Shown piece by piece: positions 1-38,011 of a DNA stretch of 38,011 nucleotides. Every line of letters begins with the position of its first letter. The stretch's first letter is position 1. Position numbers and translations under genes: made by a program. Under the pieces are notes generated by a model that did not search any database, had not been told where the DNA came from, and was given only the letters and a program-made list of their open reading frames with translations. Source of the stretch: a virus; the IMG/VR virus record IMGVR_UViG_3300037882_001503, positions 1 through 38,011 of that record; one strand, written 5' to 3'.

Positions 1-156
1 CTGTGCGGCTGGCTGTGCGGCTGCGTCCGGCGTAGTGCCGTTTGCTTGCTGCGTAGCCTGCGTACTTTGCTGCGGGCTGGCGGCTATGGCCGCCAGCAGC
101 GCTTTTTTGGGGTCTTGCTGACCCATCAATTGAAATATTAGATCACCGATCGCCAT
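1..156 (-). CDS. Internal virion/ejection protein, N-terminal part (cut by window edge)
   Basis: Open from the ATG at 156 down to base 1 without a stop, giving 52 residues that begin MAIGDLIFQLMGQQDPKK and then become rich in Ala, Gln and Pro. The start lies 3 bases after the stop of the lysozyme gene, with GGGG about 7 bases upstream. Phage ejection-type proteins often start with such a short hydrophobic stretch followed by a low-complexity linker. The partial leftward gene at the other end of the window (36,724-38,011) lacks exactly such a start, so I infer that the two are one gene split by linearising a circular map. The frames meet if one base is shared at the joint or if a number of bases equal to 2 modulo 3 is missing. 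Function is inferred from position only. Confidence 0.7.
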   Translation of the reverse strand, partial: MAIGDLIFQLMGQQDPKKALLAAIAASPQQSTQATQQANGTTPDAAAQPAAQ

Positions 157-159
157 TCA

Positions 160-915
160 CTACCCCATCAAACTCAAGCCGAGTGGCTTTTTGCGTCTGC
201 CTGCCACTAACTGCGTCATCATTTGCTGCGCAGTTGCCATGCGCGAAGCGTCTAAGCCGTCACTTCCAATAGAAGTTTGGATGGGCGCGGAGTGTGCTTG
301 CATTTGTGCGTTTTCGCTACCTCCTCCGCCAGTTAGCTTACTCAGTTCTGAAAGTTTCCCCACGTTATCTTTATTAAACAGTGCTTTAAACCCTCCCAAT
401 ACGTCGCCCGACTTAAAAGCGTCCGCTGGTGTTCCAACTGGCGCAGCGGCTGCGTCCGCACCTACTACAGGCAGGGTGGCTACGTCGCGGAATGTGTTAA
501 TGGCAGGAGCGGGAGAACCTGCCGCAATGGGCAATGAGTTAAGCGTAAGTCCACCAATGCCCTCTTTGTTACCTATACCAGCTTTTTTGGCTCCGTACCA
601 CGCACCCCACCCGTTCTTTGACGCACCCTCTAGGGCGAAATCAATACCCTTGTAAACATTAGCGGGGTTTGAAGGGTGCAATCCAGTACGACGCACAAAA
701 TCGTTGCCCATCCCCGCAGGAAATCCGGTACCTTCGCCTCCCACCAAAAGTTGAAACGGTCCGTATGAAGGTTCACGAATTCCGTTTTTTGAAGAATCGC
801 TTTGCCTAGCAGGGTCAGTTGTTCCCCCTTCTGACATAGCTACACGCACCGCGATGTTTGGGTCAATACCCAAACTAGCAGCTTTTTTACGAATGTATGA
901 TTCTATGTCGCTCAT
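160..915 (-). CDS. Virion-associated lytic transglycosylase/lysozyme-like protein
   Basis: 251 aa. Residues about 1-110 look like an SLT/lysozyme fold: an opening DPNIAVRVAMSEGG with the candidate catalytic Glu, then SYGPFQLL, the counterpart of the Gly-x-Phe-Gln motif of goose-type lysozymes and soluble transglycosylases, then an aromatic-rich stretch ending WGAWYG. The C-terminal 140 residues are low-complexity, Ala/Gly rich and without a recognisable domain. Expected role is local opening of peptidoglycan during DNA entry, because the gene sits among ejection-type genes and away from the endolysin cassette. It overlaps the upstream S74-domain gene by 4 bases (ATGA), implying coupled translation. 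The fold assignment rests on motifs and was not checked by alignment. Confidence 0.72.
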   Translation of the reverse strand: MSDIESYIRKKAASLGIDPNIAVRVAMSEGGTTDPARQSDSSKNGIREPSYGPFQLLVGGEGTGFPAGMGNDFVRRTGLHPSNPANVYKGIDFALEGASKNGWGAWYGAKKAGIGNKEGIGGLTLNSLPIAAGSPAPAINTFRDVATLPVVGADAAAAPVGTPADAFKSGDVLGGFKALFNKDNVGKLSELSKLTGGGGSENAQMQAHSAPIQTSIGSDGLDASRMATAQQMMTQLVAGRRKKPLGLSLMG

Positions 916-1982
916 GCTTTAACCCCGCTCAATGCGCCCAACAACCTTTTGTCAACAGCGAGCTTGCCTCCCACATCAACGACGGACTTTGGAAACACTT
1001 TTTTAACGTCTTGCGCCATGGGTCCGACCACTTTGGGGTAGCGTTTCGGGTCGCCCTTGTACCTAAACGAGTATAGGGGTATGCCCGTTTCTTTGTGTTT
1101 GCCGACACGACGAATGTCAGTTTTTTCGGTTTTATCGGATAAACCAAACAATAATGACAGTATGCCCAGACCCATTTGCGCAAAATCGGTACCACTAGAA
1201 CCACCGCTGGTCGTTTTTTGCGTGTTCTCCGACTTGCCGTAAGGCGACATTCCTAAAGCAGACAGTTTTATGTTCAGTTTTTCAAGATCGCTGTTTTTCG
1301 CCTCGTCGAACCGTCCCTTGGAGTCGTCCAAAAGGCGTTGCGCTTGTGATTGCTCTTGTTGTCCTATGCCCAACAACCCCGAAAAATCCTTAAGACGTTG
1401 GGCGTTGCTCATTTCAGCAGTACCTAAAATTCCTTGCGCACCACTTCCAAAGCCAGCTAAATCAGAACGCATCGCTCCCGTGGCCTGATCAAACCCCTCC
1501 TTGCGAAGTCCGGCAGATAATACCCCCGCTTTTTCGGCGCTTTCTGAATTGGTTAAAGCGTCCACGATGGCCGATCTTGACCCTCCGAAAGCTTTTGATG
1601 ACACAGCTTTGTCGGCGTTGCTCATTAAAGATTGTATACGCGACTTGTCCAACGCCGACAAAGCTTTATTCTCAACTTGGTCTATAAAAGGATTAGTGTA
1701 CGCTGCTCGATCTAGCCCAAGAACACCCCTACCTTGTTTTTCAAACAATTCATTTGCTTTGGCAAACGCGGAATCATTTCCGCCAACACCTGCTTTAAAT
1801 CTGTCGTAGGCGTCAGTGGTGGTTGATGAAACGTCTGCTACCGTTTTCCCGCCGTATTGTTCAAACGGTTTTGCCGCTATTTCTTCGGCCATTTTGTAGT
1901 TGGACTCGGACGCTTTGTTTACCCACTCAGGCAGCTCTACTTTGCTTATTTGTGTGGTTGTTGTAGGTTGTTTAGGTGCCAT
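912..1982 (-). CDS. Virion protein with C-terminal peptidase S74 (intramolecular chaperone)-like domain
   Basis: 356 aa. Residues about 1-280 are helical, Ala/Ser/Gln-rich and coiled-coil-like, including a YTNPFIDQVENKAL segment of a type common in podovirus tail or ejection proteins. The last 75 residues match the S74 pattern: LSDKTEKTDIRRVG (Ser and Lys of the self-cleavage dyad in the family), IPLYSFRYKGD, then VVGPMAQDVKKVFP and a terminal VDKRLLGAL. In known members this domain helps trimerise fibres or tailspikes and cuts itself off. Here it is attached to a coiled-coil protein, not a beta-fibre, so it may have lost cleavage. The gene lies between the GNAT-like gene (11-base overlap) and the lysozyme. 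Confidence 0.75.
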   Translation of the reverse strand: MAPKQPTTTTQISKVELPEWVNKASESNYKMAEEIAAKPFEQYGGKTVADVSSTTTDAYDRFKAGVGGNDSAFAKANELFEKQGRGVLGLDRAAYTNPFIDQVENKALSALDKSRIQSLMSNADKAVSSKAFGGSRSAIVDALTNSESAEKAGVLSAGLRKEGFDQATGAMRSDLAGFGSGAQGILGTAEMSNAQRLKDFSGLLGIGQQEQSQAQRLLDDSKGRFDEAKNSDLEKLNIKLSALGMSPYGKSENTQKTTSGGSSGTDFAQMGLGILSLLFGLSDKTEKTDIRRVGKHKETGIPLYSFRYKGDPKRYPKVVGPMAQDVKKVFPKSVVDVGGKLAVDKRLLGALSGVKA

Positions 1983-2334
1983 GATTTAATTCCTTAACGA
2001 AAGAAGAAGACACCTTTACCCAACCTTGGCGTTTGATCTTTTCAAACCCTAGTCTACCCTCTGCCATCATCAAATCCACGTTTAACTCCCGCGCAAACCC
2101 GATCAACTCTGCTTCGAGGGTACACAATTCTGATAATTCGCCCACCATAAACACTATGTTTAATGCACGTTTTCTGGGAAACACCAAACATTGAGTGACC
2201 GCCCACGATTCGTTTAGCGAAAAACTCTGCATGGTCCCGTTTTTTACGCAGTTCACTATATCGACGAACTCATATAGTCCGCCTTGTTTAAGTAAAGCGT
2301 CGTCAATTTCCTTTTTTAACGGATGATCGATCAT
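1972..2334 (-). CDS. Conserved phage protein, possibly GNAT-like
   Basis: 120 aa. No catalytic motif is certain. The pattern of a short N-terminal helix, a central hydrophobic strand (ALNIVFMVGELSEL), a helix, and a C-terminal Glu-Gly-Arg...GWVKVSS resembles small proteins of podovirus and HK97-like structural regions that are sometimes annotated as GNAT acyltransferases. Those often occur next to tail or internal virion genes, as here. It overlaps the genes on both sides (4 bases upstream, 11 bases downstream), so it belongs to the late operon. A structural or regulatory role is equally possible. I do not claim an enzymatic activity. Confidence 0.55.
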   Translation of the reverse strand: MIDHPLKKEIDDALLKQGGLYEFVDIVNCVKNGTMQSFSLNESWAVTQCLVFPRKRALNIVFMVGELSELCTLEAELIGFARELNVDLMMAEGRLGFEKIKRQGWVKVSSSFVKELNHGT

Positions 2335-2540
2335 GATGAAACCAAAGTAGCTGTAAGAATACCGGCGTCACTTACTGCCACACTGTACACCGAACCGTTC
2401 GGTGACGCAAGTAGTACTGAACCCTGCGCTTCCTCTTTGTCCAATTTAGAGTCTAACGCGGTTTTTACCGATATTAATAAATCTCTCATAAACCGCGCGA
2501 GCTGACTGTCTACATTTAGAGGTATCTGCAAGTTTTTCAT
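2331..2540 (-). CDS. Small hypothetical late protein
   Basis: 69 aa, not recognised. The N-terminal half is amphipathic helix (LARFMRDLLISVKTALDSKLDKEEA). The C-terminal half reads like a short beta-hairpin (NGSVYSVAVSDAGILTATLVSS). Small proteins of this layout sit next to the gp10-like tail gene in many podovirus-like genomes and may be minor tail or head-completion parts, but that is inference from position. It shares 4 bases with the upstream gp10-like gene and 4 bases with the downstream GNAT-like gene, typical of tight translational coupling. No membrane segment or metal-binding motif is visible. Confidence 0.6.
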   Translation of the reverse strand: MKNLQIPLNVDSQLARFMRDLLISVKTALDSKLDKEEAQGSVLLASPNGSVYSVAVSDAGILTATLVSS

Positions 2541-4030
2541 TTAAATCCCCTTTGAACGCTGTCTACTAATATGGGACCTAAAGTCCAGTCTGACGGTTTT
2601 AACATTACGGCCCTAAGTCGAAAATCACGCGCAGTCTCTCTAACATCTACATACCCATTGGACCTTACCGTTTTCAATGCGCTTTGCGTTTCCAAATTTT
2701 TAGTCGGATCGTCCGATTTTAGTAAAACAAACCCGATCACACCCGTGTCGCCTACTATTTCTGGTAGCATTTGTTTCACTGTAGTTTTTTGAGCGCCGCT
2801 GTTGTAATTAAAATTGTGTGTCTCTGCCCAAGGCATCTCTAAACTACCCTCGTAATCAAATCCAGTTTCGTGCCTAAAAACATCGTAACCGTTTGACATA
2901 ATAGGAAACGGATCATTGGGCTGCGAAATGCCGCAACTTCTTCCAATGCGTCCCATACTCCACACGTTGTTCCTGTAGTCATATATAACTAACTTGTCGT
3001 TTGTTGCTTGGCCTAACGAGGAAAAGAAAAACCAAAATTCCGACTGAACTCTACAGTTTAACACGCAGGCGTCATACCGCGTATTTGGTACGTCAATGTA
3101 GTTGTTGATCCAATCTTTTACGGAACATTCAACAGGCGAAGCAGATACCCCATTAAACATCCAAAACCCGTCTATGCCCGCCCAAAACGCACCTTCTGTT
3201 GTACTAACCAAGGACGCGTGAGAATAAGGGCTAGAACATTCAGCTACCAGCTCATACTTGTAAACGTAGGGAAGTCCGATATACCGCATAACGTAAGCAC
3301 CGCGACCGGTGAAAAAAAGAACTCCTGACGAAGTTACAATGTGTGCTGATATTGAGGAACGGGGTTCAACTTCATAAAAACCAGCTTTACTCGTCAAACT
3401 GGCGAAATTCCAGTTAGTGTCGTCCTCTTGATCGGACCATCCGAACTTAGACCCTTCCCCACCCATGCCAAATAATATCACGTGTCTTTCGGGTGTCACA
3501 CAAAATGATCGGTTACTTATCGGAGCACCAGCAACCGCCTCCAATTTTGCGTTTGGCGTATTTGGGTTCCATTTTAAAAGTCTCCCGTCGGCGCTAGTCA
3601 TAGCCCGAAGTTCCTCGCCCCAATTATCTAAGCAGAAGCACGGGGTGTTTAAAACAGCACGACTTTTGGAATTTCTGGGTGTGCCGAAAGTGGACCCGCT
3701 AAACAGCAGGTCACCAAACCCGCCTTGGTTATTGTTAGAGGGACTTGCTAGCCCTCCCACGGGTGTTATATCAAACATCTGCCCGTTGTATTCAACGTAG
3801 CAATGTCTTTCGCACAAATAAGCCGTGTATTGTACCCCACTGTTTGATATCCATCTGTGCATTGCCCGATTTTTGGATGCAAACGCAGGATAGTTAAGTT
3901 TTTGCCAACCTTTAATAGGTTTTAAAGTTTGATTTTCCCAGCGTACAAGATTTACTTCTCTCCAACTTACAGAGGATTTTTTCTTTGAGGCCGTGTTTAC
4001 AACACCGGCAGGAAAATCGATCGGTGTCAT
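2537..4030 (-). CDS. P22 gp10-like packaged-DNA stabilization / tail hub protein
   Basis: 497 aa. The N-terminus (MTPIDFPAGVVNTASKKKSS, then WREVNLVRWENQTLKPIKGW) matches the conserved opening of the phage DNA-stabilization family: FPxGV, a W-x-x-x-NLVRW block, then PIxGW. The rest consists of repeated beta-strand/aromatic segments, as expected for a propeller-like tail hub. In P22 such a protein plugs the portal-adaptor channel and forms the platform for spikes and needle. Its presence instead of sheath, tube or tape-measure genes is the main argument for a short-tailed virion. It overlaps the collar-domain fibre gene by 4 bases. The family call rests on the N-terminal signature, so the precise position in the tail is inferred. 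Confidence 0.75.
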   Translation of the reverse strand: MTPIDFPAGVVNTASKKKSSVSWREVNLVRWENQTLKPIKGWQKLNYPAFASKNRAMHRWISNSGVQYTAYLCERHCYVEYNGQMFDITPVGGLASPSNNNQGGFGDLLFSGSTFGTPRNSKSRAVLNTPCFCLDNWGEELRAMTSADGRLLKWNPNTPNAKLEAVAGAPISNRSFCVTPERHVILFGMGGEGSKFGWSDQEDDTNWNFASLTSKAGFYEVEPRSSISAHIVTSSGVLFFTGRGAYVMRYIGLPYVYKYELVAECSSPYSHASLVSTTEGAFWAGIDGFWMFNGVSASPVECSVKDWINNYIDVPNTRYDACVLNCRVQSEFWFFFSSLGQATNDKLVIYDYRNNVWSMGRIGRSCGISQPNDPFPIMSNGYDVFRHETGFDYEGSLEMPWAETHNFNYNSGAQKTTVKQMLPEIVGDTGVIGFVLLKSDDPTKNLETQSALKTVRSNGYVDVRETARDFRLRAVMLKPSDWTLGPILVDSVQRGFK

Positions 4031-4998
4031 AATTTGATCACCGCGTTCATTACGATCGTGGGTTGTGTGTTGTTGTGGTTTTGGTCAGCACCTGTTGAAG
4101 CTGTGTTACCTGCTACTGCAACCGTGTGAGTATGGGCACCCGCGCTTTTTGTGTAAATTTCAGCGCTGGTTGGGGAACTAGCAAAACCGTAAGTCGCCGA
4201 AACGTCGCCTGCAGCTCCGGTGTACGCAGCGATAGTGTGTGTGTGGTCCCCAGCCGACGCGGTGGTGGCGTTTAAATTAACCGCGTGTTGGTGTGCAGGC
4301 AATTCCACGCTCGTTAAGATGTGATTTTGCGAACCGCCTGTACTGCCCATTTTTGATCCATCAACCAGAGAAGTTAGAAGGGAAGCTACAGCTCCTTCCC
4401 AGCCCGCTATCGTTCTTCCGCGCAAATCTGGTACAGGTAGTTGTTTATTCGAATTAAAGTCAATTAACGCCGAAGCTCCTCTGACAGAAGGCAACCCCGA
4501 AGCGTCCCGTATTGGCAGTTCGGCGTTTGCAAAATTGTTGTACAACAAAGTAAACAATGGCAGAGTGTCTGCATCTGCCCTGCTTGAGGCGTTAGAGAGG
4601 GCAGAGCCTATAGTTTTGCCGTCAGCCAACAACCACCCAGACGCGGGAATTTTGTAAGTGCACCATTTTAAGTCTCCTGTCGACCAAATAAACGACGACA
4701 ATGCGGCTTTTATGGCAACCAGCATATTGGCCCAAGTGATTTTGCGTAAATCAAATGCGTCAGAAGACGTCAGTACCCCTAATTCGTCGGCTGCGTTGAG
4801 ATCAGTCACTACAACCGCACTGTGTATATTAGTTCCGTCAAGCAAAGCTGTTTCTAATCCACTTATGGTGGTTTCGGCTGCTGCTATAACATCTTCAATT
4901 TTTTGGGTGTTGTCGTTTACTTTTTGGCCCCACGAATCATTGGACCCGCCGATTTCTATTTTTACAAAATTGTAAATCGATGTTAAGGTATCGGCCAT
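4027..4998 (-). CDS. Tail fibre protein with phage tail collar domain
   Basis: 323 aa. Residues 1-40 contain IGGSNDSWGQKVNDNTQKIED, a virion-attachment motif that recurs in the tailspike at 8,224-10,170. Residues about 110-215 form a tail-collar domain (PASGWLLADGKTI ... DTLPLFTLLYNNF ... PDLRGRTIAGW). The C-terminal third carries HQH, HTH and HTH motifs spaced along Gly/Thr/Ala-rich beta sequence, like the metal-binding distal tips of T4-type fibres. It is probably a host-recognition fibre or tail tip. The gene is read from an ATG 3 bases after the small 75-aa gene ends. It has no linked chaperone gene, though the S74-domain protein lies nearby. Confidence 0.85.
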   Translation of the reverse strand: MADTLTSIYNFVKIEIGGSNDSWGQKVNDNTQKIEDVIAAAETTISGLETALLDGTNIHSAVVVTDLNAADELGVLTSSDAFDLRKITWANMLVAIKAALSSFIWSTGDLKWCTYKIPASGWLLADGKTIGSALSNASSRADADTLPLFTLLYNNFANAELPIRDASGLPSVRGASALIDFNSNKQLPVPDLRGRTIAGWEGAVASLLTSLVDGSKMGSTGGSQNHILTSVELPAHQHAVNLNATTASAGDHTHTIAAYTGAAGDVSATYGFASSPTSAEIYTKSAGAHTHTVAVAGNTASTGADQNHNNTQPTIVMNAVIKL

Positions 4999-5000
4999 GA

Positions 5001-5228
5001 TCAGCTCCAGCTAATTGTAGGAATTGTTGAGGGGATCCAAAAACTAGCGAATTGAGCTGAACCGGATAACACAATACCGGACAAATCCAACTGAGCTTTT
5101 AAAACCACGGAGGAGTACAAATACGGCGAAGCAGGTTCAACAAGCAGTTCAAATGTTGAAGACAGCCCCGTAGGCTCTATCGCGTAAAGCCCACTGCCGT
5201 AGTCATTTTGTCCGTATAAGTACGCCAT
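5001..5228 (-). CDS. Small hypothetical tail-region protein
   Basis: 75 aa, not recognised. It starts MAYLYGQNDYGSGLYAIEP and is rich in Tyr, Ser, Leu and small residues with a predicted all-beta pattern (SSTFELLVEPASPYLYSSVVLKAQL...). No signal peptide, transmembrane helix or coiled coil is obvious. It is nested tightly between the 121-aa structural protein (1-base overlap of stop and start) and the collar-domain fibre gene. A minor tail or fibre-linker role is therefore plausible but unproven. Length and composition are similar to the other small late structural proteins here. Confidence 0.6.
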   Translation of the reverse strand: MAYLYGQNDYGSGLYAIEPTGLSSTFELLVEPASPYLYSSVVLKAQLDLSGIVLSGSAQFASFWIPSTIPTISWS

Positions 5229-5593
5229 CAGTCAGCTTTTATTTTCAGTTCGTTTATGGGGAAAACCGGCATGTCATTGACAAAAACGGCTTTACTAAAA
5301 TTCAAAAAACTGCCTCCTAAATAAGAGCCCCCAGTTTTAGAAGTCCAAAGTCCAAAATGAGTGACAGTGCCCCAAGCTTCATTTGCGACTCCAAATTGCA
5401 CAATTTCGGTGTTACTAGCTATCGTTGGATTTCCTTCTGCGCCGTAACCAAACACAGAGGCGGCGCGGGCGTAGCCAGCGCCAGATACTTCGTTTGACCC
5501 CCCGTCATTTGGAAGTGCGGTGTGAAGCGAAATGAAAGTGCCTGATGTTATAGAGCCGACTACAGCGGCTTCGCCTATTTTTGACAACGCCAT
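5228..5593 (-). CDS. Phage tail fibre-associated beta protein
   Basis: 121 aa. The sequence follows a pattern I recognise from small phage structural proteins: ISLHTALPNDGGSNEVSG followed by GYARAA, a central ASNTEIVQFG, then WGTVTHFGLWTSKTGGSYLG and a short C-terminal beta tail. Family members are usually encoded next to fibre or adaptor genes and are presumed to be small beta-sandwich fibre or connector subunits. No enzymatic motif is present. It overlaps the downstream 75-aa gene by one base and abuts the adaptor gene (shared base 5593). Recognition is by remembered family pattern only, so the exact virion position is unknown. Confidence 0.65.
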   Translation of the reverse strand: MALSKIGEAAVVGSITSGTFISLHTALPNDGGSNEVSGAGYARAASVFGYGAEGNPTIASNTEIVQFGVANEAWGTVTHFGLWTSKTGGSYLGGSFLNFSKAVFVNDMPVFPINELKIKAD

Positions 5594-6189
5594 TAACCAA
5601 ATCCTTTTTTGCGAGGAATTACAAGCCTCGACCCGTTTGTTTCTGCCAGAACAGAATTTTCGTTTATTTTGTCAACCATCAACTGCGTAGCTGTTTGTTG
5701 CATCGATGCTTTATCCGTGTCTAATTCATAAGCATGGGCTACGGCGAGAGTGGCAGACAAATACAACCTAAAGTAGTATTGCATCAGCCAGTTGTTTGTT
5801 CCTTCTAGCGGTGGGATATTTTGGTAGTAAGTGATTTCCACAACCTTGCCGTCAGGTACAGTGCCGTTAACCATCAAATAGTTCCCCGATAATGTAAATG
5901 CGTTTACATTATCGGGACTGCTAGGATTTGCGTAAAAATCGTACCTTGACCTAAAAACCAGCGGCGCACCGTCTAAAACACGAACAAAATCCAGCTCTAA
6001 CCAATCGTTCGGCATCGCTACACGACTGTTAACCACGTTACCCGTGTCGATTTGTACCATATGTTTACAACGCAAAGTTTCATTTAAGTTCTCTTCTGCC
6101 ATTCTAACCCACGAAACAACCAACTCTTCTTTGTGGTTAAAATTTAACCACTCGTTGACCACCTCGACCAAATTCGATAAAGCACTCAT
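5593..6189 (-). CDS. Head-tail adaptor-like protein (SU10/P22 gp4 adaptor type)
   Basis: 198 aa. It opens with helices (SALSNLVEVVNEWLN, WVRMAEENLNETLR), then VAMPNDWLELDFVR, a beta-rich middle with GNYLMVNGTVPDGKVVEITYYQ, and a long C-terminal helix ending in a basic tail. This arrangement (helical N-terminus, P-x-D-[WF]-L-E motif, PDGxxVEIxYY strand) is that of phage adaptor proteins that ring the underside of the portal. The gene is contiguous with the conserved 98-aa gene (4-base overlap), which often accompanies such adaptors. The role is inferred from family pattern and location. Confidence 0.68.
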   Translation of the reverse strand: MSALSNLVEVVNEWLNFNHKEELVVSWVRMAEENLNETLRCKHMVQIDTGNVVNSRVAMPNDWLELDFVRVLDGAPLVFRSRYDFYANPSSPDNVNAFTLSGNYLMVNGTVPDGKVVEITYYQNIPPLEGTNNWLMQYYFRLYLSATLAVAHAYELDTDKASMQQTATQLMVDKINENSVLAETNGSRLVIPRKKGFG

Positions 6190-6482
6190 ACTTTACCTTT
6201 CCACACCCTAAACAATTTGTTGTCGGGTTCGTTTAACCATCTTTTCCAATCAGCGTCGTCCCAATTCTCGTGGATTGACTGTTCATAGACAGTAAGTGGT
6301 ACACGCGCCAACAATTTATTTGTGGAAGAATTGTCGAGGAGTTCTTCGTCACGCTTGACGCTTTCCAACACCTTATCAACGTCGACGGACGTCATAACTT
6401 TAAACGAATTGGGGGATTCGGTGTCAGCGACAGAAATTCTTTTTACACCGTCTGAATTTCTGTAAAGTAGCTTGAGTTCCAT
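6186..6482 (-). CDS. Conserved hypothetical phage protein next to adaptor
   Basis: 98 aa. The C-terminal half contains a recognisable conserved string, RVPLTVYEQSIHENWDD followed by WKRWLNEPDNKLFRVW. It occurs in small podovirus/siphovirus proteins encoded beside the head-tail adaptor, and I know of no assigned function. Numerous Trp and acidic residues suggest a compact soluble protein. The gene overlaps the adaptor by 4 bases and lies 5 bases after the upstream coiled-coil membrane protein. A head-tail connection or assembly function is plausible. It is labelled conserved hypothetical because only the motif is recognised. Confidence 0.62.
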   Translation of the reverse strand: MELKLLYRNSDGVKRISVADTESPNSFKVMTSVDVDKVLESVKRDEELLDNSSTNKLLARVPLTVYEQSIHENWDDADWKRWLNEPDNKLFRVWKGKV

Positions 6483-6487
6483 TTAAT

Positions 6488-6787
6488 TTACCGACTTTCT
6501 GCGCCATTTGCGCGTAAATCATCCACTTTTTGTTCTATACGCGACAGCCTAATATCTACGCTATTGATGTAGTCAGACTTCGTGTTAACGAAGTTCAGTA
6601 AATTTTGGTTTGAAACTGCCAACGCTTTTGCGGTTTCTTTGAATTCGGTTTCAATCCGAACTATGGCCGTTTCACTGGCGGCTACCCTCGACGACAATTC
6701 AAACCAACCCCCAATTCCGACAAACAACAACAACGCTATTTGTATTAGCTGCGCGGGGGTCCATTTGTTTTCATACTGCAATGTCAT
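6488..6787 (-). CDS. Single-TM coiled-coil protein, holin candidate
   Basis: 99 aa from the ATG at 6787, chosen because its first bases overlap the stop of the o-spanin gene (ATGA). A longer reading from further upstream would run back into that gene. Residues about 12-30 (LIQIALLLFVGIGGWFEL) form one hydrophobic helix, followed by a 65-residue amphipathic coiled coil with heptad-like spacing (ETAIVRIETEFKETAKAL...). It is encoded directly after endolysin, i-spanin and o-spanin, so it is the best holin candidate in the window. A tail-associated coiled-coil anchor is the alternative. No second TM segment is visible, so it would be a single-span class of holin. Confidence 0.6.
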   Translation of the reverse strand: MTLQYENKWTPAQLIQIALLLFVGIGGWFELSSRVAASETAIVRIETEFKETAKALAVSNQNLLNFVNTKSDYINSVDIRLSRIEQKVDDLRANGAESR

Positions 6788-7014
6788 TTTTTGTCGCACT
6801 CTTTGTCTTTTAAGCATTGTTGGTTGTTGGAAAAGATGGCCGAACCGGCTGTTTCATCCTCTGAAACTTGTTTAGCCACTAACGGGTCATGGAATTTGAC
6901 ATATTTATAACCAGAGCCGTTAGTTGCATATGGCGTCTGACACCCGCTTATCGTCGACAATAGCAGCACATTTATCGCGGCGAGACATACGACCAAAATT
7001 TTCGACGTTTTCAT
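6784..7014 (-). CDS. o-spanin (Rz1-like outer-membrane lipoprotein)
   Basis: 76 aa from the ATG at 7014 (alternative ATG at 7026 adds four residues; both have weak ribosome sites around AAGGA/GAGG). A basic start is followed by a hydrophobic signal and the lipobox LSTISGC, so Cys would become the lipidated residue 22-26 positions from the start. The mature part is about 50 residues, polar, with two later Cys residues. The gene starts inside the i-spanin gene in another frame, the classic Rz/Rz1 overlap. Together they would fuse inner and outer membranes in the last lysis step. It is less proline-rich than lambda Rz1. Confidence 0.72.
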   Translation of the reverse strand: MKTSKILVVCLAAINVLLLSTISGCQTPYATNGSGYKYVKFHDPLVAKQVSEDETAGSAIFSNNQQCLKDKECDKK

Positions 7015-7162
7015 CTGATGTTTCATTCCTTTTCGAAGCCTCTTTACCCATTTCAATTTGTAACGCCGAATTTGCGTCGTTTACGCCTTTAGTGTAAACA
7101 TAAGCCACTGCCGATAGGACAAACACAACACCGGCAACCAAAATGTTTAAACGACTAAACAT
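6920..7162 (-). CDS. i-spanin (Rz-like inner-membrane subunit)
   Basis: 80 aa from the ATG at 7162, which overlaps the end of the endolysin gene by 8 bases; a TTG one codon earlier is less likely. Residues about 6-24 (LNILVAGVVFVLSAVAYVY) form a single N-terminal membrane helix. The rest is a charged, mostly helical periplasmic segment. The downstream half of the gene overlaps the lipoprotein gene in another frame. Position after the endolysin, N-in membrane topology and the embedded lipoprotein support an Rz-type subunit. No sequence similarity to lambda Rz is claimed, because spanins diverge strongly. Confidence 0.7.
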   Translation of the reverse strand: MFSRLNILVAGVVFVLSAVAYVYTKGVNDANSALQIEMGKEASKRNETSDENVENFGRMSRRDKCAAIVDDKRVSDAICN

Positions 7163-7886
7163 CAATCAAAAGCTTTCTGGCGACGTTTCGTTTGCGACGC
7201 CTTTCATAGATTATATAAGCGCCGAAACCTATGGTAACAACCGCCAATAATAGCCAAGGGCCAGTTTCCCTAATCCCGTTAGTGGCCTCGTTTACGGTAT
7301 AAAGAGTTTCGTTTACGGCGGACACAGCGCCGGACACAGCTACAGCGCCGCCAGCCATTTCTGTTGTAGATAACCTATCCACGGCTGCGGCGTCCTGTAA
7401 AGCTTCTTTAACCTTAGGCGATGTTTTTTGTCTTAATGAACTGTTGTATACCTCAACGGCGCGAGCCGCATATTGTTGCCTACTTGGGTAGTGTTTTACT
7501 CCTGCCCGCTCGAACGCTAGTTCAAATTTTATAACTTTAGCTTTAAGCGTAGGAGCATCCCGCAATGCTTTTAAAGCAGCTCGTTCTGTGGTTTTAAGCT
7601 CGTAAACTAAAAACCCATAATTGGCCTCATCCGACGCGGGGTTTAAACCATATTTTTTACAAAACGCGTTAAAAGCGCGTCTGCGCGGTCCAGTCCATTG
7701 AAACCAGCCGTAGCCGCCTGCCGATCCTTTAATCGTTGGAGATATTTCTTGAAGAGTCTTAAATCCTCCACTCTCATGCCCACCATTGCCGAAAACAGCG
7801 GCGGCGTCCTTAAGCTCTAAATCGAACTCAATCATCAACCGAGGCATGTATTTTTTAACAACTAAATCAAACTTTGCATTGCTCAT
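7155..7886 (-). CDS. Endolysin (phage_lysozyme2-type) with C-terminal membrane anchor
   Basis: 243 aa. Residues about 1-150 match the phage tail lysozyme/lysozyme2 pattern: FGNGGHESGGFKTLQEI with the putative catalytic Glu, then GGYGWFQWTGPRRRAFNAFC, and a later FERAGVKHYPSRQQYA helix. Residues about 205-228 (WLLLAVVTIGFGAYIIYERR) form one hydrophobic helix followed by a strongly basic tail, so the protein is predicted to be tail-anchored in the inner membrane. There is no signal sequence. Located immediately upstream of the spanin pair, it is the main peptidoglycan hydrolase for lysis. The anchor is unusual and could make release depend on membrane state or on the neighbouring holin candidate. 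Confidence 0.82.
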   Translation of the reverse strand: MSNAKFDLVVKKYMPRLMIEFDLELKDAAAVFGNGGHESGGFKTLQEISPTIKGSAGGYGWFQWTGPRRRAFNAFCKKYGLNPASDEANYGFLVYELKTTERAALKALRDAPTLKAKVIKFELAFERAGVKHYPSRQQYAARAVEVYNSSLRQKTSPKVKEALQDAAAVDRLSTTEMAGGAVAVSGAVSAVNETLYTVNEATNGIRETGPWLLLAVVTIGFGAYIIYERRRKRNVARKLLIDV

Positions 7887-8227
7887 GATTTCAATCCCGG
7901 CATTATTAACTTCGGTACGCCGCCCCTAGCTGGGTGATTTTGATAGTCTGAAAGTTTTCTTGATTTAGGTGGTGCGCCCTGTTCTTTGTTACTGTGCGAC
8001 CATACGCGACTAAGGTCAACTGAGGGTAGCGGTTGATCGACGATGCGCGGTGCTTGTACAACTAACGTGTCACCGTCGTCGTTTAAAACGTTTGTTAAAA
8101 ACATTTTAATCTCACCATTTTCGTCTTTGACGAGCTGATTATCCGTCGAGAACGTCTTGGCTTCGTTAACTTTTGATGCCGAATGATGATCTCTTAATTG
8201 TTTTTCTGTCGGCTGCCAAGTCATCAT
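7883..8227 (-). CDS. Hypothetical late protein
   Basis: 114 aa, not recognised. Predicted soluble, polar and rather basic at the C-terminus, with a disordered-looking PPKSRKLSDYQNHPARGG segment. There is no membrane helix or signal peptide. The tandem ATGATG start overlaps the stop of the tailspike gene (ATGA) and the gene ends inside the endolysin start, so it is translationally coupled on both sides. Placement directly after a tailspike suggests a spike accessory, chaperone or capping protein, but it could belong to the lysis cassette. No decisive motif is visible. Confidence 0.6.
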   Translation of the reverse strand: MMTWQPTEKQLRDHHSASKVNEAKTFSTDNQLVKDENGEIKMFLTNVLNDDGDTLVVQAPRIVDQPLPSVDLSRVWSHSNKEQGAPPKSRKLSDYQNHPARGGVPKLIMPGLKS

Positions 8228-10170
8228 GTTTCTCTCTTTACCGAAAACGCGAAATCGAACCCAAGTGTGCCGGTGTGTGCTGTTACTGGGACATTTGCTC
8301 GTATTTGTCCGTCTTTTTTAACCAAAACAGAGTAAGTTGCCTGTACCACGTCACCGACGGCCGTTAAATCCAATACGCCGATCGGTTTAGTTATACCCAG
8401 CGTCCCTGTTCCCGCAAAGTCTTTTGTATCCCACGACAACTCCAATGGTATTGTGCCAGTAGTTGCAGCTACTTTTGTAACAGCAGTGATTGTCACAGTG
8501 TACATACCTTCTGTACGAATAGTCGCCAATACGAACCCAGCACCAATACCTGCTACGCGGTTGATAAGCTCTTGCGACGCAACACGATATGGCAGATCCC
8601 AAACAAGGTTGGGAACTGTTAGCTTTGGATACACACCCCTGTTTAACCCAGACAGATTTTCAATCTTGTTTGGTTGTGCAAATGTTGCTGGCGTTCCCAC
8701 TGCAAACCACTGTCTAAATGGTTCAATACCCCACCCAACGTCCGGTTGATTGAACAGATTGGAACTTGGAAACGTGTTGTTTATATTATAGTCGAAAAAC
8801 ACGCCATACTGACCTGCAACTGGCGCAGGAGCGTTATCAATTTTTGTTGGGTTAGTCCCAAAAACAAGAAGGCCTTGTATAATATTACTATCACAAACGC
8901 CCATATAAACACCAAACGCAGGTTGTGTTGGTGGCATGTAAATGTAGGGTTTTACAAATGTGCAATTCCACGTTGACATACCGGCAGCATTGCCGTCAAT
9001 ACGAATACCAACAGCGTTGGCGATGTCTGGAATGGCCACAAAACAACGGTCAAAATTCGTTTGAATTGTACCGACTGGGTAATTTGGAGAAGCGTAGCCA
9101 GCCACGTCGTACGAAGTGGTGTGTATACCATTTGTGCGACAACCAAACGTTGACGCTTTCACATCACCATCAACGACTCCTCTTAATATTACGCCGTTAT
9201 TTGCTAACGAAACGCCGTCAACTTTTACGTGTATTTTTGGTCCCATAATAGGACCAAGAACATCTACTACTGCGCCCCCTAAAACCCCGCCCCATTTTAT
9301 AAAGCCGTCACTTCCACTTACACCAACGTTACCGCCTTTTTTAACAAGTCCTCCGCCATTAAGAGTAGAAAATTGTGTAGCACTACCATTCCCTATGTAA
9401 AGTGTCCCGTTAACTTGAGGATACCCGTCGTACTCGGCGCATATTCGACCTTGTTTTACGACCATGGCGTAGTCAATGGCCGCTTGTATAAAGGCACGGT
9501 CATCGAAGCCCCAAACGCCAATCCCGCCAAAAGCGCGGTAACTTACATTAACATCTTGGTCTAAAACCCACCAACGTCCACCATACGTTTGAACATGCCA
9601 AGGTCTTATGGGAGCAGGAATGGCAGCTAACGCGACGTACTTAGCCCCGCCTCCATCCGCCGCAGCCGCGTACCCTAAAGTTGTGAATGATTTAATGCTA
9701 GAAGGAATAGCCGCGCTTAAAGCTTGGCTAAGATTGGCGAACTCCGAAAAATAATAATCTGATGCCCTGATCCATGCGCCACCCGTGGCGGGTGTTCCGT
9801 TCGATGGTATATACATGGACCCCGTGGCGTCACCAGCAACTAAAGTTGAATAGTCGCCCGTTTTCCAAATAAAATTGCAATCTTTGCCCGCCTCAATCAA
9901 AAACGCTAATTTGTCTTTGGACGTGTCTAAAGCTTTCAAAGCAGCGGTTGAAGTTACATAAACAGGGGCACTAATGTAGTTGCGTAGTTCATTTGAACCG
10001 TTTACTGCACTATTTAAACTTTTCATGTAAGCAGAAGTAGAGTTGTTTAATAAACTCAACAAACCGTCTATTGCGGAAAAATTAGCGTTTAATTTAGGAC
10101 CCCACGCATTTCCGCTACCGCCAACTTCGGGCAACGTAAATGCGTAGTTAGGGGTATTTGTGTCGGCCAT
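8224..10170 (-). CDS. Tailspike with right-handed beta-helix (pectate-lyase-like)
   Basis: 648 aa. Residues 1-40 carry the attachment motif PNYAFTLPEVGGSGNAWG, homologous to the start of the collar-domain fibre. After a linker, residues about 150-240 contain FTTLGYAAAADGGGAKYVA and FDDRAFIQAAIDYAM, the usual entry to the pectate-lyase-type beta-helix of tailspikes (Asp-Asp, then an AIxxA helix). Residues about 240-500 show repeated short strands with Asn/Gly turns, and the last 100 residues form a compact beta domain. It probably binds or cleaves surface polysaccharide. The substrate cannot be read from sequence. It has no S74 domain of its own. Confidence 0.82.
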   Translation of the reverse strand: MADTNTPNYAFTLPEVGGSGNAWGPKLNANFSAIDGLLSLLNNSTSAYMKSLNSAVNGSNELRNYISAPVYVTSTAALKALDTSKDKLAFLIEAGKDCNFIWKTGDYSTLVAGDATGSMYIPSNGTPATGGAWIRASDYYFSEFANLSQALSAAIPSSIKSFTTLGYAAAADGGGAKYVALAAIPAPIRPWHVQTYGGRWWVLDQDVNVSYRAFGGIGVWGFDDRAFIQAAIDYAMVVKQGRICAEYDGYPQVNGTLYIGNGSATQFSTLNGGGLVKKGGNVGVSGSDGFIKWGGVLGGAVVDVLGPIMGPKIHVKVDGVSLANNGVILRGVVDGDVKASTFGCRTNGIHTTSYDVAGYASPNYPVGTIQTNFDRCFVAIPDIANAVGIRIDGNAAGMSTWNCTFVKPYIYMPPTQPAFGVYMGVCDSNIIQGLLVFGTNPTKIDNAPAPVAGQYGVFFDYNINNTFPSSNLFNQPDVGWGIEPFRQWFAVGTPATFAQPNKIENLSGLNRGVYPKLTVPNLVWDLPYRVASQELINRVAGIGAGFVLATIRTEGMYTVTITAVTKVAATTGTIPLELSWDTKDFAGTGTLGITKPIGVLDLTAVGDVVQATYSVLVKKDGQIRANVPVTAHTGTLGFDFAFSVKRET

Positions 10171-10177
10171 ATTACAC

Positions 10178-11467
10178 CTATGCGTACACTAAATGGGAAA
10201 CCACGTCACCCGCTGCCACGGCAGTTGCGTCATTGTCAGCTAGTCCCGCCACAATTACAAACGAAATACCGGCGGCAAAGAATACACCATCTTGGGACAA
10301 AATAGAGTTCAAGGCTAACTCGCCGTTTGGTGGAATGGCAAGCGTTAAAACCAACAGAGCCGCATCAGTCGCCGGTGCGGGGGCTGTGATTTTATTGTAC
10401 AATTTCAGAAAACGCTCGGTTGCTGTTCGGTTTTTTACGTGTCCGCCCAACAAACGACCCGCAGTAGCTTTAACAATTGTGGCGTTAATAGTAGCACCAC
10501 TGACCAAACGATTGACCAATTTGTTGTTATTGGTAGCTAAAACCGCACCAAAAGACACAGGCAAGGACAAAGCGCGCAGTTGAGTGTCTGTTAAGAAAGG
10601 TCCCGTGTTAACGTTGGTTAGTACGGGGCGAGTGTTTCCAGAATCCCCGCTGCCCCCGTTCACGTTAACGCTGATATCCTGCGCATCCATTACAAGAACT
10701 CTGCCGATCGTCCACGTAGTTGCCGATGCTGGCGCTACAGCTCCATTTACAGCACGAAGACGAATTTTGTACGGAACGTTCGGGTCCAATCCTTGACGGG
10801 AATTTCGCGCAGACGGAGTTTTGGCGGCAAATAAATCGGTTGACTGTGTGGAATACGAGACTTCTTCCGCGCGAATAGACAAAGTGTGGTCGCCGCGTGT
10901 AGCCGACGTGATCTGAGAGCCACTAGCCACGGCGTTGACAGAATTTGAACCGTCAGCAATAACATCAACGCTGTAGATAGTAGGCGTTGTGCCTTCAATT
11001 TTTAAGGCAGCGCGATTATCCCAATCAGACGCTAGATTGGGGTTGACCACAGGCATTAAAGTAATAGGATCAACTTCAACAGCTTCGACGAAAAACGTCT
11101 GATTGGCTATGCGTTGAGAAAAGAACATGTTCAAATTGATGTCGAAAGGAACGGTAAACACCTCTTTCGACAACAAAGAAATCCGAGCATTAGCCGCAAC
11201 ACCGGTGTTAATCACTAAATCTGAATTAAGTACGGCAGTCGACATACCACCTACGTTAAACTCTATGCCCCACTTAGTCGATCTTAAAGCGACGCCTGGA
11301 AAATCGTCAACCCATCTCTTATTTACAGTCGACACCAAGCTGACGCTAGTTCCGTCAGGAGACACTTGAGAGCCACCTACGGCCAATTTACCCTGTTGAT
11401 CGATGGGCAAATCGTACGTACGGTTCATCTCGAATTTTTGATCTGAGGGGTAAACACGAGCGTCCAT
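10178..11467 (-). CDS. Head-associated structural/decoration protein
   Basis: 429 aa, encoded directly downstream of the capsid gene. The N-terminal two thirds is beta-rich with long Ser/Thr/Asn/Val stretches. The last 110 residues (GATINATIVKATAGRLLGG, then TERFLKLYNK, and finally GLADNDATAVAAGD) match a small beta module common at the C-terminus of phage head fibre or decoration proteins. A virion structural role is likely, for example capsid decoration or a head fibre, but which one is open. A hairpin at 11,478-11,511 separates it from the capsid gene and may lower its expression. A 26-base stretch at 11,341-11,366 is repeated exactly at 23,484-23,509 in an unrelated gene. Confidence 0.65.
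   Translation of the reverse strand: MDARVYPSDQKFEMNRTYDLPIDQQGKLAVGGSQVSPDGTSVSLVSTVNKRWVDDFPGVALRSTKWGIEFNVGGMSTAVLNSDLVINTGVAANARISLLSKEVFTVPFDINLNMFFSQRIANQTFFVEAVEVDPITLMPVVNPNLASDWDNRAALKIEGTTPTIYSVDVIADGSNSVNAVASGSQITSATRGDHTLSIRAEEVSYSTQSTDLFAAKTPSARNSRQGLDPNVPYKIRLRAVNGAVAPASATTWTIGRVLVMDAQDISVNVNGGSGDSGNTRPVLTNVNTGPFLTDTQLRALSLPVSFGAVLATNNNKLVNRLVSGATINATIVKATAGRLLGGHVKNRTATERFLKLYNKITAPAPATDAALLVLTLAIPPNGELALNSILSQDGVFFAAGISFVIVAGLADNDATAVAAGDVVSHLVYA
11341..11366 (+). repeat. 26-bp exact repeat, copy 1
   Basis: Bases reading TGACGCTAGTTCC...GGAGACACT, inside the head-associated protein gene and opposite to its coding direction. The identical 26 bases occur in the same orientation at 23,484-23,509 at the end of an unrelated early gene. 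Flanking bases differ at once on both sides. Confidence 0.9.
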
Positions 11468-11477
11468 AACAATCTCC

Positions 11478-11511
11478 GATAAAATGTTGCGGCGCGTTAT
11501 TGCGCCGCAAC
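11478..11511 (-). terminator. Leftward hairpin terminator/attenuator after capsid gene
   Basis: A perfect 10-bp stem (GTTGCGGCGC with GCGCCGCAAC, 6-base loop) in the 62-base gap between the capsid gene and the head-associated gene, followed in the leftward direction by ATTTTAT. The U tract is short, so it may be only partly efficient, which would make capsid mRNA more abundant than downstream late mRNA. Confidence 0.65.
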
Positions 11512-11529
11512 TGCCTCGAGTTGAACTTG

Positions 11530-12534
11530 TTATGTACCGATAACAACGCCCTGTTTGACGCCGTTAAACAACATGTGCGCCAACGGATTGCGCATTTCAA
11601 CACCCCACTCCGCCAAAATCATACGCGTTTCTGCGTCGCCGATTTTAGCTATGGGAGCTTGTCGGAAATTACGGAAAAACCCAATAGCTAAGTATTCGGG
11701 GTCAAGTAACAGTGAAACGTCCGTAGGAATCCAACGGGAAGGGATAACCTTGATGATACCGAAATCAGTTTGGATTACGTCCACAGTAGCCACAACTTCG
11801 GTACGACCTACTTGAATTTGAGATTGAGCGCGACCTTTAAACGTAGACACTGTGCGTTTAATTGAAGGCGGAACCACCAACAAGTTGGGCGAAGCGCCAT
11901 TGTTGTAAGCCTGCTGCATTGCGTCACCCAACAAAATTTCGGTCATCGCGACTTGGTTACCAGCTGCTACCGCGACGTAGTTGTCTGTCGCAGTCAAAGG
12001 TAGACCAGCGGCCTTATATCCGACCACGGCTGAACCGGCAACCGCAAAACGATCCACCGCGCGGGCAATCCAGTGACACACCGCTTCGGTACGGCGAGGA
12101 ACAGGGTTGGCGCTGTCATCGCCGTTAACACGAGCTTGACGCCCAGACATAATTTTCTCAATATCTGACTTAAGCACTTTTGACTTAAGCGCCATTTGGT
12201 GCGCCATTTCGGAACCTTTACCGGCGGCACTTGAGTCTTCTTGTGAGCCGGATACGGTAGCGTCACGTTTTGAAATTTGTGCCACGTTAGTGAGACGTAC
12301 CGTGGGTTGTGCAGCGGTACGGGCCAGCTCAAAGCCCTCTTGTTGTGCGTTGTTTTCATCAACGTCCGGCAAATTCTCTGACTGCCAATCAAATGAACGG
12401 TTCTTTACAGTGCGGCGGCCCGCAGCTGACATGATGGGAGTATCGAAAGGATCGATGTTATAAATAGCGTCAGACAAATCCTCGCGGTTTGCGGTCGCGT
12501 TGTAAGTAGTCATCGCATTAACGACTTTTGGCAT
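11530..12534 (-). CDS. Major capsid protein (SU10/DUF5309 type)
   Basis: 334 aa, the usual length for this family. The signature opening is TTYNATANREDLSDAIYNID followed by PFDTPIMSAAGRRTVKNRSFDWQSENL. Further family features are the RLTNVAQISKRDATVSGSQ block, a central Ala-rich region, NLLVVPPSIKR, then RWIPTDVSLLLDPEYLAIGFFR and AEWGVEMRNPLAHMLFNGV at the C-terminus. HK97-fold capsid proteins of the SU10 group have exactly this plan. It is preceded by a scaffold gene and portal, as expected. A promoter upstream of the scaffold and a hairpin downstream should give high expression. Confidence 0.92.
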   Translation of the reverse strand: MPKVVNAMTTYNATANREDLSDAIYNIDPFDTPIMSAAGRRTVKNRSFDWQSENLPDVDENNAQQEGFELARTAAQPTVRLTNVAQISKRDATVSGSQEDSSAAGKGSEMAHQMALKSKVLKSDIEKIMSGRQARVNGDDSANPVPRRTEAVCHWIARAVDRFAVAGSAVVGYKAAGLPLTATDNYVAVAAGNQVAMTEILLGDAMQQAYNNGASPNLLVVPPSIKRTVSTFKGRAQSQIQVGRTEVVATVDVIQTDFGIIKVIPSRWIPTDVSLLLDPEYLAIGFFRNFRQAPIAKIGDAETRMILAEWGVEMRNPLAHMLFNGVKQGVVIGT

Positions 12535-12543
12535 TTTGGCCTC

Positions 12544-13527
12544 CTAGCGGCTGATCAATTTTTTGAACACGTCAACAGCGTCAGTAACGCTGCCGGTTCG
12601 GTTAAGTTGACGTTTTGCGCCAAGCAGTCCTTTTTGAGCCGTGCGATCGCGTCCCGCCCTTGGATTTGCTGGTACTTTACCCTGTTTAGAGGGCTTGGGT
12701 CGACCTGCTAAAATGCGGTCGAGTTTGGCTGCTTTTTGTAAAACAACCAACATGCGGCTATCAGCGATAGTTGCGACTTCTTCCTCTGAGAATCCCGCTT
12801 TAAGCGCTGTAGCTCGCATATTAGATAACTCTTTTGCAGCCTGAGCCTGATCTGGCCAAGCGGCATGCTTGGCGAACTTTAAAAACTCAGACTGAATGTA
12901 CTTTGAAGTTTCAGCTGACAAACTGTCAGCGGCTTCTTTGTCGGCTTTTTCGCGTTTTTCCCTTACTTCTGCGATCTTGGCTTGAAACGCTTTGTAGCTG
13001 GTTTCGAGTTTGCGAGCTTCCGCTGGGTTTTCAGCATACAATTTGTCCCAATCGGGTTCAGTGGGCATCAATTCGGACATAACCGACTCGGCATCCTTCA
13101 TCAAATTTAAGGCAGCCTCGCGATGAGCTAGTACCGTTTCAGATTCTTCGACAAGTTTTTGTTGCGTTTGACTAAGAAAGTTCATCCGCTTATGAAACGT
13201 CTCCGTACGAATGTACCCGTTTAAAGCTTCTTTCAAAGGAACTTCAAGTTTTTCCCCGTCTACGACAACCGTGACGTTTTTAGATAAAGCGGGGTCTTCG
13301 TCGGCTTCGTCTTCGTCGTTCTCTTCCTCATCGACGTCATCCTCATCGATTTCGTCATCCTCATCGATTTCGTCATCATCCTCGTCGATGACGTCGATTT
13401 CGTCAGCCTCAACAATATTGTCGGCTACGTCGGCGTTGTCTTTGGGGACCGAAGATGCTTTGGGTGAAGTTTCGCCCATATCGGCGGCAAAAGCGGCTGC
13501 AGCGGCGTCGATGTATTGTTCACTCAT
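12544..13527 (-). CDS. Capsid scaffolding protein
   Basis: 327 aa. Residues about 25-90 are extremely acidic, with runs of Asp/Glu (for example DEDDDEIDEDDEIDEDDVDE). Residues about 100-260 are long helices with coiled-coil heptads (RKLETSYKAFQAKIAEVREK), and the C-terminus is basic (KPSKQGKVP...RQLNRTG). This acidic-N, helical-middle, basic-C layout is typical of T7/SU10-type scaffolds that bind capsid through a basic tail. It lies directly upstream of the capsid gene with a 9-base gap and has AGGA ahead of the ATG. A leftward promoter sits 22 bases upstream. No protease gene is visible, so the scaffold probably exits intact. Confidence 0.85.
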   Translation of the reverse strand: MSEQYIDAAAAAFAADMGETSPKASSVPKDNADVADNIVEADEIDVIDEDDDEIDEDDEIDEDDVDEEENDEDEADEDPALSKNVTVVVDGEKLEVPLKEALNGYIRTETFHKRMNFLSQTQQKLVEESETVLAHREAALNLMKDAESVMSELMPTEPDWDKLYAENPAEARKLETSYKAFQAKIAEVREKREKADKEAADSLSAETSKYIQSEFLKFAKHAAWPDQAQAAKELSNMRATALKAGFSEEEVATIADSRMLVVLQKAAKLDRILAGRPKPSKQGKVPANPRAGRDRTAQKGLLGAKRQLNRTGSVTDAVDVFKKLISR

Positions 13528-13548
13528 GATGTGTTCCTAGTTGGGTGC

Positions 13549-13578
13549 ACTATAGCACGAAGGACGAATTGCGGTCAA
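13549..13578 (-). promoter_or_regulatory. Sigma70-type promoter for scaffold and capsid
   Basis: Leftward TTGACC (13,573-13,578) and TATAGT (13,549-13,554) separated by 18 bp, in the 76-base gap upstream of the scaffold gene. It resembles the other promoters of the phage except for the spacer, which is one base longer. It would boost scaffold and capsid transcription within the late operon. Confidence 0.7.
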
Positions 13579-13603
13579 GGAATTACGGAATAGCCCAGGC
13601 ATT

Positions 13604-13864
13604 CTAAAAATTATTACTCAGCATTTTTTGTGCTTGGGTGCCTCTAACCTCCAAAACGTTAAGCATAGTTTCCATGTTTTTAACCGCTTTTAAATTGGCA
13701 TGTGCTGCAATAGCTTCGGAAGAGCCGATCAAAGAGGAAAGAAATTGATTAGTGATATCTAATTCCCAAATAGCGACCATTTCTTTAAAAACATCGCTAT
13801 TTCTAAACCGAGCAGCTTCAACGCCTATTTTGGCCGATTTTTCTAACTCAATTTGGTTCGCCAT
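13604..13864 (-). CDS. Small helical hypothetical protein between portal and scaffold
   Basis: 86 aa from the ATG at 13,864, preceded by AAGGAG 7 bases upstream; a TTG two codons earlier has no better site. The protein is almost entirely helical (MANQIELEKSAKIGVEAARF, then IWELDITNQFLSSLIGSSEA, with a C-terminal coiled coil). Short helical proteins at this position (portal end/scaffold start) recur in podovirus-like genomes and may help head assembly or serve as a head-completion chaperone. I cannot name a family. It overlaps the portal gene end by 17 bases. Confidence 0.65.
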   Translation of the reverse strand: MANQIELEKSAKIGVEAARFRNSDVFKEMVAIWELDITNQFLSSLIGSSEAIAAHANLKAVKNMETMLNVLEVRGTQAQKMLSNNF

Positions 13865-15917
13865 TTTCAACTCCTTGATTTAGCGCGAGTAAATTGTCCG
13901 GCAAGTTAACAGCCGTCGCGCTGCCGTCTATTTGTGCGAGTGCGACGGCGGTTTCTAAATTAAGTTTGTCGCGATCAAAGTCTTGCCTTTCTTTATCGCT
14001 AGCGGCATCGATTTCTATTTTCTTTGCCTTTAAATCTTGGTCGCCCGTTGCGATGAGAATGTCTTTTTTGACTTTTTCAAGTTCCGCTTGAGCAAGAAGA
14101 GTAGCTGCGTCGGGTTCCTGAGGAACATTGGCCATAGATTTAATAATATCTGGAGTAATGTCTTTAAAGTACCTAGAAACATTTTTGATGTTAGCTATCG
14201 CCAATATGTCAGACACGGTGTTTCGAAACTCCACCGGAGAAACCACGGGGTTGTTTATGCCGTATTTTTCCAATATCATCAATTGCGTCTGCTTTACTTC
14301 TTGCAAAGCTTGCAATCTGATGGTATCAGTACCTTTGCCCAGAGTTGGGTTTATCGAAACGCGCAGTGTAGGGTCAAATGTGGACGGGTCGATTTTTTGC
14401 CAACTGCCACGAAGTTTTAAAGCGCGGGGTTGGTTAGGGTGGTTAATTACTTCTAAAGCCAACCCCTTTAAAAGTGGTTTTAATCCTGTTTCAGCCAATA
14501 CCCTAGCGATCAATTCAATTCGTTCTTGTGCGCCAGAAACGATGGCGTCAATACCAGACAGAGCCGTACTTTGCAAAGCCTTAGGGTCCAGCCCTTTTGA
14601 CGCTTCGGTGACGCCGGTACGACTAGCGCGAACTTGGTCAAAATAATCGACAGTAACCTGAACGTCAGCGCCGCTGTACGGGGACTTAGAAAACGACACC
14701 GCAGTAGACGGATCGCCGCGTGTGCGAATTACCGCACCAACTTCATCGTTTAAAACGTCCTCAATATTGGTTAAAAGTTCATTAACGACCGTTCGAGGGT
14801 TTAAGGACTCGGCTAAGCTATCAAGTTGCCCCCTCATTAAGTTCGTTTTAAATTTTTGAATGTCTTTAGTAATATCAGCAACACAATCGCCGATGAGTGT
14901 GTGCGAAATAGGGTCACAACCAAAGACAGCGAAATTCGCGGAGTCCACCATTTCGTCTTCCACGATTTCGTAGTCGCTGCCAACAGTACATATGCGGCGA
15001 AGTTCGTCGATGCCATCCCCGTCTTTGTCAATGCGAACATAATATTCGCCGTAAAGTACACCGTCCATTACGTAGCTGCCGTCTATGGATGCAGCGTTGC
15101 GTAGTATTCTGTCGTCGGTCACTACTGAATAGGATGACACATATTCTTCCATGTCATCATATTCGTACCCCATTTTAACCAAATCGGACACTGATTTTAT
15201 AGACTCTTGACCGATGAGCGGAGTGTCGTACACGCTTTTGGCAGTGCGGGATACCCTAAATTCCTCCGGAGGAACTGCCGCTATTTTATGCATAGGCTTG
15301 CTTTTAACAAATCTCATCGTTATGTCGCTCAAACCGTTTTCATCGACGATGTGAGTAATCAACTCGGCATTTGGGTTTTCAAACTCTAACATTTGGATTT
15401 GTTCTTCGGTGACACCGCTAAAGTGCTGCTCGGAAATCTCGTCGCTGTTGTCCGTCCACCATTTTACGACACCTATTTTAAGCGTCAGGGCGTCTTTAAA
15501 AACGGAGTGAAGAATCATAAACCCCGGATTATCTTCGTGCATAACATAATTAACATAGTCGCGCATCTGTTCAGCCATAATAGACTGCTCTTCTGTATTT
15601 GGAACAAACTCCGCGGTTGTATCCGCGCTTGTAAATATCCGCATCAGAGATGGCATAATAGTCATAATTGTGTCGCGAACGTCTGTGGACACGAAGGATG
15701 ACTTATTGCCGACCGATTTAATATCGCCGTCACCTGCGCCTTCTAGTTCAGGGGAAATGCCGTTGTAGAAAGATTGATTTCTAAATCTCGCGGGTGCCAA
15801 ATAGTTCTCCTCAAAGTCGACGGCATCCGCGATAAGTGCATTTAATTTACTACGATACTTTTCGTCGTCGTCAGACATTGTAGAAACGGGCTGAATATCT
15901 TTAAAAATAGCTTGCAT
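13848..15917 (-). CDS. Portal protein
   Basis: 689 aa from the ATG at 15,917, which shares one base with the terminase stop (TGATG) and has AGAGGA 8 bases upstream; a GTG one codon earlier is possible. Portal features: an N-terminal LNALIADAVDFEENYLAPAR region, a DVRDTIMTIMPSLMRIFTSA helix typical of P22/SU10-type portals, a beta-rich wing, RMQ-like helices around residues 380-480 (SRTGVTEASKGLDPKAL), and a long C-terminal helical barrel-like tail with AELEKVKKDILIATG. The large size fits short-tailed phages. It forms the DNA-translocation vertex docked by the terminase encoded just upstream. Confidence 0.9.
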   Translation of the reverse strand: MQAIFKDIQPVSTMSDDDEKYRSKLNALIADAVDFEENYLAPARFRNQSFYNGISPELEGAGDGDIKSVGNKSSFVSTDVRDTIMTIMPSLMRIFTSADTTAEFVPNTEEQSIMAEQMRDYVNYVMHEDNPGFMILHSVFKDALTLKIGVVKWWTDNSDEISEQHFSGVTEEQIQMLEFENPNAELITHIVDENGLSDITMRFVKSKPMHKIAAVPPEEFRVSRTAKSVYDTPLIGQESIKSVSDLVKMGYEYDDMEEYVSSYSVVTDDRILRNAASIDGSYVMDGVLYGEYYVRIDKDGDGIDELRRICTVGSDYEIVEDEMVDSANFAVFGCDPISHTLIGDCVADITKDIQKFKTNLMRGQLDSLAESLNPRTVVNELLTNIEDVLNDEVGAVIRTRGDPSTAVSFSKSPYSGADVQVTVDYFDQVRASRTGVTEASKGLDPKALQSTALSGIDAIVSGAQERIELIARVLAETGLKPLLKGLALEVINHPNQPRALKLRGSWQKIDPSTFDPTLRVSINPTLGKGTDTIRLQALQEVKQTQLMILEKYGINNPVVSPVEFRNTVSDILAIANIKNVSRYFKDITPDIIKSMANVPQEPDAATLLAQAELEKVKKDILIATGDQDLKAKKIEIDAASDKERQDFDRDKLNLETAVALAQIDGSATAVNLPDNLLALNQGVENGEPN

Positions 15918-17266
15918 CACAACATTCCTCTAATTTTGCGCCGAAGCGGACCGTTTAAATGTACCACGTTTGACGAAGACATGTAACCAACTGTTTTGTT
16001 AAGCGAAATAGCGCCATTGCGAAACGCATCGGACCCGTGGGAAGCCCAATTGTGACGCGGACGCCCTGCTTTAGTCCTTTGGTAATTTCGCAAAGCGCTT
16101 CTGCCTTTTTCGGTTCTTTGCTTGTCGAACCAACACATAGGTAGAATAGACCTAACGGCTTGTATGCCGTCTTCCACAGATGCGTTGTCGCCTATAAGTA
16201 TGGGCACAGTGGTTAAATTTAACATAACCTCATATCTAGACTTGCCTGTACCCAATTCGCGCGCTTTAATGTCGTGCGGCGGAACATGTGCCCCGTAATT
16301 GTATGCCTGCCTGTGCTGGTGTTTTTCAATCGGCTCGTTGTTGGTTGCGTCGCCTTGGCCGGATATGATTTTCATGTAGTGTTCAATGCCCTTACCCGAA
16401 TTTTCGTAATAATCAATTACATGCAACTCGCGCCCGACGCGTTGAACAAACCATATAGTAAACATATCGTCTATACCCAAATCCATCCATGTGAACACAG
16501 GGGCAGCTGGGTCGTGTGGAACATTTGTTATGCGATCGTTCAATTCCGCTTTATTCATTAAATCGGCGTAATAAGCACCCTCAATCGGCGCGTCAAACGC
16601 ACAAAGCATCTCTCTAGCGTATTCTTCGGGCGACATGTCTTTCGTCATCTCCACCACTTCGTCAGGATGCAATGCGTCTGTGTCGGTGACGGGAATTATG
16701 ATAAAGTCCCAATTTGGGTCGTCAATATGCTTCTTTTTTAGCTCGTGAAAATGGTCGTCCCCATTAGAAGTGCCGCTGACTATGGCCCAACCACGATAGT
16801 CAGCCAGACACGGACGTACAACAGTCGATAACACAGCGGGATTAAGCAACGGAAACTCATCTAAAACAATACCATCGAAATACAGTCCGCGCATTCGTTC
16901 AAATGCCGCTGCGCCGCCGTACAACGTAATAGTAGCTCCGTTTGGCAAAGTGCATTGCAAATCGCTTTCCGAATACCGAACCCCGGGTATGGCCGCAGCG
17001 TAATGTTTCAGGTACCCCCAGATTAGATCTTTTGTCTGGGCGAAAGATGGTCCCACGTATGCATAACGTGGGGGTGGAAATTGTCTAGTGTTCTGAAGCG
17101 CTTTTTTGATAGTTTCGTTGATTTCCGCAACAGATTTACCTGCGCGTCGATGCGCCACAACGAATATCCAACGTTTCGTCGATTCGTGTAACCGCCTAAA
17201 GTGACTTCTCATGCTGTAAGGAATCACCACAGAAGTGGTTTTAGGTAATTCTAATTCATCGAGCAT
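15917..17266 (-). CDS. terL: Terminase large subunit (packaging ATPase-nuclease)
   Basis: 449 aa. Walker A is VVAHRRAGKS (residues 36-45), the classic phage RRAGKS form. Walker B is GIVLDEFP (about residues 132-138) and the coupling segment is VSGTSNG. The nuclease half holds the first acidic motif TWMDLGIDDMFTIWFV and a late ASHGSDAFRNG with the last catalytic Asp. Length is normal. The enzyme packages the genome into proheads through the portal encoded next. If the genome is Z-substituted it must translocate and cut 2-aminoadenine DNA; nothing in the sequence shows special adaptation. The start codon overlaps the small terminase gene by 11 bases. Confidence 0.95.
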   Translation of the reverse strand: MLDELELPKTTSVVIPYSMRSHFRRLHESTKRWIFVVAHRRAGKSVAEINETIKKALQNTRQFPPPRYAYVGPSFAQTKDLIWGYLKHYAAAIPGVRYSESDLQCTLPNGATITLYGGAAAFERMRGLYFDGIVLDEFPLLNPAVLSTVVRPCLADYRGWAIVSGTSNGDDHFHELKKKHIDDPNWDFIIIPVTDTDALHPDEVVEMTKDMSPEEYAREMLCAFDAPIEGAYYADLMNKAELNDRITNVPHDPAAPVFTWMDLGIDDMFTIWFVQRVGRELHVIDYYENSGKGIEHYMKIISGQGDATNNEPIEKHQHRQAYNYGAHVPPHDIKARELGTGKSRYEVMLNLTTVPILIGDNASVEDGIQAVRSILPMCWFDKQRTEKGRSALRNYQRTKAGRPRHNWASHGSDAFRNGAISLNKTVGYMSSSNVVHLNGPLRRKIRGML

Positions 17267-17720
17267 CCACTAATTCCCCGTCGATCGTTTTTTCAGACTC
17301 ATTTAGGGGTGTTCCGTCAGCCCACGATATGATCAGGTTGCCTTTCGGCAAATTTAACGACACCCCGGAACCTCCAGAGGAATAACCGCGAGACCTACCC
17401 AAATTAGTCATAACGTATCTTGCCATTTGATCTTGTCTAGAAGGGTCGCTAGCGTCATCCAAAGCGGCGTAAGCCACGTCTTCGGCTTTATCCACAAGTT
17501 GTTCGCGGGCTTCTTCTTGTTCCGCCAGTAGTCTAGGCGAATTTTTCACAAACGACCGAAGTCTTTGCGGGGTTACTTTTAGCACGGCAGCGGCGGTTGA
17601 AATATTCCCGCGCGATTTCCAAAGGGCTGTTCTACATTCCTCAATATCCAGAGGCAGCTCCGAAGGTCGTTCGGAATACGGCATAGTAGGAAGAGGGGTT
17701 AAATCGGTAGGTATTGACAT
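17256..17720 (-). CDS. terS: Terminase small subunit (DNA-recognition)
   Basis: 154 aa from the ATG at 17,720 (weak AGG site 4-6 bases upstream); a longer frame to a TTG at 17,750 would run through a terminator hairpin and is rejected. Residues about 27-65 contain a helix-turn-helix (EECRTALWKSRGNISTAAAV, then LKVTPQRLRSFV) as in small terminases. It is followed by a helical oligomerisation segment with DKAEDVAYAALDDA and a C-terminal tail. Adjacent to terL with overlapping ends, it should select viral DNA for packaging. Family assignment is from HTH and context. Confidence 0.8.
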   Translation of the reverse strand: MSIPTDLTPLPTMPYSERPSELPLDIEECRTALWKSRGNISTAAAVLKVTPQRLRSFVKNSPRLLAEQEEAREQLVDKAEDVAYAALDDASDPSRQDQMARYVMTNLGRSRGYSSGGSGVSLNLPKGNLIISWADGTPLNESEKTIDGELVDAR

Positions 17721-17731
17721 GTGCCTGACAC

Positions 17732-17765
17732 AAAAACGCCGCTGGGTCAAAATAACACAGCGGCG
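17732..17765 (-). terminator. Leftward intrinsic terminator upstream of the terminase genes
   Basis: Reading leftward: CGCCGCTG, 13-base loop, CAGCGGCG, then TTTTT. It lies between the acidic 111-aa gene and terS, so transcripts from the promoter at 18,153-18,181 should partly stop before the late genes unless antiterminated. A weak candidate promoter (TTGACT at 17,773-17,778, 18 bp, TATTTT at 17,749-17,754) overlaps the hairpin. Confidence 0.75.
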
Positions 17766-17791
17766 CTAGGTAAGTCAAGTAGTTTCGAATA

Positions 17792-18127
17792 CTAGGCGAC
17801 AACGAAAAGTGTGCGAAGATCACCCGCAGTGATACGTACATCGCCGTAGCCGAAAAGTATGTGACTATCCGGCGTACTGATCGGCAGGGAGTTGATGAGG
17901 GTTACCATTTTTTCGCGAGATTCGTCAAACGCGCCAGTTTCGTCAGGGATATTATCGGCAGGTTCAGGGCCAGAGTCAGGGACATTTGTGTCGTCAGAGT
18001 CAGGGGTATTATTGGCAGGTCCAAGGACGTTAGCTGAAACAGGCGGTGTTTCAAGGGCACCCGGTTTGGGGTTGGTCGCTGGTTTAGAATTAGCTACAGC
18101 GGTCGAGTTTGGTTGGTTCGTTTCCAT
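17792..18127 (-). CDS. Acidic, proline-rich hypothetical protein; first gene of leftward unit
   Basis: 111 aa from the ATG at 18,127, chosen for its strong AAGGAG 7 bases upstream; a longer frame would begin inside the promoter. Residues 1-70 are low-complexity Pro/Asn/Ser/Asp/Glu (for example PDSDDTNVPDSGPEPADNIP) and presumably disordered. The last 40 residues (KMVTLINSLP ... HILFGYGDVRITAGDLRTLF) look folded. It is the only gene between a strong leftward promoter and a terminator, so it is transcribed separately from the late operon. A regulatory role, such as antitermination or host RNA polymerase binding, is a guess from position only. Confidence 0.65.
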   Translation of the reverse strand: METNQPNSTAVANSKPATNPKPGALETPPVSANVLGPANNTPDSDDTNVPDSGPEPADNIPDETGAFDESREKMVTLINSLPISTPDSHILFGYGDVRITAGDLRTLFVVA

Positions 18128-18152
18128 AATGTTCTCCTTATATGGCGTGTAC

Positions 18153-18181
18153 ACTATACCACACAAGACAAAGCGGGTCAA
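18153..18181 (-). promoter_or_regulatory. Strong leftward sigma70 promoter (extended -10)
   Basis: Leftward TTGACC (18,176-18,181), exactly 17 bp, TATAGT (18,153-18,158), with TGTGG directly before the -10 (extended -10, TGn). It drives the 111-aa gene and, by readthrough, the late block. The rightward promoters at 20,205 and 23,906 have the same layout. Confidence 0.85.
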
Positions 18182-18289
18182 GTGGGCAAAACGCAACGCG
18201 GAACGACGCACGGGGTATCAAAAGAAATAATTCAACGAACGCAGCTGCGCCGAAACGGGTCCCATCCCACTTTCCCTGCCTCTAAAACA

Positions 18290-18300
18290 GGGGGGGGGGG
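18290..18300 (+). other. Poly-G tract (11 G)
   Basis: Eleven consecutive G residues in a genome without other long homopolymers outside this region. Two related runs, G9 at 20,048-20,056 and C10 at 20,118-20,127, lie 1.8 kb away in the inverted repeat. Length could vary by slippage or sequencing error. Confidence 0.8.
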
Positions 18301-18312
18301 AGTCAACAACCC

Positions 18313-18384
18313 GCGCGGCAGGCAGAAGCGCCTCAAGCGCGGCAGGCAGAAGCGCCTCAAGCGCGGCAGGCAGAAGCGCCTCAA
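18313..18384 (+). repeat. Three tandem 24-bp repeats
   Basis: Three identical units (18,313-18,336, 18,337-18,360, 18,361-18,384), each starting GCGCGGCAGGCAGAAG and ending CGCCTCAA. Each unit contains the short dyad AGGC/GCCT. The array directly abuts the duplicated promoter block. The period of 24 bp is not a whole number of helical turns, so adjacent sites would face different sides of the DNA. Confidence 0.9.
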
Positions 18385-18388
18385 AACA

Positions 18389-18424
18389 TGCGTTCATTGC
18401 ACACCTACATTGCGTTCCTTGCAC
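18389..18424 (+). repeat. Paired direct repeats upstream of promoter (operator candidate 1)
   Basis: Two copies of TGCGTTCMTTGCAC (18,389-18,402 and 18,411-18,424) with starts 22 bp apart, two helical turns, ending 11 bases before a weak -35. The same pair recurs before the promoter at 18,934. The spacing suggests a protein bound cooperatively on one face, probably an activator because the -35 is poor. Confidence 0.7.
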
Positions 18425-18435
18425 GGTTGAGATAC

Positions 18436-18464
18436 TTGCGCCGATCTGCTCAATGTGGTATAAT
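18436..18464 (+). promoter_or_regulatory. Rightward promoter of the 88-aa gene
   Basis: TTGCGC (18,436-18,441), 17 bp, perfect TATAAT (18,459-18,464) with TGTGG before it. The -35 departs from consensus and is preceded by the paired direct repeats, consistent with activator-dependent control. Confidence 0.78.
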
Positions 18465-18512
18465 GCAAACACGGACGGCGCGACGCCGACCCCACAACCG
18501 CAGGAGACGACC

Positions 18513-18779
18513 ATGGAAAACAAATACGAAGCAAACCACTCCCTATACATCGTGTATACGGCAACCGCAGGCGGCGAGATATCCGCCACGGTATCCGGCA
18601 TCGAAGTAGCGGCCAAGGCGGCGTGTCTAGACGCCGTAGACGTCGATTGGGCAATAGACGAAGACGGATGGTGCGGCGGAATGGATGACGAAGGTAGATA
18701 CACAGCATCAGAACCGTGGGACAAACCGGCGTCAAAGCGCGCACGTAAATCGATGATGAACCATCTGCTAGGCGAATAG
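18513..18779 (+). CDS. Hypothetical early protein, 88 aa
   Basis: Starts at the ATG at 18,513 behind CAGGAGACGACC. An earlier in-frame ATG lies within the promoter and is rejected. The protein is acidic with a SLYIVYTATAGGEISATVSG beta segment, an Ala/Cys helix, DEDGWCGGMDDEGRYTA, and a basic KRARKSMMNH tail near the end. I do not recognise it. It is the first gene to the right of the divergent control region with its own promoter, so it is likely expressed immediately after infection. Small acidic early phage proteins often act on host enzymes, but no specific target is indicated. A 46-nt palindrome follows the gene. Confidence 0.72.
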   Translation: MENKYEANHSLYIVYTATAGGEISATVSGIEVAAKAACLDAVDVDWAIDEDGWCGGMDDEGRYTASEPWDKPASKRARKSMMNHLLGE

Positions 18780-18819
18780 TTCGTCGTTTAACGACGTCGA
18801 TAACACCGACCAAACTAAC

Positions 18820-18865
18820 CGCACCGTCGCCCGCAATATCGATCGATATTGCGGGCGACGGTGCG
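18820..18865. other. 46-nt perfect palindrome
   Basis: Perfect two-fold symmetric sequence centred on ATCGAT|... at 18,842/18,843, arms 23 bp with no spacer, GC-rich outer half. It would form a very stable RNA hairpin or a DNA cruciform. There is no T tract on either side, so a simple intrinsic terminator is not supported. A smaller 15-base palindrome lies at 18,782-18,796. Confidence 0.88.
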
Positions 18866-18886
18866 TACACGAAGCGTTTCAAAATA

Positions 18887-18922
18887 TGCGTTCCTTGCAC
18901 ATCTACATTGCGTTCCTTGCAC
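18887..18922 (+). repeat. Paired direct repeats upstream of promoter (operator candidate 2)
   Basis: Two perfect copies of TGCGTTCCTTGCAC (18,887-18,900 and 18,909-18,922), 22 bp apart, part of a roughly 95-bp block duplicated from 18,374-18,470. The block includes the paired sites and the TTGCGC...TATAAT promoter. Confidence 0.75.
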
Positions 18923-18933
18923 AGTTGAGATAC

Positions 18934-18962
18934 TTGCGCTGATGTCCACGATGTGATATAAT
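18934..18962 (+). promoter_or_regulatory. Rightward promoter of paralogue A
   Basis: TTGCGC (18,934-18,939), 17 bp, TATAAT (18,957-18,962) with TGTGA before it. The transcript leader that follows is nearly identical to the leader before the gene at 22,246. Confidence 0.8.
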
Positions 18963-19002
18963 ACAAACAGGCAATCAAGCCTACAACCACAGGAGACTAC
19001 AA

Positions 19003-19425
19003 ATGAACAACCAAGCAATCGAAGCAATCGAAGCAATCGAAATCCCGTCCAGCCGGTCGCTGGTAGACGGAACATACAAAGCCAAATACGCGCATCGCGC
19101 GAGCGAAATGCAACGGCTGCCGAAGGGCGTTTCCCGCAAAGCAGCCGCCCGTAGCTGTGGCGACTGGCTGGCCATGACGATCGCCGCCATCTGCCTCGAC
19201 GAGCGGAACAAGTTAGTAGTCGATCGCTTTGAGGCGCTGCTTAGCGCGAACGGCGTAGCCCACGCCAAATGGAACCGCACTACCAAAGGGTGGCAAGGCC
19301 GTTTGCGGATGACAGGACGCCTCGCCTTGCAACGCGTGGTGGCCGAGGCACAGGGTGAACTGGAAATGCCAGACGGTTCCACCATCGTAGCGCCGAAGTC
19401 GTGGACGGCGAAACACGCACACTAA
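19003..19425 (+). CDS. Paralogous early protein A (CGDWLA/QGR-RMT family)
   Basis: 140 aa with a CAGGAGACTACAA leader before the ATG. The first 15 residues contain a 9-base repeat (IEAIEAIE). Core motifs: CGDWLAMTIAAIC, FEALLSANGV, then GWQGRLRMTGRLALQR and a final acidic/Pro segment MPDGSTIVAPKSW. The same ordered motifs occur in the genes at 22,246 and 26,656, so the phage carries three paralogues. Function is unknown. The two-helix block, the NG turn and the basic GxQGRxRMTxRN segment suggest nucleic-acid binding, but this is inference. It has its own promoter with paired upstream repeats. Confidence 0.8.
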   Translation: MNNQAIEAIEAIEIPSSRSLVDGTYKAKYAHRASEMQRLPKGVSRKAAARSCGDWLAMTIAAICLDERNKLVVDRFEALLSANGVAHAKWNRTTKGWQGRLRMTGRLALQRVVAEAQGELEMPDGSTIVAPKSWTAKHAH

Positions 19426-19431
19426 AACGTA

Positions 19432-19458
19432 GTGCCCCGCGCACTATGCGCGGGGCAC
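19432..19458 (+). other. GC-rich intercistronic hairpin
   Basis: GTGCCCCGCG, 7-base loop, CGCGGGGCAC in the 51-base gap between paralogue A and the next gene. No U tract follows, so it is more likely an mRNA-stability or processing hairpin, or a weak attenuator, than a terminator. Confidence 0.75.
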
Positions 19459-19476
19459 AGCCACAGGAGACCCCGA

Positions 19477-19710
19477 ATGAGGCCAACAGTGTACGAGATC
19501 AATATGTACTTTACAGACGACCCGTCGTTAATCTTCACCGCGCTAGGTTTTACGCCCGAAAGTACAGAAGGAAAAGCCACACGAATAATGAACCGCGTGT
19601 GCGAGCCTGAACAGCCGCTGGTAGACTTCCAAGAGTTGCTTAAACGCCAAGCGGAGTTGGGTATAGTGGTGGAACCAAAAGCAAAAATTAGCCCAAACAC
19701 TTTAAACTAA
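19477..19710 (+). CDS. Hypothetical early protein, 77 aa
   Basis: Starts at the ATG at 19,477 with CAGGAG 8 bases upstream; a longer frame would run through the intercistronic hairpin. The protein opens MRPTVYEINMYFTDDPSLIF and has a helical, charged C-terminal half (EPEQPLVDFQELLKRQAELG). There are no membrane segments or metal sites and I do not recognise it. It shares a transcript with paralogue A and is closed by the strong hairpin at 19,714-19,767, so these two genes form a small early unit of their own. Confidence 0.72.
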   Translation: MRPTVYEINMYFTDDPSLIFTALGFTPESTEGKATRIMNRVCEPEQPLVDFQELLKRQAELGIVVEPKAKISPNTLN

Positions 19711-19713
19711 ACT

Positions 19714-19767
19714 AATACAACTTTACGCCCACGCCCCAAACCAGAAGCGTGGGCGTAAAGTTGTATT
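19714..19767 (+). terminator. 21-bp stem terminator-type hairpin
   Basis: Perfect 21-bp arms (19,714-19,734 and 19,747-19,767), 12-base loop, A/T-rich at the base and GC-rich near the loop, starting 3 bases after the stop of the 77-aa gene. The arm itself supplies ...TTGTATT with TAT after it on the + strand, so it can terminate rightward transcription, though the U tract is interrupted. Confidence 0.75.
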
Positions 19768-19778
19768 TATACACCCAC

Positions 19779-19842
19779 GCTTCCGGTTAGAAAAGCTTCC
19801 GGTTAGAAAAGCTTCCGGTTAGAAAAGCTTCCGGTTAGAAAA
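19779..19842 (+). repeat. Four tandem 16-bp iteron-like repeats
   Basis: Four identical units GCTTCCGGTTAGAAAA (starts 19,779, 19,795, 19,811, 19,827) plus a truncated fifth (19,843-19,848). Perfect conservation, A-rich ends and a non-coding location next to a large inverted repeat are typical of initiator-binding iterons, though a regulator array is also possible. Confidence 0.9.
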
Positions 19843-20003
19843 GCTTCGACTACGCGCGGTGCGCAGAATTTCTTTCATGAGACGTATTGCGTACAAAGCA
19901 GGGTAGCGTAGCCGAAACGTGGCCACCGAAAAGCACAGTGGCGGTATACGCGGCACGAAGTCCTTGGCTGCGCGTATACGACGCACGTTGTACGCAGCTT
20001 CCA
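19843..20003. other. Non-coding, structured spacer
   Basis: No frame with a start and ribosome site. It contains short dyads (GTATACGC/GCGTATAC at about 19,943-19,980; GCCAC/GTGGC near 19,922-19,942) and an imperfect direct repeat of CCTTGGCTGCGC that continues into the large inverted repeat. Confidence 0.55.
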
Positions 20004-20171
20004 GTGCCCTTGGCTGCGCATACCGTTCTCATACTTCTCTCTTTTCAGGGGGGGGGTGTGACGTCCCCCACCGAAAATTTGGTAAATAGCACTATATACT
20101 GCTCACCCATTTGTAATCCCCCCCCCCTGAAAAGAGAGAAGTATGAGAACGGTATGCGCAGCCAAGGGCAC
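20004..20171. repeat. 53-bp inverted repeat with 62-bp spacer and G/C runs
   Basis: Arms 20,004-20,056 and 20,119-20,171 are perfect inverted copies, including CTTCTCTCTTTTCAGGGG on the left and the complementary run on the right; the inner ends are G9 and C10. The 62-base spacer (20,057-20,118) is A/T-rich in its right half (AATTTGGTAAATAGCACTAT). No transposase lies inside. Candidate roles are a replication origin, a regulatory cruciform or a small insertion remnant. Confidence 0.9.
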
Positions 20172-20204
20172 GACGTATCCGCGCTTCCTTTCGTTGAAAC
20201 CACC

Positions 20205-20233
20205 TTGACTACCCATACGTGCTGTGGTATAGT
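20205..20233 (+). promoter_or_regulatory. Rightward promoter of the HTH gene
   Basis: TTGACT (20,205-20,210), 17 bp, TATAGT (20,228-20,233), with TGTGG before the -10. It is 29 bases before the start codon and immediately right of the large inverted repeat. Confidence 0.82.
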
Positions 20234-20262
20234 GCGGCGCATACCCACACTAGGAGCGACAG

Positions 20263-20844
20263 ATGATAACCAACTTAACACCGCACGCTTTTCGCGTAGC
20301 GTACGACGGCAAGTTTCGACCCAAATTGGACCACAATTCGCGTTGTGCCGTCCTTGCGTTGGTAAGGAACAACGTGCGACGGGAAATAGCTGCCGCTGCT
20401 TTCGACATAGATCGTCGCACTGTGTCTCATATCGTCAACGAGAGCGGACCACACTACAAAGACGTTCGATCGGAGCTTCGTCGTTTAGGGTTGACCGACT
20501 TCACACAAAAATATGTAACGCCGGAAATTGTGGACGCCGTGAACAAAGTGTCGCTCACCAAACATATTGAATCGCCGGTATCGGACGCTATGTCTACTAC
20601 GAACCCTCGCGCACGTGGTAGAGCAGGTTGGCATTCTATGCAACCAGAACAGTGTTCTTATCCTCACCGCATCGAGATTTCGTACAAAAAGGCGGAAGAA
20701 CTGCCAGAAGGGTATGAAGACGGCTGGCATTACCGCGACTTGGACGGCGGCCAACCAGAAGTGTGGCTTCACAGCGGCGACGACAGCCGCGTGACTAGCC
20801 AAGCTTGTTATGCTGCTCTTTCGGAGGCGCTGCTTGATGCGTAA
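20263..20844 (+). CDS. HTH DNA-binding protein, early regulator
   Basis: 193 aa, ATG behind ACTAGGAGCGACAG. Residues about 25-60 hold a helix-turn-helix: NSRCAVLALVRNNVRREIAA, then AFDIDRRTVSHIVNES with the recognition helix, followed by HYKDVRSELRRLGLTDFTQKY. This resembles phage HTH proteins that pair an HTH_23-like domain with a conserved Tyr-x-T-x-x-[IV] helix. The C-terminal half is Glu/Tyr/Trp-rich and unassigned. Adjacent to the inverted repeat, iterons and paired operators, it is the best candidate for a regulator or origin-binding protein. It is the first gene of a run reaching 21,314. Confidence 0.75.
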   Translation: MITNLTPHAFRVAYDGKFRPKLDHNSRCAVLALVRNNVRREIAAAAFDIDRRTVSHIVNESGPHYKDVRSELRRLGLTDFTQKYVTPEIVDAVNKVSLTKHIESPVSDAMSTTNPRARGRAGWHSMQPEQCSYPHRIEISYKKAEELPEGYEDGWHYRDLDGGQPEVWLHSGDDSRVTSQACYAALSEALLDA

Positions 20845-21112
20845 ACTAAGTGATGAGGCGCTGCGCTCTTTCGTTGAGACTGGAAACAGAGCGTCAGGTC
20901 AAAATCGATCAGTACAGGAAGTGTCGGAAGATATGAGTGCGGCACAAGCGTCTGCTTTACGCGCCGTTGAAGAGATAGGCATTAAACGCGCTGCGTCGCA
21001 AATCAAACGGTTAGCGCACTCCAACACAGTTCCGTTCGGAGCAAGGCGAAAACTGTTAAAAATAGCCTCTGATTTGCTGGATACTTTGAGAAATGACGAC
21101 ACAAACCCTTAA
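20837..21112 (+). CDS. Helical hypothetical protein
   Basis: 91 aa from the ATG at 20,837, overlapping the HTH gene end by 8 bases with GGAGG upstream. The longer reading from 20,810 is an alternative frame extension without a better site. Entirely helical, with ASALRAVEEIGIKRAASQIKR followed by a basic ARRKLLKIASDLLDTL segment. No recognised domain. The co-directional overlap with the HTH gene suggests a partner in regulation, but nothing else supports that. Confidence 0.65.
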   Translation: MRKLSDEALRSFVETGNRASGQNRSVQEVSEDMSAAQASALRAVEEIGIKRAASQIKRLAHSNTVPFGARRKLLKIASDLLDTLRNDDTNP

Positions 21113-21314
21113 AAAACAACATACCACTAAAACGCCCAAACGGTGTAGCGATTGCGACGCCGATTGTTGGCTTGTGGCAGACCATCTGCGTTGCTGGTCG
21201 GGTGGTTTACGTTTCACCGGTACACGGTGGGAATTGCAAGACATAGCGGATGGTTTATGTCCGTGGGTTCATGCAGGCGTTGAAAAGCCAGAACAGGACG
21301 CGAAGCACGATTGA
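21093..21314 (+). CDS. Small Cys-rich protein, possible zinc binder
   Basis: 73 aa. The first 30 residues are basic and contain CSDCDADCWLVADHLRC; a further Cys lies at CPWVH. The CxxC...C...C pattern with His could bind zinc. Trp-rich sequence follows (CWSGGLRFTGTRWELQDI). It overlaps the preceding helical gene by 20 bases and ends 4 bases into the next promoter's -35. A function as a zinc-ribbon binding protein is possible but not demonstrable here. Confidence 0.6.
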   Translation: MTTQTLKKQHTTKTPKRCSDCDADCWLVADHLRCWSGGLRFTGTRWELQDIADGLCPWVHAGVEKPEQDAKHD

Positions 21315-21339
21315 CAGGTTATTTGTCGTGTGATACAAT
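21311..21339 (+). promoter_or_regulatory. Rightward promoter of the membrane microprotein cluster
   Basis: TTGACA (21,311-21,316), 17 bp, TACAAT (21,334-21,339) with TGTGA before it. The -35 overlaps the last codons of the Cys-rich gene. Confidence 0.8.
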
Positions 21340-21370
21340 GCAATACTGCTTAATCAAGGGGATACCAACC

Positions 21371-21457
21371 ATGAACGACTTAATTCACATGTTTTTTGAG
21401 ATACTGGCACTAGCGGCGCTACTCGCCGTGGTGATGTTGTGGGGCATATTGCTATGA
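21371..21457 (+). CDS. 28-aa membrane microprotein
   Basis: A 28-residue reading frame beginning MNDLIHMFFEILALAALL and ending VVMLWGILL, almost entirely hydrophobic, with AAGGGG 9-14 bases before its ATG and a consensus promoter 32 bases upstream. Its stop overlaps the next start (ATGA), so translation is coupled. A single-span microprotein of this size could block superinfection or modulate host membrane enzymes; no family can be recognised at this length. The strong expression signals make it unlikely to be a chance frame. Confidence 0.62.
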   Translation: MNDLIHMFFEILALAALLAVVMLWGILL

Positions 21458-21813
21458 ACGTGTTTATAAAATTTCTTGAACACATGACGATGCAGCCGGA
21501 TGGCGATCGGGACCCCTCTAGACACCCTTCATACTCTTACGAAGTCGTCGCGGTTAACGGGGACACGGGAAAGTCGAGTGTGTTGTTTCAAAACGACCAA
21601 TTTGACGCATACAACACACACATAAACGGCACCCGCGAAACTTATAGGGACGCGGCGTACCGCAAAGCTGAACGACTAGCAGCTGTTTTCGGCGTTGAGT
21701 TTGTAAAAGAGATAGACGTACACACGAAACGCATCACAGAGCTACGTCTTCAAATTGAAAACGCTCAAAAAGAAGTTACCAGATTGGAGAAATTACAAAA
21801 TGTGGAAAGATGA
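21454..21813 (+). CDS. Hypothetical protein with C-terminal coiled coil
   Basis: 119 aa from the ATG at 21,454, coupled to the upstream microprotein by ATGA; a TTG reading 15 bases earlier is unnecessary. The N-terminal 60 residues form a mixed alpha/beta region (SYSYEVVAVNGDTGKSSVLF). The C-terminal 35 (HTKRITELRLQIENAQKEV, then RLEKLQ) have clear heptads for a coiled coil. It is flanked by two tiny membrane proteins in one operon, so it may be the cytoplasmic partner of one of them. Not recognised. Confidence 0.7.
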   Translation: MNVFIKFLEHMTMQPDGDRDPSRHPSYSYEVVAVNGDTGKSSVLFQNDQFDAYNTHINGTRETYRDAAYRKAERLAAVFGVEFVKEIDVHTKRITELRLQIENAQKEVTRLEKLQNVER

Positions 21814-21919
21814 TTTTCTAATGTATTTAGCTTTACTCTGTTTAGCTTTCGTTATTTTTTGGAGCGGAGTAAACATTTTCTTAATTTTAACCAACAAAGC
21901 CTCTTGGCTTTTGCCTTAA
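21800..21919 (+). CDS. 39-aa membrane microprotein
   Basis: 39 residues: a short acidic start (MWKDDF) then a long hydrophobic helix (LMYLALLCLAFVIFWSGVN), a second hydrophobic patch and a Lys. It overlaps the end of the coiled-coil gene by 14 bases, with GGAG about 11 bases upstream of the ATG. Probably a one-span inner-membrane protein. Together with the 28-aa microprotein it brackets the coiled-coil protein, an arrangement not explained by a known family. Confidence 0.55.
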   Translation: MWKDDFLMYLALLCLAFVIFWSGVNIFLILTNKASWLLP

Positions 21920-21928
21920 GGAGATACG

Positions 21929-22180
21929 ATGTCTAACTTAACACTTTGCCATTGCGGTACATGCCAAGAAGCTATCAAAGCCGCACACGATCAACTTAAA
22001 ACGATCATGGAAAATGACTGCGTGGTTTGGGCCTTTCAAATTAGCGTTGCCATGTCCTTGTTGATGCGTTACTACGCATCTGACAACGGTGAAGCCGCTT
22101 TCATAATGGCGGCGGATGAAATGGTAAAAGAAGTAAGAGAATACACTAAACGCGGGCTAACCGTGAATAAACCACATTGA
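21929..22180 (+). CDS. Hypothetical protein with CHCGTC motif
   Basis: 83 aa with AAGGAGATACG before the ATG. Residues 7-12 read CHCGTC, reminiscent of a small metal or redox site. The remainder is helical (VWAFQISVAMSLLMRYYA, then AAFIMAADEMVKEVREYTKRG). The central stretch is moderately hydrophobic but interrupted by polar residues, so it is not clearly membrane-spanning. The last codons overlap the next promoter. Not recognised. Confidence 0.68.
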   Translation: MSNLTLCHCGTCQEAIKAAHDQLKTIMENDCVVWAFQISVAMSLLMRYYASDNGEAAFIMAADEMVKEVREYTKRGLTVNKPH

Positions 22181-22205
22181 CAACGTAACTGCGATGTGAT
22201 ATAAT
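22177..22205 (+). promoter_or_regulatory. Rightward promoter of paralogue B
   Basis: TTGACA (22,177-22,182), 17 bp, TATAAT (22,200-22,205) with TGTGA before it. From the -10 to the ATG at 22,246 the sequence is nearly identical to the leader of paralogue A, whereas the region upstream of the -35 lacks the paired repeats. Confidence 0.85.
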
Positions 22206-22245
22206 ACAAACAGGCAATCGAGCCCACAACCACAGGAGACTACAA

Positions 22246-23106
22246 ATGAAGATACACCACGCACAGATTAAAAAAGCCGAAAAATTGGGATTTAGTCTTA
22301 TGCCCGTCGGCGATTTAATCGAAGCTTATTGGCCTAAACACAACGCGAAAATCTACGGCGTCAGTGTCGCCGAAGCTATCACACAAATGATAGCCGCACA
22401 GTCCATCATTACTGAACACGGCTACTCTTTAAATTACAATCAGGACCCGTCGCGGCTTGTCAGCTTTTTCAAAGAAGATCAAGGAGTGACAGCGTACGAC
22501 ACTCCCCACGCCATTTTACACAGCTTACAAAATCCGATCGACAACAAACCGACTTTGGTCGTCGATAGACCCAAGATTGACCGCAGCGCTGCGGGCATAG
22601 CGTTAAACGGCGCGCTTGCTTACAAAGAGGGCACACCGTCTGGTGATTGTCCTTTTTCATCCGAGGATGAAGATAGCGAAGACTATGACAAGTTCCTTCG
22701 ATGGAACGAAGAATGGGACGCCGCTGCGGATGAAGTGTTCGATGAAGTTGTTGGTGGTTCGGTAGTGTCGTCTAAATACCGCGCCTTATATGCCGAAGCT
22801 GGACACCCCACACATTGTGGCGACTGGTTGGCCAACACTCTGAACGACATATGCGCCAACAAAGCGGGAACTAATTTGGAGCTGTTTGAATTGATTTGTT
22901 CCCTTAACGGCGTCGATACTTCCAAGTACAAACGCGACGGTGTAGGTTGGCAGGGCCGAATTCGAATGACGGGACGCAATATGGTGGCTCGCAAAGTTTT
23001 CGATAACGATGGTTTGTTGGTTTTACCTAACGGCATAAACGGCGGCAGTATGCAAGCCCCCGCCGACTGGATGGCAACTCGCAAATTTAAAAAACGGACA
23101 GTTTGA
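22246..23106 (+). CDS. Paralogous early protein B, long form (CGDWLA/QGR-RMT family)
   Basis: 286 aa. The C-terminal 120 residues repeat the motifs of paralogue A in order: YRALYAEAGHPTHCGDWLAN, an NLELFELICSLNGV helix, GWQGRIRMTGRNMVARKV and a final LPNG...APADWMATRKFKK. The N-terminal 165 residues are extra: a helical AQIKKAEKLGFSLMPVGDLI segment, then an acidic linker (SSEDEDSEDYDKF). The leader, from the TATAAT to the ATG, is a near copy of the one before paralogue A, indicating segmental duplication. The extra N-terminus suggests a fusion. Function unknown. Confidence 0.8.
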   Translation: MKIHHAQIKKAEKLGFSLMPVGDLIEAYWPKHNAKIYGVSVAEAITQMIAAQSIITEHGYSLNYNQDPSRLVSFFKEDQGVTAYDTPHAILHSLQNPIDNKPTLVVDRPKIDRSAAGIALNGALAYKEGTPSGDCPFSSEDEDSEDYDKFLRWNEEWDAAADEVFDEVVGGSVVSSKYRALYAEAGHPTHCGDWLANTLNDICANKAGTNLELFELICSLNGVDTSKYKRDGVGWQGRIRMTGRNMVARKVFDNDGLLVLPNGINGGSMQAPADWMATRKFKKRTV

Positions 23107-23116
23107 TCAGACACGC

Positions 23117-23146
23117 TGGCGACAATTTGCAGTGCGGTTGTCGCCA
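23117..23146 (+). other. Intercistronic hairpin
   Basis: TGGCGACAA, 12-base loop, TTGTCGCCA, just after paralogue B and 15 bases before the next ATG. No U tract, so more likely an mRNA-structure element than a terminator. Confidence 0.65.
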
Positions 23147-23161
23147 ACCAAAGGGGTAAGT

Positions 23162-23521
23162 ATGATGAACGATAATTCAACACACAAACAAAGTGAGCGG
23201 ATAAACGACGAATTAGATAAATTAATAGCTTCTTTAGAGGCTATGGGCAACGTAAGTCCGGCGTTGTTGATAATGTTTGACGTGCCTCTAAGGACCACGT
23301 TGTTGACCATCAATGCGATGGAAAACGAGGAAATACCGCACGTTCGTAAAGCTGTGGTAAGTTTTTTGGGTAACATGATTTGCATTTACGCCGACCACGA
23401 ACCTCACGACATTAAAGATTTAATCAACGAGGTTGTGTATGATATAAACACCGGCGTTTTACTTGACGCAAACGATTGGACATTGACGCTAGTTCCGTCA
23501 GGAGACACTGATGCCAAGTAA
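23162..23521 (+). CDS. Hypothetical helical protein
   Basis: 119 aa from the first of two tandem ATG codons at 23,162 and 23,165, with AAAGGGG ahead; a longer frame from 23,132 would include the hairpin. A polar helical start (KQSERINDELDKLIASLEAM) is followed by a hydrophobic-rich middle (LLIMFDVPLRTTLLTINAM) and a helical C-terminus. Residues near the end are encoded by a 26-base exact repeat shared with the head-associated gene. That repeat also supplies the ribosome site (AGGAG) of the next gene. Not recognised. Confidence 0.68.
   Translation: MMNDNSTHKQSERINDELDKLIASLEAMGNVSPALLIMFDVPLRTTLLTINAMENEEIPHVRKAVVSFLGNMICIYADHEPHDIKDLINEVVYDINTGVLLDANDWTLTLVPSGDTDAK
23484..23509 (+). repeat. 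26-bp exact repeat, copy 2
   Basis: Identical to 11,341-11,366, same orientation. Here it ends one base before the ATG of the next gene at 23,511 and contains that gene's AGGAG ribosome site. In the late gene the same bases are antisense codons. Confidence 0.9.
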
Positions 23522-23708
23522 GCGCACACCCAAACCGTTCGAACAGGCGGCTGATCTTAAAGACAGCATAATTGGGACACTAGCAGACATGTACCCTGAA
23601 TGCCGAGGGTTAGCCAGTGAGGATTCACCACTAAAGTGGCTGCTAATGTATTTCAGCACAGCCGATTTGTTGGCGATTAAACAAGACACTAAAACTTGGG
23701 TGAGATAA
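23511..23708 (+). CDS. Small hypothetical protein
   Basis: 65 aa, overlapping the preceding gene by 11 bases with AGGAG 7 bases before the ATG. Starts MPSKRTPKPFEQAADLKDSI and is helical throughout, ending TKTWVR. Basic at the N-terminus. No recognised domain or membrane segment. It belongs to the chain of tiny early genes that ends before the primase-helicase promoter. Confidence 0.62.
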   Translation: MPSKRTPKPFEQAADLKDSIIGTLADMYPECRGLASEDSPLKWLLMYFSTADLLAIKQDTKTWVR

Positions 23709-23709
23709 A

Positions 23710-23892
23710 ATGATGTACGTCGACAAGGACATGGCCGAGTTAAGACGGCAAAATGCGATATTTCGTGAAGCTTTAGAAAGCTACGTCAAAATATCAGACG
23801 GCGGACGACGCGCCCGTGAAGCTTTAGAAAAGTGTCCCGAAGTAGAAAAATACTTTGAGACTAGCGACGATATGTTTGAGCATTACAACTAA
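23710..23892 (+). CDS. Small coiled-coil hypothetical protein
   Basis: 60 aa, starting one base after the preceding stop at tandem ATG codons. MMYVDKDMAELRRQNAIFRE begins an amphipathic helix with coiled-coil character, followed by a GGRRAREALEKCPEVEKYFE helix. It resembles the short helical early proteins common in phages and carries no enzyme motif. It is the last gene before a promoter and a structured leader. Confidence 0.6.
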   Translation: MMYVDKDMAELRRQNAIFREALESYVKISDGGRRAREALEKCPEVEKYFETSDDMFEHYN

Positions 23893-23905
23893 TCGCCCAC
23901 ACTAC

Positions 23906-23934
23906 TTGACTTACCGGCCAGTGTGTGGTAGTAT
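23906..23934 (+). promoter_or_regulatory. Promoter of the primase-helicase gene
   Basis: TTGACT (23,906-23,911), 17 bp, TAGTAT (23,929-23,934) with TGTGG before it, in the 132-base gap after the 60-aa gene. The transcript is expected to start near 23,941, at the foot of the leader stem. Confidence 0.78.
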
Positions 23935-23942
23935 GGGCGCTG

Positions 23943-24004
23943 TCTGTGGTTGGACATAACTTGGCGGGGCAAAGAGTGGCCGCTCTCCCGCCAAGCACCA
24001 CAGA
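23943..24004 (+). ncRNA. Structured 5' leader of the primase-helicase mRNA
   Basis: Three nested stems: TCTGTGGT (23,943-23,950) with ACCACAGA (23,997-24,004), CTTGGCGGG (23,960-23,968) with CCCGCCAAG (23,987-23,995), and an apical AGAG/CTCT. The outer stem begins at the expected 5' end and finishes 8 bases before the ribosome-site region, so it may protect the mRNA or gate translation. It is not a match to a riboswitch that I can recognise. Confidence 0.6.
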
Positions 24005-24024
24005 ACAACCACAGGAAACACAGT

Positions 24025-26574
24025 ATGACATTTCAGTCCATAGCAGGCGGGTTTGAAGTAAGTGAAGAAGACAAAGCACTACTTTCCACTCAACGGGCTA
24101 TCACTAAAGCCATCAACGACAAATTTATTCAGGTAGGGGCGGTTTTTTTAAAAACTTCGGGTAAAAACCCGATAGACGCCGACTGGTCGAAAAAAGCTTA
24201 CAGGGACGTTGATCTACAAGACTGGATAGACAGCGACACTTTTCGGTACTACAACGTTGGGTTTAACCTACAGCTTGGTTGGTTGGACGTTGACATAGAT
24301 GCCGATGACCCCGAATACAATAAATGCATCATAGCCGCCATGCAATATCTTAGGATAGACACTAGATTTGCGTTTGGTCGCATGTCAGTTGGAACGCCAA
24401 CCCACGTGATGTTACAACTAGGCGAAGAAGAAAGTGCTAATTTTACACAGTTGACTAAATTTGAACCAAAACAATTTGTTATGGGCGGAAAACGATTTCA
24501 CACACAATTGCGATCATTCCCTACTAACTTACCTGCCGCTAACTTAGCTAAATCTGCCAAGCAAACAGTAATGCCTGGAAGCATCTATAGCCACAAGAAA
24601 AAAGCAGGAACTTATGATATATCTGTTTGGTACGCTAATGGGTCACACGCACGAAACGTTACCCAAATCGCATCAACTACCCCGCGACGTGTGAATTTTA
24701 ACGAAATACTAAGAGCCATAACTTTCGCTACTCTACTATATTGTGTAAGAAACCATTGGGTAGAGGGTTCAAGACAATCTGTTGCACAGGTTGTTACCGG
24801 CTGGCTGGCTCGCGTGGTGGCCGATAGCGCCGCTATAAATAACCACGAGTCTATTTCAGCCGACGTTTTTTGTCCGGTCGATAGCGACGACATTGCGGAG
24901 GCTTTAATTTCGTTCATTTGTGAAAGTCTCAACGACGAAGAGAAGCATATGCGTATACGCGCTTATAACGACGCGCGTGACAAGTTGGACCGAAACCCCG
25001 ATGCGAAAGTTCCCGGATGGCCCACTATCGAAAACACATTCGGCGGTGAGACCAGTATAGCCCTTCGCTCTGTGTTTATGCCGGGGTCTGATGTTTCTCA
25101 ACTTACCAAGATGTCAGAACGGTACGTGTACGATGAAGCTGACAACAAATACATCGATAGGAACAGATTTTTTACCGGCTCAAATTTCTGTCACGAAGGG
25201 CAAGAGTTAGAACGCAGGCACAAGGGCGACGTTGTTCGTATCGGCGGCAAGCCCAAAGAAGCCTTCAAAGTGTTTGAGTCATCAGATATGAGGAAGCGCG
25301 TCGGCGCTCGCGATCTGTACCCGAACATGACTGCGGGCAGTATATTTAGGGTGTCGTCTTTGGGTGAAATTTTGTCGGATGACGACGATAGAGATAATAC
25401 GGCGTTGCCGGTTTTTAACACGTGGCGGGGTTGGCCTGTTGGCGTACCCGATTTAGTGGACGAAGCGCTACTAAAGGATTTGGTGGCTCGATTAGACCAA
25501 GTTTTATCTTATTTAACTAGGGACAACCAACACCAAATCGATTGGGTAAAAAAATGGCTGGCGTGGACTTTTCAAAACCCTGCCGACAAGCAACAAATAT
25601 CTTGGGTTGTTGTAGGAGAGCAGGGTATCGGTAAATCTTGGATAGGCAACATATTCATGCGATCTTTGATGGGCGGCCTTTGGGGTAGCGCTTCGCCGAA
25701 AGTGCTTGAAGGCGATTTCAACGTAGGTCCCTTCAAAGACAAAATGTTCGTGTTTATCGACGAAGCAAAGTTTCATTCAGAGGCGGGCACAGACGAAATC
25801 AAAAAACTGATCAGGGGTGTAGATGTTCCAGGAATGGAGAAATTTCAAGAAGCGCGAAATTACCGACTGTTTTCCCGCATTATGTTTGCATCAAACCGCC
25901 TTGACATGGGGATAGGACAAGCGAACGTTCGGGACAGGGCGCTTTTTTACACCCGCGCGTATGATAGGGAGTACACACGCCGGACTGAACACGAATTTAG
26001 GGCGTGGGCGGAAACCCTAAAGCCGTTTTTCGCTGAGTTTACTGATTTGATGTCGAACAGAAACGTCAAAGAGCATTTTATGTATTACTTTTTGAGTTTA
26101 CCTACGGACAAGTTCGATGTGGAAAGTATAAAATACTCATCAAGCTCTGACAGTTCTATAGTGTTGTCCAATATGTCTTGGGCTAGACGCATAGCTAAAC
26201 ACATAGTCGAAGACGGACGCATTTTAGAGGACTTAGACATCACTTATCCATTTACCATGACCGACCTAAACAAGCGCGTTGGCGAAGTAGCGCTAGAAAT
26301 GGGTATGCGTAATGTTCAGGCGGCGCGGGTTCACGCAGAGTTTGACGCTGCGGGCATATTGGAGACTGTTATAATCGGCGGTATGCGAAAAATGCGTGTA
26401 ACTCACAAGTTGGGTGAACTTGTTCAACTGTTCGGCGCTGCTATATCGGTTGAGTTAGAGCAGCGTTACATTTTTGACGCATCGAAAGACTTTGGTTTAA
26501 ACCTCAACGACGGTAAAGAGCGCACACCTTGGCGCGGTGGTAAACTGGGCGTTGTTCAGTCCGGCAAATTTTGA
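24025..26574 (+). CDS. PrimPol-type primase fused to D5/DUF5906-like helicase
   Basis: 849 aa from the ATG at 24,025 behind CCACAGGAAACACAGT; a longer frame would start within the leader hairpin. Residues about 80-95 (GFNLQLGWLDVDIDADDPE) carry the Asp-x-Asp-x-Asp metal site of bifunctional primase-polymerase domains. Residues about 530-538 (GEQGIGKSW) are Walker A and 573-580 (MFVFIDEA) Walker B; FASNR and a following Arg-rich stretch act as sensor motifs. The two-domain plan matches NrS-1-like primase-helicases. It would unwind and prime at the origin. Synthesis of the bulk DNA is probably left to the family A polymerase. It has its own promoter and leader. Confidence 0.85.
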   Translation: MTFQSIAGGFEVSEEDKALLSTQRAITKAINDKFIQVGAVFLKTSGKNPIDADWSKKAYRDVDLQDWIDSDTFRYYNVGFNLQLGWLDVDIDADDPEYNKCIIAAMQYLRIDTRFAFGRMSVGTPTHVMLQLGEEESANFTQLTKFEPKQFVMGGKRFHTQLRSFPTNLPAANLAKSAKQTVMPGSIYSHKKKAGTYDISVWYANGSHARNVTQIASTTPRRVNFNEILRAITFATLLYCVRNHWVEGSRQSVAQVVTGWLARVVADSAAINNHESISADVFCPVDSDDIAEALISFICESLNDEEKHMRIRAYNDARDKLDRNPDAKVPGWPTIENTFGGETSIALRSVFMPGSDVSQLTKMSERYVYDEADNKYIDRNRFFTGSNFCHEGQELERRHKGDVVRIGGKPKEAFKVFESSDMRKRVGARDLYPNMTAGSIFRVSSLGEILSDDDDRDNTALPVFNTWRGWPVGVPDLVDEALLKDLVARLDQVLSYLTRDNQHQIDWVKKWLAWTFQNPADKQQISWVVVGEQGIGKSWIGNIFMRSLMGGLWGSASPKVLEGDFNVGPFKDKMFVFIDEAKFHSEAGTDEIKKLIRGVDVPGMEKFQEARNYRLFSRIMFASNRLDMGIGQANVRDRALFYTRAYDREYTRRTEHEFRAWAETLKPFFAEFTDLMSNRNVKEHFMYYFLSLPTDKFDVESIKYSSSSDSSIVLSNMSWARRIAKHIVEDGRILEDLDITYPFTMTDLNKRVGEVALEMGMRNVQAARVHAEFDAAGILETVIIGGMRKMRVTHKLGELVQLFGAAISVELEQRYIFDASKDFGLNLNDGKERTPWRGGKLGVVQSGKF

Positions 26575-26587
26575 ACACTGGTCATAC

Positions 26588-26616
26588 TTGACACTGATTT
26601 TTTGACGTGTTAAAAT
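26588..26616 (+). promoter_or_regulatory. Promoter of paralogue C
   Basis: TTGACA (26,588-26,593), 17 bp, TAAAAT (26,611-26,616) in the 81-base gap after the primase-helicase. It lacks the TGTGR element of the others (TGT only) but has a perfect -35. Confidence 0.75.
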
Positions 26617-26655
26617 AAGTCACATCGACACGATGATCAACATAACGAGGTTAAA

Positions 26656-27114
26656 ATGAAAAAACTGTTCTCTTTTCTTGCTCCTACAATGCTTTTTGCC
26701 GCTGCTGACGTGGGTTCTACCCAAGGCGAAACTCCGACAGCTAAGTCTATTGTACCCGCAAAATACGCTGGCAAATACAAAAACGGCGGCTCTGACGCTC
26801 TCGCGGAGTTTATTAAGTCGCAGTGCGACGGCGCTTCTGGGTTTGAGTTTATTGCTTTTTTCCAACTTGCTCGCGCTAATGCGCTGCCCGAAGATAAAGT
26901 AAAAATGTACGAAACAGCCGTGGCTAACAAAGAACGTGGCGCTCAAGGTCGCGCTCGCATGACCTTGCGTAATATGCTCGCTCCTCTTGCTCGCAAAAAC
27001 GGCGTTTTGAAAAGCATTTCCGGCGAAGATGTCACTGTCGTTATGCCAGAACTAGCGTCCCGCAAACCCGCTGATGCTGTTCCTGCCCCCACGGAACAGC
27101 CAGACAGCGAGTAA
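26656..27114 (+). CDS. Paralogous protein C (QGR-RMT family)
   Basis: 152 aa, with ACGAGG before the ATG. Contains the family motifs AKYAGKYKNGGSDALAEFIK, FEFIAFFQLARANALPEDK, then GAQGRARMTLRNMLAPLARK and a closing Pro/acidic tail (VVMPELASRKPADAVPAPT). It is the most divergent of the three paralogues: the Cys-Gly-Asp-Trp is replaced by SDALAEF, but the basic QGRxRMTxRN core is intact. The first 20 residues look hydrophobic, like a signal, but a shorter start is unlikely, so export should not be assumed. It sits between replication genes and is bounded by a promoter and a terminator, so it forms a stand-alone unit that may be made in quantity. Confidence 0.8.
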   Translation: MKKLFSFLAPTMLFAAADVGSTQGETPTAKSIVPAKYAGKYKNGGSDALAEFIKSQCDGASGFEFIAFFQLARANALPEDKVKMYETAVANKERGAQGRARMTLRNMLAPLARKNGVLKSISGEDVTVVMPELASRKPADAVPAPTEQPDSE

Positions 27115-27142
27115 CGTCGTCCGCTACGGTACGGCGTAATAG

Positions 27143-27175
27143 AATGCCCGCCACGTAGAGTTGGCGGGCATTTTT
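27143..27175 (+). terminator. Intrinsic terminator after paralogue C
   Basis: AATGCCCGCCA (27,143-27,153), 8-base loop, TGGCGGGCATT (27,162-27,172), followed by a run of T (27,171-27,175). A classic GC-rich stem with U tract, 28 bases after the stop codon. Confidence 0.88.
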
Positions 27176-27212
27176 GTATTTAGCGATTTTGTTTTGAATT
27201 ATCTAGGCGTAC

Positions 27213-27241
27213 TTGACTGCGGTATAGCGGTGTGGTAGTGT
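27213..27241 (+). promoter_or_regulatory. Promoter of the SSB-polymerase-Z operon
   Basis: TTGACT (27,213-27,218), 17 bp, TAGTGT (27,236-27,241) with TGTGG before it. The -10 lies inside an 8-bp inverted repeat (27,235-27,242 with 27,251-27,258), which could be an operator or a 5' RNA hairpin. As the last recognisable promoter upstream, it should serve the genes to 35,192. Confidence 0.72.
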
Positions 27242-27277
27242 GTAGTACGGCACACTACAGATGCTGGAGGACAACAA

Positions 27278-27766
27278 ATGAGAACGCAGACTAAAGATTT
27301 GGTGGCTAACTTAGTCGCTCAACTTCACCTAACAGCGGCAGCTATACGGGCGGACACAGCCGATGTGTCGAACTCCGACCACGTTGCCATAATCAAACAT
27401 TTTGACGAAGTACGATTGGCGTCCGCTTCCATTAAAGAAGCGCGTGAAGTTATAAGTGAGATAGAGGAAACTTTGTCCCGCGTCACAATCCCCGACGTCA
27501 TGCGACTTGTCAACGTTAAAACCACTACCATCGAGGGCGTAGGACGCGTCACTGTGTCGTACAGATATTCTTGTTCCATGCTTGACAAGGAACAAGGTAT
27601 GTTGTGGCTTAAGGCTAACAACCACGGGGGTTTAATCCAAGAAACCGTCAATGCCTCAACTTTGGCTGCTTTTAGTAAAAACCTTTTGGAGACAGAAGGA
27701 CTAGAACTGCCCCCCGAACTGTTTAAGGTCGGCACTTCGCCTTACACATCAATCACCAAAGTCTAG
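27278..27766 (+). CDS. Conserved replication-module protein of unknown function
   Basis: 162 aa, GGAGG 8 bases before the ATG. N-terminal helical region, with EAREVISEIEETLSRVTIPD leading to a conserved-looking VNVKTTTIEGVGRVTVSYRY strand pair, then GMLWLKANNHGGLIQETVNA and a C-terminal helix ending FKVGTSPYTSITKV. I recognise the pattern from phage genomes, where it stands beside an SSB-like gene and DNA polymerase, as here, but no function is established to my knowledge. It may be a recombination or replication accessory. It is the first gene after the promoter at 27,213. Confidence 0.7.
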   Translation: MRTQTKDLVANLVAQLHLTAAAIRADTADVSNSDHVAIIKHFDEVRLASASIKEAREVISEIEETLSRVTIPDVMRLVNVKTTTIEGVGRVTVSYRYSCSMLDKEQGMLWLKANNHGGLIQETVNASTLAAFSKNLLETEGLELPPELFKVGTSPYTSITKV

Positions 27767-27785
27767 ACAACCAAAGGATACTAAC

Positions 27786-28610
27786 ATGTCAAAAAGCTTG
27801 ACCACCACTAACGCTGTACCCGACTATCTAAAAGGCGGCAAAACCGCAAAAATGGGCAACGTCGATCATACAGATCAAATTATACCACGAGTGAAGCTAA
27901 TTCAAGCCACGTCTCCCGAAATTACCGAATTTGATGCGGCGAAAGTAGGCCATTTTTGGCACACGGTCGGTAGTGAAAGTTTGGGTCAGACTATTCGAGG
28001 GGTTCCGATTCTAATTCGTAAGTCTTACGTTTTGTGGACTCCGCGCAATGATGAACGGGGTATTTTAGCTCGCGCAAATGACGGCGTTAATTGGGACAAC
28101 GCGGGTATGACGTTCACGGTTAAGCCCAAGAATTCACCCCACGAGGTCACGTACAAACTGGGCAAAACCGTAAACGAAAGCGTCGATGGTGCTATCCCCT
28201 TGACGGAATTTGGATCAAGCATTCCCGGAGACCCGAACTCGCCGCCAGCGGCTGCTCTTACGTACCAATGTCTGTGGTACTTCCCCGATTTCCCCGATTT
28301 TTCACCATCTGTTATCATAAACACGCGGTCGTCGGTGAAAGCGGCTAAGTCGTTGATTAGCAAAATAGATATTCGTCCTGTGGACCATTTCGCTGGCGTG
28401 TACAATATTAACGCTGTTGCGGATAAAGGGCCAGATGGACCATTTTTTAACTTTTCGTACTCCGCTGCCGGTTATGTCGATGAAGATACGTACTCGATAA
28501 CCAAACAGCTTCACGATAAGTTTAAGGTCGCCGATTGGTCGCCGTCAGATGAAAACGAAGAACAAAGTGACGTAATGTCTGGTGGTGCCGCTACTTCTGA
28601 CAAATTTTAA
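27786..28610 (+). CDS. Probable ssDNA-binding protein
   Basis: 274 aa with AAAGGA before the ATG. A basic N-terminal third (TKVLIQ-like IIPRVKLIQATSPEITEF), a beta-rich middle including SYVLWTPRNDERGILARAND and FGSSIPGDPNSPPAAALTYQ, then VIINTRSSVKAAKSLISKID and an acidic, flexible C-terminus ending SDKF. A beta-rich core with a terminal acidic tail and final Phe recalls phage ssDNA-binding proteins such as T7 gp2.5, and this gene family usually lies upstream of a polymerase. The assignment is by pattern and context; no OB-fold alignment was possible. A 13-bp hairpin follows the stop codon. Confidence 0.65.
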   Translation: MSKSLTTTNAVPDYLKGGKTAKMGNVDHTDQIIPRVKLIQATSPEITEFDAAKVGHFWHTVGSESLGQTIRGVPILIRKSYVLWTPRNDERGILARANDGVNWDNAGMTFTVKPKNSPHEVTYKLGKTVNESVDGAIPLTEFGSSIPGDPNSPPAAALTYQCLWYFPDFPDFSPSVIINTRSSVKAAKSLISKIDIRPVDHFAGVYNINAVADKGPDGPFFNFSYSAAGYVDEDTYSITKQLHDKFKVADWSPSDENEEQSDVMSGGAATSDKF

Positions 28611-28612
28611 AA

Positions 28613-28644
28613 TGGTTTGGGTGCCGTATTTGGCACCCAAACCA
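28613..28644 (+). terminator. 13-bp hairpin, partial terminator/attenuator
   Basis: TGGTTTGGGTGCC (28,613-28,625), 6-base loop, GGCACCCAAACCA (28,632-28,644), starting 3 bases after the SSB-like gene. No U tract follows, so it probably stabilises the upstream mRNA, or attenuates, letting a fraction of transcripts continue to the polymerase and Z genes. Confidence 0.6.
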
Positions 28645-28669
28645 CAATTCAACGGGGCTAGGAATTAAG

Positions 28670-28963
28670 ATGGGGTTGTTCCAAGAACTTGAGGGCGACT
28701 GCGCTGTTATTATAGTAAAGGGTGTGTATAAACAATGCCCTTTGTACACAAGGAACGGCTATTTGTACGCTAAAACTTCTGGTGGTTTTGTTAAGTTGAT
28801 GTCTGATGCTTCAACCAGCCAACCCTCTGTGCGTGTTGAAACATTGGTGTTGGAGCAGGATTTAAAAGTGGATGGCATGGGTCGCTTGATGGTGGGCACT
28901 GAACGCGGTAAGCTATTAGAAGGCCCACGAAAATCGAAATTGCTGGAGATTGGCAATGATTGA
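28670..28963 (+). CDS. Small conserved protein preceding the polymerase
   Basis: 97 aa, CTAGGAATTAAG before the ATG. Beta-rich: ELEGDCAVIIVKGVYKQCPL, LYAKTSGGFVKLMSDAST, VRVETLVLEQDLKV, then GRLMVGTERGKLLEGPRK. A small protein with this strand pattern commonly precedes phage DNA polymerase genes and often ends in a Lys/Pro/Leu segment. It could be a processivity or replisome accessory, but that is inference from position. The last 8 bases overlap the polymerase gene. Confidence 0.6.
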   Translation: MGLFQELEGDCAVIIVKGVYKQCPLYTRNGYLYAKTSGGFVKLMSDASTSQPSVRVETLVLEQDLKVDGMGRLMVGTERGKLLEGPRKSKLLEIGND

Positions 28964-30764
28964 CCCTGAATTAGCAGTACAAATTGTGCGTGAAAGCAAA
29001 GTCATCGCGTTTGATGTGGAGACTTCTGGCTTAGACGCGGGGTTCGATTTTGTGTGCGGTTACGTCATTACGGACCACTCTTTTTCGATTTACGTTCCTG
29101 TTAGGCACCAATCTGGGGGCAACATTCCTGACGCTTTGGGCTTTGAACTTGCCTTAGCTTCGGCATTTAGGGAAAGATCGCGTCTTAAACTGCGCACGGT
29201 TGGACACAACGTTGGGTTTGATTTAAGGTTTGCTGGTTGGCACGGCGTTATTGTCGATGGTGTTGTAGAAGATACCATGATCAACGAGGCTTTGATAGAC
29301 GATAGAACTACAAGTTACTCTTTATCCGATTGCGCCATAAGACACGGGGTAACGGCTAAAAAAGGCTCCGATTTGTATCTTGCTTTGGCGTCTAAGTTTG
29401 GTGGTGTGCCTGATAAAAACCAAATGAAAAATTTTTGGAAAATGTCGGGCGACGATCCTGTTGTTGTGGACTACGCTGTTGGGGACGGCACCACTACTTT
29501 GGAGCTGTGGGGCAAACAACAACATTTATTAGATGCAGAAGAATTGCGCGTTCCTTGGAAACTGGAGTGCGACTTAATTCCTTACATCGCTCGTATGCAT
29601 TTGAGAGGTCTAAAAATAGACGGTGTTTATGCCTCTTCGGTTGACTTAAACGTCAGTGCGCAAATACAAGAAGCAAAATCCGCTTTTAGCGCGGGGTTTA
29701 ACGTAAGATCGCCGAAAGAAGTAGAGACCTTATACAGGACTAACGGCTATTCGGACGCCGACTTTGCTCGTACAGACACCGGACTGCCGTCTTTTACAGA
29801 AAAATGGTTGGAAACAAACGAAATTGGTGAAGCGATACTTAACGTGCGGCGATTAGAGAAAGCACGTGGGAGTTTTATAGAACCGCTAACAAACACCAAA
29901 AACATATCCGGCAGGGTACACGCTGTGTTAAATCAGTCCAAGTCAGACGACTACGGCGTAGCTGGTGCTAGGTTGTCCTGTTCCGAACCTAACATGCAGG
30001 CATTTCCTAAACGAAACAAAATGGTCGGTAAAATCGTGCGGCGATTGGTCATACCCGATGACGGATTTGTTCTAGAAGAAGCTGATGCGATGCAGCAAGA
30101 GCCGCGATTTTTTACACACTATTCAGAAGAGCCGTCTTTGTTGGAGGGCTACCGCAACGGTACGTTTGACATACACGACCGCGCTTCGGAATTGTTGGGC
30201 TTAGAGAGAGACATCGCTAAACGATTAGGCTTGGGTATGCTTACCATGATGTCGCCTAAAGCGCTTAGCGGCCACATGCGTTGGGATTTGTCTCGCGCTA
30301 AAGCGGCACACGCCGCTTTTTTGACGGACGCTTTTCCCATGATAGGCGCATTTCAACAACAAGTAGTTAACGTTTATCGGTCGCGGGGCTATGTAAAATC
30401 GATATTGGGCAGAAAGGCTCGGATACTCGATAGGCGGTTCGCTTATCAAGGCGTGTCGCGTGTTATACAAAACAGTGGCGGCGATCACATTAAAACTTGT
30501 ATTCTTCGCGCTTGTCAATATGAAGACGCTTTCCCGAATTCCGTTCAAATGCTGATGTCAATTCATGACTCTTTAATATGGCAAAGAGACCCGTCACATT
30601 CCCCCGTTGAGCTAGTTAAATTGTTGGAAAACGTGCCGTACGAACCGCAGTTTAACCTATTGGTTCCTATACCGTTTGAATTGGGTTCGGGCGCCAATTG
30701 GTCTGACGCGTCGTACGGAACAAAGTTAAAAGACAAAAAAGGATGGTCTGATGCGAATTGGTGA
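28956..30764 (+). CDS. Family A DNA polymerase with 3'-5' exonuclease (DpoZ candidate)
   Basis: 602 aa from the ATG at 28,956 (GGAG 9 bases upstream; a TTG two codons earlier is possible). Exonuclease motifs: FDVETSG (residues 18-24), HNVGFD (about 85-90), DYAVGD (about 172-177). Polymerase: motif A EADAMQQEPRFF (about 375-386), O-helix KRLGLGMLTMM (about 424-434), motif C IHDSLIW (about 534-540). Compared with E. coli Pol I, the O-helix retains Arg and Lys but has Leu for Phe762 and Thr for Tyr766, and motif C has HDS where most have HDE. In Z-phages a PolA relative, DpoZ, copies aminoadenine DNA. Location just upstream of purZ supports that role, which is inferred, not measured. Confidence 0.9.
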   Translation: MIDPELAVQIVRESKVIAFDVETSGLDAGFDFVCGYVITDHSFSIYVPVRHQSGGNIPDALGFELALASAFRERSRLKLRTVGHNVGFDLRFAGWHGVIVDGVVEDTMINEALIDDRTTSYSLSDCAIRHGVTAKKGSDLYLALASKFGGVPDKNQMKNFWKMSGDDPVVVDYAVGDGTTTLELWGKQQHLLDAEELRVPWKLECDLIPYIARMHLRGLKIDGVYASSVDLNVSAQIQEAKSAFSAGFNVRSPKEVETLYRTNGYSDADFARTDTGLPSFTEKWLETNEIGEAILNVRRLEKARGSFIEPLTNTKNISGRVHAVLNQSKSDDYGVAGARLSCSEPNMQAFPKRNKMVGKIVRRLVIPDDGFVLEEADAMQQEPRFFTHYSEEPSLLEGYRNGTFDIHDRASELLGLERDIAKRLGLGMLTMMSPKALSGHMRWDLSRAKAAHAAFLTDAFPMIGAFQQQVVNVYRSRGYVKSILGRKARILDRRFAYQGVSRVIQNSGGDHIKTCILRACQYEDAFPNSVQMLMSIHDSLIWQRDPSHSPVELVKLLENVPYEPQFNLLVPIPFELGSGANWSDASYGTKLKDKKGWSDANW

Positions 30765-30951
30765 CGAAATGGTAGCATTTGAGGGAAAGGTGGAAGTAAC
30801 CACGGCTAAAGCCAGACTGATTGAGACTGTGTTTGGCGCACAAGTGTGGTTGCCCAAATCGCAAACGATATCCGTGGGGGAAAAAGACGTGGACGGCAAT
30901 CAAGAGTTCACGGTAACTGAGTGGTGGGCAAAAAAGAACGGGTTAGCGTAA
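30751..30951 (+). CDS. Small hypothetical protein after the polymerase
   Basis: 66 aa overlapping the end of the polymerase gene by 14 bases. GKVEVTTAKARLIETVFGAQ leads to VWLPKSQTISVGEKD, a beta pattern with a conserved-looking W-[LV]-P-K-S-Q box seen in small phage replication proteins, then TEWWAKKNGLA. The stop shares a base with the next start (TAATG). No function is known. It could be a nucleic-acid binding beta-barrel fragment. Confidence 0.62.
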   Translation: MRIGDEMVAFEGKVEVTTAKARLIETVFGAQVWLPKSQTISVGEKDVDGNQEFTVTEWWAKKNGLA

Positions 30952-31181
30952 TGGCCGAAATATACACCATGAGCGGCACGAAGCTGGTGATGGCCGCTGA
31001 TTTGCTGCGCGATTTGTCAGGAGACCCCGAAATAAAACACGCGGTCGTCTTAGTAACTTACTTCGACGACACCGTAGAAGTTTACAATAGTAGAGCGTCT
31101 ATGAGCGAAGTTAGTTACATGCTTTCGGTAGCGTCTGCGTACCACCACGATTTGGTCAGGGGGTCTTGGAAAAATGAATGA
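30951..31181 (+). CDS. Hypothetical protein
   Basis: 76 aa from the ATG at 30,951 (TAATG with the previous stop); a longer frame from 30,921 has no site. Short alpha/beta protein: LVMAADLLRDLSGDPEIKHA, then VVLVTYFDDTVEVYNSRASM and a helix with a His-rich SAYHHDLVRGS. No motif recognised. It overlaps the VRR-NUC gene by 8 bases, so the four small frames from 30,751 to 31,909 form one coupled string. Confidence 0.62.
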   Translation: MAEIYTMSGTKLVMAADLLRDLSGDPEIKHAVVLVTYFDDTVEVYNSRASMSEVSYMLSVASAYHHDLVRGSWKNE

Positions 31182-31554
31182 GGCGGACGTTAAGCGAAAA
31201 ATAGTCGATGACGTCCGCGCTAACAAGGGATACGCGCGACGTATTGAGGACCAATTTTCGGTGGGGTTCCCCGATATGATCATAATGCTTCCTAAGATAC
31301 CTGTTTTATTCGCGGAGATTAAGATGGTGCGCGGCTTTAGCTTTAGTCCGTCACCTAGGCAACACGTCGAGCTTAGTCGAATGCTTATAACAAGTTCTGC
31401 GTTGCCGGTTTTAATCGGCCACAAAGATAAAGTGTATTTTATACACGGGTTAACTCCGTCTTTAAAATCGATACACATAGATAATTGTGTACAGACGCAA
31501 CCTAACGAAACATTCACAGAAACACTAAAAAGGTGGTACAATGTCCAACGATAG
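31174..31554 (+). CDS. VRR-NUC/Holliday-junction-resolvase-like nuclease
   Basis: 126 aa, within the normal range of stand-alone phage VRR-NUC proteins. The nuclease signature is clear: RIEDQFSVGFPDMIIML supplies Gly-x-Pro-Asp, followed by VLFAEIKMVRG with the Glu-x-Lys, then FSPSPRQHVELSRMLITSSA, typical of the family. Such phage enzymes act on branched or host DNA. In a Z phage it might resolve replication forks or help degrade adenine-containing host DNA, but that is speculation. It overlaps the DUF6378-type gene by 14 bases and forms part of the nucleotide operon. Confidence 0.82.
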   Translation: MNEADVKRKIVDDVRANKGYARRIEDQFSVGFPDMIIMLPKIPVLFAEIKMVRGFSFSPSPRQHVELSRMLITSSALPVLIGHKDKVYFIHGLTPSLKSIHIDNCVQTQPNETFTETLKRWYNVQR

Positions 31555-31909
31555 AAAAGACGCGGCCAATTTGATGGCTGAAGCTATTGAAACCATAACT
31601 AACAAAAGGCCCGGTGTTCACGGCAGCGCCGAGGATAGTTTTAGAATGATTGCCGAACTTTGGACTACATATCTACGGCATACCCGTTTAGTAAGATCGC
31701 ACGATCAGTTGTTGCCCGAAGACATAGCGCAAATGATGTCCATTCTTAAAAAGTGCAGAGCAGTCTATGGAGACCCATCAAACGCGGACAATTTCGTGGA
31801 TGATTTGGGGTACACAGCACTCGCCGGTATGATGCAATTGCCGACCGGCGTGTTGGGGGTTCCGACGCCGACTAACACTCGCTTCGAACCGAAAGGGGCG
31901 AAAAAATGA
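31541..31909 (+). CDS. DUF6378-type protein adjacent to purZ
   Basis: 122 aa. Family pattern: an N-terminal helix with R-P-G-V-HG, SFRMIAELWTTYLRH, then LLPEDIAQMMSILKKCRAVY, followed by DNFVDDLGYTALAGMMQL. This D-[IV]-A-x-M-M ... DN-x-[VI]-D-x-x-GY string is that of the phage DUF6378 family, common in phages and with no biochemical function I know of. The last 4 bases overlap purZ (ATGATG), so it is translationally coupled to the Z pathway and may be an accessory of it. Confidence 0.8.
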   Translation: MSNDRKDAANLMAEAIETITNKRPGVHGSAEDSFRMIAELWTTYLRHTRLVRSHDQLLPEDIAQMMSILKKCRAVYGDPSNADNFVDDLGYTALAGMMQLPTGVLGVPTPTNTRFEPKGAKK

Positions 31910-32994
31910 TGGACAATTTGTTCGCGGACAAAGGTGTGCATGTCGTTGTTGATGGGCAGTTTGGTTCAACGGGCAAAGGCGCACTTTGTGCGTGGTTAGC
32001 TGCGGAAGCCATTAAACAAGGCGTCAAGTTCGATGCGGTGGTATCCAACGCCGGACCAAATTCCGGCCACACTTTTTACCATAACGGTGAAAAGCACGTC
32101 TTAAAACAACTTCCTACGTTTGCCGTGGCGTCTCATTTGATGGGGGTTACTGTACCCGTGGTTCTAAGTTCCGGCGCTATAATAAACTTAGACACGCTTG
32201 AAACCGAGCTTAAAAAATACCCCGACATTCCAGTAGCCATAAGCGCCACAGCCGCGTTAATATCGCGCGAGGACGTTGACAGTGAGCATTCCGGCACTGT
32301 AGCAGCCGTGGCTGGTACCCGATCAGGCACAGGCGCTGCGCTGGCGCGGAAGGTGCTGCGCGACCGTGAAGCAGTTATTAAACACTCTGATCGGGTTAGG
32401 GATTTGGTCAAGAACAATGACGTTACTGTTTCAGACATGGGAGGCTACCCGACCCCTCAGAGTCCTTTCGGTAGCCGAACCTTTGTGGAAGTTAGTCAGG
32501 GGTTTTCGTTGGGTATCAACCAACGGTTCTACCCCAAGGTGACCAGCAGAGAATGCACGGTGTCTCAAGCATTGGCTGACGCTGGATTGCCACCTAGAAG
32601 CGTGTCGAAAACTTACATGACGCTGCGCACATTTCCAATTCGAGTCGGCAATGTGGATGGGCACGATAGTGGGGGCTGGTACTACGACCAAGAGGAGATT
32701 TCGTGGTCAGATATAGGTGTCGCGCCCGAACTTACTACGGTGACACAAAGAGAGCGCAGAATAGCTACGTTCTCCGATTTTCAGTTGCGGTTAGCTTTGC
32801 TTGCAAACGACCCTGATTGGGTTTTCGTCAATTTTCTAAACTATTTGGAAAATGACTCAACACGATCGCAGTTTTTAACACGGATTAGAGGAACGATAAA
32901 AAATGACCGAAAAGAAATCGGAATTATTGAAGGGTACGGACCCAGCAGCGACGACATTAGAACTTCCTCAATCGACTGTCATATTTCTACCTAA
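31906..32994 (+). CDS. purZ: PurZ, phage aminoadenine synthesis enzyme (PurA homologue)
   Basis: 362 aa, shorter than host PurA (about 430), as expected for PurZ. The P-loop is VVVDGQFGSTGKG (residues 13-25): Ser21 replaces the catalytic Asp that host adenylosuccinate synthetase has in GDEGKG, the recognised PurZ change allowing dGMP use. The IMP-loop equivalent NAGPNSGHTF retains His55. Later motifs include GTRSGTGAALARKVLR, SQGFSLGINQRFYP, then TVSQALADAGLP and RTFPIRVGN, all in PurA order. In characterised phages the enzyme ligates Asp to dGMP with ATP or dATP as donor, and host PurB finishes dZMP. It overlaps mazZ by 92 bases. Confidence 0.93.
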   Translation: MMDNLFADKGVHVVVDGQFGSTGKGALCAWLAAEAIKQGVKFDAVVSNAGPNSGHTFYHNGEKHVLKQLPTFAVASHLMGVTVPVVLSSGAIINLDTLETELKKYPDIPVAISATAALISREDVDSEHSGTVAAVAGTRSGTGAALARKVLRDREAVIKHSDRVRDLVKNNDVTVSDMGGYPTPQSPFGSRTFVEVSQGFSLGINQRFYPKVTSRECTVSQALADAGLPPRSVSKTYMTLRTFPIRVGNVDGHDSGGWYYDQEEISWSDIGVAPELTTVTQRERRIATFSDFQLRLALLANDPDWVFVNFLNYLENDSTRSQFLTRIRGTIKNDRKEIGIIEGYGPSSDDIRTSSIDCHIST

Positions 32995-33247
32995 AGAAGT
33001 TAAACTTTACAAACACGACATTCGCCGTTTCGTGGATGCGATGGTGTATAAGTTAAAGATACACCACAAAAAGGGTCGATGGGAGGATTTAGATTTGAAC
33101 AATGCTTTAATTGCGTTAGAGGCGGAAGTGCAGGAGTTACGAGCAGCCATAGCTTTAGGTAATTCCGTAGAAATTCTAACGGAGGCGGCTGACGTCGCTA
33201 ATTTTGCCATGATTATAGCAGCCATTTCAACGGAGCGCGGACAATGA
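32903..33247 (+). CDS. mazZ: MazZ, MazG-like (d)GTP pyrophosphohydrolase
   Basis: 114 aa from the ATG at 32,903, behind GAGGAACG and inside the end of purZ. MazG-type acidic helices: KHDIRRFVDAMVYKLKIHH, KKGRWEDLDL, then ALEAEVQELR (Glu73, 75, 78) and EAADVANFAMII (Glu94, Asp97, Asn100), forming the Mg-binding four-helix site. In Z-phages MazZ converts dGTP to dGMP, the PurZ substrate. Identification rests on the MazG motifs plus its place between purZ and datZ. The first 30 residues are an extra, uncharacterised N-terminus. Stop overlaps the datZ start (ATGA). Confidence 0.88.
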   Translation: MTEKKSELLKGTDPAATTLELPQSTVIFLPKEVKLYKHDIRRFVDAMVYKLKIHHKKGRWEDLDLNNALIALEAEVQELRAAIALGNSVEILTEAADVANFAMIIAAISTERGQ

Positions 33248-33804
33248 ACACTAGGATTTTCAATGAACTTGACCACCGATTGTCGGTGGTAAAGCGTTGG
33301 GCTATACTACATACTGTTCAAACGCAGTCCGTAGCTGAACATATATTTAACGTTGAGCGTATATTGTACCAAATAGCCGACGCGTGGTTTTGTTTAGACG
33401 ATACGGCCACAGCCAAACTGTTAAAAGCGGCGCATTTCCATGAAGAAGAAGAAGCGCTGTCGGGCGATTTGCCGAGCATGGTAAAGCCCTATTTCGATAC
33501 GTCTGAATTTATACAACACCATTCTGATTCATTGACGTACTCAAATGTTTTGTCGGATTTGGGTTATCTAGGAACTATCCTTAAGTTGGCGGACAAAATG
33601 GAGGGTTACCGGTTTTTGTGTATGGAAGAGCGTTTGGGTAATCAGTACATAAAGAACCACCTAGACGACGAATACGAGATTATAGTAAAGTTTGCTGTTG
33701 TGTTTTCGCCCGCGGTTCTCGAAGCGTTGGAGGAATGGATGGTAAAACAACGAAAAGTAGAATCGACCCGATTTAACCGCGCGTCTAATGGGAAAATACG
33801 ATGA
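33244..33804 (+). CDS. datZ: DatZ, HD-domain dATP triphosphohydrolase
   Basis: 186 aa, YfbR/DatZ-like HD fold. Conserved positions: VAEH (His33), AAHFHEEEEALSGDLPS (His66, Glu70, Asp75) and LKLADKMEG (Asp117). The metal-ligand Asp of the HD pair appears as Glu67 (HE instead of HD), a notable departure. In known Z-phages DatZ removes dATP so that dZTP is incorporated. The gene order purZ-mazZ-datZ and the GDLP motif leave little doubt on family. Whether the HE form is fully active is unknown. Start and stop overlap the neighbours by 4 bases each. Confidence 0.88.
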   Translation: MNTRIFNELDHRLSVVKRWAILHTVQTQSVAEHIFNVERILYQIADAWFCLDDTATAKLLKAAHFHEEEEALSGDLPSMVKPYFDTSEFIQHHSDSLTYSNVLSDLGYLGTILKLADKMEGYRFLCMEERLGNQYIKNHLDDEYEIIVKFAVVFSPAVLEALEEWMVKQRKVESTRFNRASNGKIR

Positions 33805-35192
33805 AACCGATGAAAGTGCAACTTGCTGCGTTGTCCCGCAGCAACGGAGCTGCGGGATTTGCATACTTCATGGAAATGGGTTTAGGTAAGACGCTAACGG
33901 CGGGGTTAGATTTGATCGAACGGGTAGCAGAGGGCAACGCCACCCGTTCGATCGTGGTTTGTCCCAATTCATTTAAGACCGGCTGGGTTGACGATTTTAT
34001 AAAACACGATTTATCCGTAAATCAATTTGTGTATAACAGCGACAGCAATTCGCATGAACAATGGCTACGTCAGCCCACAAACCAAGTTCGGCAGTTGATA
34101 TTAAACTACGAGGCCATTCGAACTGAAAAAACGCAGCGGTTTTTACAGGAGTATATGCAAGGGCACAAGGTGTTTGGAATATTTGACGAAAGTATACAAT
34201 TAAAAACCCACGACAGTCTGCAAACCAAAGCTGCTATAAATGTCGCCAAAGACTTGGCATACTCTCGTATTCTTTCCGGCAAGCCGATAACGCAGGGTCC
34301 GCACGATTTGTGGGGGCAGTTTCGAGTCATCAAGCAGTTTAATGGCCGCAACTACTTTGCGTTTAAAACCGCGTTTTGTAAAATGGGGGGTTTTAAAATG
34401 AAACAAGTTTTAGGTGCTCAAAATGAAGACATCTTATCCGAGCTGATCGACCCTTACACGTTTCGCGCCACCAAAGCCGAGTGGACAGATTTACCCCCAA
34501 AAATATTCCACATTCGTGATTATGTTCTAACCCCCGCTATGAAGAGTATGTACAAACAAATGGCTGATGAGTTTGTCTTGTGGCTACAAAACGGCGATTT
34601 AGTAACTGTGGACGCAGCCATAACTAAGTATATAAAGTTAGCCCAAATTCAATGTGGGTGGGTTTATAAAGAAGATAAATCTATAGTACAGCTTGTAGAG
34701 GATAAAGACAACCCCCGATTAAATCTGTTGTGCGAAGTGTTAAATAACGAGGTAATAGGCAAGTCTTGTGTGGTTTATCACCACAAACCAGTATTTGAAC
34801 AATTAACGCGGCGTTTAGTTAACGAAAATCCGGCGTGGATTAAAGGCGGCATGACACAAGACGAAATAGCTGAACAAAAGCGCAAATTTAACGAGGACCC
34901 CTCGTGTCGCGTTATATTGTTGCAGGATAACGCGTCAAAATACGGCCACACTTTGTTAGGCGACCAGAATAACGTGATCAATGCTTGCAGCACAATGATT
35001 TTCTACGAGAACAACTACTCTTTAGATACCCGAAGTCAAATAGAAGACAGGTCACACAGACACGGCCAACTACAGTCTTCCGTCAACTACATCGATTTAA
35101 TAGGTACACCTATAGACCGAGATTGCATAAAAGCTTTGCAGAGGAAAGAGTCCGTGTTTCAAGCGGTGTTCGCCGGAATGTCTAGTCACTAA
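33801..35192 (+). CDS. SNF2-like superfamily 2 helicase
   Basis: 463 aa. Walker A FMEMGLGKTLTA (about residues 28-39), motif Ia VVCPNSFKTGW, Walker B VFGIFDES (DES in place of DEAH), motif III LSGKPITQGPHDLW, and motif VI TRSQIEDRSHRHGQ, the usual QxxDRxHRxGQ of SNF2 helicases. The second lobe includes SCVVYHHKPVFEQL and a long insert-free core. Phage SNF2-like enzymes help replication or remodel DNA-bound proteins. Coupled to datZ by ATGA, it may act during replication of Z-DNA, though this is association only. Its stop overlaps the convergent ejection gene by 11 bases. Confidence 0.88.
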   Translation: MKPMKVQLAALSRSNGAAGFAYFMEMGLGKTLTAGLDLIERVAEGNATRSIVVCPNSFKTGWVDDFIKHDLSVNQFVYNSDSNSHEQWLRQPTNQVRQLILNYEAIRTEKTQRFLQEYMQGHKVFGIFDESIQLKTHDSLQTKAAINVAKDLAYSRILSGKPITQGPHDLWGQFRVIKQFNGRNYFAFKTAFCKMGGFKMKQVLGAQNEDILSELIDPYTFRATKAEWTDLPPKIFHIRDYVLTPAMKSMYKQMADEFVLWLQNGDLVTVDAAITKYIKLAQIQCGWVYKEDKSIVQLVEDKDNPRLNLLCEVLNNEVIGKSCVVYHHKPVFEQLTRRLVNENPAWIKGGMTQDEIAEQKRKFNEDPSCRVILLQDNASKYGHTLLGDQNNVINACSTMIFYENNYSLDTRSQIEDRSHRHGQLQSSVNYIDLIGTPIDRDCIKALQRKESVFQAVFAGMSSH

Positions 35193-36720
35193 CGGCGTTA
35201 AGCGTGTACAATTTGGACATTGTGTTTTTTAATTTCTCGTTTGACTTAATTTTCGGTTTTTTGACCCCGCCATTAGCTATGAGTTCTAACAGGTCATCCA
35301 CCGATTTCTTAGTGCTTACCTCCGACGCTTTTCTAGCCAGTGCGCCCGTCACCATGGGTATTGCGGCACCGGCCGCGCCGCCTAACGGTCCGGCTGCTGC
35401 CGTTCCTAATCCCCCAAGAACGGCTGACGCAGTAAATCCCAAGCCCGAAGTCGGTGACAGAATTTTACCTATTTTGCGGTTAAAATTTTGCGAGTTGGTG
35501 CCTTGTACCACGGTTTCCATATCGTTTAGTTCGTCGGGTTTAAATCCTCGCCTTTGTTTTGGACTACCGAGGATGCCGCTGATGTTTTGACGCATGGTGG
35601 TATCTTCACCTACTGTGAAGTTAGTGGCTGCTCTTCTGGACGCTTTAGACATCGACTCATCTAACTGACTTAGTTTTAACATACGCGAGTTGTAATCCCT
35701 TGCTTTTAACAACGCCGCGATGCCTTCCTCAGCATCGCCTGCCACTATTTTGTCGGGCGTCACATTCGCTAACCAATCGTCTAAAGATTTGGTCATGTCG
35801 CGTCCGTAATCAGCTTCTGCTGGGTCTGGCATTTTGGATACGTTTTTGGTGATGGATTGCCTAACCGCGTCTAACTCGGATAAGTTTATGTTTTTGCGCT
35901 CACCCGCAGTTGATTTGCGTTCTAGAGCTGCCCGTTGTTTCGCGGCAGACGCTATTGCTTGCGGATGACGAGTGGGGTAAGCGTCAGCTATCGCATTGTC
36001 AAACCCCGCAGTTATTTCGTCTACAGAAGATGGAGGAAACACCACACGAGCATCGTCTACCTTCTTGTACGCATCATTCTTGACGGCGGTTAATTCATCT
36101 AGTCTTAATTTGGACGGTTTTCGCTGAAAAGCGTTCTCAATTCCATCGAAAGTCTTGCCGAGTGCTCCGCCTACAATGCGGCCTGCAACGCCGCTTACAG
36201 CATCCCCCGCCAAGTTTTCCGCGATATTGTCGCCTCTTATCGAGGATTCCGCTGCCCCCATCAGAGCGCCGTCAGCGGCTCCGCCCATTAGACCCGCGAA
36301 GAACTTAGCCACCGGCGTCTTGACCGCGTTCATTGCCGTTGGTACCAAGGTAGGTAGTCTTGTAACCAATCCTACTGTACCTGCTGCTTCCGCTAATTTG
36401 CCCGGAAATTCTGCTCTTTCTTGCGCCTGCCGTGTTTGGTCGTCCGTGTATTCTTTTGTGTACCCGCCAAATGGCAATGCGTTTAGTAATTTGTTGTATC
36501 CACCTAGCGTAAATTTATCCAAACTAAGGTTGGCCAAGTCTGATGCGGCCACCATCGGCTTTTTCCACATGGGCATAGCTTCAAACTGATCTCTTACGCT
36601 TTTGCTGTAAGACGCTGACTCTTCTTTTCGTATCGCGTCAGCCAAAATTTGTGCGTGGTCTTTATTGCCCGCTTGGTGCGCCGCTTTTAAAGCTGCTTTC
36701 ATTTGATCCAAATCGGCCAC
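35182..36720 (-). CDS. Internal virion / DNA ejection-type protein
   Basis: 512 aa, starting at a GTG (36,720) with AAAGGAATAAGTT upstream, so a GTG initiation is inferred. A charged helical start (DQMKAALKAAHQAGNKDHAQ) is followed by a Gly/Ala-rich middle with hydrophobic, glycine-zipper-like segments (FFAGLMGGAADGALMGAA; GVAGRIVGGALG), a long helical domain, then another Ala/Gly stretch (LGFTASAVLGGLGTAAAGPL) and a basic tail. Proteins with amphipathic glycine-rich segments after the portal/tail genes are typical ejection proteins of podoviruses that cross the envelope. It is the last gene of the leftward unit and convergent with the helicase. Confidence 0.72.
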   Translation of the reverse strand: MADLDQMKAALKAAHQAGNKDHAQILADAIRKEESASYSKSVRDQFEAMPMWKKPMVAASDLANLSLDKFTLGGYNKLLNALPFGGYTKEYTDDQTRQAQERAEFPGKLAEAAGTVGLVTRLPTLVPTAMNAVKTPVAKFFAGLMGGAADGALMGAAESSIRGDNIAENLAGDAVSGVAGRIVGGALGKTFDGIENAFQRKPSKLRLDELTAVKNDAYKKVDDARVVFPPSSVDEITAGFDNAIADAYPTRHPQAIASAAKQRAALERKSTAGERKNINLSELDAVRQSITKNVSKMPDPAEADYGRDMTKSLDDWLANVTPDKIVAGDAEEGIAALLKARDYNSRMLKLSQLDESMSKASRRAATNFTVGEDTTMRQNISGILGSPKQRRGFKPDELNDMETVVQGTNSQNFNRKIGKILSPTSGLGFTASAVLGGLGTAAAGPLGGAAGAAIPMVTGALARKASEVSTKKSVDDLLELIANGGVKKPKIKSNEKLKNTMSKLYTLNAVSD

Positions 36721-36723
36721 AAC

Positions 36724-38011
36724 TTATTCCTTTGAGTAAAGTTTAATTATGTCGTCAACTGACATGTTAGTTGACGAGCTGCTTGGTTTCTGCATCAAAC
36801 CATCAGCTTCTTCTTGCGATTTGATGCCCGTGGACACAATAGCTGAGTAAATTCGCTTTACCCTGTCAAGGTTATAAACTACCTGATCTTTGCTTTGTGC
36901 TAGTTCCAAATTACCTATAACAGCTTGAAGTAGCTTGTTTTCAAAATCAGACACAGGTCCAAGAGCTGCGCCGGTAGGTGAGGCAGCTCTCATCGCTTGT
37001 AGCTTATCGAAGCCTACATTAGCTTTGACAGTTTCCACTAGGGCTTTTGCGTTATACGCTGGTGTTCCAGGGATGATTTGTGAGGCTGCCGCTGGAACAC
37101 CGGTCGCTGAAAACAATCCCGTATTCTTTTTGTCGTTAATTATGTCGAGAACACGGTCGATGTCTTCCGTTACGATGTCTGCTGTGGCGTCACTGGCCTT
37201 TTTAGAGCCTTCAATTTTATTTGCCGCTTCTTCGTTAGCGATAAACACGGTTCCGCCTTGAACAGGCAGTGCGATAGGTACTCCTCTTTCGTCTAACACT
37301 ATCGACCCATCCGGCGCTCTTTTCCAAGCAGTGTCTTTGGGTGGGTCGCCGTAGTCTGTGCCGGAAGGTCCTACATTTACCTGCGACGCACCCGCGCGTT
37401 TTTGATCAAGCAGCCATTGTTCAAGCGGTATGCGTTTTTCCGCAGAGACGCCGCGCATTGCGGCGTTGTAGAGCTGCTCTTGCTCCGTGTTGCCCGTACC
37501 TGCGATATTGTTATTACCCACAGGCGATTTATCGTCTTTGTAAACTGCTATTTTACCGCCTGTTACAGGGTCGTCTACCAGTTCTATTTCCCGTTTTTTA
37601 GCCACACCAAAGGGTTGACTAATTTGTCCGGTAGTTTTGTCGACAATGACATGAGTGCCGTCTTCGTTCGACACTATTTCGTTGTTTGGTTTTTCCGCTT
37701 CCGCTATGACCTGATCCAGTTTACCTGCATCGAAAAGGTAGTTTGCGGTTTCTGCGCTAAGGCCGTACTTGGCTGCTATGGCTGGAATACCTGCTCTTTC
37801 AGCCGCTTTTTGTTGCAGAGCGTTTTGGCTTTGCTTAAACGCCATAATGTTGTTTATCATAACATTTGGGTCGGCGTTGTTGTCAGAACTAAACGCCTGC
37901 ATTATACCTGCTCTGTTTTGTTCTTGTGCTAATGACGCACCTATCATTCCTATACCACGATCGATGGATCGGTTTTTTTCTTGACGCTCCATCATTTTCA
38001 TGTACAAATCC
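36724..38011 (-). CDS. Internal virion/ejection protein, C-terminal part (5' end outside window)
   Basis: An open frame of at least 428 codons reaching the window edge at 38,010 without a supported start; a TTG at 38,007 has no ribosome site. The sequence is helical and charged (LYMKMMERQEKNRSIDRGIG, then MIGASLAQEQNRAGIMQAFS), with a middle containing VIVDKTTGQISQP and a C-terminal helical ARAASPTG...NLELAQSKDQVVYNLDRVKR. It lacks an N-terminus, and the gene at 1-156 lacks a C-terminus. Both are leftward and the frames can be joined across the edge, so they are probably one protein of about 480 residues. Confidence 0.75.
   Translation of the reverse strand, partial: DLYMKMMERQEKNRSIDRGIGMIGASLAQEQNRAGIMQAFSSDNNADPNVMINNIMAFKQSQNALQQKAAERAGIPAIAAKYGLSAETANYLFDAGKLDQVIAEAEKPNNEIVSNEDGTHVIVDKTTGQISQPFGVAKKREIELVDDPVTGGKIAVYKDDKSPVGNNNIAGTGNTEQEQLYNAAMRGVSAEKRIPLEQWLLDQKRAGASQVNVGPSGTDYGDPPKDTAWKRAPDGSIVLDERGVPIALPVQGGTVFIANEEAANKIEGSKKASDATADIVTEDIDRVLDIINDKKNTGLFSATGVPAAASQIIPGTPAYNAKALVETVKANVGFDKLQAMRAASPTGAALGPVSDFENKLLQAVIGNLELAQSKDQVVYNLDRVKRIYSAIVSTGIKSQEEADGLMQKPSSSSTNMSVDDIIKLYSKE

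Follow-up and report, generated by a model that had tools for sequence, protein, structure and literature searches.

Does the phage behind this virus record, in which genes related to purA, mazG and yfbR lie side by side, carry 2-aminoadenine (Z) in place of adenine in its DNA? We consider this likely, given an intact three-gene operon, a PurZ with Ser21 that falls inside the phage PurZ proteins and a MazZ of the MazZ-2 type in what is probably the genome of a lytic phage resembling podoviruses. The window, by which we mean the whole record of 38,011 bases, carries portal, scaffold, terminase and tail genes on the minus strand in its left part and, in its right part, replication genes on the plus strand followed again by head-region genes on the minus strand. 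A tRNA search of the 38,011-base record found none, no integrase was present among the ORFs scanned against Pfam and PHROG profiles, and a near-identity DNA search of phage records returned no match. Its gene order is that of Ochrobactrum phage vB_OspP_OH (hereafter OH; Wolominvirus, NC_070933), a virulent podovirus of 41.2 kb, so the record probably represents most of a lytic podovirus-like genome and is probably short of complete by a few kb. The order is also compatible with a rotated OH genome, and the final minus-strand ORF runs into the record end (terminal stretches considered: 1–200 and 36724–38011). The features that bear on the question are the following:

23950–26574, plus strand: primase/helicase, 874 aa, syntenic with an OH gene annotated as DNA primase-polymerase.
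28950–30764 (first ATG 28956), plus strand: family A DNA polymerase with intact 3′-5′ exonuclease residues and Thr432 at 30243–30245.
31174–31554, plus strand: nuclease-like gene that matches a PHROG 'endonuclease' weakly and is the syntenic counterpart of OH gp30.
31541–31909, plus strand: DUF6378 gene, labeled 'phosphofructokinase' in PHROGs; it immediately precedes purZ in this genome and in that of OH.
31906–32994, plus strand: purZ, predicted 2-amino-adenylosuccinate synthetase, 362 aa, with Ser21 at 31966–31968 and the donor pocket N309-F310-x-N312 (ATP/dATP type).
32903–33247, plus strand: mazZ, predicted MazZ-2 type nucleotide pyrophosphohydrolase, 114 aa from the first ATG, with E75-x2-E78 ... 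E94-x2-D97.
33244–33804, plus strand: datZ-like gene for a YfbR/HD-superfamily phosphohydrolase, 186 aa, with the metal-A diad His66-Glu67 (33439–33444), not His-Asp.
33801–35192, plus strand: SNF2-type helicase, the operon gene after the datZ-like gene.

Within the replication block, the polymerase, two small genes, the nuclease-like gene, the DUF6378 gene, purZ, mazZ, the datZ-like gene and the SNF2 helicase form a single operon. Overlaps of 4 nt join the DUF6378 gene to purZ, mazZ to the datZ-like gene and the latter to the helicase gene; counted from the first ATG of mazZ, its overlap with purZ is 92 nt, with TTG 32927 as a possible later start. The complete purZ-mazZ-datZ cassette of overlapping genes that a preliminary description placed at 31906–33804 is borne out, as three intact ORFs free of internal stops, in one operon, with homology far beyond chance. 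The presence and order of the genes, their homology and their catalytic residues, except the Asp of the HD diad, can be seen directly. None of purZ, mazZ, datZ and polA looks decayed, since pN lies well below pS in each when compared with OH, at which distance synonymous sites are near saturation. OH shares the order PolA, nuclease, DUF6378, purZ, mazZ, datZ and SNF2 helicase, at 57% (PurZ), 59% (MazZ), 60% (PolA) and 47% (DatZ) identity, although an extra small gene that is absent here separates its mazZ and datZ; many IMG/VR contigs repeat this order, either complete or lacking datZ. A protein labeled phosphofructokinase, the label that PHROGs give to the DUF6378 gene, is also found near purZ in Burkholderia phage Bm1.

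The PurZ protein matches the PHROG '2-aminooxy adenylosuccinate synthetase' (E = 9.9e-56) as well as the PurZ of phiVC8 (6fm1, 1e-46) and of S-2L (7odx, 1.1e-38) ahead of archaeal PurA (2.8e-20). Its P-loop, GQFGSTGKG, has Ser21 where PurA has the catalytic Asp, just as had been described, and Ser occupies this column (Asp13 of PurA) in all 120 aligned sequences that cover it, the scan patterns used to collect these relatives not having included the column. The outcome named beforehand as counting against a Z cassette, a PurZ grouping within PurA with a wild-type catalytic residue, did not materialize: besides the Asp-to-Ser exchange, the tree places the protein inside phage PurZ and apart from both PurZ0 and PurA, the E. 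coli PurA branch being very long. The PurZ0 phages (Arthrobacter phage Wayne, Gordonia phage Ghobes) also have a PurA-like synthetase with a P-loop Ser, but theirs is a GSEAKG loop outside the PurZ clade, and they use dutZ/dmtZ/DUF5664 and DpoZ-1 in place of mazZ/datZ and of the polymerase type found here. The residues known to contact dGMP and ATP in the S-2L and phiVC8 enzymes (PMC8342488) are largely retained, including the TTVT loop. At the adenine of the phosphate donor lies N309-F310-x-N312. Many relatives (e.g., L051, L081, L041) display S/T-H-x-D at the equivalent positions, with the Asp at what we take to be the position of the guanine-recognizing Asp of E. coli PurA, which suggests a GTP-type donor site in these versions.

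MazZ had no Pfam match above the cut-off; it is 59% identical to OH gp33 and can be aligned with MazZ-2 of phiVC8 and of ZP6. MazZ-2 enzymes are reported to have four strictly conserved acidic metal ligands (PMC8342488). Here these are E75, E78, E94 and D97 of an ExxE...ExxD arrangement, in agreement with the MazG-type acidic helices previously noted in this gene product, and they are invariant in 73–74 of the 74 relatives that cover them. S-2L R83 also has a counterpart, R112 in the RG motif at the C-terminus, as judged by aligning the protein with those of phiVC8 and ZP6. By these residues the protein has the published MazZ-2 features and is of the phiVC8-like type. Its model (pLDDT 86.7) is a three-helix structure whose top Foldseek matches are MazG-like at E = 0.09 or worse, and a profile match to AF_0060 (E = 8e-5) was also obtained; the fold evidence thus points weakly to MazG-like enzymes.

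From this inventory we infer each reaction of a Z pathway, and with it Z in the DNA. MazZ-2 would hydrolyze dGTP to dGMP. With ATP or dATP as phosphate donor, PurZ would condense this with aspartate to 2-amino-deoxyadenylosuccinate, from which PurB and kinases of the host would complete the synthesis of dZTP. The DatZ-like protein would remove dATP, and a family A polymerase encoded by the phage, different in class from DpoZ-1 and DpoZ-2, would copy the genome with dZTP. The cassette, the affiliation of PurZ and the MazZ-2 type uphold the earlier proposal that Z replaces A as the best reading; the support is partial, as the diad of the DatZ-like protein is without its Asp, and the polymerase, which decides whether dZTP is used and had been overlooked, belongs to neither described DpoZ group. 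The S-2L Z-cluster has the same order purZ-mazZ-datZ, with homologous PurZ and DatZ, nearly all of whose catalytic residues are kept here; unlike this phage, S-2L has MazZ-1, replication by a PrimPol, no family A polymerase and a DatZ with an intact HD diad. Expression of the S-2L triad in E. coli led to Z in the bacterial DNA (PMC8342488), which favors a Z genome here. Vibrio phage phiVC8 has in common with this phage the ATP-type N-F-x-N pocket of PurZ, MazZ-2, DatZ (DatZ-like here) and a nearby polymerase gene with a 3′-5′ exonuclease.

The exonuclease and catalytic residues of the polymerase are intact. The O-helix tyrosine, otherwise strictly conserved, is Phe in both Z-polymerase clades, DpoZ-1 and DpoZ-2 (PMC8599892); here its position (E. 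coli Tyr766, phiVC8 Phe459) is held by Thr432 and, in the OH polymerase, which likewise lacks the tyrosine, by Ser. Among the published DpoZ-2 features (insertions 2 and 3, Leu455, Phe459 and Gly548; PMC8599892), only the equivalent of Leu455 is present: in contrast to phiVC8, which has insertion 2, Phe459 and Gly548, this polymerase has Thr at 459 and Ser at 548, lacks insertion 2 and is shortened in the region of insertion 3. Neither is it a Wayne-like DpoZ-1, given Thr432 instead of Phe and a clade separate from Wayne and Ghobes. The lineage polymerases form their own clade of about 90 IMG/VR contigs with an SH-aLRT support of 100, and among the relatives sampled, collected by a scan with stretches unrelated to the tyrosine position, 87 have Thr there, 4 have Ser and 1 has Asn. 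Tyr was seen in nine of nine non-Z polymerases sampled, and Phe in the polymerases of phiVC8-like phages, of Ghobes and of a small number of further PurZ-phage contigs. By residues and tree position, the polymerase is a class distinct from both described DpoZ groups; a 2026 study (PMC12884076), whose text does not name Ochrobactrum, recognizes just two groups of Z-phage polymerases. A common origin with DpoZ-2 is possible: the best tree joins both, with a support of only 38. In the nearest polymerase relatives of this phage, L088 (IMGVR_UViG_3300028592_000047) and L075, motif B has Tyr at the expected dNTP-binding arginine, with Ser at the tyrosine position.

With Phe459 missing, a preference for dZTP cannot be read from the sequence, and there is an appreciable chance, though short of even, that the polymerase is as indifferent to Z versus A as the S-2L PrimPol, Thr432 being a neutral lineage trait and the nucleotide pool alone setting the Z content; this is compatible with a Z genome and is a rival to the polymerase step only. 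The linkage to purZ is close: among 70 lineage contigs with at least 2.6 kb past the polymerase, 68 have purZ downstream of it (these counts are of contigs, some near-identical, not of independent events). The two exceptions are a 6.4 kb fragment and L085 (IMGVR_UViG_3300014969_000027), the deepest polymerase relative, which has neither PurZ nor DatZ in 46.5 kb and yet already has Asn at the tyrosine position, so the loss of the tyrosine may predate Z or be independent of it. Against an indifferent polymerase, purZ and mazZ persist in relatives without datZ (see below), where dATP would then seem to be excluded by some other means, and both of the biochemically tested Z-polymerase classes also have an altered O-helix tyrosine (PMC8599892). 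In E. coli Klenow, Y766S opens the active site and lowers fidelity (PMC3121766).

The third gene of the cassette departs most from expectation. A scan with the single DatZ sequence gave no match; alignment-based scans succeeded. The protein matches the PHROG 'dATP triphosphohydrolase' (5.4e-16) and the Pfam YfbR-like family (1.7e-11), and the lineage profile ranks S-2L DatZ (6zpa) first in the PDB (E = 9.1e-20). Its model (pLDDT 92.3) matches OxsA, YfbR and DatZ, pointing to a YfbR-like fold with the closest affinity to DatZ. Published DatZ proteins strictly keep Asp in the HD diad (PMC8065100), and OH DatZ has it too, but the metal-A ligands here are His33, His66, Glu67 and Asp117; the 'HD-type' hydrolase of the preliminary description is in fact a His-Glu protein, and, because the diad Asp is missing, we label it DatZ-like. 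Apart from this Asp67-to-Glu exchange, all metal- and phosphate-binding residues named for S-2L DatZ (PMC8065100) are kept; the protein retains Arg18, Trp19, Ile21, His33, His66, Glu70, Asp75, Lys81, Lys114 and Asp117, among which Arg18, Trp19, Ile21, Lys81 and Lys114 correspond to the substrate contacts R19, W20, I22, K81 and K116 in S-2L numbering. The base-contacting Pro79 of S-2L DatZ is Met, as in OH. The diad Asp is found in 48 of 50 aligned DatZ-like sequences and Glu in two, the second being that of L150 (IMGVR_UViG_3300028030_000021), a distant contig whose protein keeps the remaining ligands; that His-Glu occurs twice, separately and with everything else preserved, points to a functional variant more than to noise. 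The PurZ-like neighbor in L150 is divergent, with the loop GSEGKR and SGG instead of SGH. A literature search found no report of an 'HE motif' in HD phosphohydrolases. On these residues, dATPase activity of the DatZ-like protein is plausible but not assured.

Across the lineage, datZ proves dispensable: of the 55 contigs that have both purZ and mazZ and extend 1.2 kb or more past mazZ, a datZ-like gene is present in 27 and absent from 28, and explaining its distribution on the PurZ tree takes eight changes. Ten datZ-less loci were inspected, and in each of them the SNF2 helicase comes next after mazZ, with at most a small ORF between the two.

datZ-less purZ-mazZ operons: L111, L039, L041, L051, L063, L073, L080, L090, L124 and L156.

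No YfbR-like gene was found in 11 datZ-less records searched whole, ten of them 37–45 kb long (controls positive in six of six), and a lineage-specific DatZ profile agrees with this absence for nine of the 11. A dUTPase-type DutZ was rejected as a substitute (PF00692 in 0 of 16 datZ-less genomes, with working controls); DUF5664 (PF18909) also matched 0 of 16, a count that is uninformative as the controls likewise gave no match. Nor did a link of datZ loss to the PurZ donor site hold up: raw counts of datZ absent versus present are 23/9 for S/T-H-x-D and 7/35 for N-F-x-N, but with kinship considered only three to four independent pairs remain, without consistent direction. The lineage thereby differs from the earlier picture: in each of the ten complete phages known to have both datZ and purZ, mazZ lay between these genes, and the trio was handled as a single co-varying cluster (PMC8342488).

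The dispensability of datZ also means that selection on it may be relaxed, which bears on whether substitution is complete. If the His-Glu protein were weak or inactive, dATP would persist and Z would replace A only partly unless the polymerase discriminates; the rarity of the exchange (2 of 50 sequences), the absence of datZ from about half of the testable relatives and the S-2L triad, which in E. coli put only partial Z into the DNA, and less with an incomplete cluster (PMC8342488), speak for this. We regard it as unlikely, since every other metal and phosphate ligand is intact, Glu is able to coordinate metals, L150 has arrived at His-Glu independently with its other ligands kept, and the gene is under purifying selection (pN 0.33 versus pS 0.89 against OH). 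That the genes serve nucleotide salvage only, with normal adenine in the DNA, is highly improbable: it is the published reading for the nearest relative, OH, whose authors saw an adenylosuccinate synthase, an ATP pyrophosphatase and a 5′-nucleotidase (PMC7139368), and our literature search found no nucleoside data, that is, no base measurement, for that phage, but the catalytic Asp of PurA is replaced by Ser without exception, the affiliation is with PurZ and not PurA, and the linkage with MazZ-2 and the family A polymerase is conserved.

A Z genome is hence the reading that we retain. The kind of cassette is already published from S-2L and phiVC8; new are the extent of a large, little-described lineage, its polymerase variant, the optional datZ and the HE diad. 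We posit, as a hypothesis, that discrimination against A may rest more on the polymerase in this lineage, which would fit the optional datZ. In its full form, for which we would give somewhat less than even chances, this amounts to a third class of Z-using polymerase, with Thr or Ser at the O-helix tyrosine, in a large, mostly uncultivated Z-phage clade, which excludes enough A that datZ became optional, being lost in many members and altered from HD to HE here. The residues by which a polymerase favors Z over A are still being sought (PMC8599892), and these roughly 90 contigs, in which purZ accompanies a polymerase with Thr/Ser at the one O-helix position changed in both tested classes, are a natural test set for them; relatives with and without datZ would show whether the removal of dATP is needed when the polymerase itself selects.
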